From: Bradyrhizobium sp. CCBAU 53351
GTDB taxonomy: Bacteria; Pseudomonadota; Alphaproteobacteria; Rhizobiales; Xanthobacteraceae
NCBI RefSeq assembly: GCF_015291745.1
Contig: NZ_CP030059.1
Coordinates: forward strand, 124,001-188,000
Direction of reading: 5' to 3'
DNA: 64,000 nt
The notes under the pieces: model-generated
What the model saw: the letters and a program-made list of their open reading frames with translations, nothing else
Told to the model about the DNA's origin: nothing
Database searches by the model: none
Program-made: the position numbers and the translations under genes
In this document: piece by piece, positions 1-64,000 of the stretch
Numbering within the stretch: the first letter of the stretch is position 1
Layout: every line of letters starts with the position of its first letter

Positions 1-237
1 CGCCTGGTCGGCGCTGGCATAGGCATCCGGCGCGTTCGAATCGGCCTCGAGCGTGATCCCCGAATCGAGGTGCAGGGCGCAATCGGTGCGGAAGCCGAAG
101 CCGTCCTTGCTGAGCGTGATGTGGCCGGAATAATTGCCGTCGAAATATTTGCGCAGCACCTCGTCGGTGCGGTCGGCGACGCGGCCGCGCAGGGCCTCGC
201 CGACGCTGATGCTCTTGCCCGAAATCCGAAGAGTCAT
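1..237 (-). CDS. hpf: Ribosome hibernation promoting factor, C-terminal part outside window
   Basis: The first 79 codons are visible on the minus strand, starting MTLRISGKSISVGEALRGRV and running off the left edge. The ...ALRGRVADRTDEVLRKYF...SGHITLSKDGFGFRTDC pattern matches the N-terminal domain of the HPF/RaiA family, which binds the small ribosomal subunit between the mRNA and tRNA sites and silences ribosomes in stationary phase. It lies 198 bp downstream of rpoN in the same orientation, the classical rpoN-hpf arrangement. Whether this is the long form with a dimerising C-terminal domain cannot be seen here. Confidence 0.88.
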   Translation of the reverse strand, partial: MTLRISGKSISVGEALRGRVADRTDEVLRKYFDGNYSGHITLSKDGFGFRTDCALHLDSGITLEADSNAPDAYASADQA

Positions 238-435
238 GGGATGCCTCGCTTGATTTGCTCATCAGCCGCGACGACGCGTCACCGCAGCTGAAGTCGTTCC
301 CTGCGCATGATCTCCCCACGAACCCGTTCCGCGTTGGTCGCGAGAGGAGACCGCTGTGCACTTTTTCGAATCATGCGCGTGCTTGGATGGGTTGCAAAGG
401 GGAGCCGAGAGTAGCGCGATTTCGCGCCAGTGCAA

Positions 436-2058
436 TCAGGCCGGTTCGGGATTGCGCGAGCGATCGGACAAGGCGGTGGAGAGGACGTTACCAAGGGCGC
501 TCTGCTTGTCGCGGCGGCGTTGCACCGAGGAAGGAATGCGCATGGCTTCGCGGTACTTCGCGACCGTGCGGCGGGCAATATCAATGCCCGAAGCGCGCAA
601 GCGTTCCACGATGGTGTCGTCCGACAGGATCGCGCTCGGCTCCTCCGAATCGATCAGCTGCTTGATGTGATGGCGCACCGCTTCGGCGGAATGCGCCTCG
701 CCGCCGTCGGCCGAGGCGATCGAGGCCGTGAAGAAATATTTCAGCTCGAACGTGCCGCGGTTGGTGGCCATGTATTTATTGGCGGTGACGCGGGACACCG
801 TGGATTCGTGCATCTGGATGGCGTCGGCGACGGCCTTCAGATTGAGCGGCCGCAGATGCGCCACGCCATGGGTGAAGAAGCCGTCCTGCTGGCGCACGAT
901 CTCGGTTGCGACTTTCAGGATGGTGCGGGCGCGCTGGTCGAGCGCGCGCACCAGCCAGGTCGCGTTCTGCAGCGCGTCGGTGAAATAGGACTTGTCGCCG
1001 TCCTTGCCGATCTTCTTCGAGAGCTGCGAATAGTAGGTCTGGTTGACCAGCACGCGCGGCAAGGTGTCGCTGTTGAGCTCGACATGCCAGCCTCCGTCGG
1101 GACCCGGGCGGACATAGACGTCGGGCACCATGGTCTGCAGGCGCGCCGAACCGAACTTCATGCCGGGCTTGGGATTGAGGCGGCGGATCTCGCCGATCAT
1201 GTCGGCGATGTCCTCGTCGTCGACGCCGCAGAGCTTGCGTAAGGCGGCGATGTCGCGTTTGGCGAGGAGATCGAGATGCTCGACCAGGGCCTGCATCGCG
1301 GGGTCGTAGCGGTCGAGCTCGCGGAGCTGGATCGCCAGGCATTCGCTCAAATTGCGCGCACAGACGCCGGGCGGATCGAACTTTTGCAGCACGGCAAGGA
1401 CGCCCTCGACGTCGGCTTGCGATGCGCCGAGGCGCTCCGCGGCCTGGCCGAGATCGGGCGGCAGATAGCCGGCCTCGTCGACGAGGTCGATCAGGTACTG
1501 GCCGATCATGCGCTGCGCGGGCGCGGTGAAAGCCACCGAGAGCTGCTCGGCGAGGTGGTCGCCGAGTGTCATCTCGGCGGCGACGAAAGCTTCGAGATTG
1601 TAGTCTTCGTCACCGGAGGCGCCGCCGCCCCATTCGGTGTAGGTGGTCGGCGCGGCGTCCTGGGCGTTGCGTGCCGCGGCCTCGGCCGGCTCCTCGGAGA
1701 AGACGTTGTCCAGGCCCGTGTCCAGGGTCTGCTCGATCTCGGCGCGGGTGCCGAGATCCTTGCTCATCCATTCTTCCTGGCCCGGCTCGAACGCCTCGCC
1801 GGGACCGCCGCCGGGCTCATCGGCGTTGCCGCCGCCGAAATCGTCGCTGTCGCTGAACTGGCCCGCATCCGTGGGGGTCTCACCCGCGGGGGCCTCGTCA
1901 CTGGCCCGTTCCAGCAGGGGGTTACGCTCGAGTTCCTCTTCCACGAAGGTCGTGAGATCGAGATTGGACAATTGCAGCAGCTTGATCGCCTGCATCAGCT
2001 GCGGCGTCATGACCAGCGACTGCGACTGCCGGAACTCTAATCTCTGCGTGAGCGCCAT
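436..2058 (-). CDS. rpoN: RNA polymerase sigma-54 factor
   Basis: This 540-residue protein is the alternative sigma factor that recognises -24/-12 promoters and needs AAA+ activators; in rhizobia it governs nitrogen-related and other functions. The N-terminus (MALTQRLEFRQSQSLVMTPQ, then LMQAIKLLQLSNLDL) is the Gln/Leu-rich activator-interacting region I. An acidic region II follows (about residues 55-150, rich in D, E and G). The core-binding and DNA-binding domains come next, and the RpoN box ARRTVAKYRE sits near residue 513. Length is slightly above the usual 480-520. It follows lptB with a 91-bp gap in the same orientation. Confidence 0.97.
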   Translation of the reverse strand: MALTQRLEFRQSQSLVMTPQLMQAIKLLQLSNLDLTTFVEEELERNPLLERASDEAPAGETPTDAGQFSDSDDFGGGNADEPGGGPGEAFEPGQEEWMSKDLGTRAEIEQTLDTGLDNVFSEEPAEAAARNAQDAAPTTYTEWGGGASGDEDYNLEAFVAAEMTLGDHLAEQLSVAFTAPAQRMIGQYLIDLVDEAGYLPPDLGQAAERLGASQADVEGVLAVLQKFDPPGVCARNLSECLAIQLRELDRYDPAMQALVEHLDLLAKRDIAALRKLCGVDDEDIADMIGEIRRLNPKPGMKFGSARLQTMVPDVYVRPGPDGGWHVELNSDTLPRVLVNQTYYSQLSKKIGKDGDKSYFTDALQNATWLVRALDQRARTILKVATEIVRQQDGFFTHGVAHLRPLNLKAVADAIQMHESTVSRVTANKYMATNRGTFELKYFFTASIASADGGEAHSAEAVRHHIKQLIDSEEPSAILSDDTIVERLRASGIDIARRTVAKYREAMRIPSSVQRRRDKQSALGNVLSTALSDRSRNPEPA

Positions 2059-2149
2059 GAAGCTAGAACCGATCCCAAAAAGTTGGTCCGATTTTTGCTT
2101 ATCCTAGTCCGGGCCCGATGTACACGTCTTGACGAAACGCAAAAACGGG

Positions 2150-3166
2150 CTAGAGGCGGAATTCCTCGCCAAGGTAAAGGCGGCGCACGTCCGGATCGGC
2201 CACGATCTCATCCGGGCTCCCCTCGGTCAGGATTTCCCCGGCATAGACGATGTAGGCGCGATCGGTGAGGCCGAGCGTCTCGCGCACATTGTGGTCTGTG
2301 ATGAGCACGCCGATGCCGCGATTGGTGAGATGGCGGACGAGGTCCTGGATGTCGCCGACCGCGATCGGGTCGATGCCGGCGAACGGCTCGTCGAGCAGCA
2401 TGTAGTTCGGCCGCGTCGCCAGCGCGCGCGCAATCTCGACGCGGCGGCGCTCGCCGCCGGACAGCGCGATCGACGGCGATTTGCGCAGCCGCGTGATGTT
2501 GAATTCGTCGAGCAGCGAGTCGAGCTGCTGCTCGCGCTTCTTGCGCGAGGGCTCGACCACTTCGAGCACGGCGCGGATGTTCTGCTCGACGGTGAGGCCG
2601 CGGAAGATCGAGGCTTCCTGCGGCAGATAGCCGATGCCGAGCCGCGCGCGCTGATACATCGGCAGTTTCGTGACGTCGTGGCCGTCCAGCTCGATCGCGC
2701 CGCGATCGGCCTTGATCAGGCCCGTGATCATGTAGAACACTGTGGTCTTGCCGGCGCCGTTCGGACCGAGCAGGCCGACGGCTTCGCCGCGGCGCACATA
2801 GATGCTGACGCCGCGAACCACCTGGCGGCTGCCGAAGGCCTTTTCCACGCTATGCACAGCCAGGAAACCCGGCCGCTTCAGGAGCTGAGGCGCGGTCGCG
2901 CCATTGGACCTGCCGGCAGCCCTGACCGGGTGAACCGCCTGCGGGCGGGGCTCGGCTCGATAATCGGCTTCGTAGCCGTCCTGATAGTCAGCCTGGAACT
3001 GATCGGGCGCACGCGCCGGGTCGCGGGCGAGCGGCGGCGCATCGCGGATCGGGCTGGCCACGAGCCCGCCGACACTGTCACCGAGCGCGGTGATGTCCTG
3101 GCGCGCAAATCCTGGCCGGCCGCGCTTGGCGGGGCGCCGACGGAACATGCTGAAGAGATCGACCAT
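2150..3166 (-). CDS. lptB: LPS export ABC transporter ATPase LptB with N-terminal extension
   Basis: LptB is the cytoplasmic ATPase that powers extraction of lipopolysaccharide from the inner membrane together with LptF, LptG and LptC. Walker [10 protein letters not shown] is at residues 134-142, followed by the signature LSGGERRR and Walker [13 protein letters not shown] with a switch histidine ([10 protein letters not shown]). At 338 residues it is about 95 longer than typical LptB (about 240); the extra part is an N-terminal, low-complexity, charged extension before the ABC domain (which begins near [11 protein letters not shown]). Such extensions are seen in Bradyrhizobium-type LptB; their role is not known to me. 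A start nearer the ABC domain cannot be excluded. Confidence 0.93.
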
Positions 3167-3370
3167 CCCCGCCTTCTAAGCCTTTCGCGACGATCCTGCG
3201 CGACGATCCCGCGCGAATTTGCGCGATCTGCCGCATCGGGCTTTCGATTCGCCGATGCAGCATGAGTGAAGGGATGTCTCATGCCCAGTGAAACACGCCC
3301 GAAAAGCGGCCGACCCCGCTTCGAAAGCCCTGGGCGCTAGATACAGTCTCGCCCGCCAAGCTTCAACCTC

Positions 3371-3390
3371 GGTTCGGTTGCATCCGAACC
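3371..3390 (-). other. Hairpin downstream of lptA
   Basis: A perfect 7-bp inverted repeat (GGTTCGG / CCGAACC, 6-nt loop) lies in the 236-bp gap between lptA and lptB. Read on the minus strand it has no T-run, so it looks more like an mRNA-end or processing structure than a canonical intrinsic terminator. The rest of the gap shows no gene. Confidence 0.35.
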
Positions 3391-3402
3391 AAGTCTTTGA
3401 AT

Positions 3403-4131
3403 TTATTTCGGTTTACTTGCACCAGGCAATTGCAGAGGCGCTGCTCCGCCGCCCTTGCCCGAACCGCAATCATTGCCGGCGCCCTGGGGCAGCAAGACCT
3501 GAACCCTCCCGCTATCAGATTCCACCCGCGACACGCCGGTCGTCATGTCGACCTTCAGCCGATCGCCACGCATCACGTTCTTGCACTGCGTCATGACCAC
3601 CTGCCCAGCGCCGCCGCCGAACATGGTGATGAGATTGGTCTTGGTGTCGAATATGGCGGTCTCGCCCGTCACCACCTGGTCTTTCTGGGTGACGACGACA
3701 TTGCCGTGCGCCTCCAGTCGCTTGATCGAGGAACTGCCGCCAGGGCCTGGCTGCGCCGACTGCATCGGCGCCGTCGACTTCGCGCCCTTCGCGGGCTGCG
3801 GCGGCGTGGCCGGCTTGTCGCCGCCCGATTCGTAAAACACCACCAGCGTCTTCGAGGTCATGGTGGTGTCGCCCTGGATGACCTTCACATTGCCGGCGAA
3901 GGTCGCCTCCTTCTTCTTGTCGCGCATCTCGAGCGAAGCGGCCTCGATCTGAATCGGCTGATCGCGGTTCTGCGAGAAGCCCTGCATCGCGTTGGGCACG
4001 CCCTGCATGGTGTTCTGCGCGATGGCCGCACCTGTGGCGACCAGAACAATGCCGACGGCAAGTGCAGCCGCGCTGACGATGGCGCGCCGCTGGTCGTCGC
4101 TGCGCGAAAAGATCTTGGTCATGAAAATCAT
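3403..4131 (-). CDS. lptA: Periplasmic LPS transport protein LptA (OstA-like)
   Basis: This 242-residue protein has an N-terminal hydrophobic signal segment (about residues 12-38, LAVGIVLVATGAAIAQ) followed by an OstA-like beta-jellyroll domain (IQIEAASLEMRDKKKEATFAGNVKVIQGDTTM...). LptA forms the periplasmic bridge carrying LPS from LptC to the outer-membrane LptD. A Pro/Ala/Gly-rich insert (about residues 105-135) interrupts the domain, followed by ...IFDTKTNLITMFGGG. Its start overlaps the stop of lptC (ATGA), so the two are translationally coupled. Confidence 0.92.
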   Translation of the reverse strand: MIFMTKIFSRSDDQRRAIVSAAALAVGIVLVATGAAIAQNTMQGVPNAMQGFSQNRDQPIQIEAASLEMRDKKKEATFAGNVKVIQGDTTMTSKTLVVFYESGGDKPATPPQPAKGAKSTAPMQSAQPGPGGSSSIKRLEAHGNVVVTQKDQVVTGETAIFDTKTNLITMFGGGAGQVVMTQCKNVMRGDRLKVDMTTGVSRVESDSGRVQVLLPQGAGNDCGSGKGGGAAPLQLPGASKPK

Positions 4132-4883
4132 CTTGAGTTGGCAGACTTGTTCTGAGGAGGACGTGTCTTTGCCGGCGGCGCGGGCTCGGGTGGCGCAGGC
4201 TGTGCGGCGGCGGGGTCATCCAGCTTGTCCAGATGCATGACCACATTGCCTTCGAAACGGATGACGTCGCCGCCTTCCGTAATTCGCAGGCGATCCGCGG
4301 TCAGCGTGCCGTTGGTCAGCTTGACGTCGACACGCTCGTCCGAGGAGACCGTGCCCTTGTTCATGTCGACGAAGGCGGAGTTCAGCCGCGCCTCGTAGCC
4401 GGTGGAGGTGCGCAGGAAGATGTCCTTGTGCAGATCGAGCTGCTGCTGCTTGTTGTCGAAGCGGCCGGTGCGGGCATCGAGGAACAGGGTGGATTGATCC
4501 TCCATCAGCACTTTCGCACGGAGGTCGTTGAGATCGACGTGATCAGGATCGGTGATGTCCTGCGTCGCGGTCTTGGCCCAGAGCTCATAGGGCCGCTGAT
4601 CCGGTGTGAAGCCGGACAGATGCGGCGATTCCATCGTGATCTTGGTGCCCGACACCACCATGTTCTCGACGGTGAGCGGCAGCTCGGGAATCCGGAATTT
4701 GTTGAAGAACGCGATGTAGATGATCACGGCCATGGCCACGACCACCGTCGCGGGGACCCAAACCCTGAGAATCCGCACCAGGCGGCTGTGGCGCGCCGCG
4801 CTGGCAAACTTCGCCGCAAGCGCGGCGTCGTAGGTGGGATTATGGGCCGAATTCACCTGAGCTCCTGAGGTGTCGCTCGCCAA
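4128..4883 (-). CDS. lptC: LPS export protein LptC
   Basis: LptC is the bitopic inner-membrane protein that hands LPS from LptBFG to LptA. This 251-residue protein has one transmembrane helix (about residues 40-62, ILRVWVPATVVVAMAVIIYIAFF) and a periplasmic LptC/OstA domain containing NMVVSGTKITMESPHLSGF and DILLRTSTGYEARLNSAFVDM-like strands. The C-terminus is Pro/Ala-rich and ends in a basic tail. It is the first gene of the lptC-lptA-lptB block; its stop overlaps the lptA start by 4 bp. Confidence 0.92.
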   Translation of the reverse strand: MASDTSGAQVNSAHNPTYDAALAAKFASAARHSRLVRILRVWVPATVVVAMAVIIYIAFFNKFRIPELPLTVENMVVSGTKITMESPHLSGFTPDQRPYELWAKTATQDITDPDHVDLNDLRAKVLMEDQSTLFLDARTGRFDNKQQQLDLHKDIFLRTSTGYEARLNSAFVDMNKGTVSSDERVDVKLTNGTLTADRLRITEGGDVIRFEGNVVMHLDKLDDPAAAQPAPPEPAPPAKTRPPQNKSANSR

Positions 4884-5038
4884 GCCGGATCGAGGGTCGT
4901 CCTATTGTACCCCTCACCGCGCCAATATGCAGCCGTGGACGTCGCTGGCTGGCGTTGCAGGCTTGGCGTGGCCTGGACAGACCGCGCGAAAGTGTCCGAA
5001 ACGGGGCGCGGTCCAGGGTCTAACCGGGGACCCGGGGC

Positions 5039-5653
5039 TCAGGAATGCGCGAAAATGTCCTCCTCCGCCCAGCCCTGGAGGTCGAGCAGGGCACGGGTCG
5101 GCAGGAAGTCGAAACAGGCCTTGGCGAGCGCCGTGCGGCCTTCCCGGACCAGCATGGCATCGAGTCGTTCGCGCAAGCCATGCAGATGCAGCACGTCCGA
5201 GGCGGCGTAGGCGAGCTGCGGCTCGGTCAGGCTGTCGGAACCCCAATCGCTGGACTGCTGCTGCTTGGAGAGATCGACATTGAGCACCTCGCGCACGAGG
5301 TCTTTCAGGCCGTGGCGGTCGGTGTAGGTACGGGTCAGGCGCGAGGCAATCTTGGTGCAATAAATCGGCCCGGTCATGACGCCGAAGGTCTGGTACAGCA
5401 CCGCGACGTCGAACCGCGCGAAGTGGAAGATCTTCGTGATGGCGGGATTGGCCAGCAGGGCCTTCAGGTTCGGCGCGTCGGTGTGCCCCTTCGGGATCTG
5501 CACCACGTCGGCGCTGCCGTCGCCGGGCGAGAGCTGCACCACGCAGAGCCGGTCGCGGTGCGGGTTGAGCCCCATGGTCTCGGTGTCGATCGCCACCGCT
5601 GTGGTGTAGCGCGTGAGGTCGGGCAGGTCACCGCGATGCAGGCGTACGGTCAT
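5039..5653 (-). CDS. rnd: Ribonuclease D, short single-domain form
   Basis: A DEDDy-type 3'-5' exoribonuclease. Exo I is AIDTETMGLNP, Exo II is FHFARFDVAVL and Exo III is YAASDVLHLHGL, giving the four acidic metal ligands plus the catalytic tyrosine. At 204 residues it contains only the exonuclease domain; E. coli RNase D (about 375 residues) also has HRDC domains, which are missing here, as is common in alphaproteobacteria. It probably trims 3' ends of tRNA and other stable RNAs. It sits upstream of lptC on the same strand, with a 155-bp gap that shows no gene. Confidence 0.88.
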   Translation of the reverse strand: MTVRLHRGDLPDLTRYTTAVAIDTETMGLNPHRDRLCVVQLSPGDGSADVVQIPKGHTDAPNLKALLANPAITKIFHFARFDVAVLYQTFGVMTGPIYCTKIASRLTRTYTDRHGLKDLVREVLNVDLSKQQQSSDWGSDSLTEPQLAYAASDVLHLHGLRERLDAMLVREGRTALAKACFDFLPTRALLDLQGWAEEDIFAHS

Positions 5654-5826
5654 GGCGTTTCAAAACCTCGGGTCGAATCGGTTGCGTCGGCACAATAGCT
5701 AATTCGGATTGCCCGCGATGTAGCCATTGCCGGCGGGCCGCGCAAGCACGCGGTTCGGTCAGATCGCCGGCAGCATGATGCAGATCATCGCCGCGACCGT
5801 GATGCGGCCGCGCCCGCGCAACCCCC

Positions 5827-6372
5827 TCAGGGCGCCTTCTTCTGCGCAGGCACGGCGGGCTTGGCAGGCGTCACCTGGGCATGCGGCTGTGCCGGTGCAG
5901 CTTCCGGCGTCGCGATCGCGATCGCGAACAGGCGCCATTGCCCCGCAACGATCTGAAACGTCAGATCGAACTGGATCTGCTGCGGCCGGGTCGGAATGTA
6001 ACCTGCGAGGCGCAGCATCCCGCGCTGATCGAGCGCGGGCGCTTCGCTGAATTGCGGCGCCAGCAATGCCGCAGCATAGAGATCGAAATTGCGGCGCCGC
6101 AGGTCGAGAAAATTCAATCCGAGATCTGCGGCGGTGTTGCGCGCCTGGAAGTCGGGCGCCGCGAGGTCGCGCAGCACCGTGTAATTGCCGGTGCGGTTGG
6201 CATCATTGAGCGTGAGCAGCGTCGAGCGGATCAGATAGAGCGCCTTCTCCAGCGTGACGGGCAGCGACGGCTGCGCCGGGGCCGGCTCGGGCGTCTTCTG
6301 CTGCGCCATCGCCCCGCTGCCGCAGGACAGCAGCAACGCCAGTGCAATCACGGCTCGCACGATCAATCGCAT
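5827..6372 (-). CDS. Secreted protein of unknown function
   Basis: A 181-residue protein starting MRLIVRAVIALALLLSCGSG with a signal peptide ending near AMAQQ. I chose this start because the longer frame reaches into the upstream adhesin gene. A short Pro-rich linker (KTPEPAPAQPSLPV) precedes a globular region with ALYLIRSTLLTLNDANRTGNYTVLRDLAAPDFQARNTAADLGLNF. That region resembles NTF2/SnoaL-like folds of periplasmic alphaproteobacterial proteins, but I do not recognise the family with certainty. The C-terminus is Ala/Pro/Lys-rich. It lies 34 bp downstream of the adhesin gene and may be cotranscribed with it. Confidence 0.75.
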   Translation of the reverse strand: MRLIVRAVIALALLLSCGSGAMAQQKTPEPAPAQPSLPVTLEKALYLIRSTLLTLNDANRTGNYTVLRDLAAPDFQARNTAADLGLNFLDLRRRNFDLYAAALLAPQFSEAPALDQRGMLRLAGYIPTRPQQIQFDLTFQIVAGQWRLFAIAIATPEAAPAQPHAQVTPAKPAVPAQKKAP

Positions 6373-6406
6373 GGCACGGCCCCTTGCATGAAGTGGCCTG
6401 CTGCCT

Positions 6407-7969
6407 TCACCAGCCGACACGCATGCCGACGCGGCCGCCCAAGCCGCCGCCGTTCGTGCCATAGGTCAGCCCGCCGCTGGCCTGCACGTGCTCGCTGACA
6501 CGCAGCGCCGCACTCATGGAGAGCGCATTGGTGTTCTGAAACGTGCCCCAGTTCATGCTCATCGCGATCTTCTCGGACGGCATCAGCCAGGGCGAGCCGG
6601 ACATCGCGAAGGCCATCGCGACACCGTTGACCGCCTTGCCGGTCCTGCCGTCGAGGTCGTTGAGCCGGGCATTGATGCCTGCGAGCTGGCTGTTGATGCC
6701 TGCGATATCCGCGGGGCTCGCAAACCCGAGCGCGCTGAGCGAGGTGGATGCGAGATTGCCGGCAGCGTCAGTGGTGACGAGCTGCACGGGCCCTGACTGC
6801 GCGGCCGTGCTCGCGGCCGAGGTGACGCCTGTCATCGTGTAGGTATTGCTCGCCGTCCCGTAAACCTGCTGGTTCGCGCGCGTCGCGGTGGCGCCATTGC
6901 CGATCGCGGTGGAATTCCCGAAAGTTGCTGATGCGCCATTGCCGTAGGCCGACGAATTCGCGCCGGTGGCATTGGCGCCGTTACCGACCGCGGTGTTCGC
7001 GACACCGTTTCCGCTCGCATTGGCGCCGTTGCCGACCGCAATGTTGAAGCTGCCGGTCCCACTGGCATTGGATTGCGTGCCGTTCGCGATATTCGCCGAA
7101 TTGGCGCCGCTGGCATTCGCCAGATAGCCGGCCGCCGCGTTGGAGCTGTTGGCGCCAAATGCGTTGGCGGCGTTGCCGGTGGCGACGTTATTGCTTCCGG
7201 ACCCGCTCGCGTTGGTATTCACGCCGGTCGCGATATTGAAGCTGTTGTCGCCGGTCGCGTTGGAGTTGGGGCCGGTCGCGATGTTAGCGCTGCCGTTGCC
7301 GTAGGCGTTGGCGTTGGTCCCCGTCGCGGTGTTGAAGCTGTTGTCGCCGTAAGCCCTGGCGACAAACCCGGTCGCAACATTTCTGCTGTTGTTGCCGGAG
7401 GCATTGGAACTGCGCCCTGTCGCAACGTTCCTGCTGTTGTCTCCGTTGGCGAGGGCTGTCAGCCCGGACGCAAGATTGCCGCTGTTGTTGCCACCGGCGT
7501 TGGCTCCGGCGCCGGTCGCGATATTGTTGCTGTTGTCGCCGCTGGCCTGCGCGTTGTTACCGGACGCGATGTTTTTGCTGGTGTCACCGCTGGCGATGGC
7601 TCCCGCTCCGGTCGCGCTGTTGAAGCTGTTGTTGCCGCTGGCGTTGGCATTGTTTCCGGTCGCCATATTGGAGCTGCTGTGGCCGCTGGCGTTGGCGGAA
7701 CCGACGGCAATATTGCTGCTGGCATTTCCGTCAGCGTAAGCGCCGCTCCCGATCGCGGAGTTGTTGCTGCCCGCACCCGGAGCGGAGGCGGAGGGCCCGC
7801 AGGCAAAATTGCCCGCTGAGCCGGCCGCACTGGCGCCTTGATCGGATAAGGCCCCATCCACGCAGATGAACTGGGCCCGGGCTCGCGGCGCGCCGGCGCA
7901 GGCCACGACGACGGCGATCAGCACCGTTGCGAGACAAGCGCTGATTCGCGCTCGCGATGAGATCATCAT
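6407..7969 (-). CDS. YadA-like trimeric autotransporter adhesin
   Basis: The protein (520 residues from the ATG at 7969, which has a G-rich ribosome site just upstream) begins with a signal peptide ending near APRARAQ. It continues with about 19 head repeats of a 14-16-residue unit of the form GNNSxNxATGxxAxAS, a short linker (SLSALGFASPADIAGINSQL) and coiled coil (AGINARLNDLDGRTGKAVNG). It ends in a C-terminal beta-barrel anchor (AMAFAMSGSPWLMPSEK...ALRVSEHVQASGGLTYG...GMRVGW) with a terminal aromatic residue. This is the layout of type Vc secretion adhesins, which trimerise in the outer membrane and mediate surface or host attachment. Head repeats of this family are usually 14 residues; most here are 16. 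Confidence 0.88.
   Translation of the reverse strand: MMISSRARISACLATVLIAVVVACAGAPRARAQFICVDGALSDQGASAAGSAGNFACGPSASAPGAGSNNSAIGSGAYADGNASSNIAVGSANASGHSSSNMATGNNANASGNNSFNSATGAGAIASGDTSKNIASGNNAQASGDNSNNIATGAGANAGGNNSGNLASGLTALANGDNSRNVATGRSSNASGNNSRNVATGFVARAYGDNSFNTATGTNANAYGNGSANIATGPNSNATGDNSFNIATGVNTNASGSGSNNVATGNAANAFGANSSNAAAGYLANASGANSANIANGTQSNASGTGSFNIAVGNGANASGNGVANTAVGNGANATGANSSAYGNGASATFGNSTAIGNGATATRANQQVYGTASNTYTMTGVTSAASTAAQSGPVQLVTTDAAGNLASTSLSALGFASPADIAGINSQLAGINARLNDLDGRTGKAVNGVAMAFAMSGSPWLMPSEKIAMSMNWGTFQNTNALSMSAALRVSEHVQASGGLTYGTNGGGLGGRVGMRVGW
6885..7775 (-). repeat. Tandem coding repeats (about 48 bp) of the adhesin head
   Basis: The DNA has a regular period of about 48 bp encoding the GNNSxNxATGxxAxAS unit, with two 42-bp copies at the stalk-proximal end. 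Copies differ at third positions and at surface residues, so they are diverged rather than freshly amplified. Unequal recombination between copies could change head length among strains. Confidence 0.8.
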
Positions 7970-8041
7970 GTTGGTCCCCCCACCCCGTCTTCCGACCTTG
8001 CGACCGGCAAGTGGCGCACGAAGAACCAAGACCGCCGTCAC

Positions 8042-8386
8042 TTCCAGCCGAAGGCCGCCACCACGTCAACGCGATTGACGCTTGCGCCATATGCGATACT
8101 CAAAGCATGCAGTCCATGGCTTTGGGAAGACGCGGATGCGCGACGGACCGCGCGGCATTCCGTCCCCCCATATTCATGGGGTGCGCGCGGTGCACTGCTT
8201 CTCAATCCGCGCACTCTTTTCGCAAAGAAGCGGACGGCTCGTCCGACGGGAGGCTGTTGCCCGGATCCCACAACCCGGCGCGAGTTCAGGTTCCCGGCAG
8301 CAACGAGAGCTAAGCGGCCCGTGAAAATCGTGCGGGCCCACCCCATCTGCCAGTTTCCCTCACCGCCCCCGACGAAATCGAGACCC
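8042..8386. other. Intergenic stretch between adhesin and MFS genes
   Basis: No convincing intact gene is visible in these 345 bp. On the minus strand, 8038-8115 reads HALSIAYGASVNRVDVVAAFGWK followed by a stop. That looks like the last strand of an outer-membrane barrel protein and could be a gene remnant, but the upstream frame does not continue a recognisable protein. The divergent promoters of both neighbours must lie here; I cannot point to clear -35/-10 boxes. Confidence 0.4.
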
Positions 8387-9658
8387 ATGACCGAACAGAC
8401 GCTCGCTGCGCCTATCGACGCCCCATCGGAGCAGCCGCGCGGCTTTTCGCGCTACCAGGCGCTTCTCATCGCGCTGCTCGCGTTCACGCAGTTCACCATC
8501 ATCCTCGACTTCATCATCATGTCGCCGCTCGGCGCCATCCTGATGCCCGCGCTCGACATCACGGCCACCCAATTCGGCGTCGCGGTGTCGGCCTACGCGT
8601 TCAGCGCGGGCATTTCGGGCGTGCTGGCCGCCGGCTTTGCCGATCGCTTCGACCGCAAGCGCCTGCTGCTGTTCTTCTATGTCGGCTTCACGCTCGGCAC
8701 CGCGCTCTGCGCGGCGGCGCCGAACTACCACGTGTTGCTCATGGGCCGGATCGTGACCGGATTGTTCGGTGGCGTGATCGGCTCGGTGGTGCTCGCCATC
8801 ATCACCGACCTGTTCCCGCTGCGGATGCGCGGCCGCGTGATGGGGATTATCCAGACGGCGTTCGCGGCGAGCCAGGTGCTCGGCATTCCCGCCGGGCTGT
8901 TTCTCGCCAATCACTGGAGCTGGCATGTCTGCTTCATCGCGATCGTCGTGGTGTCGATTGCCGCGATCGCCATCATCGCCTTCGCCATGGAGCCGGTCGA
9001 TGCGCATCTGAAGCTGAGGCAGGACAAAAACCCGTTCCACCATCTGATCGCGACGCTCGCGCAGCCGCGCTACACGCTGGCCTTCGCGGTCACGACGCTG
9101 CTGGCGACCGGCGGCTACATGCTGATGCCGTTCTCCAGCGCCTTCACCGTGCACAATCTCGGCATCGACATCACGCATCTGCCGACGATCTATCTCGTCT
9201 CCGGCCTGTTCAGCATCGTCACGGGGCCGCTGGTCGGCCGAGCCAGCGACGCGTTCGGCAAATACCCGACCTTCGTGTTCGGCTGCGTGATGACCGTGAT
9301 CATGGTGCTGATCTACACCCATCTCGGCCACGTCTCGCTGGTGACCGCGATCGTCGTCAACGTGCTGATGTTCATCGGCATCTTCTCGCGCATGATCCCG
9401 TCGCAGGCGCTGATGTCGGCGATCCCCGATCCGACCCAGCGCGGCTCGTTCAGCGCGGTCAGCGCCTCGCTGCAGCAGCTCTCCGGCGGCCTCGGCTCGG
9501 TGCTCGCCGGTGCGATTATCGTGCAGGCGCCCGACGGGGCGCTGCTCCATTTCGACCGGATCGGCTACGTCGTCGTCGCCACGACGATCATCACGCTGGT
9601 GATGATGTATTTCGTGCAGAAGGCGGTGGCCGAGCGGACGGGGAAGCGGGTGGTGTGA
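8387..9658 (+). CDS. MFS transporter
   Basis: A 423-residue major facilitator protein with about 12 transmembrane helices. The start MTEQTLAAPIDAPSEQPRGF was chosen because the longer frame adds only non-conserved residues. The loop-2/3 signature appears as GFADRFDRKRLLLFFYVGF, and TM4/5 carries GRIVTGLFGGVIGSVVLAIITDLFPLRMRGRVMGI. The sequence resembles the arabinose/chloramphenicol efflux (DHA1) class, so export of a small molecule is likely, but the substrate is unknown. It stands alone, divergent from the adhesin. Confidence 0.87.
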   Translation: MTEQTLAAPIDAPSEQPRGFSRYQALLIALLAFTQFTIILDFIIMSPLGAILMPALDITATQFGVAVSAYAFSAGISGVLAAGFADRFDRKRLLLFFYVGFTLGTALCAAAPNYHVLLMGRIVTGLFGGVIGSVVLAIITDLFPLRMRGRVMGIIQTAFAASQVLGIPAGLFLANHWSWHVCFIAIVVVSIAAIAIIAFAMEPVDAHLKLRQDKNPFHHLIATLAQPRYTLAFAVTTLLATGGYMLMPFSSAFTVHNLGIDITHLPTIYLVSGLFSIVTGPLVGRASDAFGKYPTFVFGCVMTVIMVLIYTHLGHVSLVTAIVVNVLMFIGIFSRMIPSQALMSAIPDPTQRGSFSAVSASLQQLSGGLGSVLAGAIIVQAPDGALLHFDRIGYVVVATTIITLVMMYFVQKAVAERTGKRVV

Positions 9659-9740
9659 GGGGGGATTGCCCGGTTGGCGATTTGATGCAGCACCTTTCCA
9701 ACAATGGTTATTGGGAGCGGCATTGGTGGAGCGAATTGTC

Positions 9741-9998
9741 ATGGCTGCGAGCGCGGATCTCGGCGAAGCCCTTGAAAACTTTGTAAAAAATCTAGTCGCT
9801 TCGGGTCGTTATCACTCCAAGAGCGAGGTGCTGCGGGAGGGCGTCCGGCTTATCCAGGAGCGTGAAGCCCGTCTGGCCGCGTTGGACGCTGCAATCGCGC
9901 GCGGGCTTGAGGACGCCGGAGCAGGACGGGTCAAATCGAACTCTGAGGTGTTTGACCGGCTGGAAGCGAGATTGGCCGCCAAGGCTGAGCCCGCGTGA
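9741..9998 (+). CDS. parD: ParD-like antitoxin
   Basis: An 85-residue antitoxin of the type II ParD family with an N-terminal ribbon-helix-helix DNA-binding domain (SADLGEALENFVKNLVASGRYHSKSEVLREGVRLI). Its acidic/Ala-rich C-terminus would wrap the toxin. A GGAG lies about 9 nt upstream of the chosen ATG. The stop overlaps the GTG start of the toxin gene by 4 bp (GTGA). It normally neutralises ParE and autorepresses the operon; because the toxin gene here is interrupted, the antitoxin may be an orphan regulator or protect against related toxins. Confidence 0.85.
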   Translation: MAASADLGEALENFVKNLVASGRYHSKSEVLREGVRLIQEREARLAALDAAIARGLEDAGAGRVKSNSEVFDRLEARLAAKAEPA

Positions 9999-10337
9999 TT
10001 GTCGTCATCACCGCGGAAGCGGAAGCCGACCTTGAGGAGATTGCGTCCTATGTCGCTGGGCAGAGCCCGCGGAGCGCGCTCGCGCTTATCCGCGCACTGC
10101 GCGAAAAGTGCGAATCCCTTGCTGACGCACCACGCGGCTACCCCTTGGTCCCGCGCTAGGAGCACAACGGTATTCGACGGCGACCGTTCGGAAGCTTTTT
10201 GATTTTCTACCGTGTCGGTATCGATGCGATCGAGGTGATCCACATCCTCCACGGCGCACGTGACTACGAGCCGCTACTCTTCCCGGAGGACCAGGGTGTC
10301 ACGATCGACCGCTATGTGCAGCTCGCACAAGCACAAA
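9995..10337 (+). pseudogene. parE: ParE-like toxin, interrupted by an in-frame stop
   Basis: From the GTG at 9995 the frame reads MIVVITAEAEADLEEIASYV...GYPLVPR, then meets TAG at 10157. It continues in the same frame as EHNGIRRRPFGSFLIFYRVG and DAIEVIHILHGARDYEPLLF. Both halves match ParE (RelE/ParE fold), whose core motif is PR-Y-xxGIRR; the stop replaces the expected tyrosine. No length change is involved, so this is a point nonsense mutation. The usual stop after FPED is also absent and the frame runs into the island boundary at 10338. An intact gyrase-poisoning toxin is therefore unlikely unless the stop is suppressed. Confidence 0.8.
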
Positions 10338-10357
10338 ATGGTGCCCAGGAAAGGACT
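10338..10357 (+). repeat. Island left attachment site (att core copy)
   Basis: The 20-bp sequence is identical to 20281-20300, the 3' end of tRNA-Leu with one extra base. It represents the displaced tRNA fragment at the far end of the island and lies in the tail of the broken parE frame. Confidence 0.92.
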
Positions 10358-10395
10358 GGATCGCCACCGTCGAAAAAGCCCTAATTTGCTGGGTT

Positions 10396-10440
10396 TTTGA
10401 GCCGCCCGGCATCGGCTTGTGTACCGGTTCTGTGTACCGG
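10396..10440 (+). promoter_or_regulatory. Probable integrase arm sites, left end
   Basis: Two direct copies of TGTGTACCGG (10418-10427 and 10431-10440) lie 13 bp apart centre to centre. A 10-mer TTTGAGCCGC at 10396-10405 starts 38 bp inside the att core. Both patterns recur at the right end (20206-20241): the direct repeat with the same 13-bp period, the 10-mer inverted and at nearly the same distance from the core. The mirrored design suggests binding sites for the integrase or an excision factor. Confidence 0.6.
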
Positions 10441-10574
10441 AGACAAGCGCTTGACAGCCTGAGGGACCAGACTGGTTCACTTCTGCAGACCGCTGGATCC
10501 TTAATCAGGTCGGCCATTGCTCCTTTAGTTGCTACGGGGGTTAATTTCTCCGCCTGGAGCGACAGGAGGATGCG

Positions 10575-11906
10575 ATGCAAGCGTATGACTTGGTGGTGAT
10601 TGGATCTGGAACGGCCGCTCAGGTCGTGAGCGCGAAGGTCCGAAAGGCCGGAAGGACAGTTGCTGTCGTGGACCATCGTCCGTTCGGCGGGACCTGTGCG
10701 CTGCGCGGATGTGACCCTAAGAAAATGCTCATAAGTGGTGCCGAGACCATCGATGCTGCACAGCGCATGCAGGGTCACGGGGTCACAGGCGAACTTCGGA
10801 TCGGTTGGCGCGAACTCATCGCCTTCAAACGCACTTTCACCGACCCGGTGCCTCAGAAGCAGGAGGCCCATTACGCCGCACAAGGCATTGATGCTTTTCA
10901 CGGCATTGCGCGGTTCACTGGCCCCGACGCTGTCTCTGTCGAAGGACAGGAATTAAAGGCGCGTCACATTGTCATCGCTACCGGCGCACGTCCCGTGCCT
11001 CTGCAGTTTCTCGGTGCAGAACACATCATCACGAGTGACCGATTCCTGGAGCTGGAGAGCCTGCCAGGGAGGATCGTACTGATTGGCGGTGGTTACGTCG
11101 CGGCGGAGTTTTCCCACATTGCCGCTCGCGCGGGAGCACAGGTAACGGTGTTCCAACGCGCTGACCGTATGCTGCCGCGTTTCGACCCAGACCTTGTCGG
11201 TTGGTTGATGGTAAAGTTTGCGGAACTCGGAATCGACGTGCGGACGCGATCAACGGTCGACCGAATCGAGCAAACGGCGAACGGTCTGCTAGTGCATGCC
11301 GATGGGCAGCAAAGCGTGGCTGCCGATCTGGTGGTGCATGCGGCGGGTCGCGAGCCTGACCTGGGCATGGACTTAGCGGCGGCTCAAGTCACGGTAAGCA
11401 AGAAGCGTCTCGAATTGAACGAATATCTCCAGAGCGTATCCAACCCTCAAGTCTACGCTGCCGGCGATGCTGCGAGTTTGGGCCCGCCCCTGACGCCCGT
11501 ATCGGCCCACGATGGTAGGGTCGTCGCTACCAATATTCTGGAAGGCAACTCTCGCAAGCCCGATTATCGAGGGGTGCCGAGCGTGGCATTCACAATCCCG
11601 CCAATTGCCTCCGTGGGGCTGACGGAGAGTCAGGCCCGGACGCAAGGGTTGAAGTTCAAAGTGAACTCGGAGAACACGCCAAATTGGTATACGGCTCGTC
11701 GTCTCGCAGAACGAGTGTACGGCTACAAAACGCTGGTCGAGGAGGGAACGGGTCGGATTCTCGGAGCACATATCGTCGGTCCCCACGCCGACGAGGTAAT
11801 CAATCTGTTTGGACTCGCGATGCGGCACAATCTGACCGCGAGGGATTTGCAGACGACCATGTTTGCCTATCCAACCGGCGCGTCAGACATCGGATCTATG
11901 GTCTAG
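10575..11906 (+). CDS. MerA-like FAD/NAD(P)-dependent disulfide oxidoreductase
   Basis: This 443-residue flavoprotein follows an AGGAGG ribosome site. The N-terminal FAD motif is VVIGSGTAAQ, the redox-active disulfide is at C41/C46 in GGTCALRGCDPKK, the NAD(P) motif is IVLIGGGYVAAEFS and the second FAD motif is VYAAGDAAS. It belongs to the pyridine nucleotide-disulfide oxidoreductase family of mercuric reductase and glutathione reductase. It differs from classical MerA in three ways: no N-terminal NmerA domain, an unusual CALRGC spacer, and no C-terminal vicinal Cys pair (the tail is AYPTGASDIGSMV). Its place beside merR/merT/merP suggests a role in Hg(II) handling, but reductase activity is inference. 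Confidence 0.8.
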   Translation: MQAYDLVVIGSGTAAQVVSAKVRKAGRTVAVVDHRPFGGTCALRGCDPKKMLISGAETIDAAQRMQGHGVTGELRIGWRELIAFKRTFTDPVPQKQEAHYAAQGIDAFHGIARFTGPDAVSVEGQELKARHIVIATGARPVPLQFLGAEHIITSDRFLELESLPGRIVLIGGGYVAAEFSHIAARAGAQVTVFQRADRMLPRFDPDLVGWLMVKFAELGIDVRTRSTVDRIEQTANGLLVHADGQQSVAADLVVHAAGREPDLGMDLAAAQVTVSKKRLELNEYLQSVSNPQVYAAGDAASLGPPLTPVSAHDGRVVATNILEGNSRKPDYRGVPSVAFTIPPIASVGLTESQARTQGLKFKVNSENTPNWYTARRLAERVYGYKTLVEEGTGRILGAHIVGPHADEVINLFGLAMRHNLTARDLQTTMFAYPTGASDIGSMV

Positions 11907-12337
11907 TCGCCTGGCCGACCGGCATCCAGAATATCGAGCACCGGGCAATCGGGGGTTGCGCCGTCGGAGCACTGTGCGACCGTTTCCGCCAGGATGGACT
12001 CAAGCTTCACGAGGTCGGAGAGTTTCTGACGAACATTCGCCAGATGTGCACTCGCAATCCTGTGCACGTCGGCACATGGCGCACGCCCTGGCCCTCCCAT
12101 GGCAAGCATGGCGCGAATTTCCTCGAGGGTGAACCCAAGGTCGCGGGATCGGCGGATGAAAGCCAATATCCTGGCTTCGGTCGGTCCGTAGACTCGCCGC
12201 CCACTAGCCGTGCGTGGTGGCGCCGGCAGCATGTCGATGCGCTCGTAATAGCGGATGGTCTCAACGTTCACGCCGCTGTGCTTCGAGAGTTCCCCGATCG
12301 AGAAGCCTTCCGCTCGCGAGGGTGTGATTGAGCGCAT
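11903..12337 (-). CDS. merR: MerR family mercury-responsive regulator
   Basis: A 144-residue regulator with an N-terminal winged-helix HTH (FSIGELSKHSGVNVETIRYYERIDML), a dimerisation helix, and metal-binding cysteines C88, C123 and C131 (APCAD and QCSDGATPDC). The three-Cys set with a cysteine before the long helix is the Hg(II) signature of MerR; CueR lacks the first one. The C-x7-C spacing differs slightly from Tn501 MerR. The start MRSITPSRAEGF was chosen because the longer frame reaches into the divergent merT. It is convergent with the merA-like gene: the two stop codons share one CTAG at 11903-11906. Confidence 0.87.
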   Translation of the reverse strand: MRSITPSRAEGFSIGELSKHSGVNVETIRYYERIDMLPAPPRTASGRRVYGPTEARILAFIRRSRDLGFTLEEIRAMLAMGGPGRAPCADVHRIASAHLANVRQKLSDLVKLESILAETVAQCSDGATPDCPVLDILDAGRPGD

Positions 12338-12347
12338 GAAATCGTCC

Positions 12348-12378
12348 TTGATCCTGTAGTGACTACAGGATGCATGGT
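12348..12378 (+). promoter_or_regulatory. MerR-type promoter and operator for merT
   Basis: A perfect 8-1-8 palindrome CCTGTAGTGACTACAGG (12353-12369) sits between -35 TTGATC (12348-12353) and -10 CATGGT (12373-12378), with the 19-bp spacer typical of MerR-activated promoters. It lies between the divergent merR and merT genes. The predicted start point (about 12385) is next to the merT ATG at 12386, so the message would be leaderless or nearly so. Confidence 0.8.
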
Positions 12379-12385
12379 ATAGCCC

Positions 12386-12772
12386 ATGAAGATCAATCAG
12401 ACCGATCACATTGCTGATGACCGACCGCGGCAAGGCCTGATAGCGGCAGGTGGCGTCCTGGCCGCGCTTGCGGCATCGTCGTGTTGTATTCTTCCCCTAG
12501 CGATGTTTGCTCTCGGGATTAGCGGAGCCTGGATCGGGAATTTCACCCGGCTGGCTCCCTACCAACCCTATTTCATAGCGGCCACCCTCGGGTTCTTGGG
12601 GTACGGCTATTGGTTGGTCTACCGATCAGGAAAACGCGCCTGCGCCGAGGGCGAGGCCTGCGCGCGGGCCCTACCGAATCGCATCATCAAGGCAAGCCTC
12701 ATCCTCGCAACTATCTTGGTTGCTGCCGCTCTAGGGCTCGACTTTATCGCTCCCCTACTCCTCAACTCATGA
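12386..12772 (+). CDS. merT: Mercuric ion transport protein MerT
   Basis: An inner-membrane Hg(II) importer of 128 residues with three transmembrane segments (about 18-42, 57-78 and 98-122). The cysteine pair C33/C34 in the first helix (SSCCILPL) and a second pair C86/C92 in the cytoplasmic loop (RACAEGEACA) are the relay residues that take Hg(II) from MerP and pass it inward. The usual loop pair is more closely spaced. It is transcribed divergently from merR and is followed by merP after 13 bp. Confidence 0.92.
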   Translation: MKINQTDHIADDRPRQGLIAAGGVLAALAASSCCILPLAMFALGISGAWIGNFTRLAPYQPYFIAATLGFLGYGYWLVYRSGKRACAEGEACARALPNRIIKASLILATILVAAALGLDFIAPLLLNS

Positions 12773-12785
12773 CCGGAAACTTCCC

Positions 12786-13070
12786 ATGAACAAAGTTCTC
12801 GCCTTCGCCGCCTTCGCTGTCACCATTATCGCTGCGCCAACGGCCATGGCTGCAGAGAGAACGATCACGTTGGCCGTGAAGAACATGTACTGCGCGTCAT
12901 GCCCCTCCATCGTCAAAGGAAGCCTGGAAGCAGTGCCGGGTGTGGCCAAGGTTGCGGTGTCCTACAAGGACAAGACGGCAACGATCGTCTATGACGATGC
13001 CAAGGCCGATGTAAACCAACTGACCTCGGCCACCACCCAGGCCGGTTACCCGTCCGCACCCAAGAGCTGA
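12786..13070 (+). CDS. merP: Periplasmic mercury-binding protein MerP
   Basis: A 94-residue periplasmic protein with a signal peptide (cut near AMA/AE, residue 22) and a heavy-metal-associated ferredoxin-like fold. The metal motif is MYCASC (C36 and C39), and the strand/helix pattern ITLAVKNMYC...VKGSLEAVPGVAKVAVSY is canonical. MerP captures Hg(II) and delivers it to MerT. It sits directly between merT and the GDCCVxC gene. Confidence 0.93.
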   Translation: MNKVLAFAAFAVTIIAAPTAMAAERTITLAVKNMYCASCPSIVKGSLEAVPGVAKVAVSYKDKTATIVYDDAKADVNQLTSATTQAGYPSAPKS

Positions 13071-13074
13071 TCCG

Positions 13075-13299
13075 ATGCTTCTTCAGTCGACCATCACCTG
13101 TCCGCACTGCTCTGTCGCGAAAACGGAGACCATGCCGACCGATGCCTGTCAGTTCTTCTATGAATGCACCGGCTGCGGCACGAAGCTAAAGCCCAAGTCG
13201 GGCGATTGTTGCGTATTCTGTTCCTATGGCTCGGTGCCGTGTCCACCAATTCAAGAGGTTCGCGCCGGCAAACCTGGCGCTGCCTCCTGCTGTGCGTAA
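13075..13299 (+). CDS. GDCCVxC domain protein
   Basis: A 74-residue, Cys-rich protein (about 11 Cys) carrying the diagnostic SGDCCVFCSYG motif, two CxxC pairs (CPHC and CTGC) and a C-terminal CC. This small family commonly accompanies merT/merP in proteobacteria; some members are selenoproteins, but here all positions are Cys. Its role is unproven; a cytoplasmic Hg(II)/thiol carrier is a reasonable inference. It starts 5 bp after merP and ends 7 bp before the next gene, so it is part of the mer transcript. Confidence 0.88.
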   Translation: MLLQSTITCPHCSVAKTETMPTDACQFFYECTGCGTKLKPKSGDCCVFCSYGSVPCPPIQEVRAGKPGAASCCA

Positions 13300-13305
13300 C
13301 AGGCG

Positions 13306-13677
13306 ATGACCAGCGCGCCGATTCAAACCTCGCGCGACTGGCTTGGCAGTGTCCATACCAGCGTGCTGGCGTGGTGGCTGCCTAAAGCAGCCATCCTTGC
13401 CGGTTTGTTTTTCCCTGTATCTTTTCGCGCCGTGATCTGGATTATCGCACTCATCTGGATGGGCGCGGCGTGCATCCTGAATGCACGACGCTGTAATCGC
13501 ACGCATTGTCGCTATACCGGGCCTTACTATCTCGCGATGATCGTGCCCGTGACGGTCCTCGGAGCGGGGCTGATCACGGTCGGCATAGTTGGATGGTTTT
13601 GGTTGGGCGTGATGATCCTCGGCGGAAGCTGGCTCATATGGTGGGCTACCGAGCGAACATGGGGGACGTTCTCCTAG
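13306..13677 (+). CDS. Cys-containing membrane protein of the mer cluster
   Basis: A 123-residue protein with about four hydrophobic segments (about residues 22-38, 40-58, 74-95 and 97-113). Between the second and third is a cysteine/histidine cluster ILNARRCNRTHCRYTGPYY. I do not know a characterised homologue, but the tight spacing to the GDCCVxC gene (7 bp) places it in the mer operon. A metal-binding or transport-accessory role is inference. It closes the mer block; the next gene is convergent. Confidence 0.75.
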   Translation: MTSAPIQTSRDWLGSVHTSVLAWWLPKAAILAGLFFPVSFRAVIWIIALIWMGAACILNARRCNRTHCRYTGPYYLAMIVPVTVLGAGLITVGIVGWFWLGVMILGGSWLIWWATERTWGTFS

Positions 13678-13758
13678 CGTGAGAGCCGGACTGTGGGTCA
13701 CAGGCCGACTTACCAATAGGCCCACTTCTGGGGTAGAGCGGACGTCCACTCCAAATCT

Positions 13759-14463
13759 TCATTGGATCTCCCCTAACATTCGTCCGATGGCGGTCGCCGC
13801 GTAGGGCTTTCCGCTTTCGCTCTTGTAGCCGGCTCTCGCCAGTTCATCGGCGATAGCCCTGAGTGAACGGCGACCGCCCTTTGGCGTCTTTCGACGCAAC
13901 CGCTTCGCCATAGTGATCATCTCCCCGCCATGCTTCTCGTCATCGATCTCGCGATAGCTCTTGCGGCCTTCAACCTTCACGCCGGTGGCGCGCTTCCGAT
14001 CCCGCGCGGCCTTCAGCTTGCCCACCAGCCGCGCCTTCTCAAGCTGAGCGAATACGCCGGCGATCTGGCGCATCGCGATCTTGAACGGGTCGTTCGTCTC
14101 CGTGAGATCGTCGCCCGAGCTGGTTAACACTCGAACGCCGCGCTCGATCAAAGCGATTATGCCGGCCTCCTGGACGATCAGCTGGCGCGCAAACCTCGAA
14201 GCATCCTCGACCACGACCGTCCGCACGCCATTGGACTCAATCCTGTCCAGCAAGGCTGAGAATCCCGGCCGGCTCTCTATCGGGTCCGCACCGCTAACGT
14301 CCTGGTCGTAGAACTCCTCCGTGATCTCCAGGCCGGCCCGCTTCGCAAACGCCTCGATCGCGGCCCGCTGGCGCTTGTCGCTGTCCTTGTCCGGCCCGAC
14401 GTTCGCCGCACTCGACGTCCGCAGATACGCGATCGATTTCGTCAATTTCGGTGATTTTGCCAC
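13759..14463 (-). CDS. Serine recombinase (resolvase/invertase family)
   Basis: A 234-residue site-specific recombinase. The catalytic serine is in IAYLRTSSA (S17), followed by VVVEDASRFARQ and the long helix IAMRQIAGVFAQLEKARLVGKLKAARDRKRATG that links to a C-terminal HTH region (RSLRAIADELARAGYKSESGKPYAATAIGRML). Its size is that of small resolvases/invertases. It may resolve or invert parts of the island or be a remnant of the mer insertion; no obvious res site was recognised. It is divergent from the XRE gene across an AT-rich 160-bp region. Confidence 0.88.
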   Translation of the reverse strand: MAKSPKLTKSIAYLRTSSAANVGPDKDSDKRQRAAIEAFAKRAGLEITEEFYDQDVSGADPIESRPGFSALLDRIESNGVRTVVVEDASRFARQLIVQEAGIIALIERGVRVLTSSGDDLTETNDPFKIAMRQIAGVFAQLEKARLVGKLKAARDRKRATGVKVEGRKSYREIDDEKHGGEMITMAKRLRRKTPKGGRRSLRAIADELARAGYKSESGKPYAATAIGRMLGEIQ

Positions 14464-14622
14464 GGCTTAACCCAATTATCTGTTTCGTTATCTTGAGATA
14501 TCGTAACAGAGTAGCACCAAGACGGCAACGAAAAACGATAAGTGGGGTGAAATTTTTCAATCTGATGGGTTGAATTACAGAGCGCGACAGGTTATTTCAG
14601 CACACCAAAGAGGAGGAATCGC
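14464..14622. promoter_or_regulatory. Divergent regulatory region between recombinase and XRE genes
   Basis: An AT-rich 159-bp spacer containing a near-palindrome (CGTTATC ... GATATCG around 14488-14503) and a run of AAAAACG and ATTTTTC tracts. It must hold both divergent promoters and is a natural place for binding by the XRE protein. The operator assignment is tentative. Confidence 0.4.
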
Positions 14623-14982
14623 ATGCTTACAGACATTGGAAAAGAGCTGAGGAAGCTGCGGATCGAAACGGATGAGCGCTTGATGGACATGGCAAAGCGA
14701 CTGGACAAGTCGGCCTCCTTCATCTCCGCGGTCGAGGTCGGCAAGAAGTCGCCGCCCTCGGACTTCGAAGAGGCCGTGATCAAAATCTACCAGCTTGCCG
14801 GCGATGCCGCTGAGGCGCTTCGCCGGGCGGCAGATCGATCGCGCAAAGCCTTCACCATTGAGCCGAGCAGCGCCCTCGGTCGTGACACTGCGGCATTGCT
14901 GGCGAGACGCATCAACAATCTGTCGGACAGCCAGCTCAAAGAAATCCGGGAGATTTTGTTCAAGGGGAGCAAGCCGGCGTGA
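14623..14982 (+). CDS. XRE family HTH regulator
   Basis: A 119-residue protein with an N-terminal lambda-Cro/XRE helix-turn-helix (IGKELRKLRIETDERLMDMAKRLDKSASFISAVEVGKKSPP). Its C-terminal tail (SSALGRDTAALLARRINNLSDSQLKEIREIL) may dimerise or be a proteolysis target. A strong GAGGAGG lies upstream of the ATG. Its stop overlaps the start of the ImmA-like peptidase, the typical ImmR/ImmA arrangement that controls excision and transfer in integrative elements and prophages. Confidence 0.87.
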   Translation: MLTDIGKELRKLRIETDERLMDMAKRLDKSASFISAVEVGKKSPPSDFEEAVIKIYQLAGDAAEALRRAADRSRKAFTIEPSSALGRDTAALLARRINNLSDSQLKEIREILFKGSKPA

Positions 14983-15518
14983 GCGGACAAGACTTCGTCG
15001 TGCCAGCACTGAGCTGGGACCAGATCGCACAGACGACAGACAGCATCCGCGAGCAGTTCGGTCTCGGTGCGCAGCCCTACTTCCCGATCATGGAGTTCAT
15101 CGAGAAGGTCCTGGACCAGCGAATGAGCGTGGTCACGTTCGAGGTCGCCGACAAGCACGAGATGGCCAATGCCGAGGGCTACACCGACCCGAATGGCGAG
15201 TTCATCATTTTACGGGATGACGTCTACTACGGCGCGTATGCCGGTGACGGCCGGTCACGGTTCACGGCAGCTCACGAGCTTGGACATCTCGCCCTTCACA
15301 CCCGGATGCCACTCGCACGCGCCCGTCCGGAGCAGAGCGTCCCGCCCTTTTGCCTGAGCGAACCTCAGGCCAACCAGTTTGCAGCGGAGCTGTTGATGCC
15401 TCGCTGCTTCATGATGCGCACCGACACCGCAGCGGTGGTCATCGCGCGCCACGGCGTCTCCTATGAGGCGGCGACCAACCGTCTTAATTTCCTGAGCAGA
15501 AAGGGACTGCTGAAATAG
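14979..15518 (+). CDS. ImmA/IrrE family metallopeptidase
   Basis: A 179-residue zinc peptidase starting with GTG inside the stop of the XRE gene. The active site is AAHELGHLALH (HExxH at 99-103), with a downstream acidic third-ligand region (SEPQANQFAAELLMPR) typical of the COG2856 family. Members cleave a partner XRE repressor after DNA damage or signalling and so derepress mobile-element genes. Some act with the HTH partner as a toxin-antitoxin-like pair. A terminator-like hairpin follows directly. Confidence 0.9.
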   Translation: MSGQDFVVPALSWDQIAQTTDSIREQFGLGAQPYFPIMEFIEKVLDQRMSVVTFEVADKHEMANAEGYTDPNGEFIILRDDVYYGAYAGDGRSRFTAAHELGHLALHTRMPLARARPEQSVPPFCLSEPQANQFAAELLMPRCFMMRTDTAAVVIARHGVSYEAATNRLNFLSRKGLLK

Positions 15519-15520
15519 AA

Positions 15521-15552
15521 AGAGGGCTTGAGCTTGGGGGCTCAGGCCCTCT
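15521..15552 (+). terminator. Terminator-like hairpin after the ImmA gene
   Basis: A 13-bp stem (AGAGGGCTTGAGC / GCTCAGGCCCTCT) with one G-T wobble and a 6-nt loop starts 2 bp after the stop codon. It is followed by TCCGTATTTCTGG, a weak U-tract. It probably ends the XRE-ImmA transcript. Confidence 0.65.
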
Positions 15553-15685
15553 TCCGTATTTCTGGTTCGGGCACAAGGGGCTTGCCGAACCGGAAGCCCA
15601 CGATGCCGAATCAGGTGATCGCAAACCTCGCCTAATATGGGCCGGCAGTCGTGTCAAGGCAAACAGCGCCCCGACGGAGTGCGTG

Positions 15686-15829
15686 ATGGCGAAGCGAAAG
15701 CTTCCTCCGCCTGCTCCGGGATATCGGTACGTGTTCCGCCCATGGCGGACATGTCCGAAGACCGGCGCCCGGCTCTACGCCAAGGCCTTCGGGCTGCGTG
15801 CGTGGCCCATCTTGGTGCCTGACGTTTAG
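15686..15829 (+). CDS. Small basic protein, 47 residues, unknown function
   Basis: The frame reads MAKRKLPPPAPGYRYVFRPW, then RTCPKTGARLYAKAFGLRAW and ends PILVPDV. The arrangement of aromatic, basic and Pro residues (GYRYVFRPW...KTGARLYA...AWPILVP) resembles short hypothetical proteins found on rhizobial islands and prophages. It is too short for standard ORF cut-offs. No good Shine-Dalgarno is present (CGGAGTGCGTG), so expression is uncertain. It lies between the XRE/ImmA unit and the Rep gene. Confidence 0.55.
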   Translation: MAKRKLPPPAPGYRYVFRPWRTCPKTGARLYAKAFGLRAWPILVPDV

Positions 15830-16135
15830 CGTCAGGTTAACCGGGAACAAGAATTGGGATCGGCGAGCGATCGCCGATCCCTGCACCCGCTGTCCGGGCG
15901 GACTAGTCGTGGAACAAAACAAGTACGAAGTTGGTCGCGTTATGTGCCGGCGATTCGGTCCATCGGCTTACATTTGGTGTCGTTTTACACGCGGGCGCTT
16001 TGGTGATTCGGTTGCACTCGTGCTTGGGGAAAAGCCGGACGTGCGGCGAGTCCTGCGCTCATCGCGTGGACTCCGGTGGGGCGAGGCTGCACCATTGAAG
16101 GTCCAATTTTTTTCTTGCATAGGCCCCTGCCTCGG
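15830..16135. other. Non-coding stretch upstream of the Rep gene
   Basis: This 306-bp region has no convincing gene. Its one clear structure is a perfect hairpin at 15856-15881. Given a probable HUH replication protein just downstream, the stretch is a candidate replication origin or promoter region of the island. Frames here lack a recognisable protein signature. Confidence 0.4.
15856..15881. other. Perfect 11-bp hairpin with GCGA loop
   Basis: GGGATCGGCGA (15856-15866) and TCGCCGATCCC (15871-15881) form an 11-bp perfect stem around a GNRA-type loop. It begins 26 bp after the stop of the 47-residue gene. No T-run follows, so it is not a standard terminator. It could be a nick/recognition structure for the HUH Rep or a transcript-end structure. 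Confidence 0.5.
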
Positions 16136-17065
16136 ATGACCCGCTCCTACTTCGAACTTCCAAAAGACCCCTTTTCCGCGAACGACAACTTTCAAGAACT
16201 CCAATCCGAGTTCCCGGCGGACAGCAGCTGCAAAATCCCGCAAATTTCTAGGGATTCCTTACCTGAAGGCGACGAGAACCGCCTGCGACCCTCTTATATG
16301 GTTTCAGGCGCTGCTGGGGTGAAGCACACCAACAGGAGTGAGGCCCTTCATCCCGGGGCAGACCCGTTCGCGAACTGGACCAAGAAGACCAAGATCGGTC
16401 GGAGGAGCATCACCCGACAGCTGACGCTGCCCCAAGTTCGTGACCTGAAATCCGCCTGGCATCACGCGAAGACGGTCGGTCAGCCGGTGAACAGGTTCAT
16501 CACGTTCAGGCCGCACGACATCAACGACCAGGATGCCGAGCAGCGGATCGATACTTGGTGGCGCTGGCGAAACAAGCTGGCCCAGTTCGCCCGCGATAAC
16601 GACTTCGACTTCACTTGCCTGTGGACCAGGGAATCGGAGCGCCACACCGGGAAAAACGAACACCTCCACGTCCTGATGCATGTGCCGCGCTTATTGCAAA
16701 AGCGGTTCGACAGCGTGGTCGAGGCTTGGTGCGATGGGACTGATGAAATCGACGTGCGTGGTTGCACGTACCAGATCAGGCGCAATGAGAGGGGCGGCGA
16801 GGAGAGCGTTTTGACGTACATCGCCAAGAACAGCCCGCAGGCGAACCGGTTCTTTAACCACACGGTCCAGTACGGCGGTCCGATCTTCGGCAAGCGCTAC
16901 GGGCTGTCCACCAATCTGACGGCCAAGGCTCGCGCCCGCGCCGCGGTTGCTGGTGGCCTGCGGCAGGACCTGCGCCTGCCCCGCGTCACCTCGGAGGTGA
17001 ACAACCCGGTCCCGAAGCCGGCCAACGACCAGGGCCGTAAGGGGAGCCGCAACAGAGCCGCCTAG
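16136..17065 (+). CDS. Probable HUH-type replication initiator
   Basis: A 309-residue protein (start MTRSYFELPKDPF is uncertain; a later Met is possible). Three motifs in order match rolling-circle HUH endonucleases: motif 1 NRFITFRPHD (about 119-128), motif 2 EHLHVLMHV with H166/H168, and motif 3 YIAKN with catalytic Y218 and K221. The segment before motif 1 is basic. Such enzymes nick one DNA strand and bind covalently to the 5' end. In this island it could drive rolling-circle replication of the excised circle or mobilisation. No helicase domain is present; the C-terminus is basic and Pro-rich. Confidence 0.65.
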   Translation: MTRSYFELPKDPFSANDNFQELQSEFPADSSCKIPQISRDSLPEGDENRLRPSYMVSGAAGVKHTNRSEALHPGADPFANWTKKTKIGRRSITRQLTLPQVRDLKSAWHHAKTVGQPVNRFITFRPHDINDQDAEQRIDTWWRWRNKLAQFARDNDFDFTCLWTRESERHTGKNEHLHVLMHVPRLLQKRFDSVVEAWCDGTDEIDVRGCTYQIRRNERGGEESVLTYIAKNSPQANRFFNHTVQYGGPIFGKRYGLSTNLTAKARARAAVAGGLRQDLRLPRVTSEVNNPVPKPANDQGRKGSRNRAA

Positions 17066-17455
17066 GGGCCTCGCTGGCGCGTGTGCGATTGGTCAGTAGG
17101 GTTGCCCCTTCGTCTGACGCAAAACGCATCAGCGGCTATCCTATTGAATCCTAGGGGCATTCTGGAGCCGTTCGGCGCCCGAGACGTTGCACCTTTCTTA
17201 AAAGAGCATTTGATTTGCGGGCTCCGTGACCGCGACGTCCAGTCAGCGAAAAAATCTTGGAAAATCAACCGCTTGCTATGAGTTCTAAGTCGATCGCCAA
17301 GCGTCGAAATTCCCTGGTTTTGGCTGGTAGGCCCTTCTAAGCCTTTGCAACTATTGACATTTGAATCTTTACAGTGTAAAGATTCACTCGAGCTTGGGCG
17401 CCAGCACGCCTCCCCAGCTCGCACCTCTTCAACCACTCTCATCATGGAGACCAAC
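17066..17455. other. Non-coding, AT-richer stretch with promoter and operator
   Basis: This 390-bp gap lacks a recognisable gene. It looks AT-richer than its surroundings (for example AAAAAATCTTGGAAAATCAACC near 17253) and contains the promoter/palindrome at 17354-17385 that serves the downstream three-gene unit. Confidence 0.5.
17354..17385 (+). promoter_or_regulatory. Promoter overlapped by a 23-bp perfect palindrome
   Basis: A -35 TTGACA (17354-17359) is followed after 17 bp by -10 TAAAGA (17377-17382). The perfect palindrome GAATCTTTACA-G-TGTAAAGATTC (17363-17385) covers the spacer and the -10 box, so a dimer binding it would block RNA polymerase. The first downstream gene encodes a small RHH-like protein, making autorepression the simplest reading. 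Confidence 0.7.
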
Positions 17456-17629
17456 ATGCAGGAAATCGATCTCGACCTGCTTAGGAACGAGCGGACCGTC
17501 ACCATCGGTACCGTGTTCCCTGAAACCATGGCTACCGCCATCGAGGAACGCGCCAAATCCGAGCTGATCTCGCGATCATCTTGGCTGCGCCGAGTTGCTT
17601 TGGCCGAATTGCAGAAGGTCAAGTCATGA
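17456..17629 (+). CDS. Small RHH-like (CopG/Arc-type) protein
   Basis: A 57-residue protein starting MQEIDLDLLRNERTVTIGTV. The ATG at 17456 is preferred over that at 17444 because GGAG lies 8 nt upstream of it. A short N-terminal strand (RTVTIGTVFPETMATAIEERA) followed by two helices (KSELISRSSWLRRVALAELQ) fits the ribbon-helix-helix fold. It probably binds the palindrome in its own promoter. Its stop overlaps the next start (ATGA), so the two are coupled. Confidence 0.65.
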   Translation: MQEIDLDLLRNERTVTIGTVFPETMATAIEERAKSELISRSSWLRRVALAELQKVKS

Positions 17630-18156
17630 CCGAAGTCATCGCAGGCAGGATCAACACCGCGACGGCGCTCCGTCAGGTGCTCGACCTTCATGGCCTTAAG
17701 CTCACCCGAGAGGGCGAGGACGCTCTCGTTGAGCGGCTGACCGATCGGCTCATCCCGGGCGGCGGTCATAGCTTGAAGTACCTCGACCAGGACGGTGCTG
17801 AAGCTGACCTCACGGCCTATCTCGCTTGCCTTTACAGCACCCCTGAGACCAGGCGCTTCTTCAGCAGCAACGGGGCGCCTCTCCGCCTGCCCCACGGAGC
17901 CTCGCTGCTCACCCAAAATCCGTTCTCGAAGCGGCATTGGAACGTCACCAAGCAGATGCTCCTCCAGCGCGACGACCCGCAATATGCACAGCAGCTGGAG
18001 CGCTACGCCGCGAGCGAGCGCAATGTTCGAAGAGATGACGGCGACCCGACAAATCCATTCAGCCGGGCCGGCTTCAACTTGACCCAGCAGATGCTGCTCG
18101 AAAAGAACGATCCCGAACGCGCGGCCATGCTGCGCAGAGAGGCCGAGGACGCCTGA
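17626..18156 (+). CDS. Unknown protein with duplicated NPFS...LTxQMLL motif
   Basis: A 176-residue protein. The C-terminal half contains two copies of a 33-residue unit: NPFSKRHWNVTKQMLLQRDD... and NPFSRAGFNLTQQMLLEKND.... Similar NPW/NPF-x-LTxQ repeats occur in alphaproteobacterial prophage proteins, but I cannot assign a function. The N-terminal half (INTATALRQVLDLHGLKLTREGEDALVERL) is helical. It is coupled to the RHH-like gene upstream and is followed after 1 bp by a coiled-coil protein. Confidence 0.7.
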   Translation: MTEVIAGRINTATALRQVLDLHGLKLTREGEDALVERLTDRLIPGGGHSLKYLDQDGAEADLTAYLACLYSTPETRRFFSSNGAPLRLPHGASLLTQNPFSKRHWNVTKQMLLQRDDPQYAQQLERYAASERNVRRDDGDPTNPFSRAGFNLTQQMLLEKNDPERAAMLRREAEDA

Positions 18157-18157
18157 C

Positions 18158-18472
18158 ATGAACCGGAATGCATCCGCCTTCTCAACCAAGGGATGGTCGT
18201 ACCGCCAGGAGCGAGCGAGCATCATCCGCGATAGCCAAAAGGCTTCTGACGAGATCAGGGCGATCCGTGCCGCTCTGCTCGCGCGCAAAGACCTCGAACG
18301 GCAGCAGGAGCAGGCCCTCGCTCGTGTGGCCGACGCCCGAGCCCGGCTAGAGACGTTCGACCCGGAGAGCCATAGGGTCGTCCTTGCTGAGGCAGTCCGA
18401 GAGGCCGAACGTGTCGCCGCAGCGCTCCAGGACGTAACGCCGAGCCCTTCGCCTTCCAAGAAGGGGAAGTGA
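18158..18472 (+). CDS. Small coiled-coil protein, unknown
   Basis: A 104-residue, highly charged protein that is almost entirely helical. The stretch from about residue 15 to 90 (RQERASIIRDSQKASDEIRAI..., ARARLETFDPESHRVV...) shows heptad-like Ala/Leu/Arg spacing. It is not recognised as a known family. It is the last gene of the 17.4-18.5 kb unit and is convergent with the integrase 41 bp downstream. Confidence 0.65.
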   Translation: MNRNASAFSTKGWSYRQERASIIRDSQKASDEIRAIRAALLARKDLERQQEQALARVADARARLETFDPESHRVVLAEAVREAERVAAALQDVTPSPSPSKKGK

Positions 18473-18513
18473 CCGAGAGCCGTCGTAGGTCGCAGGAGTC
18501 TCATCCATGCGAC

Positions 18514-20199
18514 CTATTCGGCGGCCTCTACCGTAGAACTGGCTGTGACCTCGGGGACCTGCACTTTGTTCACGAACGGGGCCTTCCGTTGGGCGGTGTA
18601 GTGGCGATACTTGTCCGCCTCCGATTTCTTCCCGTGCCCCATGATCGCGTCCGCCATACTGTCAGGCACACCCAGCGCGCCAAGCTCCGTTTTGAACCAG
18701 TGCCGAAATGCATGGTTCGGCGCCTTGCGCGGGTCCTGGAATCCCTCTTGCGATCGAATCCAGGCCCCGAGGCGATTGCACACGCTCTTCGAGGCATGCT
18801 TCCTGTTTCGATCGCCCGAGCTGCGGTTATAGAACAGCGGTCCGTCGCCACGGTCCGAAACGAAGTTTAGGAATCCTTCCTCGATGATGGCCTGATGGAT
18901 CGGGGTTTCTCGTTCGCTCCAGTGGTTTTTCAGCCGACCGCCATCGTCCGCGGGCTTAATCTGCATGACCCACAGATTTCCGACCTGTTTGACGCTGGAT
19001 CCCCAAAGCTGCGCTACCTCTCCAACGCGGGAGCCGCTCAACGCAACAAGCCAGGGTAGCCAGCGCAGGATCGGCTTATGCTGCCCCCTCGCGAGCGTGA
19101 GCAGCTGAGCCACTTCCTCGGTGGTATAAGGGAGCTGAGAGTCACCGGCCTGACCTCGGCTGCTCACCGAGACCTTTTCGGCCACGCTCTCGACCAGCCG
19201 GTGGTTCTCCACCTCGTAGTTCAGGAGCCTCTTGATGCAGGCCAGATAGCTGTCGTTGATGGTCTTGGCGGCTAACCCCTTCTCGACCAGGTGGTCCTTC
19301 CAGCTGACGATATCTGCCCTGGTTAGCCGTTCCACATGGTCATGTCCGACGAAACCCACCAGCGAGTCGACATGACCCCTCCAGTTCGTCACGCTGCTGG
19401 GCGCCGGCTGTGTCTCACCCCGCCATTGCTCGAACACCTGTTGTAGCGTGCGGCTCGATCGATAACGCGGATATCGCTCGCGATAGATGTCGGGGCTGTA
19501 GTCACCAATCGCGTTCTCCTTGAGCTGACGCGGTCCCGTGTCGCCGGCCTTCGCGATCGCGACCAGCAGCCGCTTCCTGGTCGCATAGTCGACGCGCAGG
19601 CATTGCTGGGCCAGAACCCAATTGCAAAGCAGACCATATCTGCGCTCCAGACCCTCGTCGCCGTTCTCCAATCTTGGAAGCGCGTTGATGCCGGCGGTGA
19701 GATCATCCCCGAACTCGTCGAGCGCAAGCTGCTGCTCGTTCGGCATCTGGCCAGGGATGATCGGCGGGACGTCAACCAGACGACCTTCCCGCACGGCTCT
19801 GTTCACCGCCTTGTGCGCGATCCAATCCGCCCGCTCGCCTGGCTCTTGCTGAAACGTTTCGACGTAGAGGTCGTGCACGAGACCCGCGAGACCCATGATC
19901 TGCATGAGGTTGAGCCGCTTCGGCTCCGACCTTTTGGCAGCCCAGACTTTCGCCAACTGCGCCAAGGCTTGGGCTTTTCGAATTTCGGCCACCGCCGCGT
20001 TGCGGGTCCGTAGTGAGAGCTTCACGACCGCTCCAATGCGAACCTGTGCCTCAAAACCTGGTTCGCCCATGCACCTGTCGAACACCATCAGCAAGCGGTC
20101 GTCGTCGAGGATTCGAAGTACGTCTGTGGGTGTCCGCAGCCGGAAGTTCCAGTGCGAGGAATCGGTGTCGAGATAGATGTAGGCCATGCGATAGTTCAT
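18514..20199 (-). CDS. Tyrosine site-specific integrase
   Basis: A phage-type integrase of about 561 residues. It has a core-binding SAM-like domain (SSVTNWRGHVDSLVGFVGHDHVERLTRADIVSWKDHLVEKGL) and a catalytic domain with Arg in GSRVGEVAQLW, HxxR in HAFRHWFKT, a conserved MGHGKK and the nucleophilic Tyr in DKYRHYT. A longer frame to 20265 is unlikely because it would run through the arm repeats at 20206-20228; starts at 20199 or 20187 (MAYIYLDTDSSHW) are plausible. It catalyses insertion and excision at the tRNA-Leu 3' end immediately upstream. No separate excisionase gene was recognised. Confidence 0.93.
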   Translation of the reverse strand: MNYRMAYIYLDTDSSHWNFRLRTPTDVLRILDDDRLLMVFDRCMGEPGFEAQVRIGAVVKLSLRTRNAAVAEIRKAQALAQLAKVWAAKRSEPKRLNLMQIMGLAGLVHDLYVETFQQEPGERADWIAHKAVNRAVREGRLVDVPPIIPGQMPNEQQLALDEFGDDLTAGINALPRLENGDEGLERRYGLLCNWVLAQQCLRVDYATRKRLLVAIAKAGDTGPRQLKENAIGDYSPDIYRERYPRYRSSRTLQQVFEQWRGETQPAPSSVTNWRGHVDSLVGFVGHDHVERLTRADIVSWKDHLVEKGLAAKTINDSYLACIKRLLNYEVENHRLVESVAEKVSVSSRGQAGDSQLPYTTEEVAQLLTLARGQHKPILRWLPWLVALSGSRVGEVAQLWGSSVKQVGNLWVMQIKPADDGGRLKNHWSERETPIHQAIIEEGFLNFVSDRGDGPLFYNRSSGDRNRKHASKSVCNRLGAWIRSQEGFQDPRKAPNHAFRHWFKTELGALGVPDSMADAIMGHGKKSEADKYRHYTAQRKAPFVNKVQVPEVTASSTVEAAE

Positions 20200-20205
20200 A
20201 CACGC

Positions 20206-20241
20206 TGTGTCCCGGTTTTGTGTACCGGTCAGCGGCTCAAA
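20206..20241 (+). promoter_or_regulatory. Probable integrase arm sites, right end
   Basis: TGTGTCCCGG (20206-20215) and TGTGTACCGG (20219-20228) form a direct repeat with a 13-bp period, matching the left end. GCGGCTCAAA (20232-20241) is the exact inverse of the left 10-mer and ends 39 bp before the att core. The sites also overlap the probable integrase promoter, suggesting autoregulation. Confidence 0.6.
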
Positions 20242-20281
20242 TTCCCTGCAAATGAGCGATTTCAACCACTTGGGTTGGGGA

Positions 20282-20368
<87 letters not shown>

Positions 20369-20518
20369 ATGCCGTTTGGGGCACGGAGGCGGTTACTACG
20401 GTTCGGTGACGCCGTTGTCAATTCATGCTTGCGGCCCGGTCGGGATGCCGATTGCGCATCGCAAACCGGCCCGATACAAGCCTGACAAGACGCACTCTTT
20501 TCCGCAGGATTGGCTCCC

Positions 20519-21484
20519 ATGGCATCGAATCTGGAAACTCTCGTCACGGTTTTCGGCGGATCGGGGTTTTTGGGCCGGAATGTCGTCCGTGCCTTGTGCA
20601 AGCGCGATTATCGGGTCCGGGTCGCGGTGCGGCGGCCGGAACTGGCGGGCTTCCTCCAGCCCTCCGGCAGGGTCGGGCAGGTCCACACCGTGCAGGCCAA
20701 TCTGCGCTATCCGGCCTCGGTCGAGGCGGCGCTGCGTGATTCGCATGTCGTGATCAATCTGGTCGGCGTCCTCACTGAAGCCGGCGAGCAGACGTTCGAC
20801 GCGGTCCAGGCCAGGGGTGCCGAGACGGTCGCCAAGGCGGCGGCCGCGGCAGGGGCCCGCCTGGTGCATGTCTCAGCGATCGGGGCCGACGCCGAATCGC
20901 CCGCGCGCTACGCCAGGGCCAAGGCGGCCGGCGAAGCCGCGGTCTTGGCCGCGGTGCCCTCGGCCACGATCTTCCGCCCGTCCATGATGTTCGGCCCCGA
21001 GGACCAGTTCACCAACCGCTTCGCCGCGCTGGCCCGGATCTCGCCGGTGCTGCCGCTGATCGGCGGCGAGACCAAGATGCAGCCGGCCTATGTCGGCGAC
21101 GTCGCCACCGCGATCGCGGACGCCGTCGACGGCAAGGCCAAGGCGGGCGCCACCTACGAGCTCGGCGGGCCTGAAGTGCTGACCATGCGCGAGATCATCG
21201 AGGCCATCCTCGCCATCACCGATCGCGAGCGGATGCTGGTGCCGCTGCCGTTCGGCCTCGCCCGCTTCAAGGCCGCCTTCCTGCAATTCGCGCCGGGCGC
21301 ATTCAAGCTGACGCCGGACCAGGTCACGCTGCTGGAGCGCGACAATGTCGTGTCCGACGCGGCGAAGGCCGCCGGCCTGACGCTGGAAGGGCTCGGCATC
21401 CAGGCCGATTCGCTGGAAGCGATCGCCCCGCAATATCTCTGGCGTTTCCGCGCCGCGGGCCAGTTCCAGCGCAAGAGCGCGTGA
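20519..21484 (+). CDS. NDUFA9-like NAD(P)-binding protein (atypical SDR)
   Basis: A 321-residue atypical short-chain dehydrogenase related to the complex I subunit NDUFA9 and NmrA-like proteins. The N-terminal Rossmann motif is VTVFGGSGFLGRNVV. The usual catalytic YxxxK is replaced by ARYARAKAAGEA, as in this subfamily. A conserved IFRPSMMFGPEDQFTNRFA follows. The role in bacteria is probably complex I assembly/stability or quinone-related metabolism (inference). A start 9 bp upstream is also possible. It is convergent with uppP. Confidence 0.88.
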   Translation: MASNLETLVTVFGGSGFLGRNVVRALCKRDYRVRVAVRRPELAGFLQPSGRVGQVHTVQANLRYPASVEAALRDSHVVINLVGVLTEAGEQTFDAVQARGAETVAKAAAAAGARLVHVSAIGADAESPARYARAKAAGEAAVLAAVPSATIFRPSMMFGPEDQFTNRFAALARISPVLPLIGGETKMQPAYVGDVATAIADAVDGKAKAGATYELGGPEVLTMREIIEAILAITDRERMLVPLPFGLARFKAAFLQFAPGAFKLTPDQVTLLERDNVVSDAAKAAGLTLEGLGIQADSLEAIAPQYLWRFRAAGQFQRKSA

Positions 21485-21503
21485 GGGGTCGCCAAGAACG
21501 TCG

Positions 21504-21526
21504 ATGCCCGGCACAAGGCCGGGCAT
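21504..21526. terminator. Hairpin between convergent genes
   Basis: A perfect 9-bp stem ATGCCCGGC / GCCGGGCAT with a 5-nt loop lies 20 bp after the NDUFA9-like gene and 44 bp from the end of the convergent uppP. Its sequence belongs to the common intergenic palindrome type of this genome and may act as a bidirectional transcript end. Confidence 0.5.
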
Positions 21527-21569
21527 GACGAGCTTCGACGTCGCGACTGCCGTTACCTGAACTTCGCGC

Positions 21570-22376
21570 CTACCGGCCGAGCGCCAGCGCGATCAGGCCG
21601 AGCGTGCCGACGATGACGCGCCACCAGGCGAACACCACGAAGCCGTGCCGGGTGACGTATTCCAGGAACGTCTTGACCACGATGATCGCGGTGATGAACG
21701 ACACCACGAAACCGATCGCGACGATGCCCATATGGTCCATCGTCATCTCGGAGCGGTTCTTGTAGAAGTCGTAGGCGAACGCGCCGATCATGGTGGGGAT
21801 GGCGAGGAAGAACGAGAACTCCGCCGCCGCGCGCTTGTCGGCACCCAGGAACATCGCGGCGACGATGCTGGCGCCGGAACGCGACACGCCCGGGATCATC
21901 GCCACGCACTGCGCGATGCCGATATAGAGATACATCAGCAGCGGAAACCTCGTGGCGTCATGCTCGCGCGGCTTGAGATCGAGCTTGTCGACCCAGAGCA
22001 GGATGGCGCCGCCGACGATCAGCGTGAAACACACGACCCAGGGATTGAACAGCACGCTCTTGATGTATTTGCCTGCGACGAGCCCGACGATCACAGCGGG
22101 CAGGAACGCCACCAGCACGCCGAGCACGAAGCGGCGCGAATAGGTGTCGCCGGTGAAGAAGCCGATCACGACGTCCCAGAGCTTCTTGAAGTAGAGGCCG
22201 ACGATGGCGAGGATCGCGCCGAGCTGGATCAGAACCGTAAACGAATCCCAGAACGCGCCTTCGCCGAGATGGAAGAAGCGCTCCGCGAGCAGCAGATGGC
22301 CGGTCGAGGATACGGGAAGGAACTCGGTCACGCCCTCGATGATGCCGAGGATCACTGCCCGTATTGCGTCTGACAT
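21570..22376 (-). CDS. uppP: Undecaprenyl-diphosphate phosphatase
   Basis: A 268-residue integral membrane enzyme that dephosphorylates undecaprenyl diphosphate, regenerating the lipid carrier for peptidoglycan and other envelope polymers; its overproduction gives bacitracin resistance. The two diagnostic motifs are EGVTEFLPVSSTGHL near the N-terminus and PGVSRSGASI in the middle, supplying the catalytic Glu, Ser and Arg. About eight helices are visible. Length is normal for BacA/UppP. Confidence 0.96.
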   Translation of the reverse strand: MSDAIRAVILGIIEGVTEFLPVSSTGHLLLAERFFHLGEGAFWDSFTVLIQLGAILAIVGLYFKKLWDVVIGFFTGDTYSRRFVLGVLVAFLPAVIVGLVAGKYIKSVLFNPWVVCFTLIVGGAILLWVDKLDLKPREHDATRFPLLMYLYIGIAQCVAMIPGVSRSGASIVAAMFLGADKRAAAEFSFFLAIPTMIGAFAYDFYKNRSEMTMDHMGIVAIGFVVSFITAIIVVKTFLEYVTRHGFVVFAWWRVIVGTLGLIALALGR

Positions 22377-22545
22377 ATTTACGGTCCATTTCGGCTTGAA
22401 AAGCGGGGCTCTTCTCGCCTATTCGCCCCTATGCCGCAATCGCAAAATGCGACATCACGCCCTTGCCTCGCGGTTTTGAAGGACTAGTGTGGCGCTGCAC
22501 AAACATTGATGGATTCTTAAGCACCATCAAATAGTCAAAGGCTTC

Positions 22546-23238
22546 ATGTTTACGCTGTTTCATCATCCGTTCTGTCCGCATTCGCGCTTCATCCGCTTGA
22601 TCGCGGGCGAGTACGGGCTCGACCTGAAGCTGGTCGAAGAGCGCAGCTGGGAACGGCGCGAGGCATTTCTGCTGCTCAACGCGGCGGGGACGACGCCCGT
22701 CATGGTCGACGACGAGCAGCCACCCGTCCCGGGCGCGGCGATCATCGCGGAATATGTCGACGAAGCCTATGGCGCCGAGATGGGACCCAAGCGCCTGATG
22801 CCGGAGACGATTTCCGAGCGCGTCGAGGTGCGCCGGCTGATGGCCTGGTTCAACGAAAAGTTCTTCGAGGAGGTCTCGCATCCCCTCGTCACCGAGCGCA
22901 TCTACAAGCGCTTCATGAGCGAGGAGAACGGCGGCGGTGCGCCTTCCGCCGACGTGATGCGCGCCGCCAAGGCCAATGTGCGCTATCATCTGGCCTATAT
23001 CGGCTGGCTGGCGCAGACGCGCAATTTCCTCGGCGGCGACCGGCTCACTTACGCGGACCTCGCCGCCGCGGCGCATCTTTCGGCGATCGACTATCTGGGC
23101 GACGTGCCATGGAGCGAGGACGATTCAGCAAAGGCGTGGTACGCGCGGGTGAAGTCCCGCCCGTCGTTCCGTCCGCTGCTGAGCGAATGGCTGGCCGGCG
23201 TGCCGGCATCGCGGACCTACGTGGACCTGGATTTCTGA
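22546..23238 (+). CDS. Glutathione S-transferase family protein
   Basis: A 230-residue protein with an N-terminal thioredoxin-like domain ([24 protein letters not shown]) and a helical C-terminal domain ([27 protein letters not shown]). The [10 protein letters not shown] segment carries a CPHS-like active-site motif. The [23 protein letters not shown] region is the glutathione-gamma-Glu site. The substrate is unknown. Its 3' end overlaps the queG frame, so the two may be cotranslated. Confidence 0.85.
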
Positions 23239-24362
23239 GCTCCGATCCGACTGAACTGAAAACGGCGCTCGCACGCGAAGCGCGTGAGCTCGGCTTCGAC
23301 TGCATCGGCGTTACCGCACCCGGCACGATCGAGAACGCCGGAAGATACTTCCTCGAGTTCATCGCATCCGGCGGCCATGGCGACATGGACTGGCTGGCCG
23401 CGCAGCCGGAGCGCCGCGTCGATCCACGCGGGCTGTGGAGCGACGTGCGGAGCGTGATCATGCTCGGCGTCAATTATGGTCCCGACTCCGATCCACTGGC
23501 GATCCTGAAGCAGCGCACGCGCGCAGCGATCTCGGTCTATGCGCAAGGCGACGATTATCACGACCTCATCAAGAAACGACTGAAGGCGCTGGCGCGCTGG
23601 CTGGTCGCGACCGCGCCGTCGGACGTGAAAGTGTTCGTCGACACCGCGGCGGTGATGGAGAAGCCGCTGGCGCAGACCGCGGGTCTCGGCTGGCAGGGCA
23701 AGCACACCAACCTCGTCTCGCGCGGGTTCGGCTCATGGCTGTTCCTCGGCGCGATCTACACAACGCTGGAGTTGTCGCGCGACGCCGCGGAGATCGATCA
23801 TTGCGGCTCGTGCCAGGCCTGCCTCGACATCTGCCCGACCGCGGCATTCCCCGCGCCCTACAAGCTCGATGCGCGGCGCTGCATCTCCTATCTCACCATC
23901 GAGAACAAGGGGCCGATCCCGATCGAATTCCGCAAAGCCATCGGCAATCGCATCTATGGCTGCGACGACTGTCTCGCCGCCTGTCCATGGAACAAGTTCG
24001 CGCAGGAGGGACGCGAAGCGAAGCTCGCCGCGCGCGATGAGTTGCGCGCACCGTCACTTTCCGAGCTGGCGCGGCTCGACGACGCCGCGTTTCGCGCGCT
24101 GTTCACAAAGTCACCGGTGAAACGCATCGGCCGCGACCGCTTCTTGCGCAACGTGCTGATCGCGATCGGCAACTCCGGCGATACAGCGCTGGCGGGCGAG
24201 GTACGGCGATTGCTGGAGGACGCGAACCCGCTGGTGCGTGGGGCGGCGGTGTGGGCGCTGGGGGAGTTGGTGGAGCGCGAAGAGTTTGTTGCGTTGAGGC
24301 ATGCTGCGTTGGACAAAGAATCCGACGAGAGTGTGCGTGAGGAGTGGCGCGTCGCCTCCTAA
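23187..24362 (+). CDS. queG: Epoxyqueuosine reductase
   Basis: QueG performs the last step of queuosine synthesis, reducing epoxyqueuosine to queuosine in tRNA with cobalamin and two 4Fe-4S clusters. The cluster motifs are [16 protein letters not shown] and [10 protein letters not shown]; the catalytic Asp region lies in [17 protein letters not shown]-terminal HEAT-like segment ([26 protein letters not shown]) binds tRNA. The only usual start codon near the conserved N-terminus is ATG 23187, giving 391 residues and a 52-bp overlap with the GST gene; an unusual start nearer 23235 would remove the overlap. Confidence 0.93.
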
Positions 24363-24370
24363 TCCACCGC

Positions 24371-24474
24371 TGTCATGCCCCGGCTTGACCGGGGCATCCA
24401 GTACGCCGCGGCCTATCGAGTAAACCGCTGCCGTCTCGGAGTACTGGATCGCCCGATCAAGTCGGGCGATGACA
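24371..24474. repeat. Palindromic intergenic repeat, about 104 bp
   Basis: The ends are TGTCAT and ATGACA. Nested inside are ATGCCCCGG / CCGGGGCAT, CCAGTAC / GTACTGG and TCGCCCGA / TCGGGCGA inverted pairs, so the whole element can fold into a long branched structure. It belongs to the same general type as 25358-25463 and 53071-53170. Confidence 0.75.
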
Positions 24475-24537
24475 CCGCTTTTGTGGCCACGCCTCATCAC
24501 CCTTGATTTCTCCACTCATTCCCGCAATCTCGCGCGC

Positions 24538-25335
24538 ATGACAAACATGCCTTTCTTCACCCGCGACGGCGACACATTCCATCCGACGGAAGTCGCGAAC
24601 GGTCCATGGGATCCGAAATCGCTGCATGGTCGCGTCATCGTCGGCCTGCTGGGCTTCGCCATCGAAGAGCGCCATTCCGGTCCCGACCTGGTGCCGGCGC
24701 GGCTCACCGTCGACATGTTTCGGCTGCCGACCATCGACAAGCCGATCGAGGTGACGACGCGCCTTGTGCGCGACGGGCTGCGCATCCGCGTGGTCGAGGC
24801 GGAATTCGTCTCCGGCGGCGTCAGCATGGCGCGCGCCTCCTGCCAGCTGCTGCGCAAGACGCAAAATCCCGACGGCAATGTCTGGTCGCCGCCGAACTGG
24901 GACGTGCCGAAGCCGTCAGACATTCCAAAACCTGCCGATCCCAGGCTCGGCATGAACGGCAAATGGACGACGCGCCCGATCGTCGGCCACATGGGCTCGC
25001 TCGGGCCGCGCCGGCTCTGGATGAGCGAGGTGCGCGAGCTCGTTGCCGGCGTCCCGATGACGCCGTTCGTCCACGTCGCCACCGGCGCCGATTTCGCAAG
25101 CCCCTTTGCCAATGCCGGCGACAAGGGTCTCGGCTACATCAACAGCGACGTGACGATCTATCTGCATCGCCTGCCGGTAACGGAGTGGATCGGTTTCGAG
25201 GTGGTGAACCATCAGGCGACCGACGGCGTCGCGATCGGCGAATGCTGGCTCTATGACGAAGCGGGCCCGATCGGCACCGCAACGGTCGCCGCGCTGGCGC
25301 AGCGCAAGCCGATGGCGAATCCGTCGAAGCGGTAG
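24538..25335 (+). CDS. Acyl-CoA thioesterase-like (double hotdog) protein
   Basis: A 265-residue protein with two hotdog halves. The first includes GPWDPKSLHGRVIVGLLGFAIEE and PARLTVDMFRLPTIDKPIEVTTRLVRDG; the second includes INSDVTIYLHRLPVTEWIGFEV and GVAIGECWLYDEAGPIGTATVAAL. This matches TesB-like thioesterase-superfamily proteins, which hydrolyse acyl-CoA esters; the substrate is unknown. The start MTNMPFFTRDGDTF is chosen because the longer frame is encoded by the upstream repeat region. It lies between two intergenic palindromic repeats. Confidence 0.8.
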   Translation: MTNMPFFTRDGDTFHPTEVANGPWDPKSLHGRVIVGLLGFAIEERHSGPDLVPARLTVDMFRLPTIDKPIEVTTRLVRDGLRIRVVEAEFVSGGVSMARASCQLLRKTQNPDGNVWSPPNWDVPKPSDIPKPADPRLGMNGKWTTRPIVGHMGSLGPRRLWMSEVRELVAGVPMTPFVHVATGADFASPFANAGDKGLGYINSDVTIYLHRLPVTEWIGFEVVNHQATDGVAIGECWLYDEAGPIGTATVAALAQRKPMANPSKR

Positions 25336-25357
25336 GGAGCGCGCGCCTTTCTCCGCT

Positions 25358-25463
25358 CGTCATTCCGGGATACGCCGTCAGGCGCAGACCCGGAATCCAT
25401 CGGGCTACAGGCCCGGAGGAGAAATGGATTCCGGGTTCGCGCTTCGCGCGCCCCGGCATGACG
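25358..25463. repeat. Palindromic intergenic repeat, about 106 bp
   Basis: The termini CGTCATTCCGGG and CCCGGCATGACG differ by one base from a perfect inverted pair. An inner CCCGGAATCCAT / ATGGATTCCGGG pair is also present. It is the same family as the element at 53071-53170. Confidence 0.75.
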
Positions 25464-25464
25464 G

Positions 25465-25932
25465 TCAGGTGAGATGCCGCTGCATCTCCGGCCGCTGCTT
25501 CAATTCCATGCCCTGCTTGGCGACGATCTTCGCGATTCTTTCCGGCGCGAACTTCAGATCGACGAACGCCGGCGCCGTGTTGGCGACCTCGTGATAGCTG
25601 ACGATCTGCCCCTCACGAAGCGTCATGATCGCCACGCCCTCGAACATCGCACGCGCACCATTCGCTTCCGGCAGCGTCGAGCGATAGCTGAAGGTGTACC
25701 GCGCATAGAGCGTGGCGCCGTCAGTGACGGGGTCATGCATGTCCCAGCGAAAATCGGTCGCCGTGCGATAGAACCAGTCGTCGATCATCGCGGCGATCTT
25801 TTCGCGGCCTGCGAAGGCGCCGTAGAAGACGTCGTGATAGACGCCGTCCTCGGTGAAGAGCTCGGCAAAGGCGCGGCCGTTGCGTTGCTCGACGGCGTCG
25901 CAGAAAGCGCGCAGCATGGCGATGGTGGTCAT
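25465..25932 (-). CDS. NTF2/SnoaL-like domain protein
   Basis: A 155-residue protein starting MTTIAMLRAFCDAVEQRNGR. The cone-shaped alpha+beta NTF2-like fold is suggested by AFAELFTEDGVYHDVFYGAFAGREKIAAMIDDWFYRTATDFRWDMHDPV and VAIMTLREGQIVSYHEV. Members include isomerases, hydratases and ligand-binding proteins. The fit is closest to uncharacterised SnoaL-like proteins, so no substrate can be given. It lies 60 bp downstream of the alpha/beta hydrolase on the same strand, possibly one transcript. Confidence 0.78.
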   Translation of the reverse strand: MTTIAMLRAFCDAVEQRNGRAFAELFTEDGVYHDVFYGAFAGREKIAAMIDDWFYRTATDFRWDMHDPVTDGATLYARYTFSYRSTLPEANGARAMFEGVAIMTLREGQIVSYHEVANTAPAFVDLKFAPERIAKIVAKQGMELKQRPEMQRHLT

Positions 25933-25959
25933 CGTGTTATCCTCCCGGCGCTCTTCTTT

Positions 25960-25982
25960 CCCTCTCACCTTGTGGGAGAGGG
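25960..25982. repeat. Solitary hairpin of the CTTGT-loop family
   Basis: CCCTCTC-ACCTTGT-GGGAGAGGG forms a 7-bp stem with an ACCTTGTGG-type loop. It resembles the hairpins that flank the DUF559 gene at 30392 and 30811 and those in the element at 40204-40355. It lies between two minus-strand genes. Confidence 0.6.
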
Positions 25983-25992
25983 GGGAACAGTT

Positions 25993-26805
25993 TCACCCGA
26001 TCTCGGCCACCGCGGCAAGAATGCGCGCGATGTCTTGCGGGCGGGAGAGGCGGTGGTCGCCGTCCTGGATCATGGTCAGCACGACGTCGTCGGCCGGCAG
26101 ACGGTGCGTCAGCGCGAAGGCGTGCTGCCAGGGCACATCCGGGTCCTGGGCGCCCTGCAGGATGCGAACCGGGCAGCCGAGATCGATGGCGCTGCCGAGC
26201 ACGAGATGGTTGCGCCCCTCCTCGATCAGCTTCCGCGTGATCGGATAGGGCGAGCCGTCGCCATAGTCCGACGGCCGCATCCAGACGCCCTTGGTCTCGA
26301 TCTCCTGCTTCGCAGCAGGCGAAAAATTCTTCCACATCAGCTCTTCGGTGAAATCGGGCGCCGGCGCGATCAGCACGAGCCCCGCAAGCGAGGCCTTGGC
26401 TTGTTGTTTCTCCTGCCGCTTCTTGATCTCGCGCGCGAGCAACAGCGCCATCCAGCCGCCCATGGAGGAGCCGATCAGAACCTGCGGCCCCTCGCAAAAG
26501 CGCCCGAACACCGCGACGCTGTCCTCGAGCCAACTGCCGATGGTTCCATCGGCGAAATCGCCGCCGGATTCGCCGTGACCGGAATAGTCGAACCGGACGA
26601 TGGCGCGGCCGTGATCCCGGGCCCAGGCATCCAGTGCCAAGGCCTTGCCGCCCTGCATGTCCGACTTGAATCCGCCCAACCAGACCAGGCCAGGCCCCGA
26701 GACATGGTCCTTCCCGGCACGGCGGCGCACCGCGATCCTGCGTGCGGACGGCCCCTCGCCCACGTTGATGAAGTCGGGCACGGCATCGGGAATTGCTGAA
26801 GTCAT
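25993..26805 (-). CDS. Alpha/beta hydrolase
   Basis: A 270-residue serine hydrolase. The nucleophile elbow is LIGSSMGGWMALLLA, preceded by the oxyanion-region pattern LVWLGGFKSDMQGGKALALDAWARDHGRAIVRFDYSGHGES. A late acidic residue (GAQDPDVPWQHAFAL) and His (DGDHRLSRPQD) complete a catalytic triad. It resembles palmitoyl-protein thioesterase/ABHD10-type hydrolases of alphaproteobacteria; the substrate is unknown. The start MTSAIPDAVPDFINVGEG is chosen over an upstream Met without conservation. It is divergent from infC. Confidence 0.85.
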   Translation of the reverse strand: MTSAIPDAVPDFINVGEGPSARRIAVRRRAGKDHVSGPGLVWLGGFKSDMQGGKALALDAWARDHGRAIVRFDYSGHGESGGDFADGTIGSWLEDSVAVFGRFCEGPQVLIGSSMGGWMALLLAREIKKRQEKQQAKASLAGLVLIAPAPDFTEELMWKNFSPAAKQEIETKGVWMRPSDYGDGSPYPITRKLIEEGRNHLVLGSAIDLGCPVRILQGAQDPDVPWQHAFALTHRLPADDVVLTMIQDGDHRLSRPQDIARILAAVAEIG

Positions 26806-27054
26806 GGAACGTTTACTCTGGCTGTGCGGTTTGAGCTGTCCGGGGTGCCTCCTGCGACGCAACCGGGATGCGGCTGCGCCCTTTGGGACGCTTGCGGAAC
26901 AGACGCAAGGTGTCTATGTCGGTCAGCGTGCCCGGGCGTGGCCAAAATACCTCGCATTTGAGGGTTTTTCGCGTCCCGCACGAGCGACTTGCTTGCCGGC
27001 AACCGCGACTTCCTTCAAGATGGCCGCTTCTTTCACAACTTTGGAGAACCACCC

Positions 27055-27594
27055 ATTCGCCGTCCTAATAAAGCTCCGCCCGCTGCCAGCAAAGACGGGC
27101 CGCGCATCAATGATGATATCCGCAATGCGCAGATCCAGCTGATCGACGCGGCCGGTGACAACAAAGGCACCGTCGAGACAGTTATGGCAATCCGCATGGC
27201 TCAGGAAGCCGGCATGGATCTTGTCGAGATCTCGCCGAACGTCAGCCCTCCCGTCTGCAAAATTATGGACTACGGGAAGTACAAGTATTCGGCACAGAAG
27301 AAAGCCGCCGAAGCCCGCAAGCGGCAGAAGACCGTCGAGATCAAGGAGATCAAGCTCCGCCCGATGATCGACGATCACGATTACGACGTGAAGATGCGCG
27401 CGATGCAGCGGTTCTTCGAAGAGGGCGACAAGGTCAAGATCACGCTGCGCTATCGCGGCCGCGAAATGGCGCACCAGGAGATCGGCACCAAGTTGCTGGA
27501 CAAGATCAAGACCGACGTGGCCGAACTCGCCAAGGTCGAGCAGGACGCGCGATTCGAGGGCCGCCAGGTCGTCATGGTGCTGGCGCCACGCTGA
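27055..27594 (+). CDS. infC: Translation initiation factor IF-3 (AUU start)
   Basis: IF-3 binds the 30S subunit, prevents premature 50S joining and checks start-codon pairing. The 179-residue product has the N-domain [20 protein letters not shown]...[27 protein letters not shown], a Lys-rich linker and the C-domain [21 protein letters not shown]...VMVLAPR. I start it at ATT 27055 ([15 protein letters not shown]): GGAGAA sits 7 nt upstream and the length then matches E. coli IF-3 (180), where an AUU start allows self-regulation. An ATG 66 bp upstream lacks conservation. A strong terminator follows. Confidence 0.95.
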
Positions 27595-27623
27595 TTCCAG
27601 CACGTTAGGACGTTAAGAGGTTC

Positions 27624-27660
27624 AACGGCCCGTCCGGATTTCCGGCGGGCCGTTTTGTTT
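27624..27660 (+). terminator. Intrinsic terminator after infC
   Basis: A long stem AACGGCCCG-T-CCGG / CCGG-CGGGCCGTT with an ATTT loop is followed by TTGTTTTGG, giving a clear rho-independent terminator 30 bp after the infC stop. It separates infC from the convergent secreted-protein gene and from rpmI-rplT. Confidence 0.85.
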
Positions 27661-27739
27661 TGGCCAAGGTGCAGGCCGCGAGCGCTGCTGCACCTCGCTC
27701 GCTTGCGGGAGAGGGAGCGCACCGAGCGTCTGACGACAG

Positions 27740-28144
27740 CTAGGTCCGTGTCGCCTGCCAGGTGCCGCTGCAGGCGTCGCCGGAAATGACGCCCTTCCAC
27801 GAGCCGGCGCCGTTGACCCCGGCGAGCCGGCCGCCACCGTTGGCATGCGACGCGCCGACCGAGACCTGGACCGCGACCGCGCCGCCGCGCCTGACCGTGC
27901 CGGAGACCCGGCCGCCGCCGGCGGACGAGACCCGGCTGCCCGTGACGGTGAAGGGCACGCTGTAGCCCGAGCTGCAATTGCCCCTCGTGGTGGCGAAGGT
28001 GACATTCCAGGTGCCGTCATAGCCGCCGGCACGGGCATCGGCGGTCGATGGCAGCGCGGCCGTGGCCAGCACAGCGAGCAGCGCCAGATGGCGCGGGCGG
28101 GCGAAACCGGTCAGAGACGAAAGCAATTGGGAAAAATGGGCCAT
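27740..28144 (-). CDS. Small secreted protein, unknown
   Basis: A 134-residue protein starting MAHFSQLLSSLTGFARPRHL with AGGA 7 nt upstream. The signal peptide is cut near TADARAGG. The mature part (YDGTWNVTFATTRGNCSSGYSVPFTVTGSRVSSAGGGRVSG...GVISGDACSGTWQATR) has a GTW...C...C...GTW pattern with two Cys that probably form a disulfide, like small beta-barrel lipocalin-like periplasmic proteins common in Bradyrhizobium. No function is known. The longer upstream frame is discarded because it overlaps the rpmI leader without conservation. Confidence 0.72.
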   Translation of the reverse strand: MAHFSQLLSSLTGFARPRHLALLAVLATAALPSTADARAGGYDGTWNVTFATTRGNCSSGYSVPFTVTGSRVSSAGGGRVSGTVRRGGAVAVQVSVGASHANGGGRLAGVNGAGSWKGVISGDACSGTWQATRT

Positions 28145-28367
28145 TGTGGTCCTGCTCCAGGCGACAAACTTGGACATGAGGGCAGCATTTCCGGATAGTC
28201 GCGGGGCGGGTTCCGGTGGTTCATCGTTGCCAATTGGCTTGTCCTCTGCCATAAGCCCAGCCTTCATCGCCCGGCTGATTAAGGGCTGCCGTGGCGGTGT
28301 TTCGTGCGGGTTTCGCGCTTGTTCGTAAAACCTGAGCACAATCAACGCTCTAACGAGCATTTTTGAC

Positions 28368-28401
28368 GGCCAGCCGCCTTCGCGGGCGGAACTCTGTGGC
28401 C
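28368..28401 (+). other. Stem-loop in the rpmI leader
   Basis: An outer GGCCA / TGGCC pair encloses an inner CCGCC / GGGCGG stem, ending 14 bp upstream of the rpmI start and just before its AGGAGAG ribosome site. It could serve autogenous control by L20, as known in other bacteria. That role is inference; the structure itself is visible. Confidence 0.4.
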
Positions 28402-28415
28402 ATTAGGAGAGCCAA

Positions 28416-28616
28416 ATGCCCAAGCTGAAGACCAAATCGGGCGCTAAAAAGCGCTTCAAGGTGACTGCCACCGGCAAAGTGATGCACGCCCAGCGCGGCA
28501 AGCGTCACGGCATGATCAAGCGGACGAAGAAGCAGATCCGTCAGCTCCGCGGCACCCGCGTGCTGTTCAAGACCGACGGCGACAACGTCAAGAAGTACTT
28601 CTTGCCGAACGCCTGA
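28416..28616 (+). CDS. rpmI: 50S ribosomal protein L35
   Basis: A 66-residue, very basic protein: [20 protein letters not shown], then [20 protein letters not shown] and ending KKYFLPNA. This is the universal L35 pattern. An AGGAGAG site precedes the ATG. It sits upstream of rplT in the normal rpmI-rplT order with a 78-bp gap. Confidence 0.98.
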
Positions 28617-28694
28617 TCGCGTCCCCGATCATTGCCAACCGTGCCGCATCTCGCGGCAATCCGATAACCAAAGTCATCTCTGAAGGATTTCGTC

Positions 28695-29054
28695 ATGTCT
28701 CGCGTCAAACGCGGTGTGACCGCCCACGCCAAGCACAAGAAAGTCTACAAGGCCGCCAAGGGCTTCTACGGCCGCCGCAAGAACACCATCCGCGCCGCCA
28801 AGCCGGCGGTCGAGAAGGCGATGCAGTACGCCTTCCGTGACCGCAAGCGCAAGAAGCGGACGTTCCGCGCGCTCTGGATCCAGCGCATCAACGCTGCCGT
28901 CCGTCCGTTCGGCATGACCTACAGCCGGTTTATCGACGGCATGGCCAAGTCCGGGATCACCGTGGACCGCAAGGTGCTGTCGGATCTGGCGGTCAACGAG
29001 CCCGCCGCGTTCCAGGCGATCGCCGAGAAGGCCAAAGCCGCGCTGGCGGCCTGA
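28695..29054 (+). CDS. rplT: 50S ribosomal protein L20
   Basis: A 119-residue protein beginning [20 protein letters not shown], with the conserved [36 protein letters not shown] segment and C-terminal domain [21 protein letters not shown]. It binds 23S rRNA early in 50S assembly and in many bacteria represses its own operon. It is followed by about 220 bp containing GC-rich palindromes before pheS. Confidence 0.98.
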
Positions 29055-29276
29055 TACCGGCGCAAGCCGTCCTCCACTGTGCTCTGCGCAGCATTCAGCT
29101 TGTGATGGCCCCGGGCAGAGGCGCTTCTTGCGCCTTGATGCCCCGGCCGTCTCTCGCGCAAACACTTCTCCGACGTGGAAGCCCGGCGCATTTACGCGAA
29201 GACGCGCTTCGCGCTTCTGGGCCGGGCGTAACGGGCTAGGATCATCGGCTCAGCATCCTGGCCAAAAGGGATTGCC

Positions 29277-30359
29277 ATGACCGATCTTGCCCAGCTCCAA
29301 GCCCAGATCATCGCCGACATCGCCGCCGCCGCCGACGAGGGCGCGCTCGAAGCCGTGCGCGTCGCAGCCCTCGGCAAGAAGGGTTCGATCTCCGCGCTGC
29401 TCGCAACGCTCGGCAAGATGTCGCCGGACGAGCGCAAGTCGCAAGGGGCCGCGATCAACCAGGCCAAGGACGAAGTCACCCAGGCGCTCGCGGCAAGGCG
29501 CGACGTCCTGAAATCGGCGGCGCTCGATGCGCGGCTGGCGTCCGAGACCGTCGACGTCACGCTGCCGCTGCGCGAGGCTCAGGCCGAAGCCGGCCGCATC
29601 CATCCGCTGAGCCAGGTCTGGGACGAGCTGACCACGATCTTCGCCGACATGGGATTCTCGGTGGCCGAAGGTCCTGACATCGAGACCGACGATTACAACT
29701 TCACCAAGCTGAATTTCCCGGAAGGCCATCCCGCGCGCGAGATGCACGACACGTTCTTCTTCCATCCGAAGGAGGACGGCTCGCGCATGCTGCTGCGGAC
29801 CCACACCTCGCCGGTGCAGGTGCGCACCATGCTGAGCCAGAAGCCGCCGATCCGCGTGATCTGCCCGGGCCGTACCTACCGCATCGATTCGGACGCGACC
29901 CACACGCCGCAATTCCACCAGGTCGAAGGCCTCGTCATCGACAAGACCTCGCATCTCGGCCACCTCAAATGGATCCTGCACGAATTCTGCAAGGCGTTCT
30001 TCGAGGTCGACCACATCAACATGCGCTTCCGGCCCTCGTTCTTCCCGTTCACCGAGCCGTCGCTGGAAGTCGACATCCAGTGCCGCCGCGACAAGGGCGA
30101 GATCCGCTTCGGCGAGGGCGAGGACTGGCTCGAGATCCTCGGCTGCGGCATGGTGCATCCGAACGTGCTGCGCGCCTGCGGCATCGATCCCGACGAGTAC
30201 CAGGGCTTCGCCTGGGGCATGGGCATCGACCGCATCGCCATGCTGAAATACGGCATCGCCGATTTGCGCCAGCTGTTCGACAGCGACGTCCGCTGGCTGA
30301 GCCATTACGGGTTCAAGCCGCTGGAGGTGCCGACGCTGGCTGGGGGGTTGAGCACGTGA
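29277..30359 (+). CDS. pheS: Phenylalanyl-tRNA synthetase alpha subunit
   Basis: The 360-residue catalytic subunit of the alpha2-beta2 enzyme that charges tRNA-Phe. The N-terminal coiled-coil (about 1-85) binds tRNA. Class II motif 2 is visible as [12 protein letters not shown]...[10 protein letters not shown] and motif 3 as [22 protein letters not shown]. The phenylalanine-binding region [19 protein letters not shown] is present. The normal partner pheT lies 548 bp downstream instead of adjacent, because a DUF559 element separates the two genes. Confidence 0.97.
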
Positions 30360-30391
30360 TGGCTGTGATTGGCCATACGAAAGCTCTCTCC

Positions 30392-30850
30392 GTTCCCTCC
30401 CCCCTTGTGGGGGAGGGTCAGGGAGGGGGGTAGCCGCGGATGCCGCACGCAGTTGTGAGCGAGCGTCAGCGCAGCAAGGCGAAGGATCTTCGCCGAGCGA
30501 TGACGCGCGCCGAAACACTGCTGTGGCGTTACTTGAAAGCTAACCGCATGGATGGCGTTGGGATCCGTCGCCAGACGCCGATCGGAAACTACATCGCTGA
30601 CTTCGTGTGCTTCTCCTCAAAGCTCATCATCGAACTCGATGGAGAATCCCACAATTTCGAGGAACGTCAGAAGAAGGACGAGCGTCGTGACGCGTTCTTC
30701 GCAGCTGAGGGCTTTCAGGTCCTGCGCTTCAACAACGATCAGGTGATGACGAACCTTGAGGGAGTTGTTGAGGCAATTCGCCAGGCAGCTTCCGCCGGAG
30801 CCCGCGGCTCACCCCCCTCCCTGACCCTCCCCCACAAGGGGGGAGGGAAC
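30392..30850. mobile_element. DUF559 gene enclosed by long perfect inverted repeats
   Basis: Left (30392-30431) and right (30811-30850) 40-bp repeats are exact inverse complements. Allowing one inserted base they extend to 30392-30439 and 30802-30850. Each is itself a hairpin (CCCTCCCCC-CTTGT-GGGGGAGGG). The DUF559 start codon is the first base after the left repeat, and its C-terminus is encoded by the right repeat. The unit sits between pheS and pheT. No target-site duplication is evident. It resembles a REPIN-type or non-autonomous-transposon architecture with an endonuclease-like gene inside. Confidence 0.75.
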
Positions 30851-30910
30851 ACTGGCACCGACCAAGATCAATTCGTAAACACCGACAAGAGCCGAGGCAC
30901 ACAGCCATGA
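30440..30910 (+). CDS. DUF559 domain protein (Vsr/endonuclease-like fold)
   Basis: A 156-residue protein. The DUF559 core spans about residues 10-115: [53 protein letters not shown] and [25 protein letters not shown]. The D-x(n)-ExD-type acidic residues (IADFVCF...IIELDG) match the PD-(D/E)xK/Vsr-like nuclease fold, so single-strand or site-specific nicking is plausible but unproven. The last about 35 residues ([14 protein letters not shown]...) are translated from the right inverted repeat and look non-functional. The stop overlaps the pheT start (ATGA), so it may be translated as part of the pheS-pheT message. Confidence 0.88.
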
Positions 30911-33315
30911 AATTCACCCTCTCCTGGCTGAAGGATCATCTCGAGACTGACGAGCCGCTCGACAGGCTTGCCGAGAAGCTCACCATGATCGGACTCGAGG
31001 TCGAGAACATCGAGGACAAGGCGAAGGCGCTCAAGCCCTTCACCATTGCGAAGGTGATTTCCGCCGAGCAGCATCCGAATGCGGATCGTTTACGCGTCTG
31101 CATGGTCGACACCGGCGACGGTGGCGCGCCGGTGCAGGTCGTGTGCGGCGCGCCGAATGCGCGTGCGGGTCTGGTCAGCGTGTTCTCTCCGCCCGGCACC
31201 TACATCCCCGGCAAGGACATCACGCTGGGCGTCGGCACCATCAGAGGCGTCGAGAGCCGCGGCATGCTGTGCTCGGCGGCCGAGCTGCAGATCTCCAACG
31301 ATCATGACGGCATCATGGAATTGCCGGCGGATGCGCCGATCGGCGCAGGTTACGCCGAATGGGCGGCGCTCGGCGATCCCGTGGTCGAGATCAATTTGAC
31401 GCCGAACCGGCAGGACTGCACCGGCGTGCACGGCATCGCGCGCGACCTCGCCGCCGCCGACATGGGCAAGTTCAAGGACCCGACCATCAAGCCGATCAAG
31501 GGCGAATTCCCCTGTCCTGTGAAAGTCACGGTTGAGGACACCTCGCTCTGTCCGGGCTTCGCGCTTCGCCTCGTGCGCGGAGTCAAGAACGGGCCGTCGC
31601 CGGAATGGCTGCAGAAGCGGCTGACGGCGATCGGCCTGCGTCCGATCAACGCGCTGGTCGACATCACCAACTTCATGACCTACGACCGCGCGCGTCCGCT
31701 GCACGTGTTCGACGCCAAGAAGGTGAAGGGCAATCTCGTCGTACGCCGCGCGCGCGAGGGCGAGAGCCTGCTGGCGCTCGACGGCCGCACCTACAATCTC
31801 GATCCCGCGATTTGCGTGATCGCGGACGAGCATGGCGTCGAATCGCTGGCCGGCATCATGGGCGGCGAGGCCTCGGGCTGCGACGAGACCACCACCGACG
31901 TGCTGATCGAATCGGCGCTGTGGAACGAGATCAACATCGCGCAGACCGGCCGCAAGCTCGGCATCAATTCCGATGCGCGCTACCGTTTCGAGCGCGGCGT
32001 CGATCCGGCCTTCATGGTGCCCGGCCTGGAGCTTGCGACGAAACTCGTGACGGAGATGTGCGGCGGCGCGCCGTCCGAGACCGTCGTGGTCGGCAAATCC
32101 TTCGGCGACGACCGCGTGATCGATTTCCCGGTCACCGAGGTGAAGCGTCTCTCCGGCATCGACGTGCCGCAAGCAGAGATGAAGCGCATCCTGACCCATC
32201 TCGGCTTCATGATGGCCGGCCCGGGGCCGGTCGTGAAGGTCGCTGTGCCGTCCTGGCGCTCCGACGTGCACGGCAAGGCCGACATCGTCGAGGAGATTGT
32301 CCGCATCTTCGGCGTCGACAAGGTCCCGATGACGCCGTTCGAGCGCGGCGAGGACGCGCGCAAGCCGGTGCTGACGCCGCTCCAGCTGCGCACGCGCCGG
32401 GCCAAGCGCGCGCTCGCGGGCCGCGGCATGGTGGAGGCGGTGACCTGGTCCTTCATCACCAAGAGCGCGGCACAGTTGTTCGGCGGCGGCCAGCGCGAGC
32501 TCGAGGTCGCCAACCCGATCGCGTCGGATCTCTCCGACATGCGCCCGACGCTGCTTGCGGGCCTGATCGCGGCGGCACAGGCGAACGCCAACCGCGGCGT
32601 GAACGATGTCGCGCTGTTCGAGGTCGGCCAGGTGTTCAAGGGCGATCGCCCGCAGGACCAGTTCATGGCCGCGAGCGGCGTCCGCCACGGCATTGCTTCG
32701 TCCGAAGGCCTGGGACGGCACTGGACCGGCTCGGCGCAGGCCGATGTGTTCGACGCCAAGGCTGATGCGCTGGCGGTGCTGGCAGCAAGCGGCGCGCCGA
32801 TGCAGGCGCTGCAGATCGTGTCCGGTGGACCGTCCTGGCTGCATCCGGGCCGCTCCGGCACCATCCAGATCGGGCCGCAGAACGTGCTCGGATATTTCGG
32901 CGAGGTGCATCCGCGCGCGCTCGAAGCGCTCGGCGCCGACGGCCCGCTTGTCGTGTTCGAGGTGATCCTGGACCGTATCCCGGAAGCGAAGAAGAAGCCG
33001 ACCCGCGCCAAGCCGCTGATCGAACTCTCGGCGTTCCAGCCGGTATCGCGCGACTTCGCCTTCATCGTCGATCGCACCGTGAAGACGGGCGACATCGTGC
33101 GCGCCGCGCAGGGTGTCGACAAGAAGCTCATCACCGGCGTCAACGTCTTCGACGTCTATGAGGGCAAGGGCATCGACGAGGCCAAGAAATCGATCGCGAT
33201 CGCGGTGACGCTCCAGCCGCGCGAGAAGACCCTGACCGATCAGGAGATCGACGCCGTCGCGGCGAAGATCGTCGCCGAGGTCACGAAGAAGACCGGCGGC
33301 ACGCTCCGCGGATGA
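30907..33315 (+). CDS. pheT: Phenylalanyl-tRNA synthetase beta subunit
   Basis: An 802-residue beta subunit. It has an N-terminal tRNA-binding OB domain ([21 protein letters not shown]), B3/B4 editing domain ([29 protein letters not shown]), B5 domain, a class II-like core and a C-terminal ferredoxin-fold anticodon-binding domain ([26 protein letters not shown]). The editing domain hydrolyses mischarged Tyr-tRNA-Phe. The first residues ([15 protein letters not shown]) fit the family start. The start codon overlaps the DUF559 stop by 4 bp, and its own stop overlaps the next gene. Confidence 0.97.
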
Positions 33316-34085
33316 CGCTCGCTGATTTCCTCCCCAAGGACGTCAGCCTCACCATCGCGATGGCGCTCTGCGCCGTCGCTTTCGTTTCGGGCACCGCCCG
33401 CGGCTTCTCCGGCTTCGGTTCGGCGCTGATCTTCATGCCGCTCGCGAGCAGCATCGCGGCGCCGCGGCTCGTTGCGGCGCTCCTGCTCGTCATCGATTTC
33501 GTCTCGGCGGCGCCGCTGCTGCCGGACGCGTGGCGGAAGGCTGACCGCAAGGCCACCGCCGTGATCGTGCTGGGCGCGCTGGTCGGCGTCCCCGTCGGCA
33601 CCTATTTCCTCAGCGTGCTCGAGCCCGTCACCACGCGCTGGATCATCTCCTGCTTCGTCACCGCGCTCCTGCTTCTGCTGCTGTCGGGCTGGCGCTATCG
33701 CGGCAAGGACCATTCCTGGCTCTCGGTCGGCATCGGCGGGCTCTCCGGCTTCTGCAGCGGCCTCGCGCAGACCGGCGGCCCGCCGATCGTCGGCTATTGG
33801 CTCGGCCGACCGATCGCGCCGATCGTCGCGCGCGCCAACATCGTGCTGTTCTTCGGCGCCTCTGATTTCTTCTCGATGATCAGTTACGCGACCACGGGCC
33901 TGATCAGCCGCGAATCGCTGGTGCTCTCGCTGATCGTCGGCCCGGTCTATGCGATCGGCGTCGCGTTCGGCGCCTCGCTGTTCGGGCGCGCGAGCGAGAA
34001 GGTGTTTCGCGGGATTTGCTACGGACTGATTGCGTTGGCGGTGATTTTTGGATTACCGGCGCTGGACGGGGTGTTGCGCCGATAA
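33312..34085 (+). CDS. TauE/SafE family membrane permease
   Basis: A 257-residue protein with about eight transmembrane segments. The two TauE/SafE repeats are visible as [23 protein letters not shown] and [25 protein letters not shown]. The family exports sulfite, sulfoacetate or related organosulfur anions; the substrate here is unknown. Its ATG overlaps the pheT stop (ATGA), suggesting translational coupling, although no functional link to Phe-tRNA synthesis is evident. Confidence 0.87.
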
Positions 34086-34111
34086 TCTCCGCTGTTTTGA
34101 GGCGGAGTGCC

Positions 34112-35500
34112 CTATTGCCGCGGCACTCGCCGCTTCTTGGTCGATTGCGTCGGCACATCCGCCGGGTCGTCCTTGAGCGCGCCGATCTTGCGCAGGGCGG
34201 CATCCGCGGCACGCTCGCCACTTTCCCAGGCGCCGTCGACGGTGCCCCACAACGTCTCATGGGTGGCTTCGCCGGCGAGGAACACATTGCCGATCGGCTC
34301 GGTCAGAATTTTTCGCGAGAGCTGACCGCCGGGTGACGCCGCCGACATCGCGCCCATCACGTAGGGCGAGGCGTTCCAGCGCGTGACGCTGGTCTTCTGC
34401 ACGGCGGCCGCCGCCTCGCTGCCAAACAGCTTCGTGATCCATTCCCTGGCAAAGGCGACCATGGCCTTCTCGCCCTGCTCGGACAGTTCGCGGCCGAACG
34501 CGCCGCCGACATCGATGGAGCAGAGCGAGGATCCCCCGATATTGGCGAACATCAGCGCCGTGCGTGTCGAATTGCTCTGCTCGATCAGGCTGTCGTCGCG
34601 CGACAGGCCGAGCGGATTGCCCGGCAATTGCAGCATGATGCGATCATAGCTGCCGAGACCGAGTTTCGACGCCGCGTCCAGCGTGCGCTTGGGAATGTCA
34701 GGCGCGAACTTGATCGCGCCAGATGTCAGCACGTTGGTCGAGACCGTGACGATGACGGCGCGCGCGGCGATCTTGCCCGCTTGCGTCTCCACACCAACGT
34801 CGCGGCTGCTCCAGGCTATGCGGCTCACCGGGCTCGACAGCGCCACCGGCGCCTGCTCGCCGAGCCTGGTGATCAGCGTGCCCAAGCCCTGACGGCAGGC
34901 GATCGCCGCGTTGCGGTCCTGCGCGCGGCCCTTGTCGATCGCGGACAGCTCCTTCAGATCCTTGCCGGCGAAGCTCGCGCCCAGCATGAACTCGGCCGCG
35001 CCCGCCCAGTCGCCGAGATCCTTCGGCAGCACGGACGCGCAGGAAGTATCGAGCTTGCCCCGCGCCGCCTCGTCGATGGCGCGGTTGGCGCGCACCAGCG
35101 CCGCCAGGAACTGCTCGGTTTCGCCCGCACGCGCGTTGCGGCGGCCGATACGCATCTTCTGGCCGGACGGCGCCGGCAGCACGTCGAGCCCGGCGCTGCG
35201 CGCCAGCCGGATCATCGGATTAGTGTCGGGATTGTGCATCCAGCGCGCACCGCGGTCGAACGGCGTGTCGAAGGTCGTGCTGTCGGTGATACAGCGGCCG
35301 CCAATTTGCGATGCCGCTTCCACCACGACGACCTTGCGGCCCGTCGCCATGATGCGCCGCGCCGCGGCGATGCCCGCAGCCCCCGCCCCGACCACGACGA
35401 TGTCGGCCTCGCGCGGCAAGGGCGCGGCGCTTGCGCGCAGGACCGGCATCGCGGCAAGGCCCGCCGACGCGACAAGGAAACCGCGGCGCGTGATTGTCAT
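34112..35500 (-). CDS. Secreted flavin amine oxidase
   Basis: A 462-residue FAD oxidase of the monoamine oxidase/phytoene desaturase superfamily. The start MTITRRGFLVASAGLAAMPV is a twin-arginine signal, so the folded flavoprotein is probably exported to the periplasm. The FAD-binding motif is IVVVGAGAAGIAAARRI...VVVVEAASQIGGRC and the C-terminal FAD segment is GNVFLAGEATHETLWGTVDGAWESGERAA. The oxidised amine is not predictable. The longer upstream frame is rejected because it removes the Tat signal from the N-terminus. Confidence 0.87.
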   Translation of the reverse strand: MTITRRGFLVASAGLAAMPVLRASAAPLPREADIVVVGAGAAGIAAARRIMATGRKVVVVEAASQIGGRCITDSTTFDTPFDRGARWMHNPDTNPMIRLARSAGLDVLPAPSGQKMRIGRRNARAGETEQFLAALVRANRAIDEAARGKLDTSCASVLPKDLGDWAGAAEFMLGASFAGKDLKELSAIDKGRAQDRNAAIACRQGLGTLITRLGEQAPVALSSPVSRIAWSSRDVGVETQAGKIAARAVIVTVSTNVLTSGAIKFAPDIPKRTLDAASKLGLGSYDRIMLQLPGNPLGLSRDDSLIEQSNSTRTALMFANIGGSSLCSIDVGGAFGRELSEQGEKAMVAFAREWITKLFGSEAAAAVQKTSVTRWNASPYVMGAMSAASPGGQLSRKILTEPIGNVFLAGEATHETLWGTVDGAWESGERAADAALRKIGALKDDPADVPTQSTKKRRVPRQ

Positions 35501-35692
35501 GTCATGGTTTCCGAGGACTTGCGGCAAACGGGAACAGTCAGCGAACCTTGCCGCATCTGATGTTGCACGGCAACCATCATGGTGAATCAATCGTGCTTGA
35601 CCTCACGGATTGATGAACCGAATGGCAACACGTTTCGACCATGATAGAGAAGGGAAAAAGACGGCCGGAAAAGGCCGTGGGGGGAGCTTGAA

Positions 35693-36673
35693 ATGGGGAC
35701 GGTCCTAGATTCAGTCGGCAAGTTGATTGCCGCGTACCTCTCCAAGGAGGTGCCCGGCTATGAGCCGTTCACGCCAAGCGACCCCGAGCACCTGCGCGGC
35801 GTCATCGAGCCCGGCGACGTGCTGCTGGTCGAGGGCAACAACCGCATCTCCGGCATCATCAAATATCTGACCCAGTCGACCTGGTCGCATGCCGCGCTCT
35901 ATGTCGGTCCGGTCGAAGGCGCCGCGGAGCCCGATGGCGAGCCGCACGTGCTGATCGAGGCCAATATCGGCGAAGGCGTCACCTCGGCGCCGCTGTCGAA
36001 ATATTTTCCGTATCACACCCGCGTCTGCCGCCCGGTCGGGCTGTCCTATGAGGATCGCACCACGGTCTGCCGCTATGCGATCAACCGCATCGGCTTCGGC
36101 TACGACACCAAGAACATCGTCGACCTCATGCGCTTCCTGTTTCCGCTGCCGGTGCCGCAGCGCTGGCGGCGTCGCATGATCGCGATCGGCTCGGGCGATC
36201 CGACCAAGATCATCTGCTCGGCACTGATCGCGCAGGCCTTCGACGCCGTGCGCTACCCGATCCTGCCCAAGATCACCAAGGCCGGCAGCCGCGCCGCCCG
36301 CCGCGAGATCCTGCACATCCGCGATTCCTCGCTCTACATGCCCCGCGACTTCGACATCTCGCCCTATTTCGAAGTCGTCAAACCCACCATCGTGCACGGG
36401 TTCGACTACACCGCCCTGCACTGGGCCGACAAGCAGAAGCCGCTCGAGGAGGTAGCGGGCACATTCAGTGTGTTTCCAGAAACGATCAGTGCGCCGCCGC
36501 TCGTTCCTGAAGCGATTGACCAAGAGGCGCCGGATGAGATTCCGGCTGAGCAAGTGAGTGCGGATGTTGCAGTGGCCGGAAGCGTCACTGCTTCCGAGCA
36601 TGTTCCGCTGCTGAAGAAGCTGGCGATGTACCGCCCGCGTCGGCGTGGCCGCGCAAGAGAGAAAGCGGCATAG
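35693..36673 (+). CDS. Permuted papain-like (YiiX/NlpC-P60 clan) protein
   Basis: A 326-residue protein. The region about 40-80 (GDVLLVEGNNRISGIIKYLTQSTWSHAALYVG) and the later ICSALIAQAFDAVRYPILPK match the YiiX-type permuted NlpC/P60 fold: His in WSHAAL comes first and Cys in ICSALIA follows, reversed from canonical papain order. Members are thiol hydrolases or acyltransferases acting on lipids or peptides; the substrate is unknown. The C-terminal about 70 residues are acidic and low-complexity, ending in a basic tail. No signal peptide is seen. Confidence 0.78.
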   Translation: MGTVLDSVGKLIAAYLSKEVPGYEPFTPSDPEHLRGVIEPGDVLLVEGNNRISGIIKYLTQSTWSHAALYVGPVEGAAEPDGEPHVLIEANIGEGVTSAPLSKYFPYHTRVCRPVGLSYEDRTTVCRYAINRIGFGYDTKNIVDLMRFLFPLPVPQRWRRRMIAIGSGDPTKIICSALIAQAFDAVRYPILPKITKAGSRAARREILHIRDSSLYMPRDFDISPYFEVVKPTIVHGFDYTALHWADKQKPLEEVAGTFSVFPETISAPPLVPEAIDQEAPDEIPAEQVSADVAVAGSVTASEHVPLLKKLAMYRPRRRGRAREKAA

Positions 36674-36790
36674 CCGCTGCGGCCCTTCCGTTCGCAGGCA
36701 CGACACCGAGTGTGTTGCGGGACTTCTCCTCACGGACCGTTATTGCGATGGGCGTAGCGACGAAGCTGCGCTCGCGACAACGGTGAAAAC

Positions 36791-37066
36791 CTACCGCTCC
36801 GCCCGTCCGATCACCGCCATCAGCTCCGCGATCTTCTCGCGCTGGTCGGTCTTGTCGCCGCTCGCGATGGCGTGCTCGACGCAATGGGCGACGTGATCCT
36901 TCAGGACTTCCTCCTCGACCCGGCGCAGCGCGGCACGCACCGCCGAGATCTGCGTCACGATGTCGATGCAGTAGCGGTCCTCCTCTACCATTTTCGAGAG
37001 GCCGCGAACCTGGCCCTCGATCCGGCCCAGGCGTTTTCCGACAGATGCCTTGATGTCCTTGCGCAT
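36791..37066 (-). CDS. csoR: CsoR/RcnR family copper-sensing repressor
   Basis: A 91-residue, all-helical DUF156 repressor. The Cu(I) ligands are in place: Cys in DRYCIDIV, His in KDHVAHC and Cys in AHCVEH, with the spacing C-x(n)-H-x3-C of CsoR rather than the His-rich set of RcnR. The N-terminal helix ([22 protein letters not shown]) carries the basic DNA-contact residues. It is divergent from the copper ATPase and likely represses it through the operator at 37076-37092; Cu(I) binding releases DNA. Confidence 0.92.
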
Positions 37067-37075
37067 GAGGTCTAT

Positions 37076-37092
37076 ATACCCCTACCGGGTAT
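37076..37092. promoter_or_regulatory. Probable CsoR operator
   Basis: The inverted repeat ATACCC-CTACC-GGGTAT lies 10 bp upstream of csoR and 50 bp upstream of the ATPase start. G/C-tract inverted repeats bounded by AT pairs are the known target type for CsoR/RcnR proteins. It is positioned to control both divergent genes. Confidence 0.7.
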
Positions 37093-37141
37093 GGGTTGCA
37101 AGCCCGGATACGGGACCAGGCACAAGGGCCGGAGCATGGCA

Positions 37142-39601
<2,460 letters not shown>

Positions 39602-39610
39602 GGATGGCGG

Positions 39611-39699
39611 CGTAGCCCGGATGGAGCGCAAGCGAAATCCGGGGGCCTGCCCTCTTATTGGCACCGTCCCGGATTGCGCTTCGCTCCATCCCGGCTACG
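39611..39699. repeat. Palindromic intergenic repeat (GTAGCCCGGATGGAGCG type)
   Basis: The ends CGTAGC and GCTACG pair, as do the longer arms CCCGGATGGAGCG and CGCTCCATCCCGG (the right arm with one offset). This is a widespread repeat class in Bradyrhizobium-like genomes. It lies 9 bp after the ATPase stop and 30 bp before nikR. Confidence 0.75.
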
Positions 39700-39728
39700 G
39701 TTCAGGGGGACACAGGCGGGAGCATCTG

Positions 39729-40175
39729 ATGCAGCGAATTACGATCACGATCGAGGACGATCTGCTGGCGGAGATCGACGCGGCGGCAGAGGCGCGCGGC
39801 TACCAGAATCGCTCCGAGATCATCCGCGACCTCGCCCGCGCCGGCCTGCAGCAGAGCACCGAGGACACCGCGCAAACAGGCCAATGCGTCGCCGGCCTCG
39901 TCTATGTCTACGACCACGCCGCCCGCGATCTGTCGAAACGACTGGTGCAGGAATTTCACGGCCATCACGACCTCGCGCTGGCGACCCTGCACGTCCATCT
40001 CGACGACGACAATTGCATGGAGATGACGGCGCTGAAGGGCGCTGCCGACGAGGTCAAGCATTTCGCCGACCACATCATCGCCGAACGCGGCGTGCGCTAT
40101 GGCCGCGTCGTGATGATCCCGACCGGGGAGCGGAAGCCGGCGAAGGCGCGGAAGCACGGGCACCGGCATGGGTAG
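39729..40175 (+). CDS. nikR: Nickel-responsive regulator NikR
   Basis: A 148-residue regulator starting MQRITITIEDDLLAEIDAAA, an N-terminal ribbon-helix-helix domain. An ACT-like C-terminal domain follows with the square-planar Ni ligands: His in EFHGHHD, His-x-His in TLHVHLD and Cys in DDNCMEM. NikR represses nickel uptake genes when nickel is sufficient. No nik or hup gene is adjacent: upstream is the copper ATPase and downstream an EI24 protein. The C-terminal KARKHGHRHG tail is His-rich. The longer upstream frame is encoded by the intergenic repeat and was rejected. Confidence 0.93.
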   Translation: MQRITITIEDDLLAEIDAAAEARGYQNRSEIIRDLARAGLQQSTEDTAQTGQCVAGLVYVYDHAARDLSKRLVQEFHGHHDLALATLHVHLDDDNCMEMTALKGAADEVKHFADHIIAERGVRYGRVVMIPTGERKPAKARKHGHRHG

Positions 40176-40203
40176 ACCGGAACGAGTGTGCGGGCAGTGC
40201 AAA

Positions 40204-40355
40204 CCCTCTCCCCCTTGTGGGAGAGGGTGGCTTGCCGCGTAGCGGCGAGGCGGGTGAGAGGTATCTATCTGCGATTCCAATTCTCATTTGGACTCGCGGA
40301 TAGATACCCCTCATCCGGCGCTTCGCGCCACCTTCTCCCACAAGGGGGAGAAGGG
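40204..40355. repeat. Gene-less paired-hairpin element, 152 bp
   Basis: Left arm 40204-40231 (CCCTCTCCC-CCTTGT-GGGAGAGGG-TGGC) and right arm 40327-40355 (GCCACC-TTCTCCC-ACAAG-GGGGAGAAGGG) are near-perfect inverse copies, each itself a hairpin. Inner GTATCTAT / ATAGATAC arms also pair. The hairpins share the CTTGT loop and C/G-tract stems of the repeats around the DUF559 gene, so this looks like a short, gene-less member of the same family (a REPIN-like unit). Confidence 0.75.
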
Positions 40356-40429
40356 AAGCAGCCGCTCTCCCTTGCCGAAGCCGCAATCGGTGTCTACCTC
40401 TCGCGAGTGATTTCGTGAAAGGGTCTCCC

Positions 40430-41170
40430 ATGCTGGATGCCGCCGTGAAGGCGCTGTCGCAAATGATGTCGCCGCCGATGCGCTCGATCCTGTGGCGGTC
40501 GATTGGGCTCGCGCTGGTGCTGATCATCGTGCTGGCGATCGGCTTGCAGCGGCTGCTCAGCTGGTTTGCGACCTCCGGCGAGGTCTGGCTGGAAGGCCTG
40601 CTCGGGCCGGGCTGGCATACGTCACTCGACGTCCTGTCCTGGATCGTCTCGATCGCGGCGGGCCTCGGCGTCGTGTTCGGCGGCATCTTCCTGATGCCCG
40701 CGATCACCTCGCTGGTGGCGAGCCTGTTCGTCGACGACGTCGCCGATGTCGTGGAGCGCGAGCATTATCCGGCCGAGCAGCCGGGTCTCGCGCTACCCTT
40801 CAACCAGGCGATCTTCGAAGGCATCAAGACCGCGCTGCTGACGATCTTGGTCTACCTGATCGCGCTGCCGCTGGTGCTGTTCGCCGGCGCCGGATTCCTG
40901 ATCTTCTTCCTCGCCGCGGCCTGGCTGCTCGGCCGTGAATATTTCGAGCTCGCGGCGATGCGCTTCCGTTCGCCGGAGGAAGCCAAGGCGATGCGGCGCG
41001 ACAATGCCGCGACCATCTTCACCGCCGGCCTGTTCATCGCCGCCTTCGTCTCGATCCCGATCGTCAATCTGGCGACGCCGATCTTCGGCATGGCCTTCAT
41101 GGTCCACATGCACAAGCGGCTGTCAGGCCCGCGGCCGGAGCTGATCGAACCGGCGCGGCAGATGCGCTAA
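40430..41170 (+). CDS. EI24/CysZ-like membrane protein
   Basis: A 246-residue protein with about four to five hydrophobic segments (for example SIGLALVLIIVLAIGLQRLL, LSWIVSIAAGLGVVFGGIFLMPAI, ALLTILVYLIALPLVLFAGAGFLIFFLAAAWLL). The motif WLLGREYFELAAMRF matches the EI24 domain shared with the sulfate transporter CysZ. Bacterial members are often linked to sulfate uptake; no sulfur genes are near, so the role is open. The ATG at 40430 follows AAAGGG; the GTG 15 bp upstream is less likely. Confidence 0.82.
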   Translation: MLDAAVKALSQMMSPPMRSILWRSIGLALVLIIVLAIGLQRLLSWFATSGEVWLEGLLGPGWHTSLDVLSWIVSIAAGLGVVFGGIFLMPAITSLVASLFVDDVADVVEREHYPAEQPGLALPFNQAIFEGIKTALLTILVYLIALPLVLFAGAGFLIFFLAAAWLLGREYFELAAMRFRSPEEAKAMRRDNAATIFTAGLFIAAFVSIPIVNLATPIFGMAFMVHMHKRLSGPRPELIEPARQMR

Positions 41171-41180
41171 CGGCGCCGTC

Positions 41181-41945
41181 TCAGACCGTCTTCTCCGGCC
41201 ACCGGCAGAGATCGTTGATCAGGCAGACCTCGCAGCGCGGCTTGCGCGCGAGGCAGGTATAGCGGCCGTGCAGGATCAGCCAATGATGGGCGTGCAGCAT
41301 GAACTCGGCCGGGATGACCTTCTCGAGACCGAGCTCGACCTCCAGCGGCGTCTTGCCGGGCGCCAGGGCAGTGCGGTTGCCGACGCGGAAGACATGCGTG
41401 TCGACCGCCATGGTGTGCTCGCCGAAGGCCATGTTGAGCACGACGTTGGCGGTCTTGCGGCCGGCGCCGGGCAGCGACTCGATCTCGGCGCGGGTGCGCG
41501 GCACCTCGCCGCCGAACTCGCTGAGCAGCTTTGCCGACAGCGCGATCACGTTTTTCGCCTTGGTGCGGTAGAGGCCGATGGTCTTGATGTAGTCGCGCAA
41601 GCGCTCCTCGCCGAGGTCGAGCATCTTCTGCGGGGTATCGGCGATTTCGAACAAGGCGCGCGTCGCCTTGTTGACGCCGGCATCGGTCGCCTGCGCCGAC
41701 AGCACCACGGCGACCAGCAGCGTGAACGGATTGACGTGCTCGAGCTCGCCCTTCGGTTCCGAGTTGGCCTTGCGGAAACGGCTGAAGACCTCGCGGACCT
41801 CGGCGGGCGTCCAGGGTCTGATCGCTTTGAGTGATTTTTTCGCTGGAGCCGTTTTCTCGCCGGGCTTGGGCTTCGCGACAGCGGCCCTTGCCTTTTTCGG
41901 CGCGGCGGCCTTGCGCGGGACCGGCTTGCGGGTGATTTTCGCCAT
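41181..41945 (-). CDS. nth: Endonuclease III (base excision repair)
   Basis: A 254-residue DNA glycosylase/AP lyase for oxidised pyrimidines. It has a helix-hairpin-helix (SLPGAGRKTANVVLN) with catalytic Lys in the adjacent loop region, the catalytic Asp in VDTHVFRV and a C-terminal 4Fe-4S cluster C-x6-C-x2-C-x5-C (YTCLARKPRCEVCLINDLC). The N-terminal about 40 residues are Lys/Ala/Pro-rich, a basic extension common in this genus. The start MAKITRKPVPRKAA is chosen because upstream sequence is the divergent DUF2244 gene. Together the two genes share a 22-bp promoter gap. Confidence 0.95.
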   Translation of the reverse strand: MAKITRKPVPRKAAAPKKARAAVAKPKPGEKTAPAKKSLKAIRPWTPAEVREVFSRFRKANSEPKGELEHVNPFTLLVAVVLSAQATDAGVNKATRALFEIADTPQKMLDLGEERLRDYIKTIGLYRTKAKNVIALSAKLLSEFGGEVPRTRAEIESLPGAGRKTANVVLNMAFGEHTMAVDTHVFRVGNRTALAPGKTPLEVELGLEKVIPAEFMLHAHHWLILHGRYTCLARKPRCEVCLINDLCRWPEKTV

Positions 41946-41967
41946 GATCGGGATATACTGACGGACG

Positions 41968-42498
41968 ATGAGCACAGGCAACGAAATTGAGCGCAGCGAT
42001 CGTGATCCGCGCGACGTGCAGATCTTCTCCGCGCTGCTGACGCCGCACCGCTCGCTGAACCGCACCGGCTTCCTCGCCGTGATGCTGTTCGTGAGCGCGG
42101 TCAGCTTCGTCACCGGCCTCGTCTTCCTGATGATGGGCGCCTGGCCGGTGTTCGGTTTCTTCGGCCTCGACGTTCTCGTGATCTGGTGGGCCTTCAAGGC
42201 CAATTTCCGCGCCGCGCGGGCCAGCGAGGAGATCGTGATCACGCCTTCGGAGCTGCGCGTGCGCCGCGTCAGTCACCGCGGTCAGGTTGCCGAATGGACG
42301 TTCAACCCGCTCTGGGTCCGGCTCGACCAGGAGATCGACGAGGAATACGGCATCGAACATCTCTATCTGATCTCTCGCGGCAGCCGGCTGCGTATCGCCG
42401 GCTTTCTCGGACCGGAGGAAAAGACAAGTTTTTACAATGCCTTGGTCGGCGCCCTGAATGCCGCCCGACGCGGCCCGACCTATAATCCGGTGACTTGA
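41968..42498 (+). CDS. DUF2244 membrane protein
   Basis: A 176-residue protein with two adjacent transmembrane helices (about 32-53 and 56-74) followed by a cytoplasmic domain with EIVITPSELRVRRVSHRGQVAEWTFNPLWVRLD and LISRGSRLRIAGFLGPEEKTSF, the DUF2244 signature. Function is unknown; related genes often sit near cytochrome oxidase or nth genes. It is divergent from nth. Confidence 0.85.
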   Translation: MSTGNEIERSDRDPRDVQIFSALLTPHRSLNRTGFLAVMLFVSAVSFVTGLVFLMMGAWPVFGFFGLDVLVIWWAFKANFRAARASEEIVITPSELRVRRVSHRGQVAEWTFNPLWVRLDQEIDEEYGIEHLYLISRGSRLRIAGFLGPEEKTSFYNALVGALNAARRGPTYNPVT

Positions 42499-42552
42499 AC
42501 GTAGTCAGGAATCGGGTGGTTTCCGACCCGCCCCTCTCCTACATTTCCGGTC

Positions 42553-43458
42553 ATGATGACACTCGCCATACATGACCAGCGCCTGACCAAGCCGGGCCCC
42601 CAACACGCCGCGTTGCGCGACTATGATTCGGTGCGCCGGGCGATCGCCTTCATCTCGGAGAACTGGCGCGCGCAGCCGACCATCGAGGCGATGGCCGATG
42701 CGGCCGGCGTCACGCCGGATGAGCTGCACCATCTGTTCCGCCGCTGGGCCTCGATCACACCAAAGGCCTTCATGCAGGCGCTGACGCTCGACCACGCCAA
42801 GGGCCTGCTGCGGGACTCCGCGAGCATTCTCGACGCCGCGCTCGATTCCGGCCTGTCGGGCCCGGGCCGGCTGCACGATCTCTTCGTCACGCATGAAGCG
42901 ATGTCGCCGGGCGAATGGAAGAACGGCGGCGCCGGCCTCACCTTGCGCTACGGCTTTCATCCCTCCCCGTTCGGCACGGCGATCGTGATCGCCACCGATC
43001 GCGGCCTGTCGGGGCTTGCCTTCGCCGACCACGGCGACGAGAAGATCGCGCTCGCCGACATGACGCGGCGCTGGCCGAATGCCACCTATGTCGAAGACCA
43101 CGAAGGCACGGCGCCGCTCGCGGCGCGCATCTTCGACACCAGGCTGTGGCGGCCGGACCAGCCGCTGCGCGTGGTGATGATCGGCACCGATTTCGAGGTG
43201 CGGGTGTGGGAGACGCTCTTGAAGATCCCGATGGGCCGCGCGGTGTCCTATTCGGACATCGCCTGCAACATCAACAGTCCGAAGGCCTCGCGCGCCGTCG
43301 GCGCCGCGGTCGGCAAGAACCCGGTCTCGTTCGTCGTGCCCTGCCACCGCGCGCTCGGCAAGAGCGGCACGCTCACCGGCTATCATTGGGGCATCACGCG
43401 CAAGCAGGCGATGCTGGGCTGGGAAGCCGGGCAGCTCGGGATGCAGCGGAATTCGTAG
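42553..43458 (+). CDS. Ada-like HTH plus O6-methylguanine-DNA methyltransferase
   Basis: A 301-residue fusion: an AraC-type HTH (about 25-105: SVRRAIAFISENWRAQPTIEAMADAAGVTPDELHHLFRRW) followed by an alkyltransferase domain with the acceptor Cys264 in VVPCHRALG and the arginine finger region SPKASRAVGAAVG. The zinc-binding N-terminal methylphosphotriester sensor of E. coli Ada is missing, so it can repair O6-alkylguanine, while damage-induced activation by the classical route is unlikely. Its stop codon TAG lies inside the first bases of a palindromic repeat. Confidence 0.92.
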   Translation: MMTLAIHDQRLTKPGPQHAALRDYDSVRRAIAFISENWRAQPTIEAMADAAGVTPDELHHLFRRWASITPKAFMQALTLDHAKGLLRDSASILDAALDSGLSGPGRLHDLFVTHEAMSPGEWKNGGAGLTLRYGFHPSPFGTAIVIATDRGLSGLAFADHGDEKIALADMTRRWPNATYVEDHEGTAPLAARIFDTRLWRPDQPLRVVMIGTDFEVRVWETLLKIPMGRAVSYSDIACNINSPKASRAVGAAVGKNPVSFVVPCHRALGKSGTLTGYHWGITRKQAMLGWEAGQLGMQRNS

Positions 43459-43567
43459 GGTGGGTTAGCCGTAGGCGTAACCCACCTCTTATGCTTCCGC
43501 GGCGGCAGAGATGGTGGGTTACGCCAGCGATTGCGCTTCGCGCAGACGCTGTCTAACCCACCCTACG
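43454..43567. repeat. Palindromic repeat with GTAGGGTGGGTTAG ends
   Basis: The termini CGTAGGGTGGGTTAG and CTAACCCACCCTACG are exact inverse copies; an inner GTAACCCACC / GGTGGGTTAC pair also exists. It overlaps the last codon and stop of the ada-like gene and ends 21 bp before the convergent gpmA end. Confidence 0.8.
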
Positions 43568-43588
43568 GCACCGCGCGTGGAGCGAGGT

Positions 43589-44212
43589 TTAGCCCGCCAG
43601 ATCCAGCTTCGACGCCACGGTCGAATCCGCGTTGAGCCGGTAGATGATCGGCACGCCGGTCGCGAGCTCGCGCTTCAAAATGCCTTCGGGCGACAGCTTC
43701 TCCAGCACCATGATCAGCGCGCGCAGCGAATTGCCGTGGGCGGCAACCAGGGTGCGCTTGCCGTTGAGCACGCCGGGCAGGATCTCCTGCACGTAATAGG
43801 GCAGCGCGCGCGCGAGCGTGTCCTTCAGGCTTTCGCCGCCGGGCGGCGGCACGTCGTAGGAGCGGCGCCAGATCAGCACCTGATCCTCACCCCATTTCTT
43901 GCGGGCGTCGTCCTTGTTGAGGCCGGAGAGATCGCCGTAGTCGCGCTCGTTCAGCGCGAGGTTCTTCGAAGTCGGCAAGCCCTTCTGGCCGAGCTCGCCG
44001 AGGATGATATCGAGCGTGTGTTGCGCGCGCGTCAGCACCGAGGTGAAGGCCACGTCGAACACGAGACCCTGTGCCTTCAGCTTGCGGCCGGCTTCGGTAG
44101 CTTCCTTCACGCCGAGCTCGGTGAGGTCAGGATCCTTCCAGCCGGTGAACAGGTTCTTCAGATTCCATTCGCTCTGGCCGTGGCGCACGAGCACGAGAAG
44201 ACGTTCGCTCAT
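43589..44212 (-). CDS. gpmA: 2,3-bisphosphoglycerate-dependent phosphoglycerate mutase
   Basis: A 207-residue histidine phosphatase-fold enzyme interconverting 3- and 2-phosphoglycerate in glycolysis/gluconeogenesis. The phospho-His is in [12 protein letters not shown] and the second His in [11 protein letters not shown]; the substrate loop is [22 protein letters not shown]. It is about 40 residues shorter than E. coli GpmA (250) and matches the short alphaproteobacterial form. It lies 27 bp downstream of dapB, in the same direction. Confidence 0.94.
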
Positions 44213-44239
44213 TGACTGCTTTCCGTTGCTTATTGTCGA

Positions 44240-45055
44240 CTAGATATCGGCAAGGCCGAGCACGTCGGCCATGGAGTAATGCCCCGGCGCTTTGCCATGC
44301 GCCCACAGCGCCGCCTTCAGCGCGCCATGGGCGAACAGCATGCGGTCCTCGGCCTGATGCGTCAGCGTCAGGCGCTCGAACGGCCCGAGGAAGGTCACGC
44401 TGTGATCGCCGGCGACGGTGCCGCCGCGCAACGAGGCGAAGCCGATATTGCCAGGCCTGCGCGCGCCGGTGATACCGTCGCGGCCCCGCTCGGAATGCTC
44501 ATCGAGCGTGACGCCGCGGCCACTGGCGGCGGCCTGGCCCAGCATCAGCGCCGTGCCGGAGGGTGCATCGACCTTCATGCGGTGATGGGTCTCGACGATC
44601 TCGATGTCGAAACCCTGGTCGAGCGCCTTGGCGACGCGCTTGACCACGGCGGCAAGCAAATTGACGCCCAGGCTCATATTGCCCGACTGCACCACGACGG
44701 CACGGTTGGTGACGCTCTTGATCACGGCGTTGTCGGAGCCCGACAGCCCGGTGGTGCCGACGACATGGACGATGCCGCGCTCGGCGGCGATCGCGACATT
44801 GGCGATGGTGGCGGCAGGGACGGTAAAATCGAGGATACCGTCGGCCTCCTTCGACATCGCCCAGAGATCGGCCGAGAGCTTGATGCCGTTGGCGGGCAGC
44901 CCTGCGAGCACCCCGGCATCCTTGCCGAGCAGCTCCGATCCCGGGGCCTCCAGCGCGCCGGCCAGCACCGCGCCTTTGCTCTCGGAAATCGCCCGCACCA
45001 GCGCGCGGCCCATCCGGCCGCCGGCTCCAGCAACAATCAAGCGCATGTCGGACAT
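44240..45055 (-). CDS. dapB: 4-hydroxy-tetrahydrodipicolinate reductase
   Basis: A 271-residue enzyme of the diaminopimelate/lysine pathway, reducing 4-hydroxy-tetrahydrodipicolinate with NAD(P)H. The nucleotide motif is [17 protein letters not shown] and the catalytic segment is [20 protein letters not shown], with the [30 protein letters not shown] substrate region. Length is standard. It is upstream of gpmA on the same strand. Confidence 0.97.
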
Positions 45056-45132
45056 GGTGTGATCCTCTTCGCCGCCGTTGTAGCGGGGGGAGGCAGTTCC
45101 GGCAACCGAGGGGCTTGGGAGGCACGCGCTCG

Positions 45133-45160
45133 CTTACCCTCCCCTGGAGGGGAGGGTAAG
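45133..45160. other. 12-bp perfect hairpin
   Basis: CTTACCCTCCCC-TGGA-GGGGAGGGTAAG lies between the start of dapB and the end of the DUF1330 gene. It probably ends or protects the DUF1330 transcript, and its C/G-tract stem resembles the hairpin family around the DUF559 gene, though the loop differs. Confidence 0.5.
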
Positions 45161-45172
45161 TGAGATCGCGCC

Positions 45173-45484
45173 TCAGCCGTCCTGCGGCTGCGGGCCGTCA
45201 TAGCCCTCGATGATGATGAGATCGGCGACCGAGTGCGGCTGGCGCACCTTGATGTTGGCCTGGTATTCCGGCGAATTGTAGCAGGCGATCGCGGTCTCGT
45301 AGTCGGGGAATTCGATCACGACGTTGCGGGTGCGGCTGGCGCCTTCGACGGTGGTGAACTTGCCGCCGCGGACGACGAAGCGGCCGCCCCATTTCTTGAA
45401 GATCGGACCGTTGGCGACGGCGTAGGGCTTGTAACCCTCGTCACTGCTCACGTCGACGCGCCCGATCCAGTAGCCCTTTGCCAT
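45173..45484 (-). CDS. DUF1330 family protein
   Basis: A 103-residue protein with the dimeric alpha+beta barrel pattern of DUF1330: GYWIGRVDVSSDEGYKPYAVANGPIFKKWGGRFVVRGGKF...RNVVIEFPDYETAIACYNSPEYQ. Members are small cytoplasmic proteins of unproven function. It lies 23 bp downstream of pyrF on the same strand. Confidence 0.88.
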   Translation of the reverse strand: MAKGYWIGRVDVSSDEGYKPYAVANGPIFKKWGGRFVVRGGKFTTVEGASRTRNVVIEFPDYETAIACYNSPEYQANIKVRQPHSVADLIIIEGYDGPQPQDG

Positions 45485-45507
45485 TATTCTTCTCCCTGTG
45501 TTGTTGA

Positions 45508-46218
45508 TCAGCCCAGCGCCTGCGCGATCTCGGCCTGAATGGCGTCTGCGATGGCCCTGGGATCAGCGGCTTCCACGACCGGACGCCCGACGACGAGATA
45601 ATCGGCGCCGGCGGCGATCGCGCGGCCCGGCGTCATGATGCGCTTCTGGTCGCCGGTCGACGAGCCGGCGGGCCGGATGCCCGGTGTGACGAGGCACATC
45701 TGGTGGCCGACGATCTTGCGGAGCGCTGCAGCTTCCTCCGGCGAGGACACCAGCCCGTCGACGCCAAGCACCTGCGCCTGCTGCGCGCGCGCCTCGACCA
45801 GCTCGGAGACGCCGAGCCGGAAACCTGCCGCATGCAGATCGTCGTCGTTATAGGAGGTCAGCACCGTGACCGCGAGGATCTTCAGGCTCGAATTGCCGCG
45901 GCCCTCGACCGCGCCCTTCATGGTCTGCGGATAGGCGTGCACGGTCAGGAAGGTGGCGCCGAGCCTGGTGATGCTCTCGACGCCTTGCGTCACGGTGTTG
46001 CCGATGTCGTGCAGCTTGAGATCGAGAAAGACCTTCTTGCCCTTGTCGGCGAGCTTGCCGACCAGCGGCAATCCGCCGGCATAAGCGAGGCGATAGCCGA
46101 TCTTGTAGAAGGTGACGCTGTCGCCGAGACGGTTGATCGTCGCCTCCGCGGCATCGACGCTGGGCAGATCGAGCGCGACGATCAGGCGGTCTTTTGGAGC
46201 GATCTCGGCTGGCGTCAT
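45508..46218 (-). CDS. pyrF: Orotidine 5'-phosphate decarboxylase
   Basis: A 236-residue TIM-barrel enzyme converting OMP to UMP, the last step of pyrimidine synthesis. The catalytic D-x-K-x-x-D lies in [14 protein letters not shown]; the phosphate-binding TPGIRP segment appears as [10 protein letters not shown] and the C-terminal GRPV as [14 protein letters not shown]. Its start lies 6 bp downstream of the flavin reductase stop, so the two are probably cotranscribed. Confidence 0.97.
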
Positions 46219-46224
46219 GTCACC

Positions 46225-46803
46225 TCACATCATGCGTTGGGAAATGTCGATCAATTGCGCGACGAGCTCCTTCAACGCGGCGATGTCGCCCTCGTTCTTG
46301 AGCCTGTCCATATCGTCATAGGCCTGGTCGGCAAAGCCGAGCGTGAGCTGACTGGCAATCACATTGGCGTGGCAGGAGGTCAGGATCAGCCGCAGCGCCT
46401 GCAGTGCGCGCGCCGCGCCGAGCCGGCTCTGTGACGCCCCGGCAAGCGCGAAGGCGCGGTTGCGAAACACGTCGCCGCGCGCCTCATTCAGCTCGTGCAC
46501 GCGGCTGACCCAGTCGATCGCGTTCTTGAGCAGCGGCGGCACCGAGGCGTTGTATTCGGGCGTGACGAACAGCACGCCATGATGCGCGCCTATCATGCGC
46601 TTGAGGTTGATCGCGTGCTTGGGCACGCCGGATTTGGCCTGGAGATCGCCGTCATAGATCGGCAGCGGAAAATCGGCGAGCGAGATGCGGGTGACATCGA
46701 CGCCGGCCCGGGCAAATTCATAGGCGATGACCGCCGCCAGCTTCGCGTTGTGCGAGCCGGTGCGCAGCGAGCCGGGAATGACCAGGATTTTCGGTGCGGA
46801 CAT
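46225..46803 (-). CDS. NADPH-dependent FMN reductase family protein
   Basis: A 192-residue flavodoxin-fold reductase. FMN phosphate is bound by VIPGSLRTGSHNAKL and the isoalloxazine loop by FVTPEYNASVPPLLKNAIDWVSR. It resembles ChrR/Azr-type quinone and chromate reductases; the physiological acceptor is unknown. The start MSAPKILVIPGSLRTG is chosen over an upstream Met 39 bp away. It precedes pyrF on the same strand. Confidence 0.88.
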   Translation of the reverse strand: MSAPKILVIPGSLRTGSHNAKLAAVIAYEFARAGVDVTRISLADFPLPIYDGDLQAKSGVPKHAINLKRMIGAHHGVLFVTPEYNASVPPLLKNAIDWVSRVHELNEARGDVFRNRAFALAGASQSRLGAARALQALRLILTSCHANVIASQLTLGFADQAYDDMDRLKNEGDIAALKELVAQLIDISQRMM

Positions 46804-46860
46804 CCACTTCCATACGTTCGGCGAAACGAGCCCGCCGCGCATAGAAGGAAGCCGGCGGGA

Positions 46861-47460
46861 TTAGTCCTTGCGATACACCCAGACGCGGGCCGGCGGAAGG
46901 TTCATCCAGATCCGTTCCGAAGCCTCTGTGGACACGCCGGGCAGCGATTTCGGGATCGGCGGCACCACCGCATAGGTGAACTGGACGAAGGGCGCGCCGG
47001 GCGCCAGCGCCGTGAAGGCATCGCGGATCAGCCGCAGCCGCGTCAGCATCGGCTTTGTCACGAGCGGCAGGCCGGAGACGACCGCGCTGGCCGGCGCGCT
47101 CAGCACGTTCCAGAGCGTGTCGCGCAGGCGATAGGCATCGCCCTGCACCACCTTGGCCTGCGGATAGCGGTCGCGCAGCAGCGCGCAGAAGCCGGGATTG
47201 TATTCGACGAGAACGAGACGCTTCTGGTCGACGCCGCGCTCGACCAGCGCGGAGGTGATGGCACCGGTGCCGGGCCCGAGCTCGACCACTGGCGCGTCCG
47301 AATCGACATCGACGTAATGGGCCATGGTCCGGGCCAACAGCTTGCCCGACGGCATCACCGCACCCATGTGCAGCGGCTTTTCGATCCACGATCTGAGAAA
47401 GCGCACCTCGTCGTCGAGACGAGGCTTCTTCAACGCACGCGCGGACGATGGCAATGGCAT
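46861..47460 (-). CDS. pmtA: PmtA-like phospholipid N-methyltransferase
   Basis: A 199-residue SAM-dependent methyltransferase. SAM motif I is VVELGPGTGAITSALVERG, followed by the acidic loop LVLVEYNPGF and GDAYRLRD. The N-terminal FLRSWIEKPLHMGAVMPSGKLLARTMAHYVD is characteristic of rhizobial PmtA, which methylates phosphatidylethanolamine toward phosphatidylcholine. A KsgA-like rRNA methylase is less likely because of that N-terminus and the short length. Bradyrhizobium carries several Pmt paralogues, so the exact step is uncertain. Confidence 0.82.
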   Translation of the reverse strand: MPLPSSARALKKPRLDDEVRFLRSWIEKPLHMGAVMPSGKLLARTMAHYVDVDSDAPVVELGPGTGAITSALVERGVDQKRLVLVEYNPGFCALLRDRYPQAKVVQGDAYRLRDTLWNVLSAPASAVVSGLPLVTKPMLTRLRLIRDAFTALAPGAPFVQFTYAVVPPIPKSLPGVSTEASERIWMNLPPARVWVYRKD

Positions 47461-47548
47461 GTCTGGACCGGACGGGACCGCAGGACCGCGGCGTGTCAGA
47501 AAATGGTCATAAAGACGTATAGGCCGAAGGCGGTACGGTCAAGCCGAG

Positions 47549-48676
47549 TCAACTCGCCCGATTACCGAAGAAATCCTTGACCTTGGCGAAGAAACCCTCG
47601 GATTCCGGCTGGGTGTTGCCGCTTGACAGCCTTTCGAACTCGGCCAGCAATTCCTGCTGCTTCTTGGTGAGGTTCTGCGGGGTCTCGACCACGACCTGAA
47701 CATACATGTCGCCCATCTGGCGCGACCGCAGCACCGGCATGCCTTTTGATGCAATGCGGAATCGGCGGTTGGACTGGGTCCCGGCCGGCACCTTCACCTT
47801 GGCCTTGCTGTTCTCGATGGTCGGCACCTCGAATTCGCCGCCGAGGGCGGCCGTCACCATCGAGATCGGCACACGGCAATGCAGATCGGCGCCGTCGCGC
47901 TGGAAGAACTGGTGCTGGGCCAGCGACAGGAAGATGTAGAGGTCGCCGGGCGGACCGCCGCGGACTCCCGCTTCGCCTTCGCCGGCGAGCCTGATCCTGG
48001 TGCCGTCCTCGACGCCGGGGGGAATGTTGACCGACAGATTGCGCTCGCGGGTGACGCGGCCCTGGCCCGAGCAGGACGGGCAGGCATCCTCGATCATCTG
48101 GCCGCGGCCCTGGCAGCCCGGACAGGTCCGCTCCAACGTGAAGAAGCCCTGCGATTGCCGCACGCGGCCGGCGCCGCCACAGGTCGAGCAGGTCTTCGGC
48201 TTGGTTCCGGCCTTGGCGCCGATGCCCGAGCAGGCCTCGCAGGTGACCGAGACCGGAATCTCGATCTGCGCGGTCTTGCCGCCAAAGGCTTCCTCGAGCG
48301 TGATTTCCATGTTGTAGCGCAGGTCGGCGCCGCGCTCGCGGCCGCCGCGGCCGCGCTGCCCGGCCATGCCGAACAAATCTTCGAAAATGTCGGAGAAAGA
48401 GGACGCGAAGCCCGCACCGAACCCGGCGCCGCCACCGCCCTGCTCGAAAGCGGCATGACCGTAGCGGTCATAGGCGGCGCGCTTGTCCTTGTCTTTCAGA
48501 ACCTCGTAGGCCTCGTTGATTTCCTTGAACTTGACTTCGCTGGTGTCGTCCCCGGGATTACGGTCGGGGTGGAACTTCATCGCCAGCTTGCGAAACGACG
48601 ATTTCAGCTTGCCTTCGTCGGCATCACGTTCGACTTCGAGAGTCTCGTAGTAGCAGCGCTTGGTGGACGTGGACAT
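47549..48676 (-). CDS. dnaJ: Chaperone protein DnaJ
   Basis: A 375-residue type I J-protein. J domain (HPD in [10 protein letters not shown]), Gly/Phe-rich linker ([24 protein letters not shown]), four CxxCxGxG zinc repeats ([32 protein letters not shown]) and a C-terminal substrate-binding domain are all present. It stimulates DnaK ATPase and delivers substrates. It follows dnaK after 245 bp that contains a hairpin at 48848-48872. Confidence 0.98.
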
Positions 48677-48847
48677 GATGAGCTCGGTCTATCCAATCGC
48701 GAATCAAGTCGGAGCGAAACGATGCCGCTGCGCGACGACATAAGCGCCCTTCCGCCTCGCGACGGAAGCCGGCACGGCGGCGTTCAGCATAACAGCTGGG
48801 AATTGATCGATCGTTGCGGGTATCGGTCCCGCTGAGCCCGACACCGT

Positions 48848-48872
48848 GGCCTCCCCCGCGAGGGAGGAGGCC
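48848..48872. other. Hairpin between dnaK and dnaJ
   Basis: GGCCTCC / GGAGGCC (7 bp) with an inner CCC / GGG and one bulged A. It lacks a T-run on the minus strand, so partial attenuation or mRNA processing that lowers dnaJ relative to dnaK is more likely than full termination. Confidence 0.4.
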
Positions 48873-48921
48873 TTTGGTGCGTGTGGGGTCCAAGCCGTCC
48901 GCATCATCACCCTCTTGGGGC

Positions 48922-50823
<1,902 letters not shown>

Positions 50824-51218
50824 GGTCCTGATATCCTTCTTTTTGCGGCAGGTTGGCTGGGCCCAGAAGGCACCCGAACCGAAACCCCCTAAGATCAAAC
50901 ATTCGCGATATTGCGATGGTTGAGGCTCATATAGGAGGGGGGGAGGGGCCCGCAAGGACCGAACGCAAGTTTGAGCCGTGAAAACATTGGGTTTTGGAAG
51001 ATCATATCCGGGCTCCACCGCCCTTGCGGGTGAGGAATCATTAACAGGTTCAGGCATCAGCAAGCCCCCGCTACCGCGAGCCCCGCCCGCCCTGTTGCCT
51101 CGGGCCCAAACCCGGTAAAAGGCGGGCCGGCCGGGCAGCCGCCACAGCTGCTCCGCGCGACAAAGCGGCCCGGTGGCCGACCATCGAACGGCCTCAATGT
51201 GAACCAATCAGAGTGCCC
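50824..51218. other. Divergent intergenic region dnaK / secreted protein
   Basis: This 395-bp region holds the dnaK leader and its sigma-32 promoter. The remainder (50960-51218) contains no gene I can support. A G-tract (GGAGGGGGGGAGGGG around 50934-50948) lies within the promoter spacer. Confidence 0.6.
50926..50956 (-). promoter_or_regulatory. Sigma-32 (RpoH) promoter of dnaK
   Basis: On the minus strand CTTG (50953-50956) is followed after 17 bp by CCTATATGAG (50926-50935), matching the alphaproteobacterial RpoH consensus CTTG-N17/18-CYTATNTNNG. The start point would be near 50919, giving a 5' leader of about 95 nt. Confidence 0.8.
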
Positions 51219-52160
51219 ATGAAGCTGATCCGCCCCCTCGCCGCGCTCGCCCTTCTCGCCGCCTCCGCGCTTCCGGCCCTCGCCGCCGACGCCGTGTTTC
51301 CACCCGGCCTGCGCCTCGGCATGGTGCCGCTGGTCGGCCTCAACACCGCAAAAACCTTTCCGGGCTTCGAGAGTGAGGATGGCAGCGTCAAGGTGCTGAT
51401 CACCGAGCTGCCGCCGGCTGCCTACGGCGAGGTCGTGAGCGCCTTCAATGCCAATCCGGCCGGAACGAACGGCGTCAAGCAGGACAAGGTCGAGACCCCC
51501 GCGGGTCTGGCCTATTTCACCACCGAAAGCGGCAAGGCCGGCGACACCCCGGTGAAGCGCTATTCGATGATCGTGCCGGGCGCCGGCTTCTCCGGCTATG
51601 TCGCGGTGCAGGTCCCCGAGAACGCGACCAAGATCTACACCGACGAGGCGGTGCGCCAGATGTTCGCGAGCGCAACCACGCGCAAGCAAGTCTCGGCGGA
51701 AGAGCAGATCGCACTGATGCCGTTCAAGATCACCGATCTCGCCGACTTCAAGGACATCCGCACGCTGGCGCCGGGCAGCAGCATCATCCTGGCCGACGGC
51801 GACGAGAGCACGGGCTATGAATCGAAGCCGTTCATGATCCTCGGCGTGATCGGCGCCACCCCGCAAGCCGCCGACGACCGCGCCCGCTTCGCCCAGGAGG
51901 CCGCGCTCCAGATCCCCGGCGTGCGCGAATCCCGTGTCACGATGTCGGAGCCGATCCGCATCAACGGCCAGCAGGGCTTCGAGACCCGGATCGACGGCGT
52001 CAGCGGCAAGGACAAGACGCCGGTGACCGTGGTGCAGTGGATCCGCTTCTCGAGCGGCGGCGCTTCGCTGCGCATCATCGCCAGCGCTCCGCGCGACCAG
52101 TGGCAAGCAGCTTTCACCCGCTTCCGCGCCGTGCGCGACGGGATCCAGCCGAAGGGCTGA
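51219..52160 (+). CDS. Secreted protein of unknown function
   Basis: A 313-residue protein with a clear signal peptide (MKLIRPLAALALLAASALPA, cut near LAADA). The mature part (PPGLRLGMVPLVGLNTAKTFPGFESEDGSVKVLITELP... and GGASLRIIASAPRDQWQAAFTRFRAVRDGI) is a repetitive alpha/beta domain seen in hypothetical exported proteins of Bradyrhizobium. No catalytic motif is recognised. It is divergent from dnaK. An in-frame GTG 6 bp upstream is an alternative start. Confidence 0.78.
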   Translation: MKLIRPLAALALLAASALPALAADAVFPPGLRLGMVPLVGLNTAKTFPGFESEDGSVKVLITELPPAAYGEVVSAFNANPAGTNGVKQDKVETPAGLAYFTTESGKAGDTPVKRYSMIVPGAGFSGYVAVQVPENATKIYTDEAVRQMFASATTRKQVSAEEQIALMPFKITDLADFKDIRTLAPGSSIILADGDESTGYESKPFMILGVIGATPQAADDRARFAQEAALQIPGVRESRVTMSEPIRINGQQGFETRIDGVSGKDKTPVTVVQWIRFSSGGASLRIIASAPRDQWQAAFTRFRAVRDGIQPKG

Positions 52161-52335
52161 AGCGCGACGGCCGCGCAAAACACTTGCTGTCATCCCCCGC
52201 ATTCGCAGGGTCGACAGCGAGGTTGGGGCTGCACGCCCAACCCCTCACCAACACCGGCTGCATTTTCGGGCTTCTGTTCGCTGCCGCGCAGAACTAGGCT
52301 TCGCTCCGTTGGATCATCCTGAGGGGAGGCGAACA

Positions 52336-53058
52336 ATGCTGGATCGACGACAAGTCTTGGCAATGCTTGGAACGACGGCGCTGGCGACTCTCGCGCCGAC
52401 CGCACTGCTTGCAGCGGCATCGATCAAGCCGGACGAGACCTCGGCGCTGCTCGTGATCGACGTACAGAACTGCTTCCTGCCGGGCGGAAGCCTCGCCGTG
52501 AAGGAGGGCGAGCAGGTGGTGCCTGTCATCAACAAGATCTCGAAGGCGTTTGCGAACGTGGTGATGACGCAGGACTGGCACACGCCGGGCCACGTCTCGT
52601 TTGCCTCAGTCCATTCCGGCAAGAAGCCGTTCGAGACCGTCGACCTTCCCTACGGCAAGCAGGTGCTGTGGCCTGATCATTGCGTGCAGGGCACCGACGG
52701 CGCGGCGCTGTCCAAGGATCTCGCGATCCCGCACGCCGAGCTCATCATCCGCAAGGGCTTTCACAAGGACGTCGACAGCTATTCGGCCTTCCTCGAAGCC
52801 GACGGCAAGACCTCGACCGGCCTCGCCGGATATTTGAAGGGGCGCAAGATCAAGCGCGTCTTCGTCGCTGGCCTGGCGACGGATTTCTGCGTGGCCTGGA
52901 CGGCGCTCGACGCGCGCAAGGCGGGCTTCGAAGTCTATGTGGTGGAAGACGCCTGCCGCGGCATCGACACGCAGGGCTCGCTCGTAAAGGCCTGGGCCGA
53001 CATGGCCAAGGCCGGCGTGAAGCGGATTCAGTCTGCGGATATCGCGGTGGGGGCCTAG
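52336..53058 (+). CDS. pncA: Nicotinamidase with Tat-like signal
   Basis: A 240-residue isochorismatase-fold amidase converting nicotinamide to nicotinate. The triad is Asp in LLVIDVQNCF, Lys in LIIRKGFHKD and Cys in LATDFCVAWT; metal ligands are in DWHTPGHVSF. The N-terminus MLDRRQVLAMLGTTALATLA is a twin-arginine-type signal, so the enzyme may act in the periplasm, unlike cytoplasmic E. coli PncA. GAGGGGAGG lies 6 nt upstream of the ATG. Confidence 0.9.
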   Translation: MLDRRQVLAMLGTTALATLAPTALLAAASIKPDETSALLVIDVQNCFLPGGSLAVKEGEQVVPVINKISKAFANVVMTQDWHTPGHVSFASVHSGKKPFETVDLPYGKQVLWPDHCVQGTDGAALSKDLAIPHAELIIRKGFHKDVDSYSAFLEADGKTSTGLAGYLKGRKIKRVFVAGLATDFCVAWTALDARKAGFEVYVVEDACRGIDTQGSLVKAWADMAKAGVKRIQSADIAVGA

Positions 53059-53070
53059 GCGTTTCGCGTC

Positions 53071-53170
53071 GTCATTCCGGGGCGGCTCGAAGTGCCGAAC
53101 CCGGAATCTCGAGATCCTCCGGTGCGCAGTGCGCACTGGAGTTCGATGCTGCGCATCGCCCCGGAATGAC
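53071..53170. repeat. Palindromic intergenic repeat, 100 bp
   Basis: The 13-bp termini GTCATTCCGGGGC and GCCCCGGAATGAC are exact inverse copies, with further inner complementarity (CCGGAATCTCGAGATCCTCCGG). It lies between convergent pncA and grpE and may end both transcripts. Same family as 25358-25463 and 24371-24474. Confidence 0.8.
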
Positions 53171-53178
53171 AACCCAAC

Positions 53179-53796
53179 TCAGTTCGGCGCGCCGCTCGAT
53201 TCGTTGTTGTTCGCGGCGGGCGCGGGCTTCGCACCGCCCTTGGCGACGCCGACCAAGGCCGGACGCAGCACGCGATCGCCGATGGTGTAGCCGGCCTGCA
53301 TGATCTGGACCACGGTGCCAGAGGGCACCGACGGATCGGGCACTTCGTACATCGCCTGGTGGAAATTCGGGTCGAACTTCTGGCCCTGCGGATCGAGCTT
53401 CTTCACGCCGTGCTTTTCCAGCGCGTTGAGCAGCGACCGCTCGGTGAGCTCGACGCCCTCGATCAGCGAGATCAGGCCGGGATCCGCCGCGGCGCGAGCC
53501 TCGGGTGGAACGGCATCGAGCGCGCGCTGGAGATTGTCGGCGATGTCGAGCACGTCGCGGGCAAAGCCGGTAATGCCGTAGAGGCGGGCGTCGGCGACTT
53601 CCTTGGTGGTGCGCTTGCGCAAATTCTCCATCTCGGCCAGCGTCCGCAGCGTGCGATCGCGCGCCTCGGCGACTTCCTTCTGCAGGCTCTCGACCGAGCC
53701 TGGCTCGGGATCGTCGGGCATGATGTAGGGCTTCGACACCACGGGCTCGCCAGTCGGCGCGGCCGCGTCTTCGGGTTGCCGGTCTCGATCGGTCAT
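53179..53796 (-). CDS. grpE: Nucleotide exchange factor GrpE
   Basis: A 205-residue DnaK co-chaperone that releases ADP. A long N-terminal helix ([60 protein letters not shown]) leads to a C-terminal beta domain ([47 protein letters not shown]), both canonical. It follows hrcA on the same strand after 95 bp. Confidence 0.97.
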
Positions 53797-53891
53797 CGGC
53801 TCTTATCTCGAACTCGTTTCCAGGGATTGTTGGTCCGGATATCGTGCTTTGAGCCGCGAAAATCAAGCGGCCGTGATCGGATCGAACCCGA

Positions 53892-54980
53892 TCAGCCCCC
53901 CAATAGGCGGCTGACGATGCGAGCGGCGTAGTCCACAGTCGGGATCACGCGGGCATAATTCAGCCGCGTCGGCCCGATCACGCCCAGGACACCGACGATG
54001 TGGCCGGCGGCATCCCGATAGGGCGAGATGATGGTGGAAGACCCCGACAGCGAAAACAGCTTGTTCTCGCTGCCGATGAAGATACGCACGCCCTCGGCCG
54101 TCTCGGCCCGGCCGAGCAGATCGATCACGCCGCGCTTGGTCTCGAGGTCGTCGAACAGCAGGCGGACCCGCTCCAGATCCTCCAGCGCGTGCAAATCCTC
54201 CAGCAGATTGGCGTGGCCGCGCACGATGAGCTGGCGGTCCTCGTTCTCGCCGCCGGACCAGCTGGCGATCCCGGCGGAAATCACCTTCTGTGCCAGCTGA
54301 TCGAGCTCGGCGCGGGCCTCGCCCAACGCCGTCTCGAGCTCGAGCCGCGCTTCCGCCAGGGTCCGGCCGCGGATTCGCGCATTGAGGAAATTGCCGGCTT
54401 CGGTGATCGCCGAGGAGGGAACTCCGGGCGGCAGCGTCAGCACCCGGTTCTCGACCTGGCCGTCCTCACCGACGAGGATGACCAGCGCTTTCTCCGGTTC
54501 CAGACGGACGAATTCAATGTGCTTCAGCCGCGCATTGGATTTTGGCGTCAGCACCACCGCGGCGGCCCGGGTCAAGCCGGACAGCCGCGTCAGCGCCTGG
54601 TCCAGCGCGGCCTCGACCGAGTGGGCCTGACCGACGGATGTGAGCTGGCTCTGGATCGACTGCCGCTCGGCCTCGTTGAGGTCGCCGACCTGCATCAGGG
54701 CGTCGACGAAGAAACGCAGGCCGAGTTCCGTCGGCAGCCGGCCGGCGGAGGTGTGCGGCGCATAGATCAGGCCGAGCTGTTCCAGGTCGGCCATGACGTT
54801 GCGGACCGAGGCCGGCGACAGCGGCATCGCGATCAGGCGCGAGATATTGCGCGAGCCCACGGGCTCACCGGTCGCGAGATAACTTTCTACAATTTGACGA
54901 AAAATGTCGCGGGAACGCTCGTTGAGCTGGGCAAGGCCTGCGCGCGGCGCGATCAGATGGATCGGATCGTGATGGGCCAC
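53892..54980 (-). CDS. hrcA: Heat-inducible transcription repressor HrcA
   Basis: A 362-residue repressor that binds CIRCE elements, typically in front of groESL, when GroEL is available. The N-terminal winged helix ([64 protein letters not shown]) is diagnostic; a GAF-like domain follows. No CIRCE (TTAGCACTC-N9-GAGTGCTAA) is seen upstream of hrcA, grpE or dnaK in this window. It is divergent from rph. Confidence 0.97.
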
Positions 54981-55185
54981 AGACTGTAACTCCTCTCAGA
55001 TACTCATAATTTGTCTATCCCCGAGGCGTCTGACAAGCGTGGCGTTTGCGGACCCGGAATCAGGGCAGGAATCGAGAGAGGAATCGAGGGAGAAATCGGG
55101 GGATGAATAAGCCCTTGCCGCCCACCCTCACCCCACCTACAAGCACCGCCAACAGCCTTATCCCGTGAATTTTGGAGGATTTCCC

Positions 55186-55899
55186 ATGCGGCCAAGCCGC
55201 CGTGCGCCCGATGAATTGCGCCCCGTGACGCTGGAGCGCGGCGTGGTCAAATATGCGGAAGGCTCGTGCCTGGTGAAGTTCGGCGACACCCATGTGCTCG
55301 TCACCGCCACGCTGGAAGACCGACTGCCGCCGTGGCTGAAGGGCCAGGGCCGCGGCTGGGTCACCGCCGAATACGGCATGCTGCCGCGCGCAACCTCCGA
55401 ACGCACCCGCCGCGAGGCCGCCGCCGGCAAGCAGAGCGGCCGTACCGTCGAGATCCAGCGCCTGATCGGCCGCTCGCTCCGCACCATCGTCGACCTCGAA
55501 GCACTCGGCGAGCGCCAGATCACGGTCGATTGCGACGTGCTGCAGGCCGACGGCGGCACGCGCACCGCCTCGATCACCGGCGCCTGGGTCGCACTGGCCG
55601 ATTGCGTCAACTGGATGAAGGCGCGCAACATGATCAAGGCCAATGTCATGCGCGACAACGTCGCCGCGATCTCCTGCGGTATCTATAACGGCACGCCGGT
55701 GCTTGATCTCGACTATGCCGAGGATTCGGAAGCCCAGACCGACGCCAATTTCGTCATGACCGGCGATGGCCGCATCATCGAGGTGCAGGGCACCGCGGAA
55801 CGCGAACCGTTCACGCAGGACGAGTTCCTGAAGCTGATGGCCCTGGCGCAGAAAGGCATCGCGCGTCTGGTGGACTTGCAGAAACTGGCCGTAGCGTAG
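55186..55899 (+). CDS. rph: Ribonuclease PH
   Basis: A 237-residue phosphorolytic 3'-5' exoribonuclease that trims tRNA 3' ends. The start [20 protein letters not shown] has GGAGGA 6 nt upstream. Conserved segments are [54 protein letters not shown] and [19 protein letters not shown]. The hrcA-rph-rdgB-hemW order is common in Rhizobiales. Confidence 0.97.
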
Positions 55900-55909
55900 T
55901 CAATAAGCC

Positions 55910-56545
55910 ATGCACCGCCGAATCACCGGAAAGCTGGTCATCGCCACCCACAATCCCGGCAAGCTCGCCGAGATGCGGGAGCTGCTCGCGCCCCACGGCG
56001 TCGAGGCGGTGTCGGCCGGTGAGCTCGGCCTCGCCGAGCCGGAGGAGACCGGCAACGATTTCCGCAGCAATGCCGCGATCAAGGCGATCGCGGCGGCCCA
56101 GGCGACCAGGCTTCCTGCTTTCGCCGACGATTCCGGCATCGTGGTCGACGCGCTCGACGGTGCGCCCGGCATCTACAGCGCGCGCTGGGCCGGCCCGGCC
56201 AAGGACTTCAACGCCGCGATGGCGCAGATCGAGCGCCTGCTGCAGGAGCGCGGCGCCACCACACCGGACAAGCGCAAGGCACATTTCGTCTCGGCACTCT
56301 GCGTGGCCTGGCCGGACGATCATCTCGAAGAGGTCGAGGCGCGCGTCGACGGCACGCTGGTCTGGCCGCCGCGGGGCACCGCCGGTTTCGGCTACGATCC
56401 GATGTTCTTGCCCGACGGCCACGACCGCACCTTCGGCGAGATGGAGAGCATCGAGAAGCACGGCCTGCCGCCGCTCGGTCTCGGCCTGTCGCACCGTGCC
56501 CGCGCCTTCGTGAAACTGGCGGAGATCTGCCTTGAGCCGCGCTAA
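55910..56545 (+). CDS. rdgB: dITP/XTP pyrophosphatase (RdgB/HAM1)
   Basis: A 211-residue house-cleaning pyrophosphatase that hydrolyses dITP and XTP to keep non-canonical purines out of nucleic acids. The signature is [16 protein letters not shown] at the N-terminus, then [37 protein letters not shown] and [13 protein letters not shown]. It starts 10 bp after rph and its 3' end overlaps hemW by 14 bp. Confidence 0.96.
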
Positions 56546-57686
56546 CGAAGCTTTTGGCGTCTACGTGCACTGGCCGTTCTGCCTGTCGAAATGTCCTTAT
56601 TGCGACTTCAACAGTCATGTCCGCCACGCCCCGATCGACGAGGTGCGCTTCGCTTCCGCCTTCGCGCGCGAAATCGCAGCGACCGCCGAGCGCGCGCCCG
56701 GCCGCGAGGTCACCTCGATCTTCCTTGGCGGCGGCACACCGTCGCTGATGCAGCCCGCGACCGTCGGCGCGGTGCTCGATGCGATCGGCAAGCACTGGAG
56801 CGTGGCAGGCGACGTCGAAGTCACGCTCGAAGCCAATCCCACCAGCGTCGAAGCCACGCGCTTTGCCGGCTATCGCACCGCCGGCGTGAATCGTGTCTCA
56901 CTCGGCGTGCAGGCGCTCGACGATGCCTCGCTCAAGGCGCTGGGCCGGCTGCACAGCGCGCGCGAGGCGCTCGATGCCGTCGCCATCGCGCGACGCTCGT
57001 TCGACCGTTACTCATTCGACCTGATCTATGCCCGCCCCGACCAGACGCCGGCGATGTGGGCCGATGAACTGCGTCTCGCCATCGATGAAGCGGCCGAGCA
57101 TCTGTCGCTTTATCAATTGACGATCGAGGAAGGCACGCCGTTCTTCGGCCTGCACCAGGCCGGCAAATTGAAGACGCCGGATGAGGCGGTCGCGCGCGCG
57201 CTCTACGACGTCACGCAGGAAACCTGCGACAAGCTCGGCCTGCCCGCGTACGAGATTTCAAATCACGCGCGGCACGGCGCCGAGTGCCGGCACAATCTCG
57301 TGTATTGGCGCGGCGAGGAATATGCCGGCATCGGCCCCGGCGCGCACGGCCGCCTCGACATCGACGGCGTCAGGCATGCGACCGCCACCGAGAAGCGTCC
57401 CGAAGCCTGGCTGATGCGGGTCGAGACCAACGGCCATGGCGTCGTCACCGACGATCTCCTCAACAGCGAGGAGCGCGCAGACGAATTTTTGCTGATGGGG
57501 TTGCGGCTTGCCGAAGGCATCGATCCCGAGCGCTACAGAACCCTTTCCGGCCGCCGGCTCGATCCCAAACGCATCGCGCTGCTGCGCGAGGAAGGCGCGA
57601 TCATTGTGGATCCGACGGGACGGCTGCGCGTGACCAGCAGCGGATTTCCGGTGCTCGATGCAGTGGTCGCGGATCTCGCGGCGTAG
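56532..57686 (+). CDS. hemW: Heme chaperone HemW (HemN-like radical SAM)
   Basis: A 384-residue radical SAM protein. The 4Fe-4S-binding C-x3-C-x2-C is [14 protein letters not shown] (C17, C21, C24); GGGTPSLM and [20 protein letters not shown] follow. Members once named HemN act as heme chaperones or reductases rather than coproporphyrinogen oxidase, because they lack the extra Cys of HemN. A TTG start inside rdgB gives the conserved N-terminus and a 14-bp overlap, implying translational coupling. Confidence 0.93.
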
Positions 57687-57690
57687 CGAG

Positions 57691-58878
57691 CTACGCCCCA
57701 AAGCTCTTCGGCGAACCCGCGACAGCAACGCCGCCGCCTTGCGTCACCTTCATTACCGCGAGCCCGCGCTCATTGGTGCCGTCGGCGCGGAAACGGAACA
57801 GGCCGTCGATGCCGGCGAAACCCGAGGGGTTGGTGAGCACGTCGGGCGAGAAGCGCGTGGTGCCCTGCGTGCGCGCGAGCGCGGCAACGAGGGCGACGGC
57901 GTCATAGGCCAGCGTCGCGGTGCGGATCGGCTCGGCGCCGTATTTGGTGCGGTAGCGGCCCGAGAAGGCGCGAAAACCGGCCGGATCGGGCGCGGCGTAG
58001 AGGCCGCCTTGCAGGCTCGCATTGGCATAGACCCGCGGATTGTCCCACAGGCCGGTGCCGAGCAGCTGGATGTTGCGCAGGTTCGCGCCCGCGGCGGTCA
58101 TCGCATCGGCGACCGTCACCACGGCATCGCCGTCATCGGCAATGAACAGCGCGTCCGCACTGCCGAGCTGCTGCGCCACGGTGCGCGCCGGCGTGGCGCG
58201 ATCGGCGCCGTATTTCTCGAAGGCGACGATGCGTCCGCCGCGGCGCGGCACCGCCGCCTTCACCGCGGCCTCGACGACATTGCCATAGGCGTTGTCGGGC
58301 ACCAGCACGGCGACGGAGCGCTTTCCGATGCCGGCGGAATATTCAACGATGCGGTTGACGTCGGATTCCGGCAGGAAGGAGAGCAGATAGACGCCGCGAC
58401 CGGCAATGCTGGAATCGGTCGAGAACGCGATCACCGAGATGCCGCGCGTGCGCGCGATCTGCGCCACCGCCGGCACCGACTGCGCGAACAGCGGTCCGAG
58501 GATGATCTCGGCGCCCTCGTCGACGGCCTGCTGCGCACTCGCCTGTGCGCCTTGCGGGCTGCCATTGTCGTCCTTGATCAGCAGCTGAATGTTCGGGTTC
58601 TGGAACTCGGCCAGCGCCATCTCGGCAGCGTTGCGCATGGATTGCGCGGCCAGGCCCGCATTGCCGGCCGCCGACAGCGGCAGGATCACGGCGACCTTCA
58701 CGCCGCCGGTGCCGGCGGTGGTCGCCTGCTGCGGGGGACCTGCCGGCTGGGCGGGCGGCGCCGAGCTCGAGAACGGGTTGGAGAACTGGCTGAGACTCTG
58801 CTGCACGCCGGCGCAGGCCGACAGCAGGGGCGCGCCAAGCAACAGGCCGAGCGCGCTCCGGCGGGTCGCCCCTGACAT
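57691..58878 (-). CDS. Penicillin-binding protein activator-like lipoprotein
   Basis: A 395-residue lipoprotein starting MSGATRRSALGLLLGAPLLS with the lipobox LLSACAG. An AGGGG lies upstream of this ATG; an ATG 45 bp further upstream is possible. A Pro/Gln-rich linker is followed by a periplasmic-binding-protein fold (VKVAVILPLSAAGNAGLAAQSMRNAAEMALAEF...IQLLIKDD), as in LpoA/LivJ-type proteins. In enterobacteria LpoA activates PBP1a at the outer membrane; here only the binding domain is present, so the role is inferred. It is divergent from rsmI. Confidence 0.8.
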   Translation of the reverse strand: MSGATRRSALGLLLGAPLLSACAGVQQSLSQFSNPFSSSAPPAQPAGPPQQATTAGTGGVKVAVILPLSAAGNAGLAAQSMRNAAEMALAEFQNPNIQLLIKDDNGSPQGAQASAQQAVDEGAEIILGPLFAQSVPAVAQIARTRGISVIAFSTDSSIAGRGVYLLSFLPESDVNRIVEYSAGIGKRSVAVLVPDNAYGNVVEAAVKAAVPRRGGRIVAFEKYGADRATPARTVAQQLGSADALFIADDGDAVVTVADAMTAAGANLRNIQLLGTGLWDNPRVYANASLQGGLYAAPDPAGFRAFSGRYRTKYGAEPIRTATLAYDAVALVAALARTQGTTRFSPDVLTNPSGFAGIDGLFRFRADGTNERGLAVMKVTQGGGVAVAGSPKSFGA

Positions 58879-59263
58879 CGGGGGCCCCTGGACGGGAGAC
58901 TTCAAATCGCGCGGGCCCACCATGGCAGCTTCTCTTCTGACCAGCGATCGCCAGCCGGTCACAACACTCGTCCCGCGACTAAGGCCGCGGATTCAGGCAT
59001 ATTGTCGGCAAATAGTTAACTAAAACAAAAGGATAATGATCGCTTAACGCGGCCGCACCCCAAAGTCCTGGCTAGCTGTCCACCGTCCGTCATCCAGCAT
59101 CAAGGCGGCGTTTTCGCCGTGAATATGACGCTGATGCTTCATTCCCTTCGAATGTGATGCCTGTCGGATCACATTCCAGTCCTTCCTCACCCCTCACCTC
59201 GGTACGATCTTTTTCCAGGAGCTGGTTCCAAGCCCTGCGGATCGTGCCTAAGTTGACTTCATT

Positions 59264-60214
59264 ATGCGCGCAAAGCCGGCCCCGATAAATACGCCTGAAG
59301 CCCAAGACGCCGCCTCGCGCGGCTTCTCCATTGATGCCCATCGGCTCCCGGCGCCGAAGGCGGCACCGGGCCTCCATCTGGTCGCAACCCCGATCGGCAA
59401 TCTCGGCGATATCACGCTGCGGGCGCTGCAGACGCTGGCCGGCGTCGATGTCATCGCCTGCGAGGACACCCGCATCACCCGGCGCCTCACCGAGCGCTAC
59501 GCCATCACCGCGCAGCTCAAGCAATATCATGAGCACAACGCCGAGGCCGCCCGGCCCAAAATCCTGGAGGCGCTTGCGGCGGGCGGCTCGGTCGCGCTGG
59601 TCTCGGACGCCGGCACGCCCTTGATCTCCGATCCCGGCTTCAAGCTCGTGCGCGAGGTCTGCGCCGCGGGCCACGCCGTCTATGCGCTGCCCGGGCCGTC
59701 CTCGGTGCTGGCGGCGCTGTCGGTCGCGGCGCTGCCGACCGACCGGTTCTTCTTCGAGGGTTTTCTGCCGGCGAAATCCGCCGCGCGCCGCGCCCGCCTG
59801 ACCGAGCTCGCCCGCATCGACGCGACGCTGGTGATGTTCGACTCCGGCAACCGGGTGCAGGACACGCTCGCCGAGCTCGCCGAGATCATGGGCACACGCG
59901 AGGCCGCGATCTGCCGCGAGCTGACCAAGCTGCATGAGGAGATCTCGCGGGGAAAGCTGACCGAGCTGGCCCGCGATGCCGACGGGCTGGAGACGCGCGG
60001 CGAATTCGTGCTGGTGATCGCGCCGCCGGCTGATGACGCCGAGGTGCTGACACCGGATGCGCTGGACGAGCTCCTGCGCGAGCAGCTGGCCGCGCACAGC
60101 GTCAAGGACGCGGTGGCGCATGCGGTCGCGCTCTCAGGCCGGCCGCGCCGCGAGGTCTATGCCCGCGCGCTCGAGCTCGCAAAAGATTTGCGGGGCGGCA
60201 ATGGCGAAGGCTGA
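59264..60214 (+). CDS. rsmI: 16S rRNA (cytidine(1402)-2'-O)-methyltransferase
   Basis: A 316-residue SAM-dependent methylase acting on C1402 in the ribosomal decoding centre. The tetrapyrrole-methylase fold shows [55 protein letters not shown] and [28 protein letters not shown]. It is slightly longer than E. coli RsmI (286). Its end overlaps yraN by 14 bp. Confidence 0.96.
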
Positions 60215-60602
60215 GACGCCGAGGGAACCCAAGGTCGCCTCGCCCGAGCGCATCGCCGCGTTCCGCACCGGCATCTCCGCGGAAAGCCGCGCCACCGCCT
60301 ATCTCATGGCCAAGGGCTACCGCATCCTCGCCAAACGCTACCGCACGCCGCATGGTGAGATCGACATCGTCGCGCGCCGCCGCAACTTGATCGCTTTCGT
60401 CGAGGTCAAGGCACGCGCCAGCCTCGACGATGCCGCCTTCGCCGTGACGCCGCGCCAGCAGCAGCGCATCATCGACGCCGCGCAAGGCTGGCTCGTGGCG
60501 CATCCCGAGCATGCCGAATTCGAATTGCGATTCGACGCCATGCTGATTGCGCCGCGCTCACTTCCGCGCCATGTGTTGGCGGCATTCGACGCCTCGACCT
60601 GA
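60201..60602 (+). CDS. YraN/UPF0102 family nuclease-like protein
   Basis: A 133-residue protein with the PD-(D/E)xK-like core of UPF0102: [44 protein letters not shown]. The EIDIV...FVEVKAR acidic-acidic-Lys pattern fits a nuclease fold, perhaps in DNA repair or uptake; activity is unproven. It follows rsmI, the usual yraM/rsmI-yraN neighbourhood. The start [20 protein letters not shown] is chosen because the upstream frame is inside rsmI. Confidence 0.9.
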
Positions 60603-60612
60603 AAGGCAGACC

Positions 60613-61557
60613 ATGAAACTGAACGTCGCCGTCCAGATGGACCCCATCGCCCGCATCAACATCAAGGGCGATTCCACCTTCGCGCTGCTCCTGGAGGCGC
60701 AGAAGCGCGGCCATGGCCTGTCCTATTACACGCCGGACAAGCTCTCGATGGTCGGCGAGGAGATCGTCGCGCCGGTTCAGCTCCTGACCGTGCGCGACGA
60801 GCCCGGCGATCATTTCACCCTCGGCGAGCCCCGGCGCGAAGCGCTCAACGGTTTCGACGTGGTGCTGCTGCGCCAGGATCCGCCGTTCGATCTCGCCTAC
60901 ATCACCTCGACGCACATGCTCGAGCGCATCCATCCGAAGACGCTTGTCGTCAACGATCCCGCCTCGGTGCGCAACGCGCCGGAAAAGCTGTTCGTGATGA
61001 ACTTTCCGCAGCTGATGCCGCCGACGCTGATCTCGCGCGACTTAGATGAGATCAACGCGTTTCGCGACAAGCATGGTGCCGTCGTGATGAAGCCACTGCA
61101 CGGCCATGGCGGCGCGGCGGTGTTCCGCGTGATGCCGCAGGACATGAATTTCGGCTCGCTGTTCGACATGTTCTCGGTGACGTTCCGGGAGCCGTGGGTG
61201 ATCCAGCAGTTCATCCCCGAGGTGAAGCACGGCGACAAGCGCATCATCCTGGTCAATGGTGAATTCGCGGGCGCGGTGAACCGGGTGCCGGCCGCCGATG
61301 ACCTCCGCTCCAACATGGTGCGCGGCGGCGCGGCGCAGGAGACCGAGCTCACCCCGCGCGAGCGCGAGATCTGCGCCACGGTCGGCCCGGCCTTGCGCGA
61401 GCGCGGCCTGTTGTTCGTCGGCATCGACGTCATCAACGGCAACCTCACCGAGATCAACGTGACCTCGCCCACGGGTATCCGCGCGATTGCGCGGCTCGGC
61501 GGCCCGGATGTCGCGGCGAAGATCTGGGACGTGATCGAAGAGAAGCGGAAGAAGTGA
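60613..61557 (+). CDS. gshB: Glutathione synthetase
   Basis: A 314-residue ATP-grasp enzyme joining gamma-glutamylcysteine and glycine. Characteristic segments are [82 protein letters not shown] and [23 protein letters not shown]. Standard length. It lies 10 bp after yraN in the same direction. Confidence 0.97.
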
Positions 61558-61632
61558 ATCTTACTGGAGAGCCCGCACTCTCTCTCCACGCCGTCCCCTC
61601 ACTAACCACCCGTTCACCATGACGCGCTCCCG

Positions 61633-61650
61633 CTCGTGCGAACGCACGAG
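61633..61650. other. 18-bp palindrome upstream of cpaB
   Basis: CTCGTGCG-AA-CGCACGAG forms a perfect 8-2-8 inverted repeat in the 281-bp gap between gshB and cpaB, about 190 bp upstream of the cpaB start. It may be an operator or the terminator stem of gshB (no T-run). No other feature is seen in this gap. Confidence 0.4.
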
Positions 61651-61838
61651 TGCGCTTACGTGAATCTACGGGGTCGCTGGCCGACCGGCTAACGGGACGT
61701 TCACCATCTGCCGAAAGACCCCGGCGTGACCGGCGGGCGCGTTCGGCCTCGCAAGACCCCTTATACTTTTACTCCCTACTCATCGACACGGGGGACCCGC
61801 CAGGTGCGGTTCGAGTGCCCCGCGTATGAGTAAAGCGT

Positions 61839-62651
61839 ATGAACACCGCACGCATTGTCGTTCTCGTCATCGCGTTGGCCGCCGGCGGCGTCGCTGCCTA
61901 TCTGGCGAGCGGCTATCAGAATGCCCCCGCGCCCGTTGCGGCCGTCGCCGAGAAGCTGCCGACGGTCGAAGTCCTCATCGCCAAGAACGACATCCAGCTC
62001 GGCCAGGCGCTCAAGCCCGACGATCTGCAATGGCAGACCTGGCCGGCGGCGACTGCGAGCAGCGCCTTCATCCGCCGTGACAGCAGGCCCGAGGCCGCGA
62101 GCCAGATCGCCGGCTCGATCGCGCGCGTCCCGCTGATGCAGGGCGAGCCGATCCGCGAGCAGAAGCTGGTCAAGGCCGAAGGCTCCGGCTTCATGGCCGC
62201 GATCCTGCCCTCCGGCATGCGCGCCGTTTCAACCGAGATTTCAGCCGAAACCGGCGCCGGCGGCTTCATCCTGCCGAACGACCGCGTCGACATCGTGCTG
62301 ACCCGCCGCCTGAAGAATCCCGATACCAACGGCCCGACCGGCGGCAACGACCTCATCCTGTCCGAGGTCATCCTGACCAATATCCGCGTGCTCGCGATCG
62401 ACCAGGCGCCGAAGGAGAAGGACGGTCAGAACGCGGTGGTCGGCAAGACCGTCACGCTCGAGCTCAAGCCCGACCAGGTCGCCACGCTGTCGGCCGCGCG
62501 CCAGGGCGGCACGCTGCAGCTTGCGCTGCGGAGCATCGTCGATGCCAACGCGACGGAAGTCACGGTCGAGGACCAGGGAGCCAAGCGCTCCGGAGGCGTC
62601 AACGTCATCCGCTACGGCGTGCAAACGCGGCAACTGACGTCACAGAAGTGA
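61839..62651 (+). CDS. cpaB: Flp pilus assembly protein CpaB
   Basis: A 270-residue protein with an N-terminal signal/anchor helix (MNTARIVVLVIALAAGGVAA) and a SAF domain (KLPTVEVLIAKNDIQLGQALKPDDLQWQTWP), followed by the RcpC/CpaB domain (VPLMQGEPIREQKLVKAEGSGFMAAILPSGMRAVSTEISAE, GGFILPNDRVDIVLTRRL). It helps assemble the secretin of the Cpa/tad type IVc pilus, used in surface attachment. It starts the operon and is followed after 7 bp by cpaC. Confidence 0.94.
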   Translation: MNTARIVVLVIALAAGGVAAYLASGYQNAPAPVAAVAEKLPTVEVLIAKNDIQLGQALKPDDLQWQTWPAATASSAFIRRDSRPEAASQIAGSIARVPLMQGEPIREQKLVKAEGSGFMAAILPSGMRAVSTEISAETGAGGFILPNDRVDIVLTRRLKNPDTNGPTGGNDLILSEVILTNIRVLAIDQAPKEKDGQNAVVGKTVTLELKPDQVATLSAARQGGTLQLALRSIVDANATEVTVEDQGAKRSGGVNVIRYGVQTRQLTSQK

Positions 62652-62658
62652 TGGGGAC

Positions 62659-64000
62659 ATGATGAAGTACGGGGACAATCGGACGGGCGCGTGCATTCGG
62701 GGGAAGCGCGCACGCTCGTTCTGGACGGGGGTGGTGCTGGTGCTGGGGCTGCTCGCAGCCCCCGACTGCGTCAGGGCAGCGGACGCGCCGGTCGGCGACC
62801 AGGCACCGATGCAGGCGCCGGATCTCGGCGTGTCGCCGGTCGCGACGATGGCGTCGGCGCGGACGCGTTTTCTCTCGCTCGGTATCGGCAAATCCGTCGT
62901 CATCGACCTGCCCCGCGAGGTCAAGGACGTGCTGGTTGCCGATCCCAAGATCGCCAACGCGGTCATCCGCTCGGCTCAGCGCGCCTATATCATCGGCGGT
63001 CAGGTCGGCCAGACCAACGTCGTGTTCTTCGCCGCCGACGGCCAGCAGGTCGCCTCCTACGACATCGCGGTGAAGCGCGATCTCAACGGCATGCGCGCGG
63101 CCCTGCGCCAGTCGCTGCCGGGCGTGCAGATCGAAGGTGTCGGCGACAGCGTGATGCTGACCGGTTCGGTGTCGAGCCCGGTCGAGGCGCAGCAGGCCGG
63201 CGACGTCGCCGCAAAGCTGGTCGGCGGATCGGACAAGGTCGTCAACAACATCGTCGTGCGCGGCCGCGACCAGGTGATGCTCAAGGTCGTCGTCGGCGAA
63301 GTGCGCCGCGACATCGTCAAGCAGCTCGGCGTCGATCTCAGCGCCAGCCTGAACGCCGGCACGGCGGTGGTGAATTTCAACAATTCCAACCCGTTCTCGG
63401 TCTCGGGCGGGCCGATCGTCGGCAGCAACGGGCTCGGCGTCGCCGGGCTCGCCAAGGGCATCGCCACCGTCAGCGCCACCATGCGCGCGATGGAAAGTGC
63501 CGGTGTCATGCGCACGCTGGCCGAACCGAGCCTGACGGCGATCTCGGGCGAATCCGCCACTTTCGTTGCCGGCGGCGAATTCCCGATTCCCGGAGGCTAT
63601 GCCTGCGATCCGGTCACTCACGTCTGCACCACCCAGGTCACCTACAAGAAGTTCGGCATCTCGCTGAACTTCACCCCGGTCGTGCTCAGCGAAGGCCGTA
63701 TCAGCCTGCGCGTGATGACCGAGGTCTCGGAGCTGTCGAACACCAACTCGATCACCTTGACCCAGGCGGTGTCCTCGACCTCGAGCAATTCGATCACCAT
63801 TCCCTCGATCCAGACCCGCCGCGCCGAGACCACACTGGAAATTCCCTCGGGCGGCTCGATGGCGATGGCCGGCCTGATCCAGCAGCAGACCAAGCAGGCA
63901 ATCAACGGACTGCCTGGCGTCGACCAGGTACCGATCATCGGCGCGCTGTTCCGCAGCCAGGACTTCGTCAACAACGAGACCGAGCTGATGGTGATCGTCA
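62659..64000 (+). CDS. cpaC: Type II/IV secretin CpaC, C-terminus outside window
   Basis: An open frame of 447 codons that runs off the right edge. Signal region FWTGVVLVLGLLAAPDCVRA, a BON/RcpA N-domain (FLSLGIGKSVVIDLPREVKDVLVADPKIANAVIRS), a secretin N1-like repeat (GVQIEGVGDSVMLTGSVSSP) and the secretin core (MRTLAEPSLTAISGESATFVAGGEFPIPGG...VPIIGALFRSQDF). It forms the outer-membrane pore of the Flp pilus. ATG 62659 is directly followed by a second ATG. CpaB upstream supports the assignment. Confidence 0.93.
   Translation, partial: MMKYGDNRTGACIRGKRARSFWTGVVLVLGLLAAPDCVRAADAPVGDQAPMQAPDLGVSPVATMASARTRFLSLGIGKSVVIDLPREVKDVLVADPKIANAVIRSAQRAYIIGGQVGQTNVVFFAADGQQVASYDIAVKRDLNGMRAALRQSLPGVQIEGVGDSVMLTGSVSSPVEAQQAGDVAAKLVGGSDKVVNNIVVRGRDQVMLKVVVGEVRRDIVKQLGVDLSASLNAGTAVVNFNNSNPFSVSGGPIVGSNGLGVAGLAKGIATVSATMRAMESAGVMRTLAEPSLTAISGESATFVAGGEFPIPGGYACDPVTHVCTTQVTYKKFGISLNFTPVVLSEGRISLRVMTEVSELSNTNSITLTQAVSSTSSNSITIPSIQTRRAETTLEIPSGGSMAMAGLIQQQTKQAINGLPGVDQVPIIGALFRSQDFVNNETELMVIV

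What the first reader, a model, noticed from the sequence alone, without database searches (positions are those of the whole stretch)
30392..30910. DUF559 endonuclease-like gene packaged in perfect 40-bp inverted hairpin repeats, inserted between pheS and pheT
Seen: 30392-30431 and 30811-30850 are exact inverse complements (40 of 40), extending to about 48 of 49 positions with one inserted base. Each repeat is an internal hairpin with a CTTGT loop. The gene starts right after the left repeat and its C-terminal codons are the right repeat. It splits the usually adjacent pheS-pheT pair while keeping translational coupling (ATGA) with pheT. Known: DUF559 has a Vsr/PD-(D/E)xK-like fold, and REP/REPIN systems use a dedicated enzyme (RAYT) encoded between hairpins. 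Inference: DUF559 plus these hairpins may be an analogous, little-described enzyme-palindrome dispersal system using an endonuclease rather than a transposase.
Basis: partly seen in the sequence, partly recalled or inferred. Interest (0 to 1): 0.82.

Follow-up and report, generated by a model that had tools for sequence, protein, structure and literature searches.

The report
Nuclease gene framed by triplex repeats
A small gene for a DNA-cutting type of enzyme sits between two mirror-image, triplex-forming DNA repeats, and related genes in many distant bacteria stand beside matching repeats, which suggests that this enzyme handles, and perhaps spreads, a common bacterial repeat whose carrier was unknown.

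Summary
A DUF559 gene (30440-30910) lies between exact 40-bp inverted repeats and splits pheS-pheT. Each repeat is a hairpin plus a mirrored purine tail, the intrastrand-triplex motif of Holder et al. 2015; none of my literature searches showed a DUF559 link to it.

The pairing is general: a triplex motif lies within 300 bp of DUF559 in 77 of 83 Bradyrhizobium loci (23 of 375 control ORFs) and 58 of 75 loci from many phyla (6 of 74 controls). It is specific: within 14 genomes, left flanks match their own right flanks (median 47) better than a paralog's (23); in 142 Bradyrhizobium genomes copies of motif A rise with gene A and motif B with gene B, while crossed pairs do not. Motif A also forms gene-free, inward-facing pairs; the host genome has no RAYT-type transposase. 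Empty sites exist, and other cargo in the same pheS-pheT slot lacks the repeats (0 of 12 against 25 of 26).

Best reading: a REPIN/RAYT-like partnership built from an unrelated nuclease and unrelated repeats. The association is strong. Recognition, cutting and dispersal are inferred, and homing or a repair role stays open.

The parts
30392..30431 (+). Left triplex motif (type A): stem CCCTCCCCC / GGGGGAGGG, loop CTTGT, second loop TCA, mirrored purine tail GGGAGGGGGG facing the gene
   Evidence: exact copies flank type A genes in other genomes
30440..30910 (+). DUF559 (PF04480) gene, 156 aa, type A; family-invariant residues R43, D54, E65, D67, H71 present
30811..30850 (-). Right triplex motif, exact inverse of the left one, read as the gene's C-terminal codons
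29277..30359 (+). pheS, upstream side of the slot
   Evidence: slot compared in 60 genomes
30907..33315 (+). pheT, downstream side of the slot, start overlaps the DUF559 stop (ATGA)
40204..40355 (.). Gene-free inverted pair of a related repeat (CCCTCTCCCCCTTGTGGGAGAGGG ... GGGTGAG and its inverse), the REPIN-like arrangement in the same window

Best explanation
DUF559 genes and intrastrand-triplex repeats form a nuclease-repeat partnership that works like RAYT-REPIN, from unrelated parts. Shown here: the gene sits between two inverted motifs (hairpin plus mirrored purine tail); repeat type goes with gene type; gene-free pairs with the same ends and orientation lie elsewhere in the genomes, and motif copies are more numerous where the cognate gene is present; the gene is a distinct single copy of its type and comes and goes at its sites. 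Inferred: the PD-(D/E)XK-type enzyme recognises its own repeat when it folds out (hairpin or triplex, perhaps in single-stranded DNA at the fork), nicks or cuts there, and repair of the cut copies the repeat pair, in trans, into new intergenic places. The gene-bearing unit rarely multiplies within a genome and mostly passes between strains by recombination of its flanks.
For: Triplex motif within 300 bp of DUF559: 77/83 Bradyrhizobium, 26/29 other Pseudomonadota, 25/29 in six multi-copy genomes, 13/14 plasmid-collection records, 58/75 GTDB-wide, against 23/375 and 6/74 control ORFs. Own left-right match median 47 (n 50) against 23 across paralogs (n 154), 0 of 20,000 reassignments as good. Motif A count tracks gene A (median 9 against 1, p 6e-9), motif B gene B (15.5 against 4, p 3e-10); crosses p 0.13 and 0.26; tree-corrected p 0.001 and 0.003, crosses 0.07 and 0.16. 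Inward pairs 32, outward 4, tandem 0, at quantised spacings, the seven 418-bp ones being the gene units. Short pairs share ends, not flanks. No PF01797 in the host genome. Empty sites. Same slot, other cargo: no repeats.
Against: No cutting, movement or sharp target-site duplication shown. 9 of 56 gene-A genomes have no motif A copy beyond those of the gene itself, and 48 of 86 genomes without gene A still carry motif A. Own right flank is the strict best match in only 39 of 50 loci; L002, the host's second gene, is among the 11 that fail. 17 of 75 GTDB loci have no motif by my finder and 9 have neither motif nor inverted repeat. E. coli ycjD has motifs downstream only. No near-identical gene copies within a genome, at most 65% identity among the loci compared.
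Confidence: 0.55

Rival explanations
1. Homing: the enzyme cuts gene-free repeat pairs of its own type and the gene is copied in by recombination with the two repeats as homology arms; the repeats spread by some other means.
For: The gene lies exactly where the interior of a gene-free pair would be. One pheS-pheT slot (L084) holds a repeat pair without the gene.
Against: 11 of 57 pheS-pheT sites and the two closest relatives' sites at the L126 locus are bare, without any repeat pair. Repeat number rising with the cognate gene is not predicted. L084 may equally be a deletion product.
Confidence: 0.2
2. Guardian or repair role: the Vsr-like enzyme resolves the structures or mismatches that its neighbouring repeats cause; gene and repeats stay together because the repeats are harmful without it, or because they regulate the gene.
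For: YcjD profile finds Vsr (PMC1189080, passages). Caulobacter VsrA, a DUF559 protein, causes SOS in a methylase mutant (PMC12907096, passages). Triplex loci are unstable (PMC4666352). Would also fit more repeats where the gene is present.
Against: Does not explain why the gene is itself framed by the inverted pair in the same inward orientation as gene-free pairs, nor frequent gene loss at the slot with repeats left behind (7 of 8 relics).
Confidence: 0.17
3. No functional tie: the repeats are ordinary intergenic palindromes or terminators, and DUF559 is passive cargo in recombination hot spots such as pheS-pheT.
For: The pheS-pheT gap is a general cargo slot: ASCH gene in 10 of 57, two other genes.
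Against: Other cargo in the same slot lacks the repeats (0 of 12 against 25 of 26); control ORFs lack them; type-specific double dissociation; recurrence in Deinococcus and cyanobacterial records with other repeat sequences.
Confidence: 0.06

Closest known systems
REPIN / RAYT (REP-associated tyrosine transposase) systems
   Same: Enzyme gene beside dispersed palindromic repeats; inverted doublets; each enzyme in a genome distinct and single-copy with its own repeat type; enzyme not visibly self-mobile (PMC3116915, passages)
   Different: Enzyme is DUF559 (PD-(D/E)XK type), not Y1/HUH; no PF01797 in the host genome; repeats are hairpin plus mirrored purine tail; gene lies inside the pair
Intrastrand triplex motifs (TM, TMECO; Holder et al. 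2015, PMC4666352)
   Same: Same stem / loop / stem / short second loop / mirrored third strand; class II purine type; inverted pairs in E. coli
   Different: Described without any partner enzyme and as not associated with mobile elements; here matched to DUF559 types
DUF559 / YcjD / Vsr-like nucleases
   Same: The window protein is a clear member with the invariant residues of a 54-protein alignment; solved relative 3hrl
   Different: Discussed as PD-(D/E)XK or Vsr-like repair proteins; no repeat partner in the passages read
MITEs with their autonomous transposons
   Same: Short gene-free elements share ends and orientation with a gene-bearing unit
   Different: No transposase; gene units not multiplied within a genome; no clear target duplication

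Membership tests
REPIN/RAYT | Y1 / HUH tyrosine transposase (RAYT) gene | tested here: not met
   PF01797: 0 matches in the host genome while 5 of 14 control genomes ring; the gene is PF04480
REPIN/RAYT | Dispersed palindromes mostly as inverted doublets | tested here: met
   Motif A, 150 copies in ten genomes: neighbours under 600 bp are 32 inward, 4 outward, 0 tandem
REPIN/RAYT | Each enzyme distinct, single copy, with its own repeat type | tested here: met
   At most 65% identity between DUF559 loci compared within 14 genomes; left-right pairing per gene; not all copies of every genome were compared
Intrastrand triplex motif, class II | Hairpin of 6-15 bp with a mirrored purine third strand across a 1-6 nt loop | tested here: met
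   Window arm has a 9-bp stem, loop TCA and exact mirror. Some other types have a longer, structured second loop, outside Holder's limits
Intrastrand triplex motif, class II | Forms a triplex in solution | not testable with these tools
   Shown by Holder et al. for an E. coli motif (abstract), not for this sequence
DUF559 | PF04480 above its curated cut-off | tested here: met
   128.8 bits against 20.6
DUF559 | Nuclease activity | not testable with these tools
   Conserved acidic and basic residues only; structure prediction not available
Homing endonuclease | Gene-free allele keeps the intact recognition site (here the repeat pair) | tested here: inconclusive
   One candidate (L084) at pheS-pheT, but 11 bare sites there and two at the L126 locus
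Transposon with terminal inverted repeats | Sharp ends with target-site duplication | tested here: inconclusive
   Empty sites found, but flanks differ by several nt and no clear duplication is seen

The most novel reading that the evidence does not exclude
DUF559 nucleases are the missing enzyme partner of bacterial intrastrand-triplex repeats: a second, independently evolved, phylum-spanning repeat-dispersal system beside REPIN/RAYT, with E. coli K-12 ycjD and its TM repeats as a decayed member.
Probability: 0.5. Interest if true: 0.93.

Novelty: new variant of a known kind. Interest (0 to 1): 0.85.

Why it matters
[quoted passage not shown] A type-matched nuclease would give them one, give the large DUF559 family a function, and make both testable in E. 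coli K-12 and Bradyrhizobium. It would also show that an enzyme-plus-palindrome partnership arose with a different class of nuclease.

Tried and rejected
Chance palindromes: rejected by shuffles and control ORFs. RAYT as mover in this genome: no PF01797 (only the host genome was tested). Known RNA element: no Rfam match with E up to 1 in 30000-31200. Anti-phage system: two weak partial PADLOC matches. Phage-borne element: five distant phage records. Fixed in the genus: rejected. Fold comparison: not possible. Sharp element ends or a target duplication were looked for at pheS-pheT and at the L126 site and not found.

Literature: eight searches of open PubMed Central papers. Nothing in the listings points to a DUF559-repeat link. 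I read passages of PMC5082802, PMC3733652, PMC12907096, PMC1189080 and PMC3116915, and outline, passages and sections 15 and 18 of PMC4666352; a term search in PMC12306157 found none of five terms (101). Of the 14 papers holding 'DUF559' I opened one. Preprints, most subscription papers and Hoyne et al. 2000 (known only through Holder et al.) were not available, so absence from print is not established.

Full report
WHAT IS THERE. The window holds pheS, a 156-aa DUF559 gene and pheT in one direction. The gene (PF04480, E 9.9e-38) lies between arms 30392-30431 and 30811-30850, complementary at 40 of 40 bases and at 48 positions with one inserted base. Its stop overlaps the pheT start as ATGA. 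Residues invariant in an alignment of 54 proteins, among them R43, D54, E65, D67 and H71, are present. The only relative of known structure by sequence (E up to 1) is 3hrl, 'Endonuclease-Like Protein'.

THE REPEAT. The arm reads pyrimidine stem, loop CTTGT, purine stem, TCA, then a purine tail that mirrors the purine stem. This is the class II intrastrand triplex motif of Holder et al. 2015 (PMC4666352; outline, passages, sections 15 and 18). They report 23 copies in E. coli MG1655, five inverted pairs, no association with mobile elements and no trend in neighbouring gene functions; 'endonuclease' and 'DUF' do not occur in the text. The plain hairpin is not unusually stable for its composition (z -1.31); the program does not model triplexes.

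GENERALITY. I scored 300 bp on each side of the DUF559 core for (a) an inverted repeat between left and right, score 40 or more, and (b) a triplex motif on either side. Bradyrhizobium: 66 and 77 of 83 (2 more loci dropped for short flanks). Other Pseudomonadota (29 loci): 13 and 26. Six multi-copy genomes (29 loci): 18 and 25. Records of the plasmid collection (14 that I picked of 42 with a match): 5 and 13. GTDB-wide (80 best loci; 75 scored, 4 short, 1 with a core already scored): 31 and 58; one of the 58, L235, is a poly-C run. Controls, other ORFs of the same loci: Bradyrhizobium 2 and 23 of 375; GTDB 0 and 6 of 74. The first version gave 67 of 83 against 2 of 361. Shuffled flanks reached 40 in 0 of 1,150. 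The samples are best-scoring or hand-picked matches, so the frequencies need not hold for the most divergent members. Nine of the 75 GTDB loci show neither motif nor inverted repeat of 30 or more. GTDB loci with a motif include Omnitrophota, Planctomycetes, Nitrospirae, Chloroflexi and Patescibacteria by record title.

OTHER LINEAGES. In Deinococcus plasmids the gene stands inside hpa or paa gene clusters between inverted G/C-rich motifs, and in cyanobacterial plasmids among A/T-containing or G/C-rich ones. E. coli K-12 ycjD (b1289, between fabI and sapF) is a DUF559 gene whose stop codon lies within a partly decayed motif; another TM-type motif follows further downstream and none is seen in the 70 bp upstream. 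The sapF-ycjD stretch of one strain is covered to at least 80% in 3361 of 5426 E. coli genomes.

COGNATE PAIRING. In 14 genomes with two or more fetched DUF559 loci (50 loci), the left flank scores median 47 with its own right flank (32 of 50 at 40 or more) and 23 with a paralog's (17 of 154); none of 20,000 within-genome reassignments was as good. High cross scores include close paralogs (94 at 58% identity in G215; 68 at 65% in G313). Against: the own right flank is the strict best in 39 of 50; the 11 exceptions include L002, the host's second gene (36 against 39), and L160, L147 and L174, which match a paralog clearly better.

REPEAT NUMBER FOLLOWS THE COGNATE GENE. In 142 Bradyrhizobium genomes I counted motif A and motif B, up to 3 mismatches (reversed-pattern controls zero in every listed genome), and genes of type A (59% identity or more) and type B (72% or more). 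Motif A: median 9 with gene A (56 genomes), 1 without (86, of which 38 zero), p 6e-9. Motif B: 15.5 with gene B (50), 4 without (92, of which 19 zero), p 3e-10. Genomes with the gene cannot be zero as a rule, since its own flanks count; after subtracting two copies p is 6e-5 and 1e-7, or 9e-5 for A with two removed per gene, when 9 of 56 have none left. Crossed pairs: p 0.13 and 0.26. With a pheS-pheT tree of 57 genomes p is 0.001 and 0.003, crosses 0.07 and 0.16. A one-locus tree is a weak correction, and 48 of 86 genomes without gene A do carry motif A.

GENE-FREE PAIRS. Of the 150 motif A copies listed for ten genomes, neighbours within 600 bp are inward-facing 32 times, outward 4 times, tandem never. 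Spacings are 62-68 (6), 107-130 (17), 172, 234 and exactly 418 bp (7); the seven 418-bp cases enclose type A genes (coordinates). Twenty short pairs were fetched; 19 were aligned, 13 and 6: ends and orientation are shared, flanking DNA is not. The host genome has no Y1/RAYT gene.

TURNOVER AND EMPTY SITES. In 60 Bradyrhizobium genomes (57 scored, three with contig ends or no pheS) the pheS-pheT gap holds DUF559 type B in 18, nothing in 11 (the genes overlap by 4), an ASCH-domain gene in 10, DUF559 type A in 8, relics in 8 (7 with a repeat, L282 without), other genes in 2. On the tree of the flanking genes these states need 32 changes, against 34.3 for shuffled labels (as low in 33 of 200), so they are close to unordered; exchange of the slot between strains is the simplest cause. 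In this slot 25 of 26 DUF559 inserts carry strong inverted repeats (L310 does not) and 0 of 12 other inserts do. At a second site the 571-bp unit of G102 (74-bp inverted repeats) is absent from G081 and G073, where 4 and 9 nt lie between the matching flanks; 29 loci were compared there, many with other unrelated sequence in the gap.

MECHANISM AND LIMITS. Cognate matching, the double dissociation and gene-free pairs with the same ends make a trans-acting nuclease that disperses its own repeats the best reading (0.55). Recognition, cutting and copying are inferred. Homing into repeat pairs (0.2) and a Vsr-like guardian role (0.17) remain open. VsrA of Caulobacter indicates that a DUF559 protein can provoke DNA damage in vivo (PMC12907096, passages).

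KNOWN AND NEW. It works like REPIN/RAYT (PMC3116915, passages) but is not a member: the defining transposase domain was tested and is absent from the host genome. The repeat class and the protein family are each known; their link did not appear in the searches. I file it as a new variant of a known kind because the partnership resembles one already described, although neither part is homologous to it.

Noticed in passing
pheS-pheT gap: L286, L287, L289, L290, L292, L293, L298, L303, L305, L309; also L059, L067: The same slot holds an ASCH-domain gene in 10 of 57 genomes and two unrelated genes without Pfam match: a cargo hot spot between two essential genes.
   Followed up: partly
L003 / G000:C1:5012427-5012720: The host's third PF04480 match lies at the end of a 403-aa open frame and has no flanking repeats: a different subtype.
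   Followed up: no
L002 / G000:C1:3001-3318; similar positions in G005, G036, G106, G135, G143: A second, distinct DUF559 gene between repeats of another type lies about 3 kb into the first contig in several Bradyrhizobium genomes, a second shared slot.
   Followed up: partly
L190, L197 (Synechocystis plasmids): DUF559 genes with triplex repeats appear to interrupt DNA-methyltransferase genes.
   Followed up: no
The PF04480 genome search does not ring in its E. coli control, although MG1655 carries ycjD; genome counts of DUF559 from that search are lower bounds.
   Followed up: partly
L317-L339 (gap at the L126 site in relatives): Several relatives carry another dispersed palindromic sequence (GTCATGCCCGG...CCGGGCAT type) in the same intergenic gap.
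   Followed up: no
L186, L200, L281 (ycjD-fabI): Strains of E. coli differ in the motif array downstream of ycjD, a possible record of repeat change in a laboratory species.
   Followed up: no
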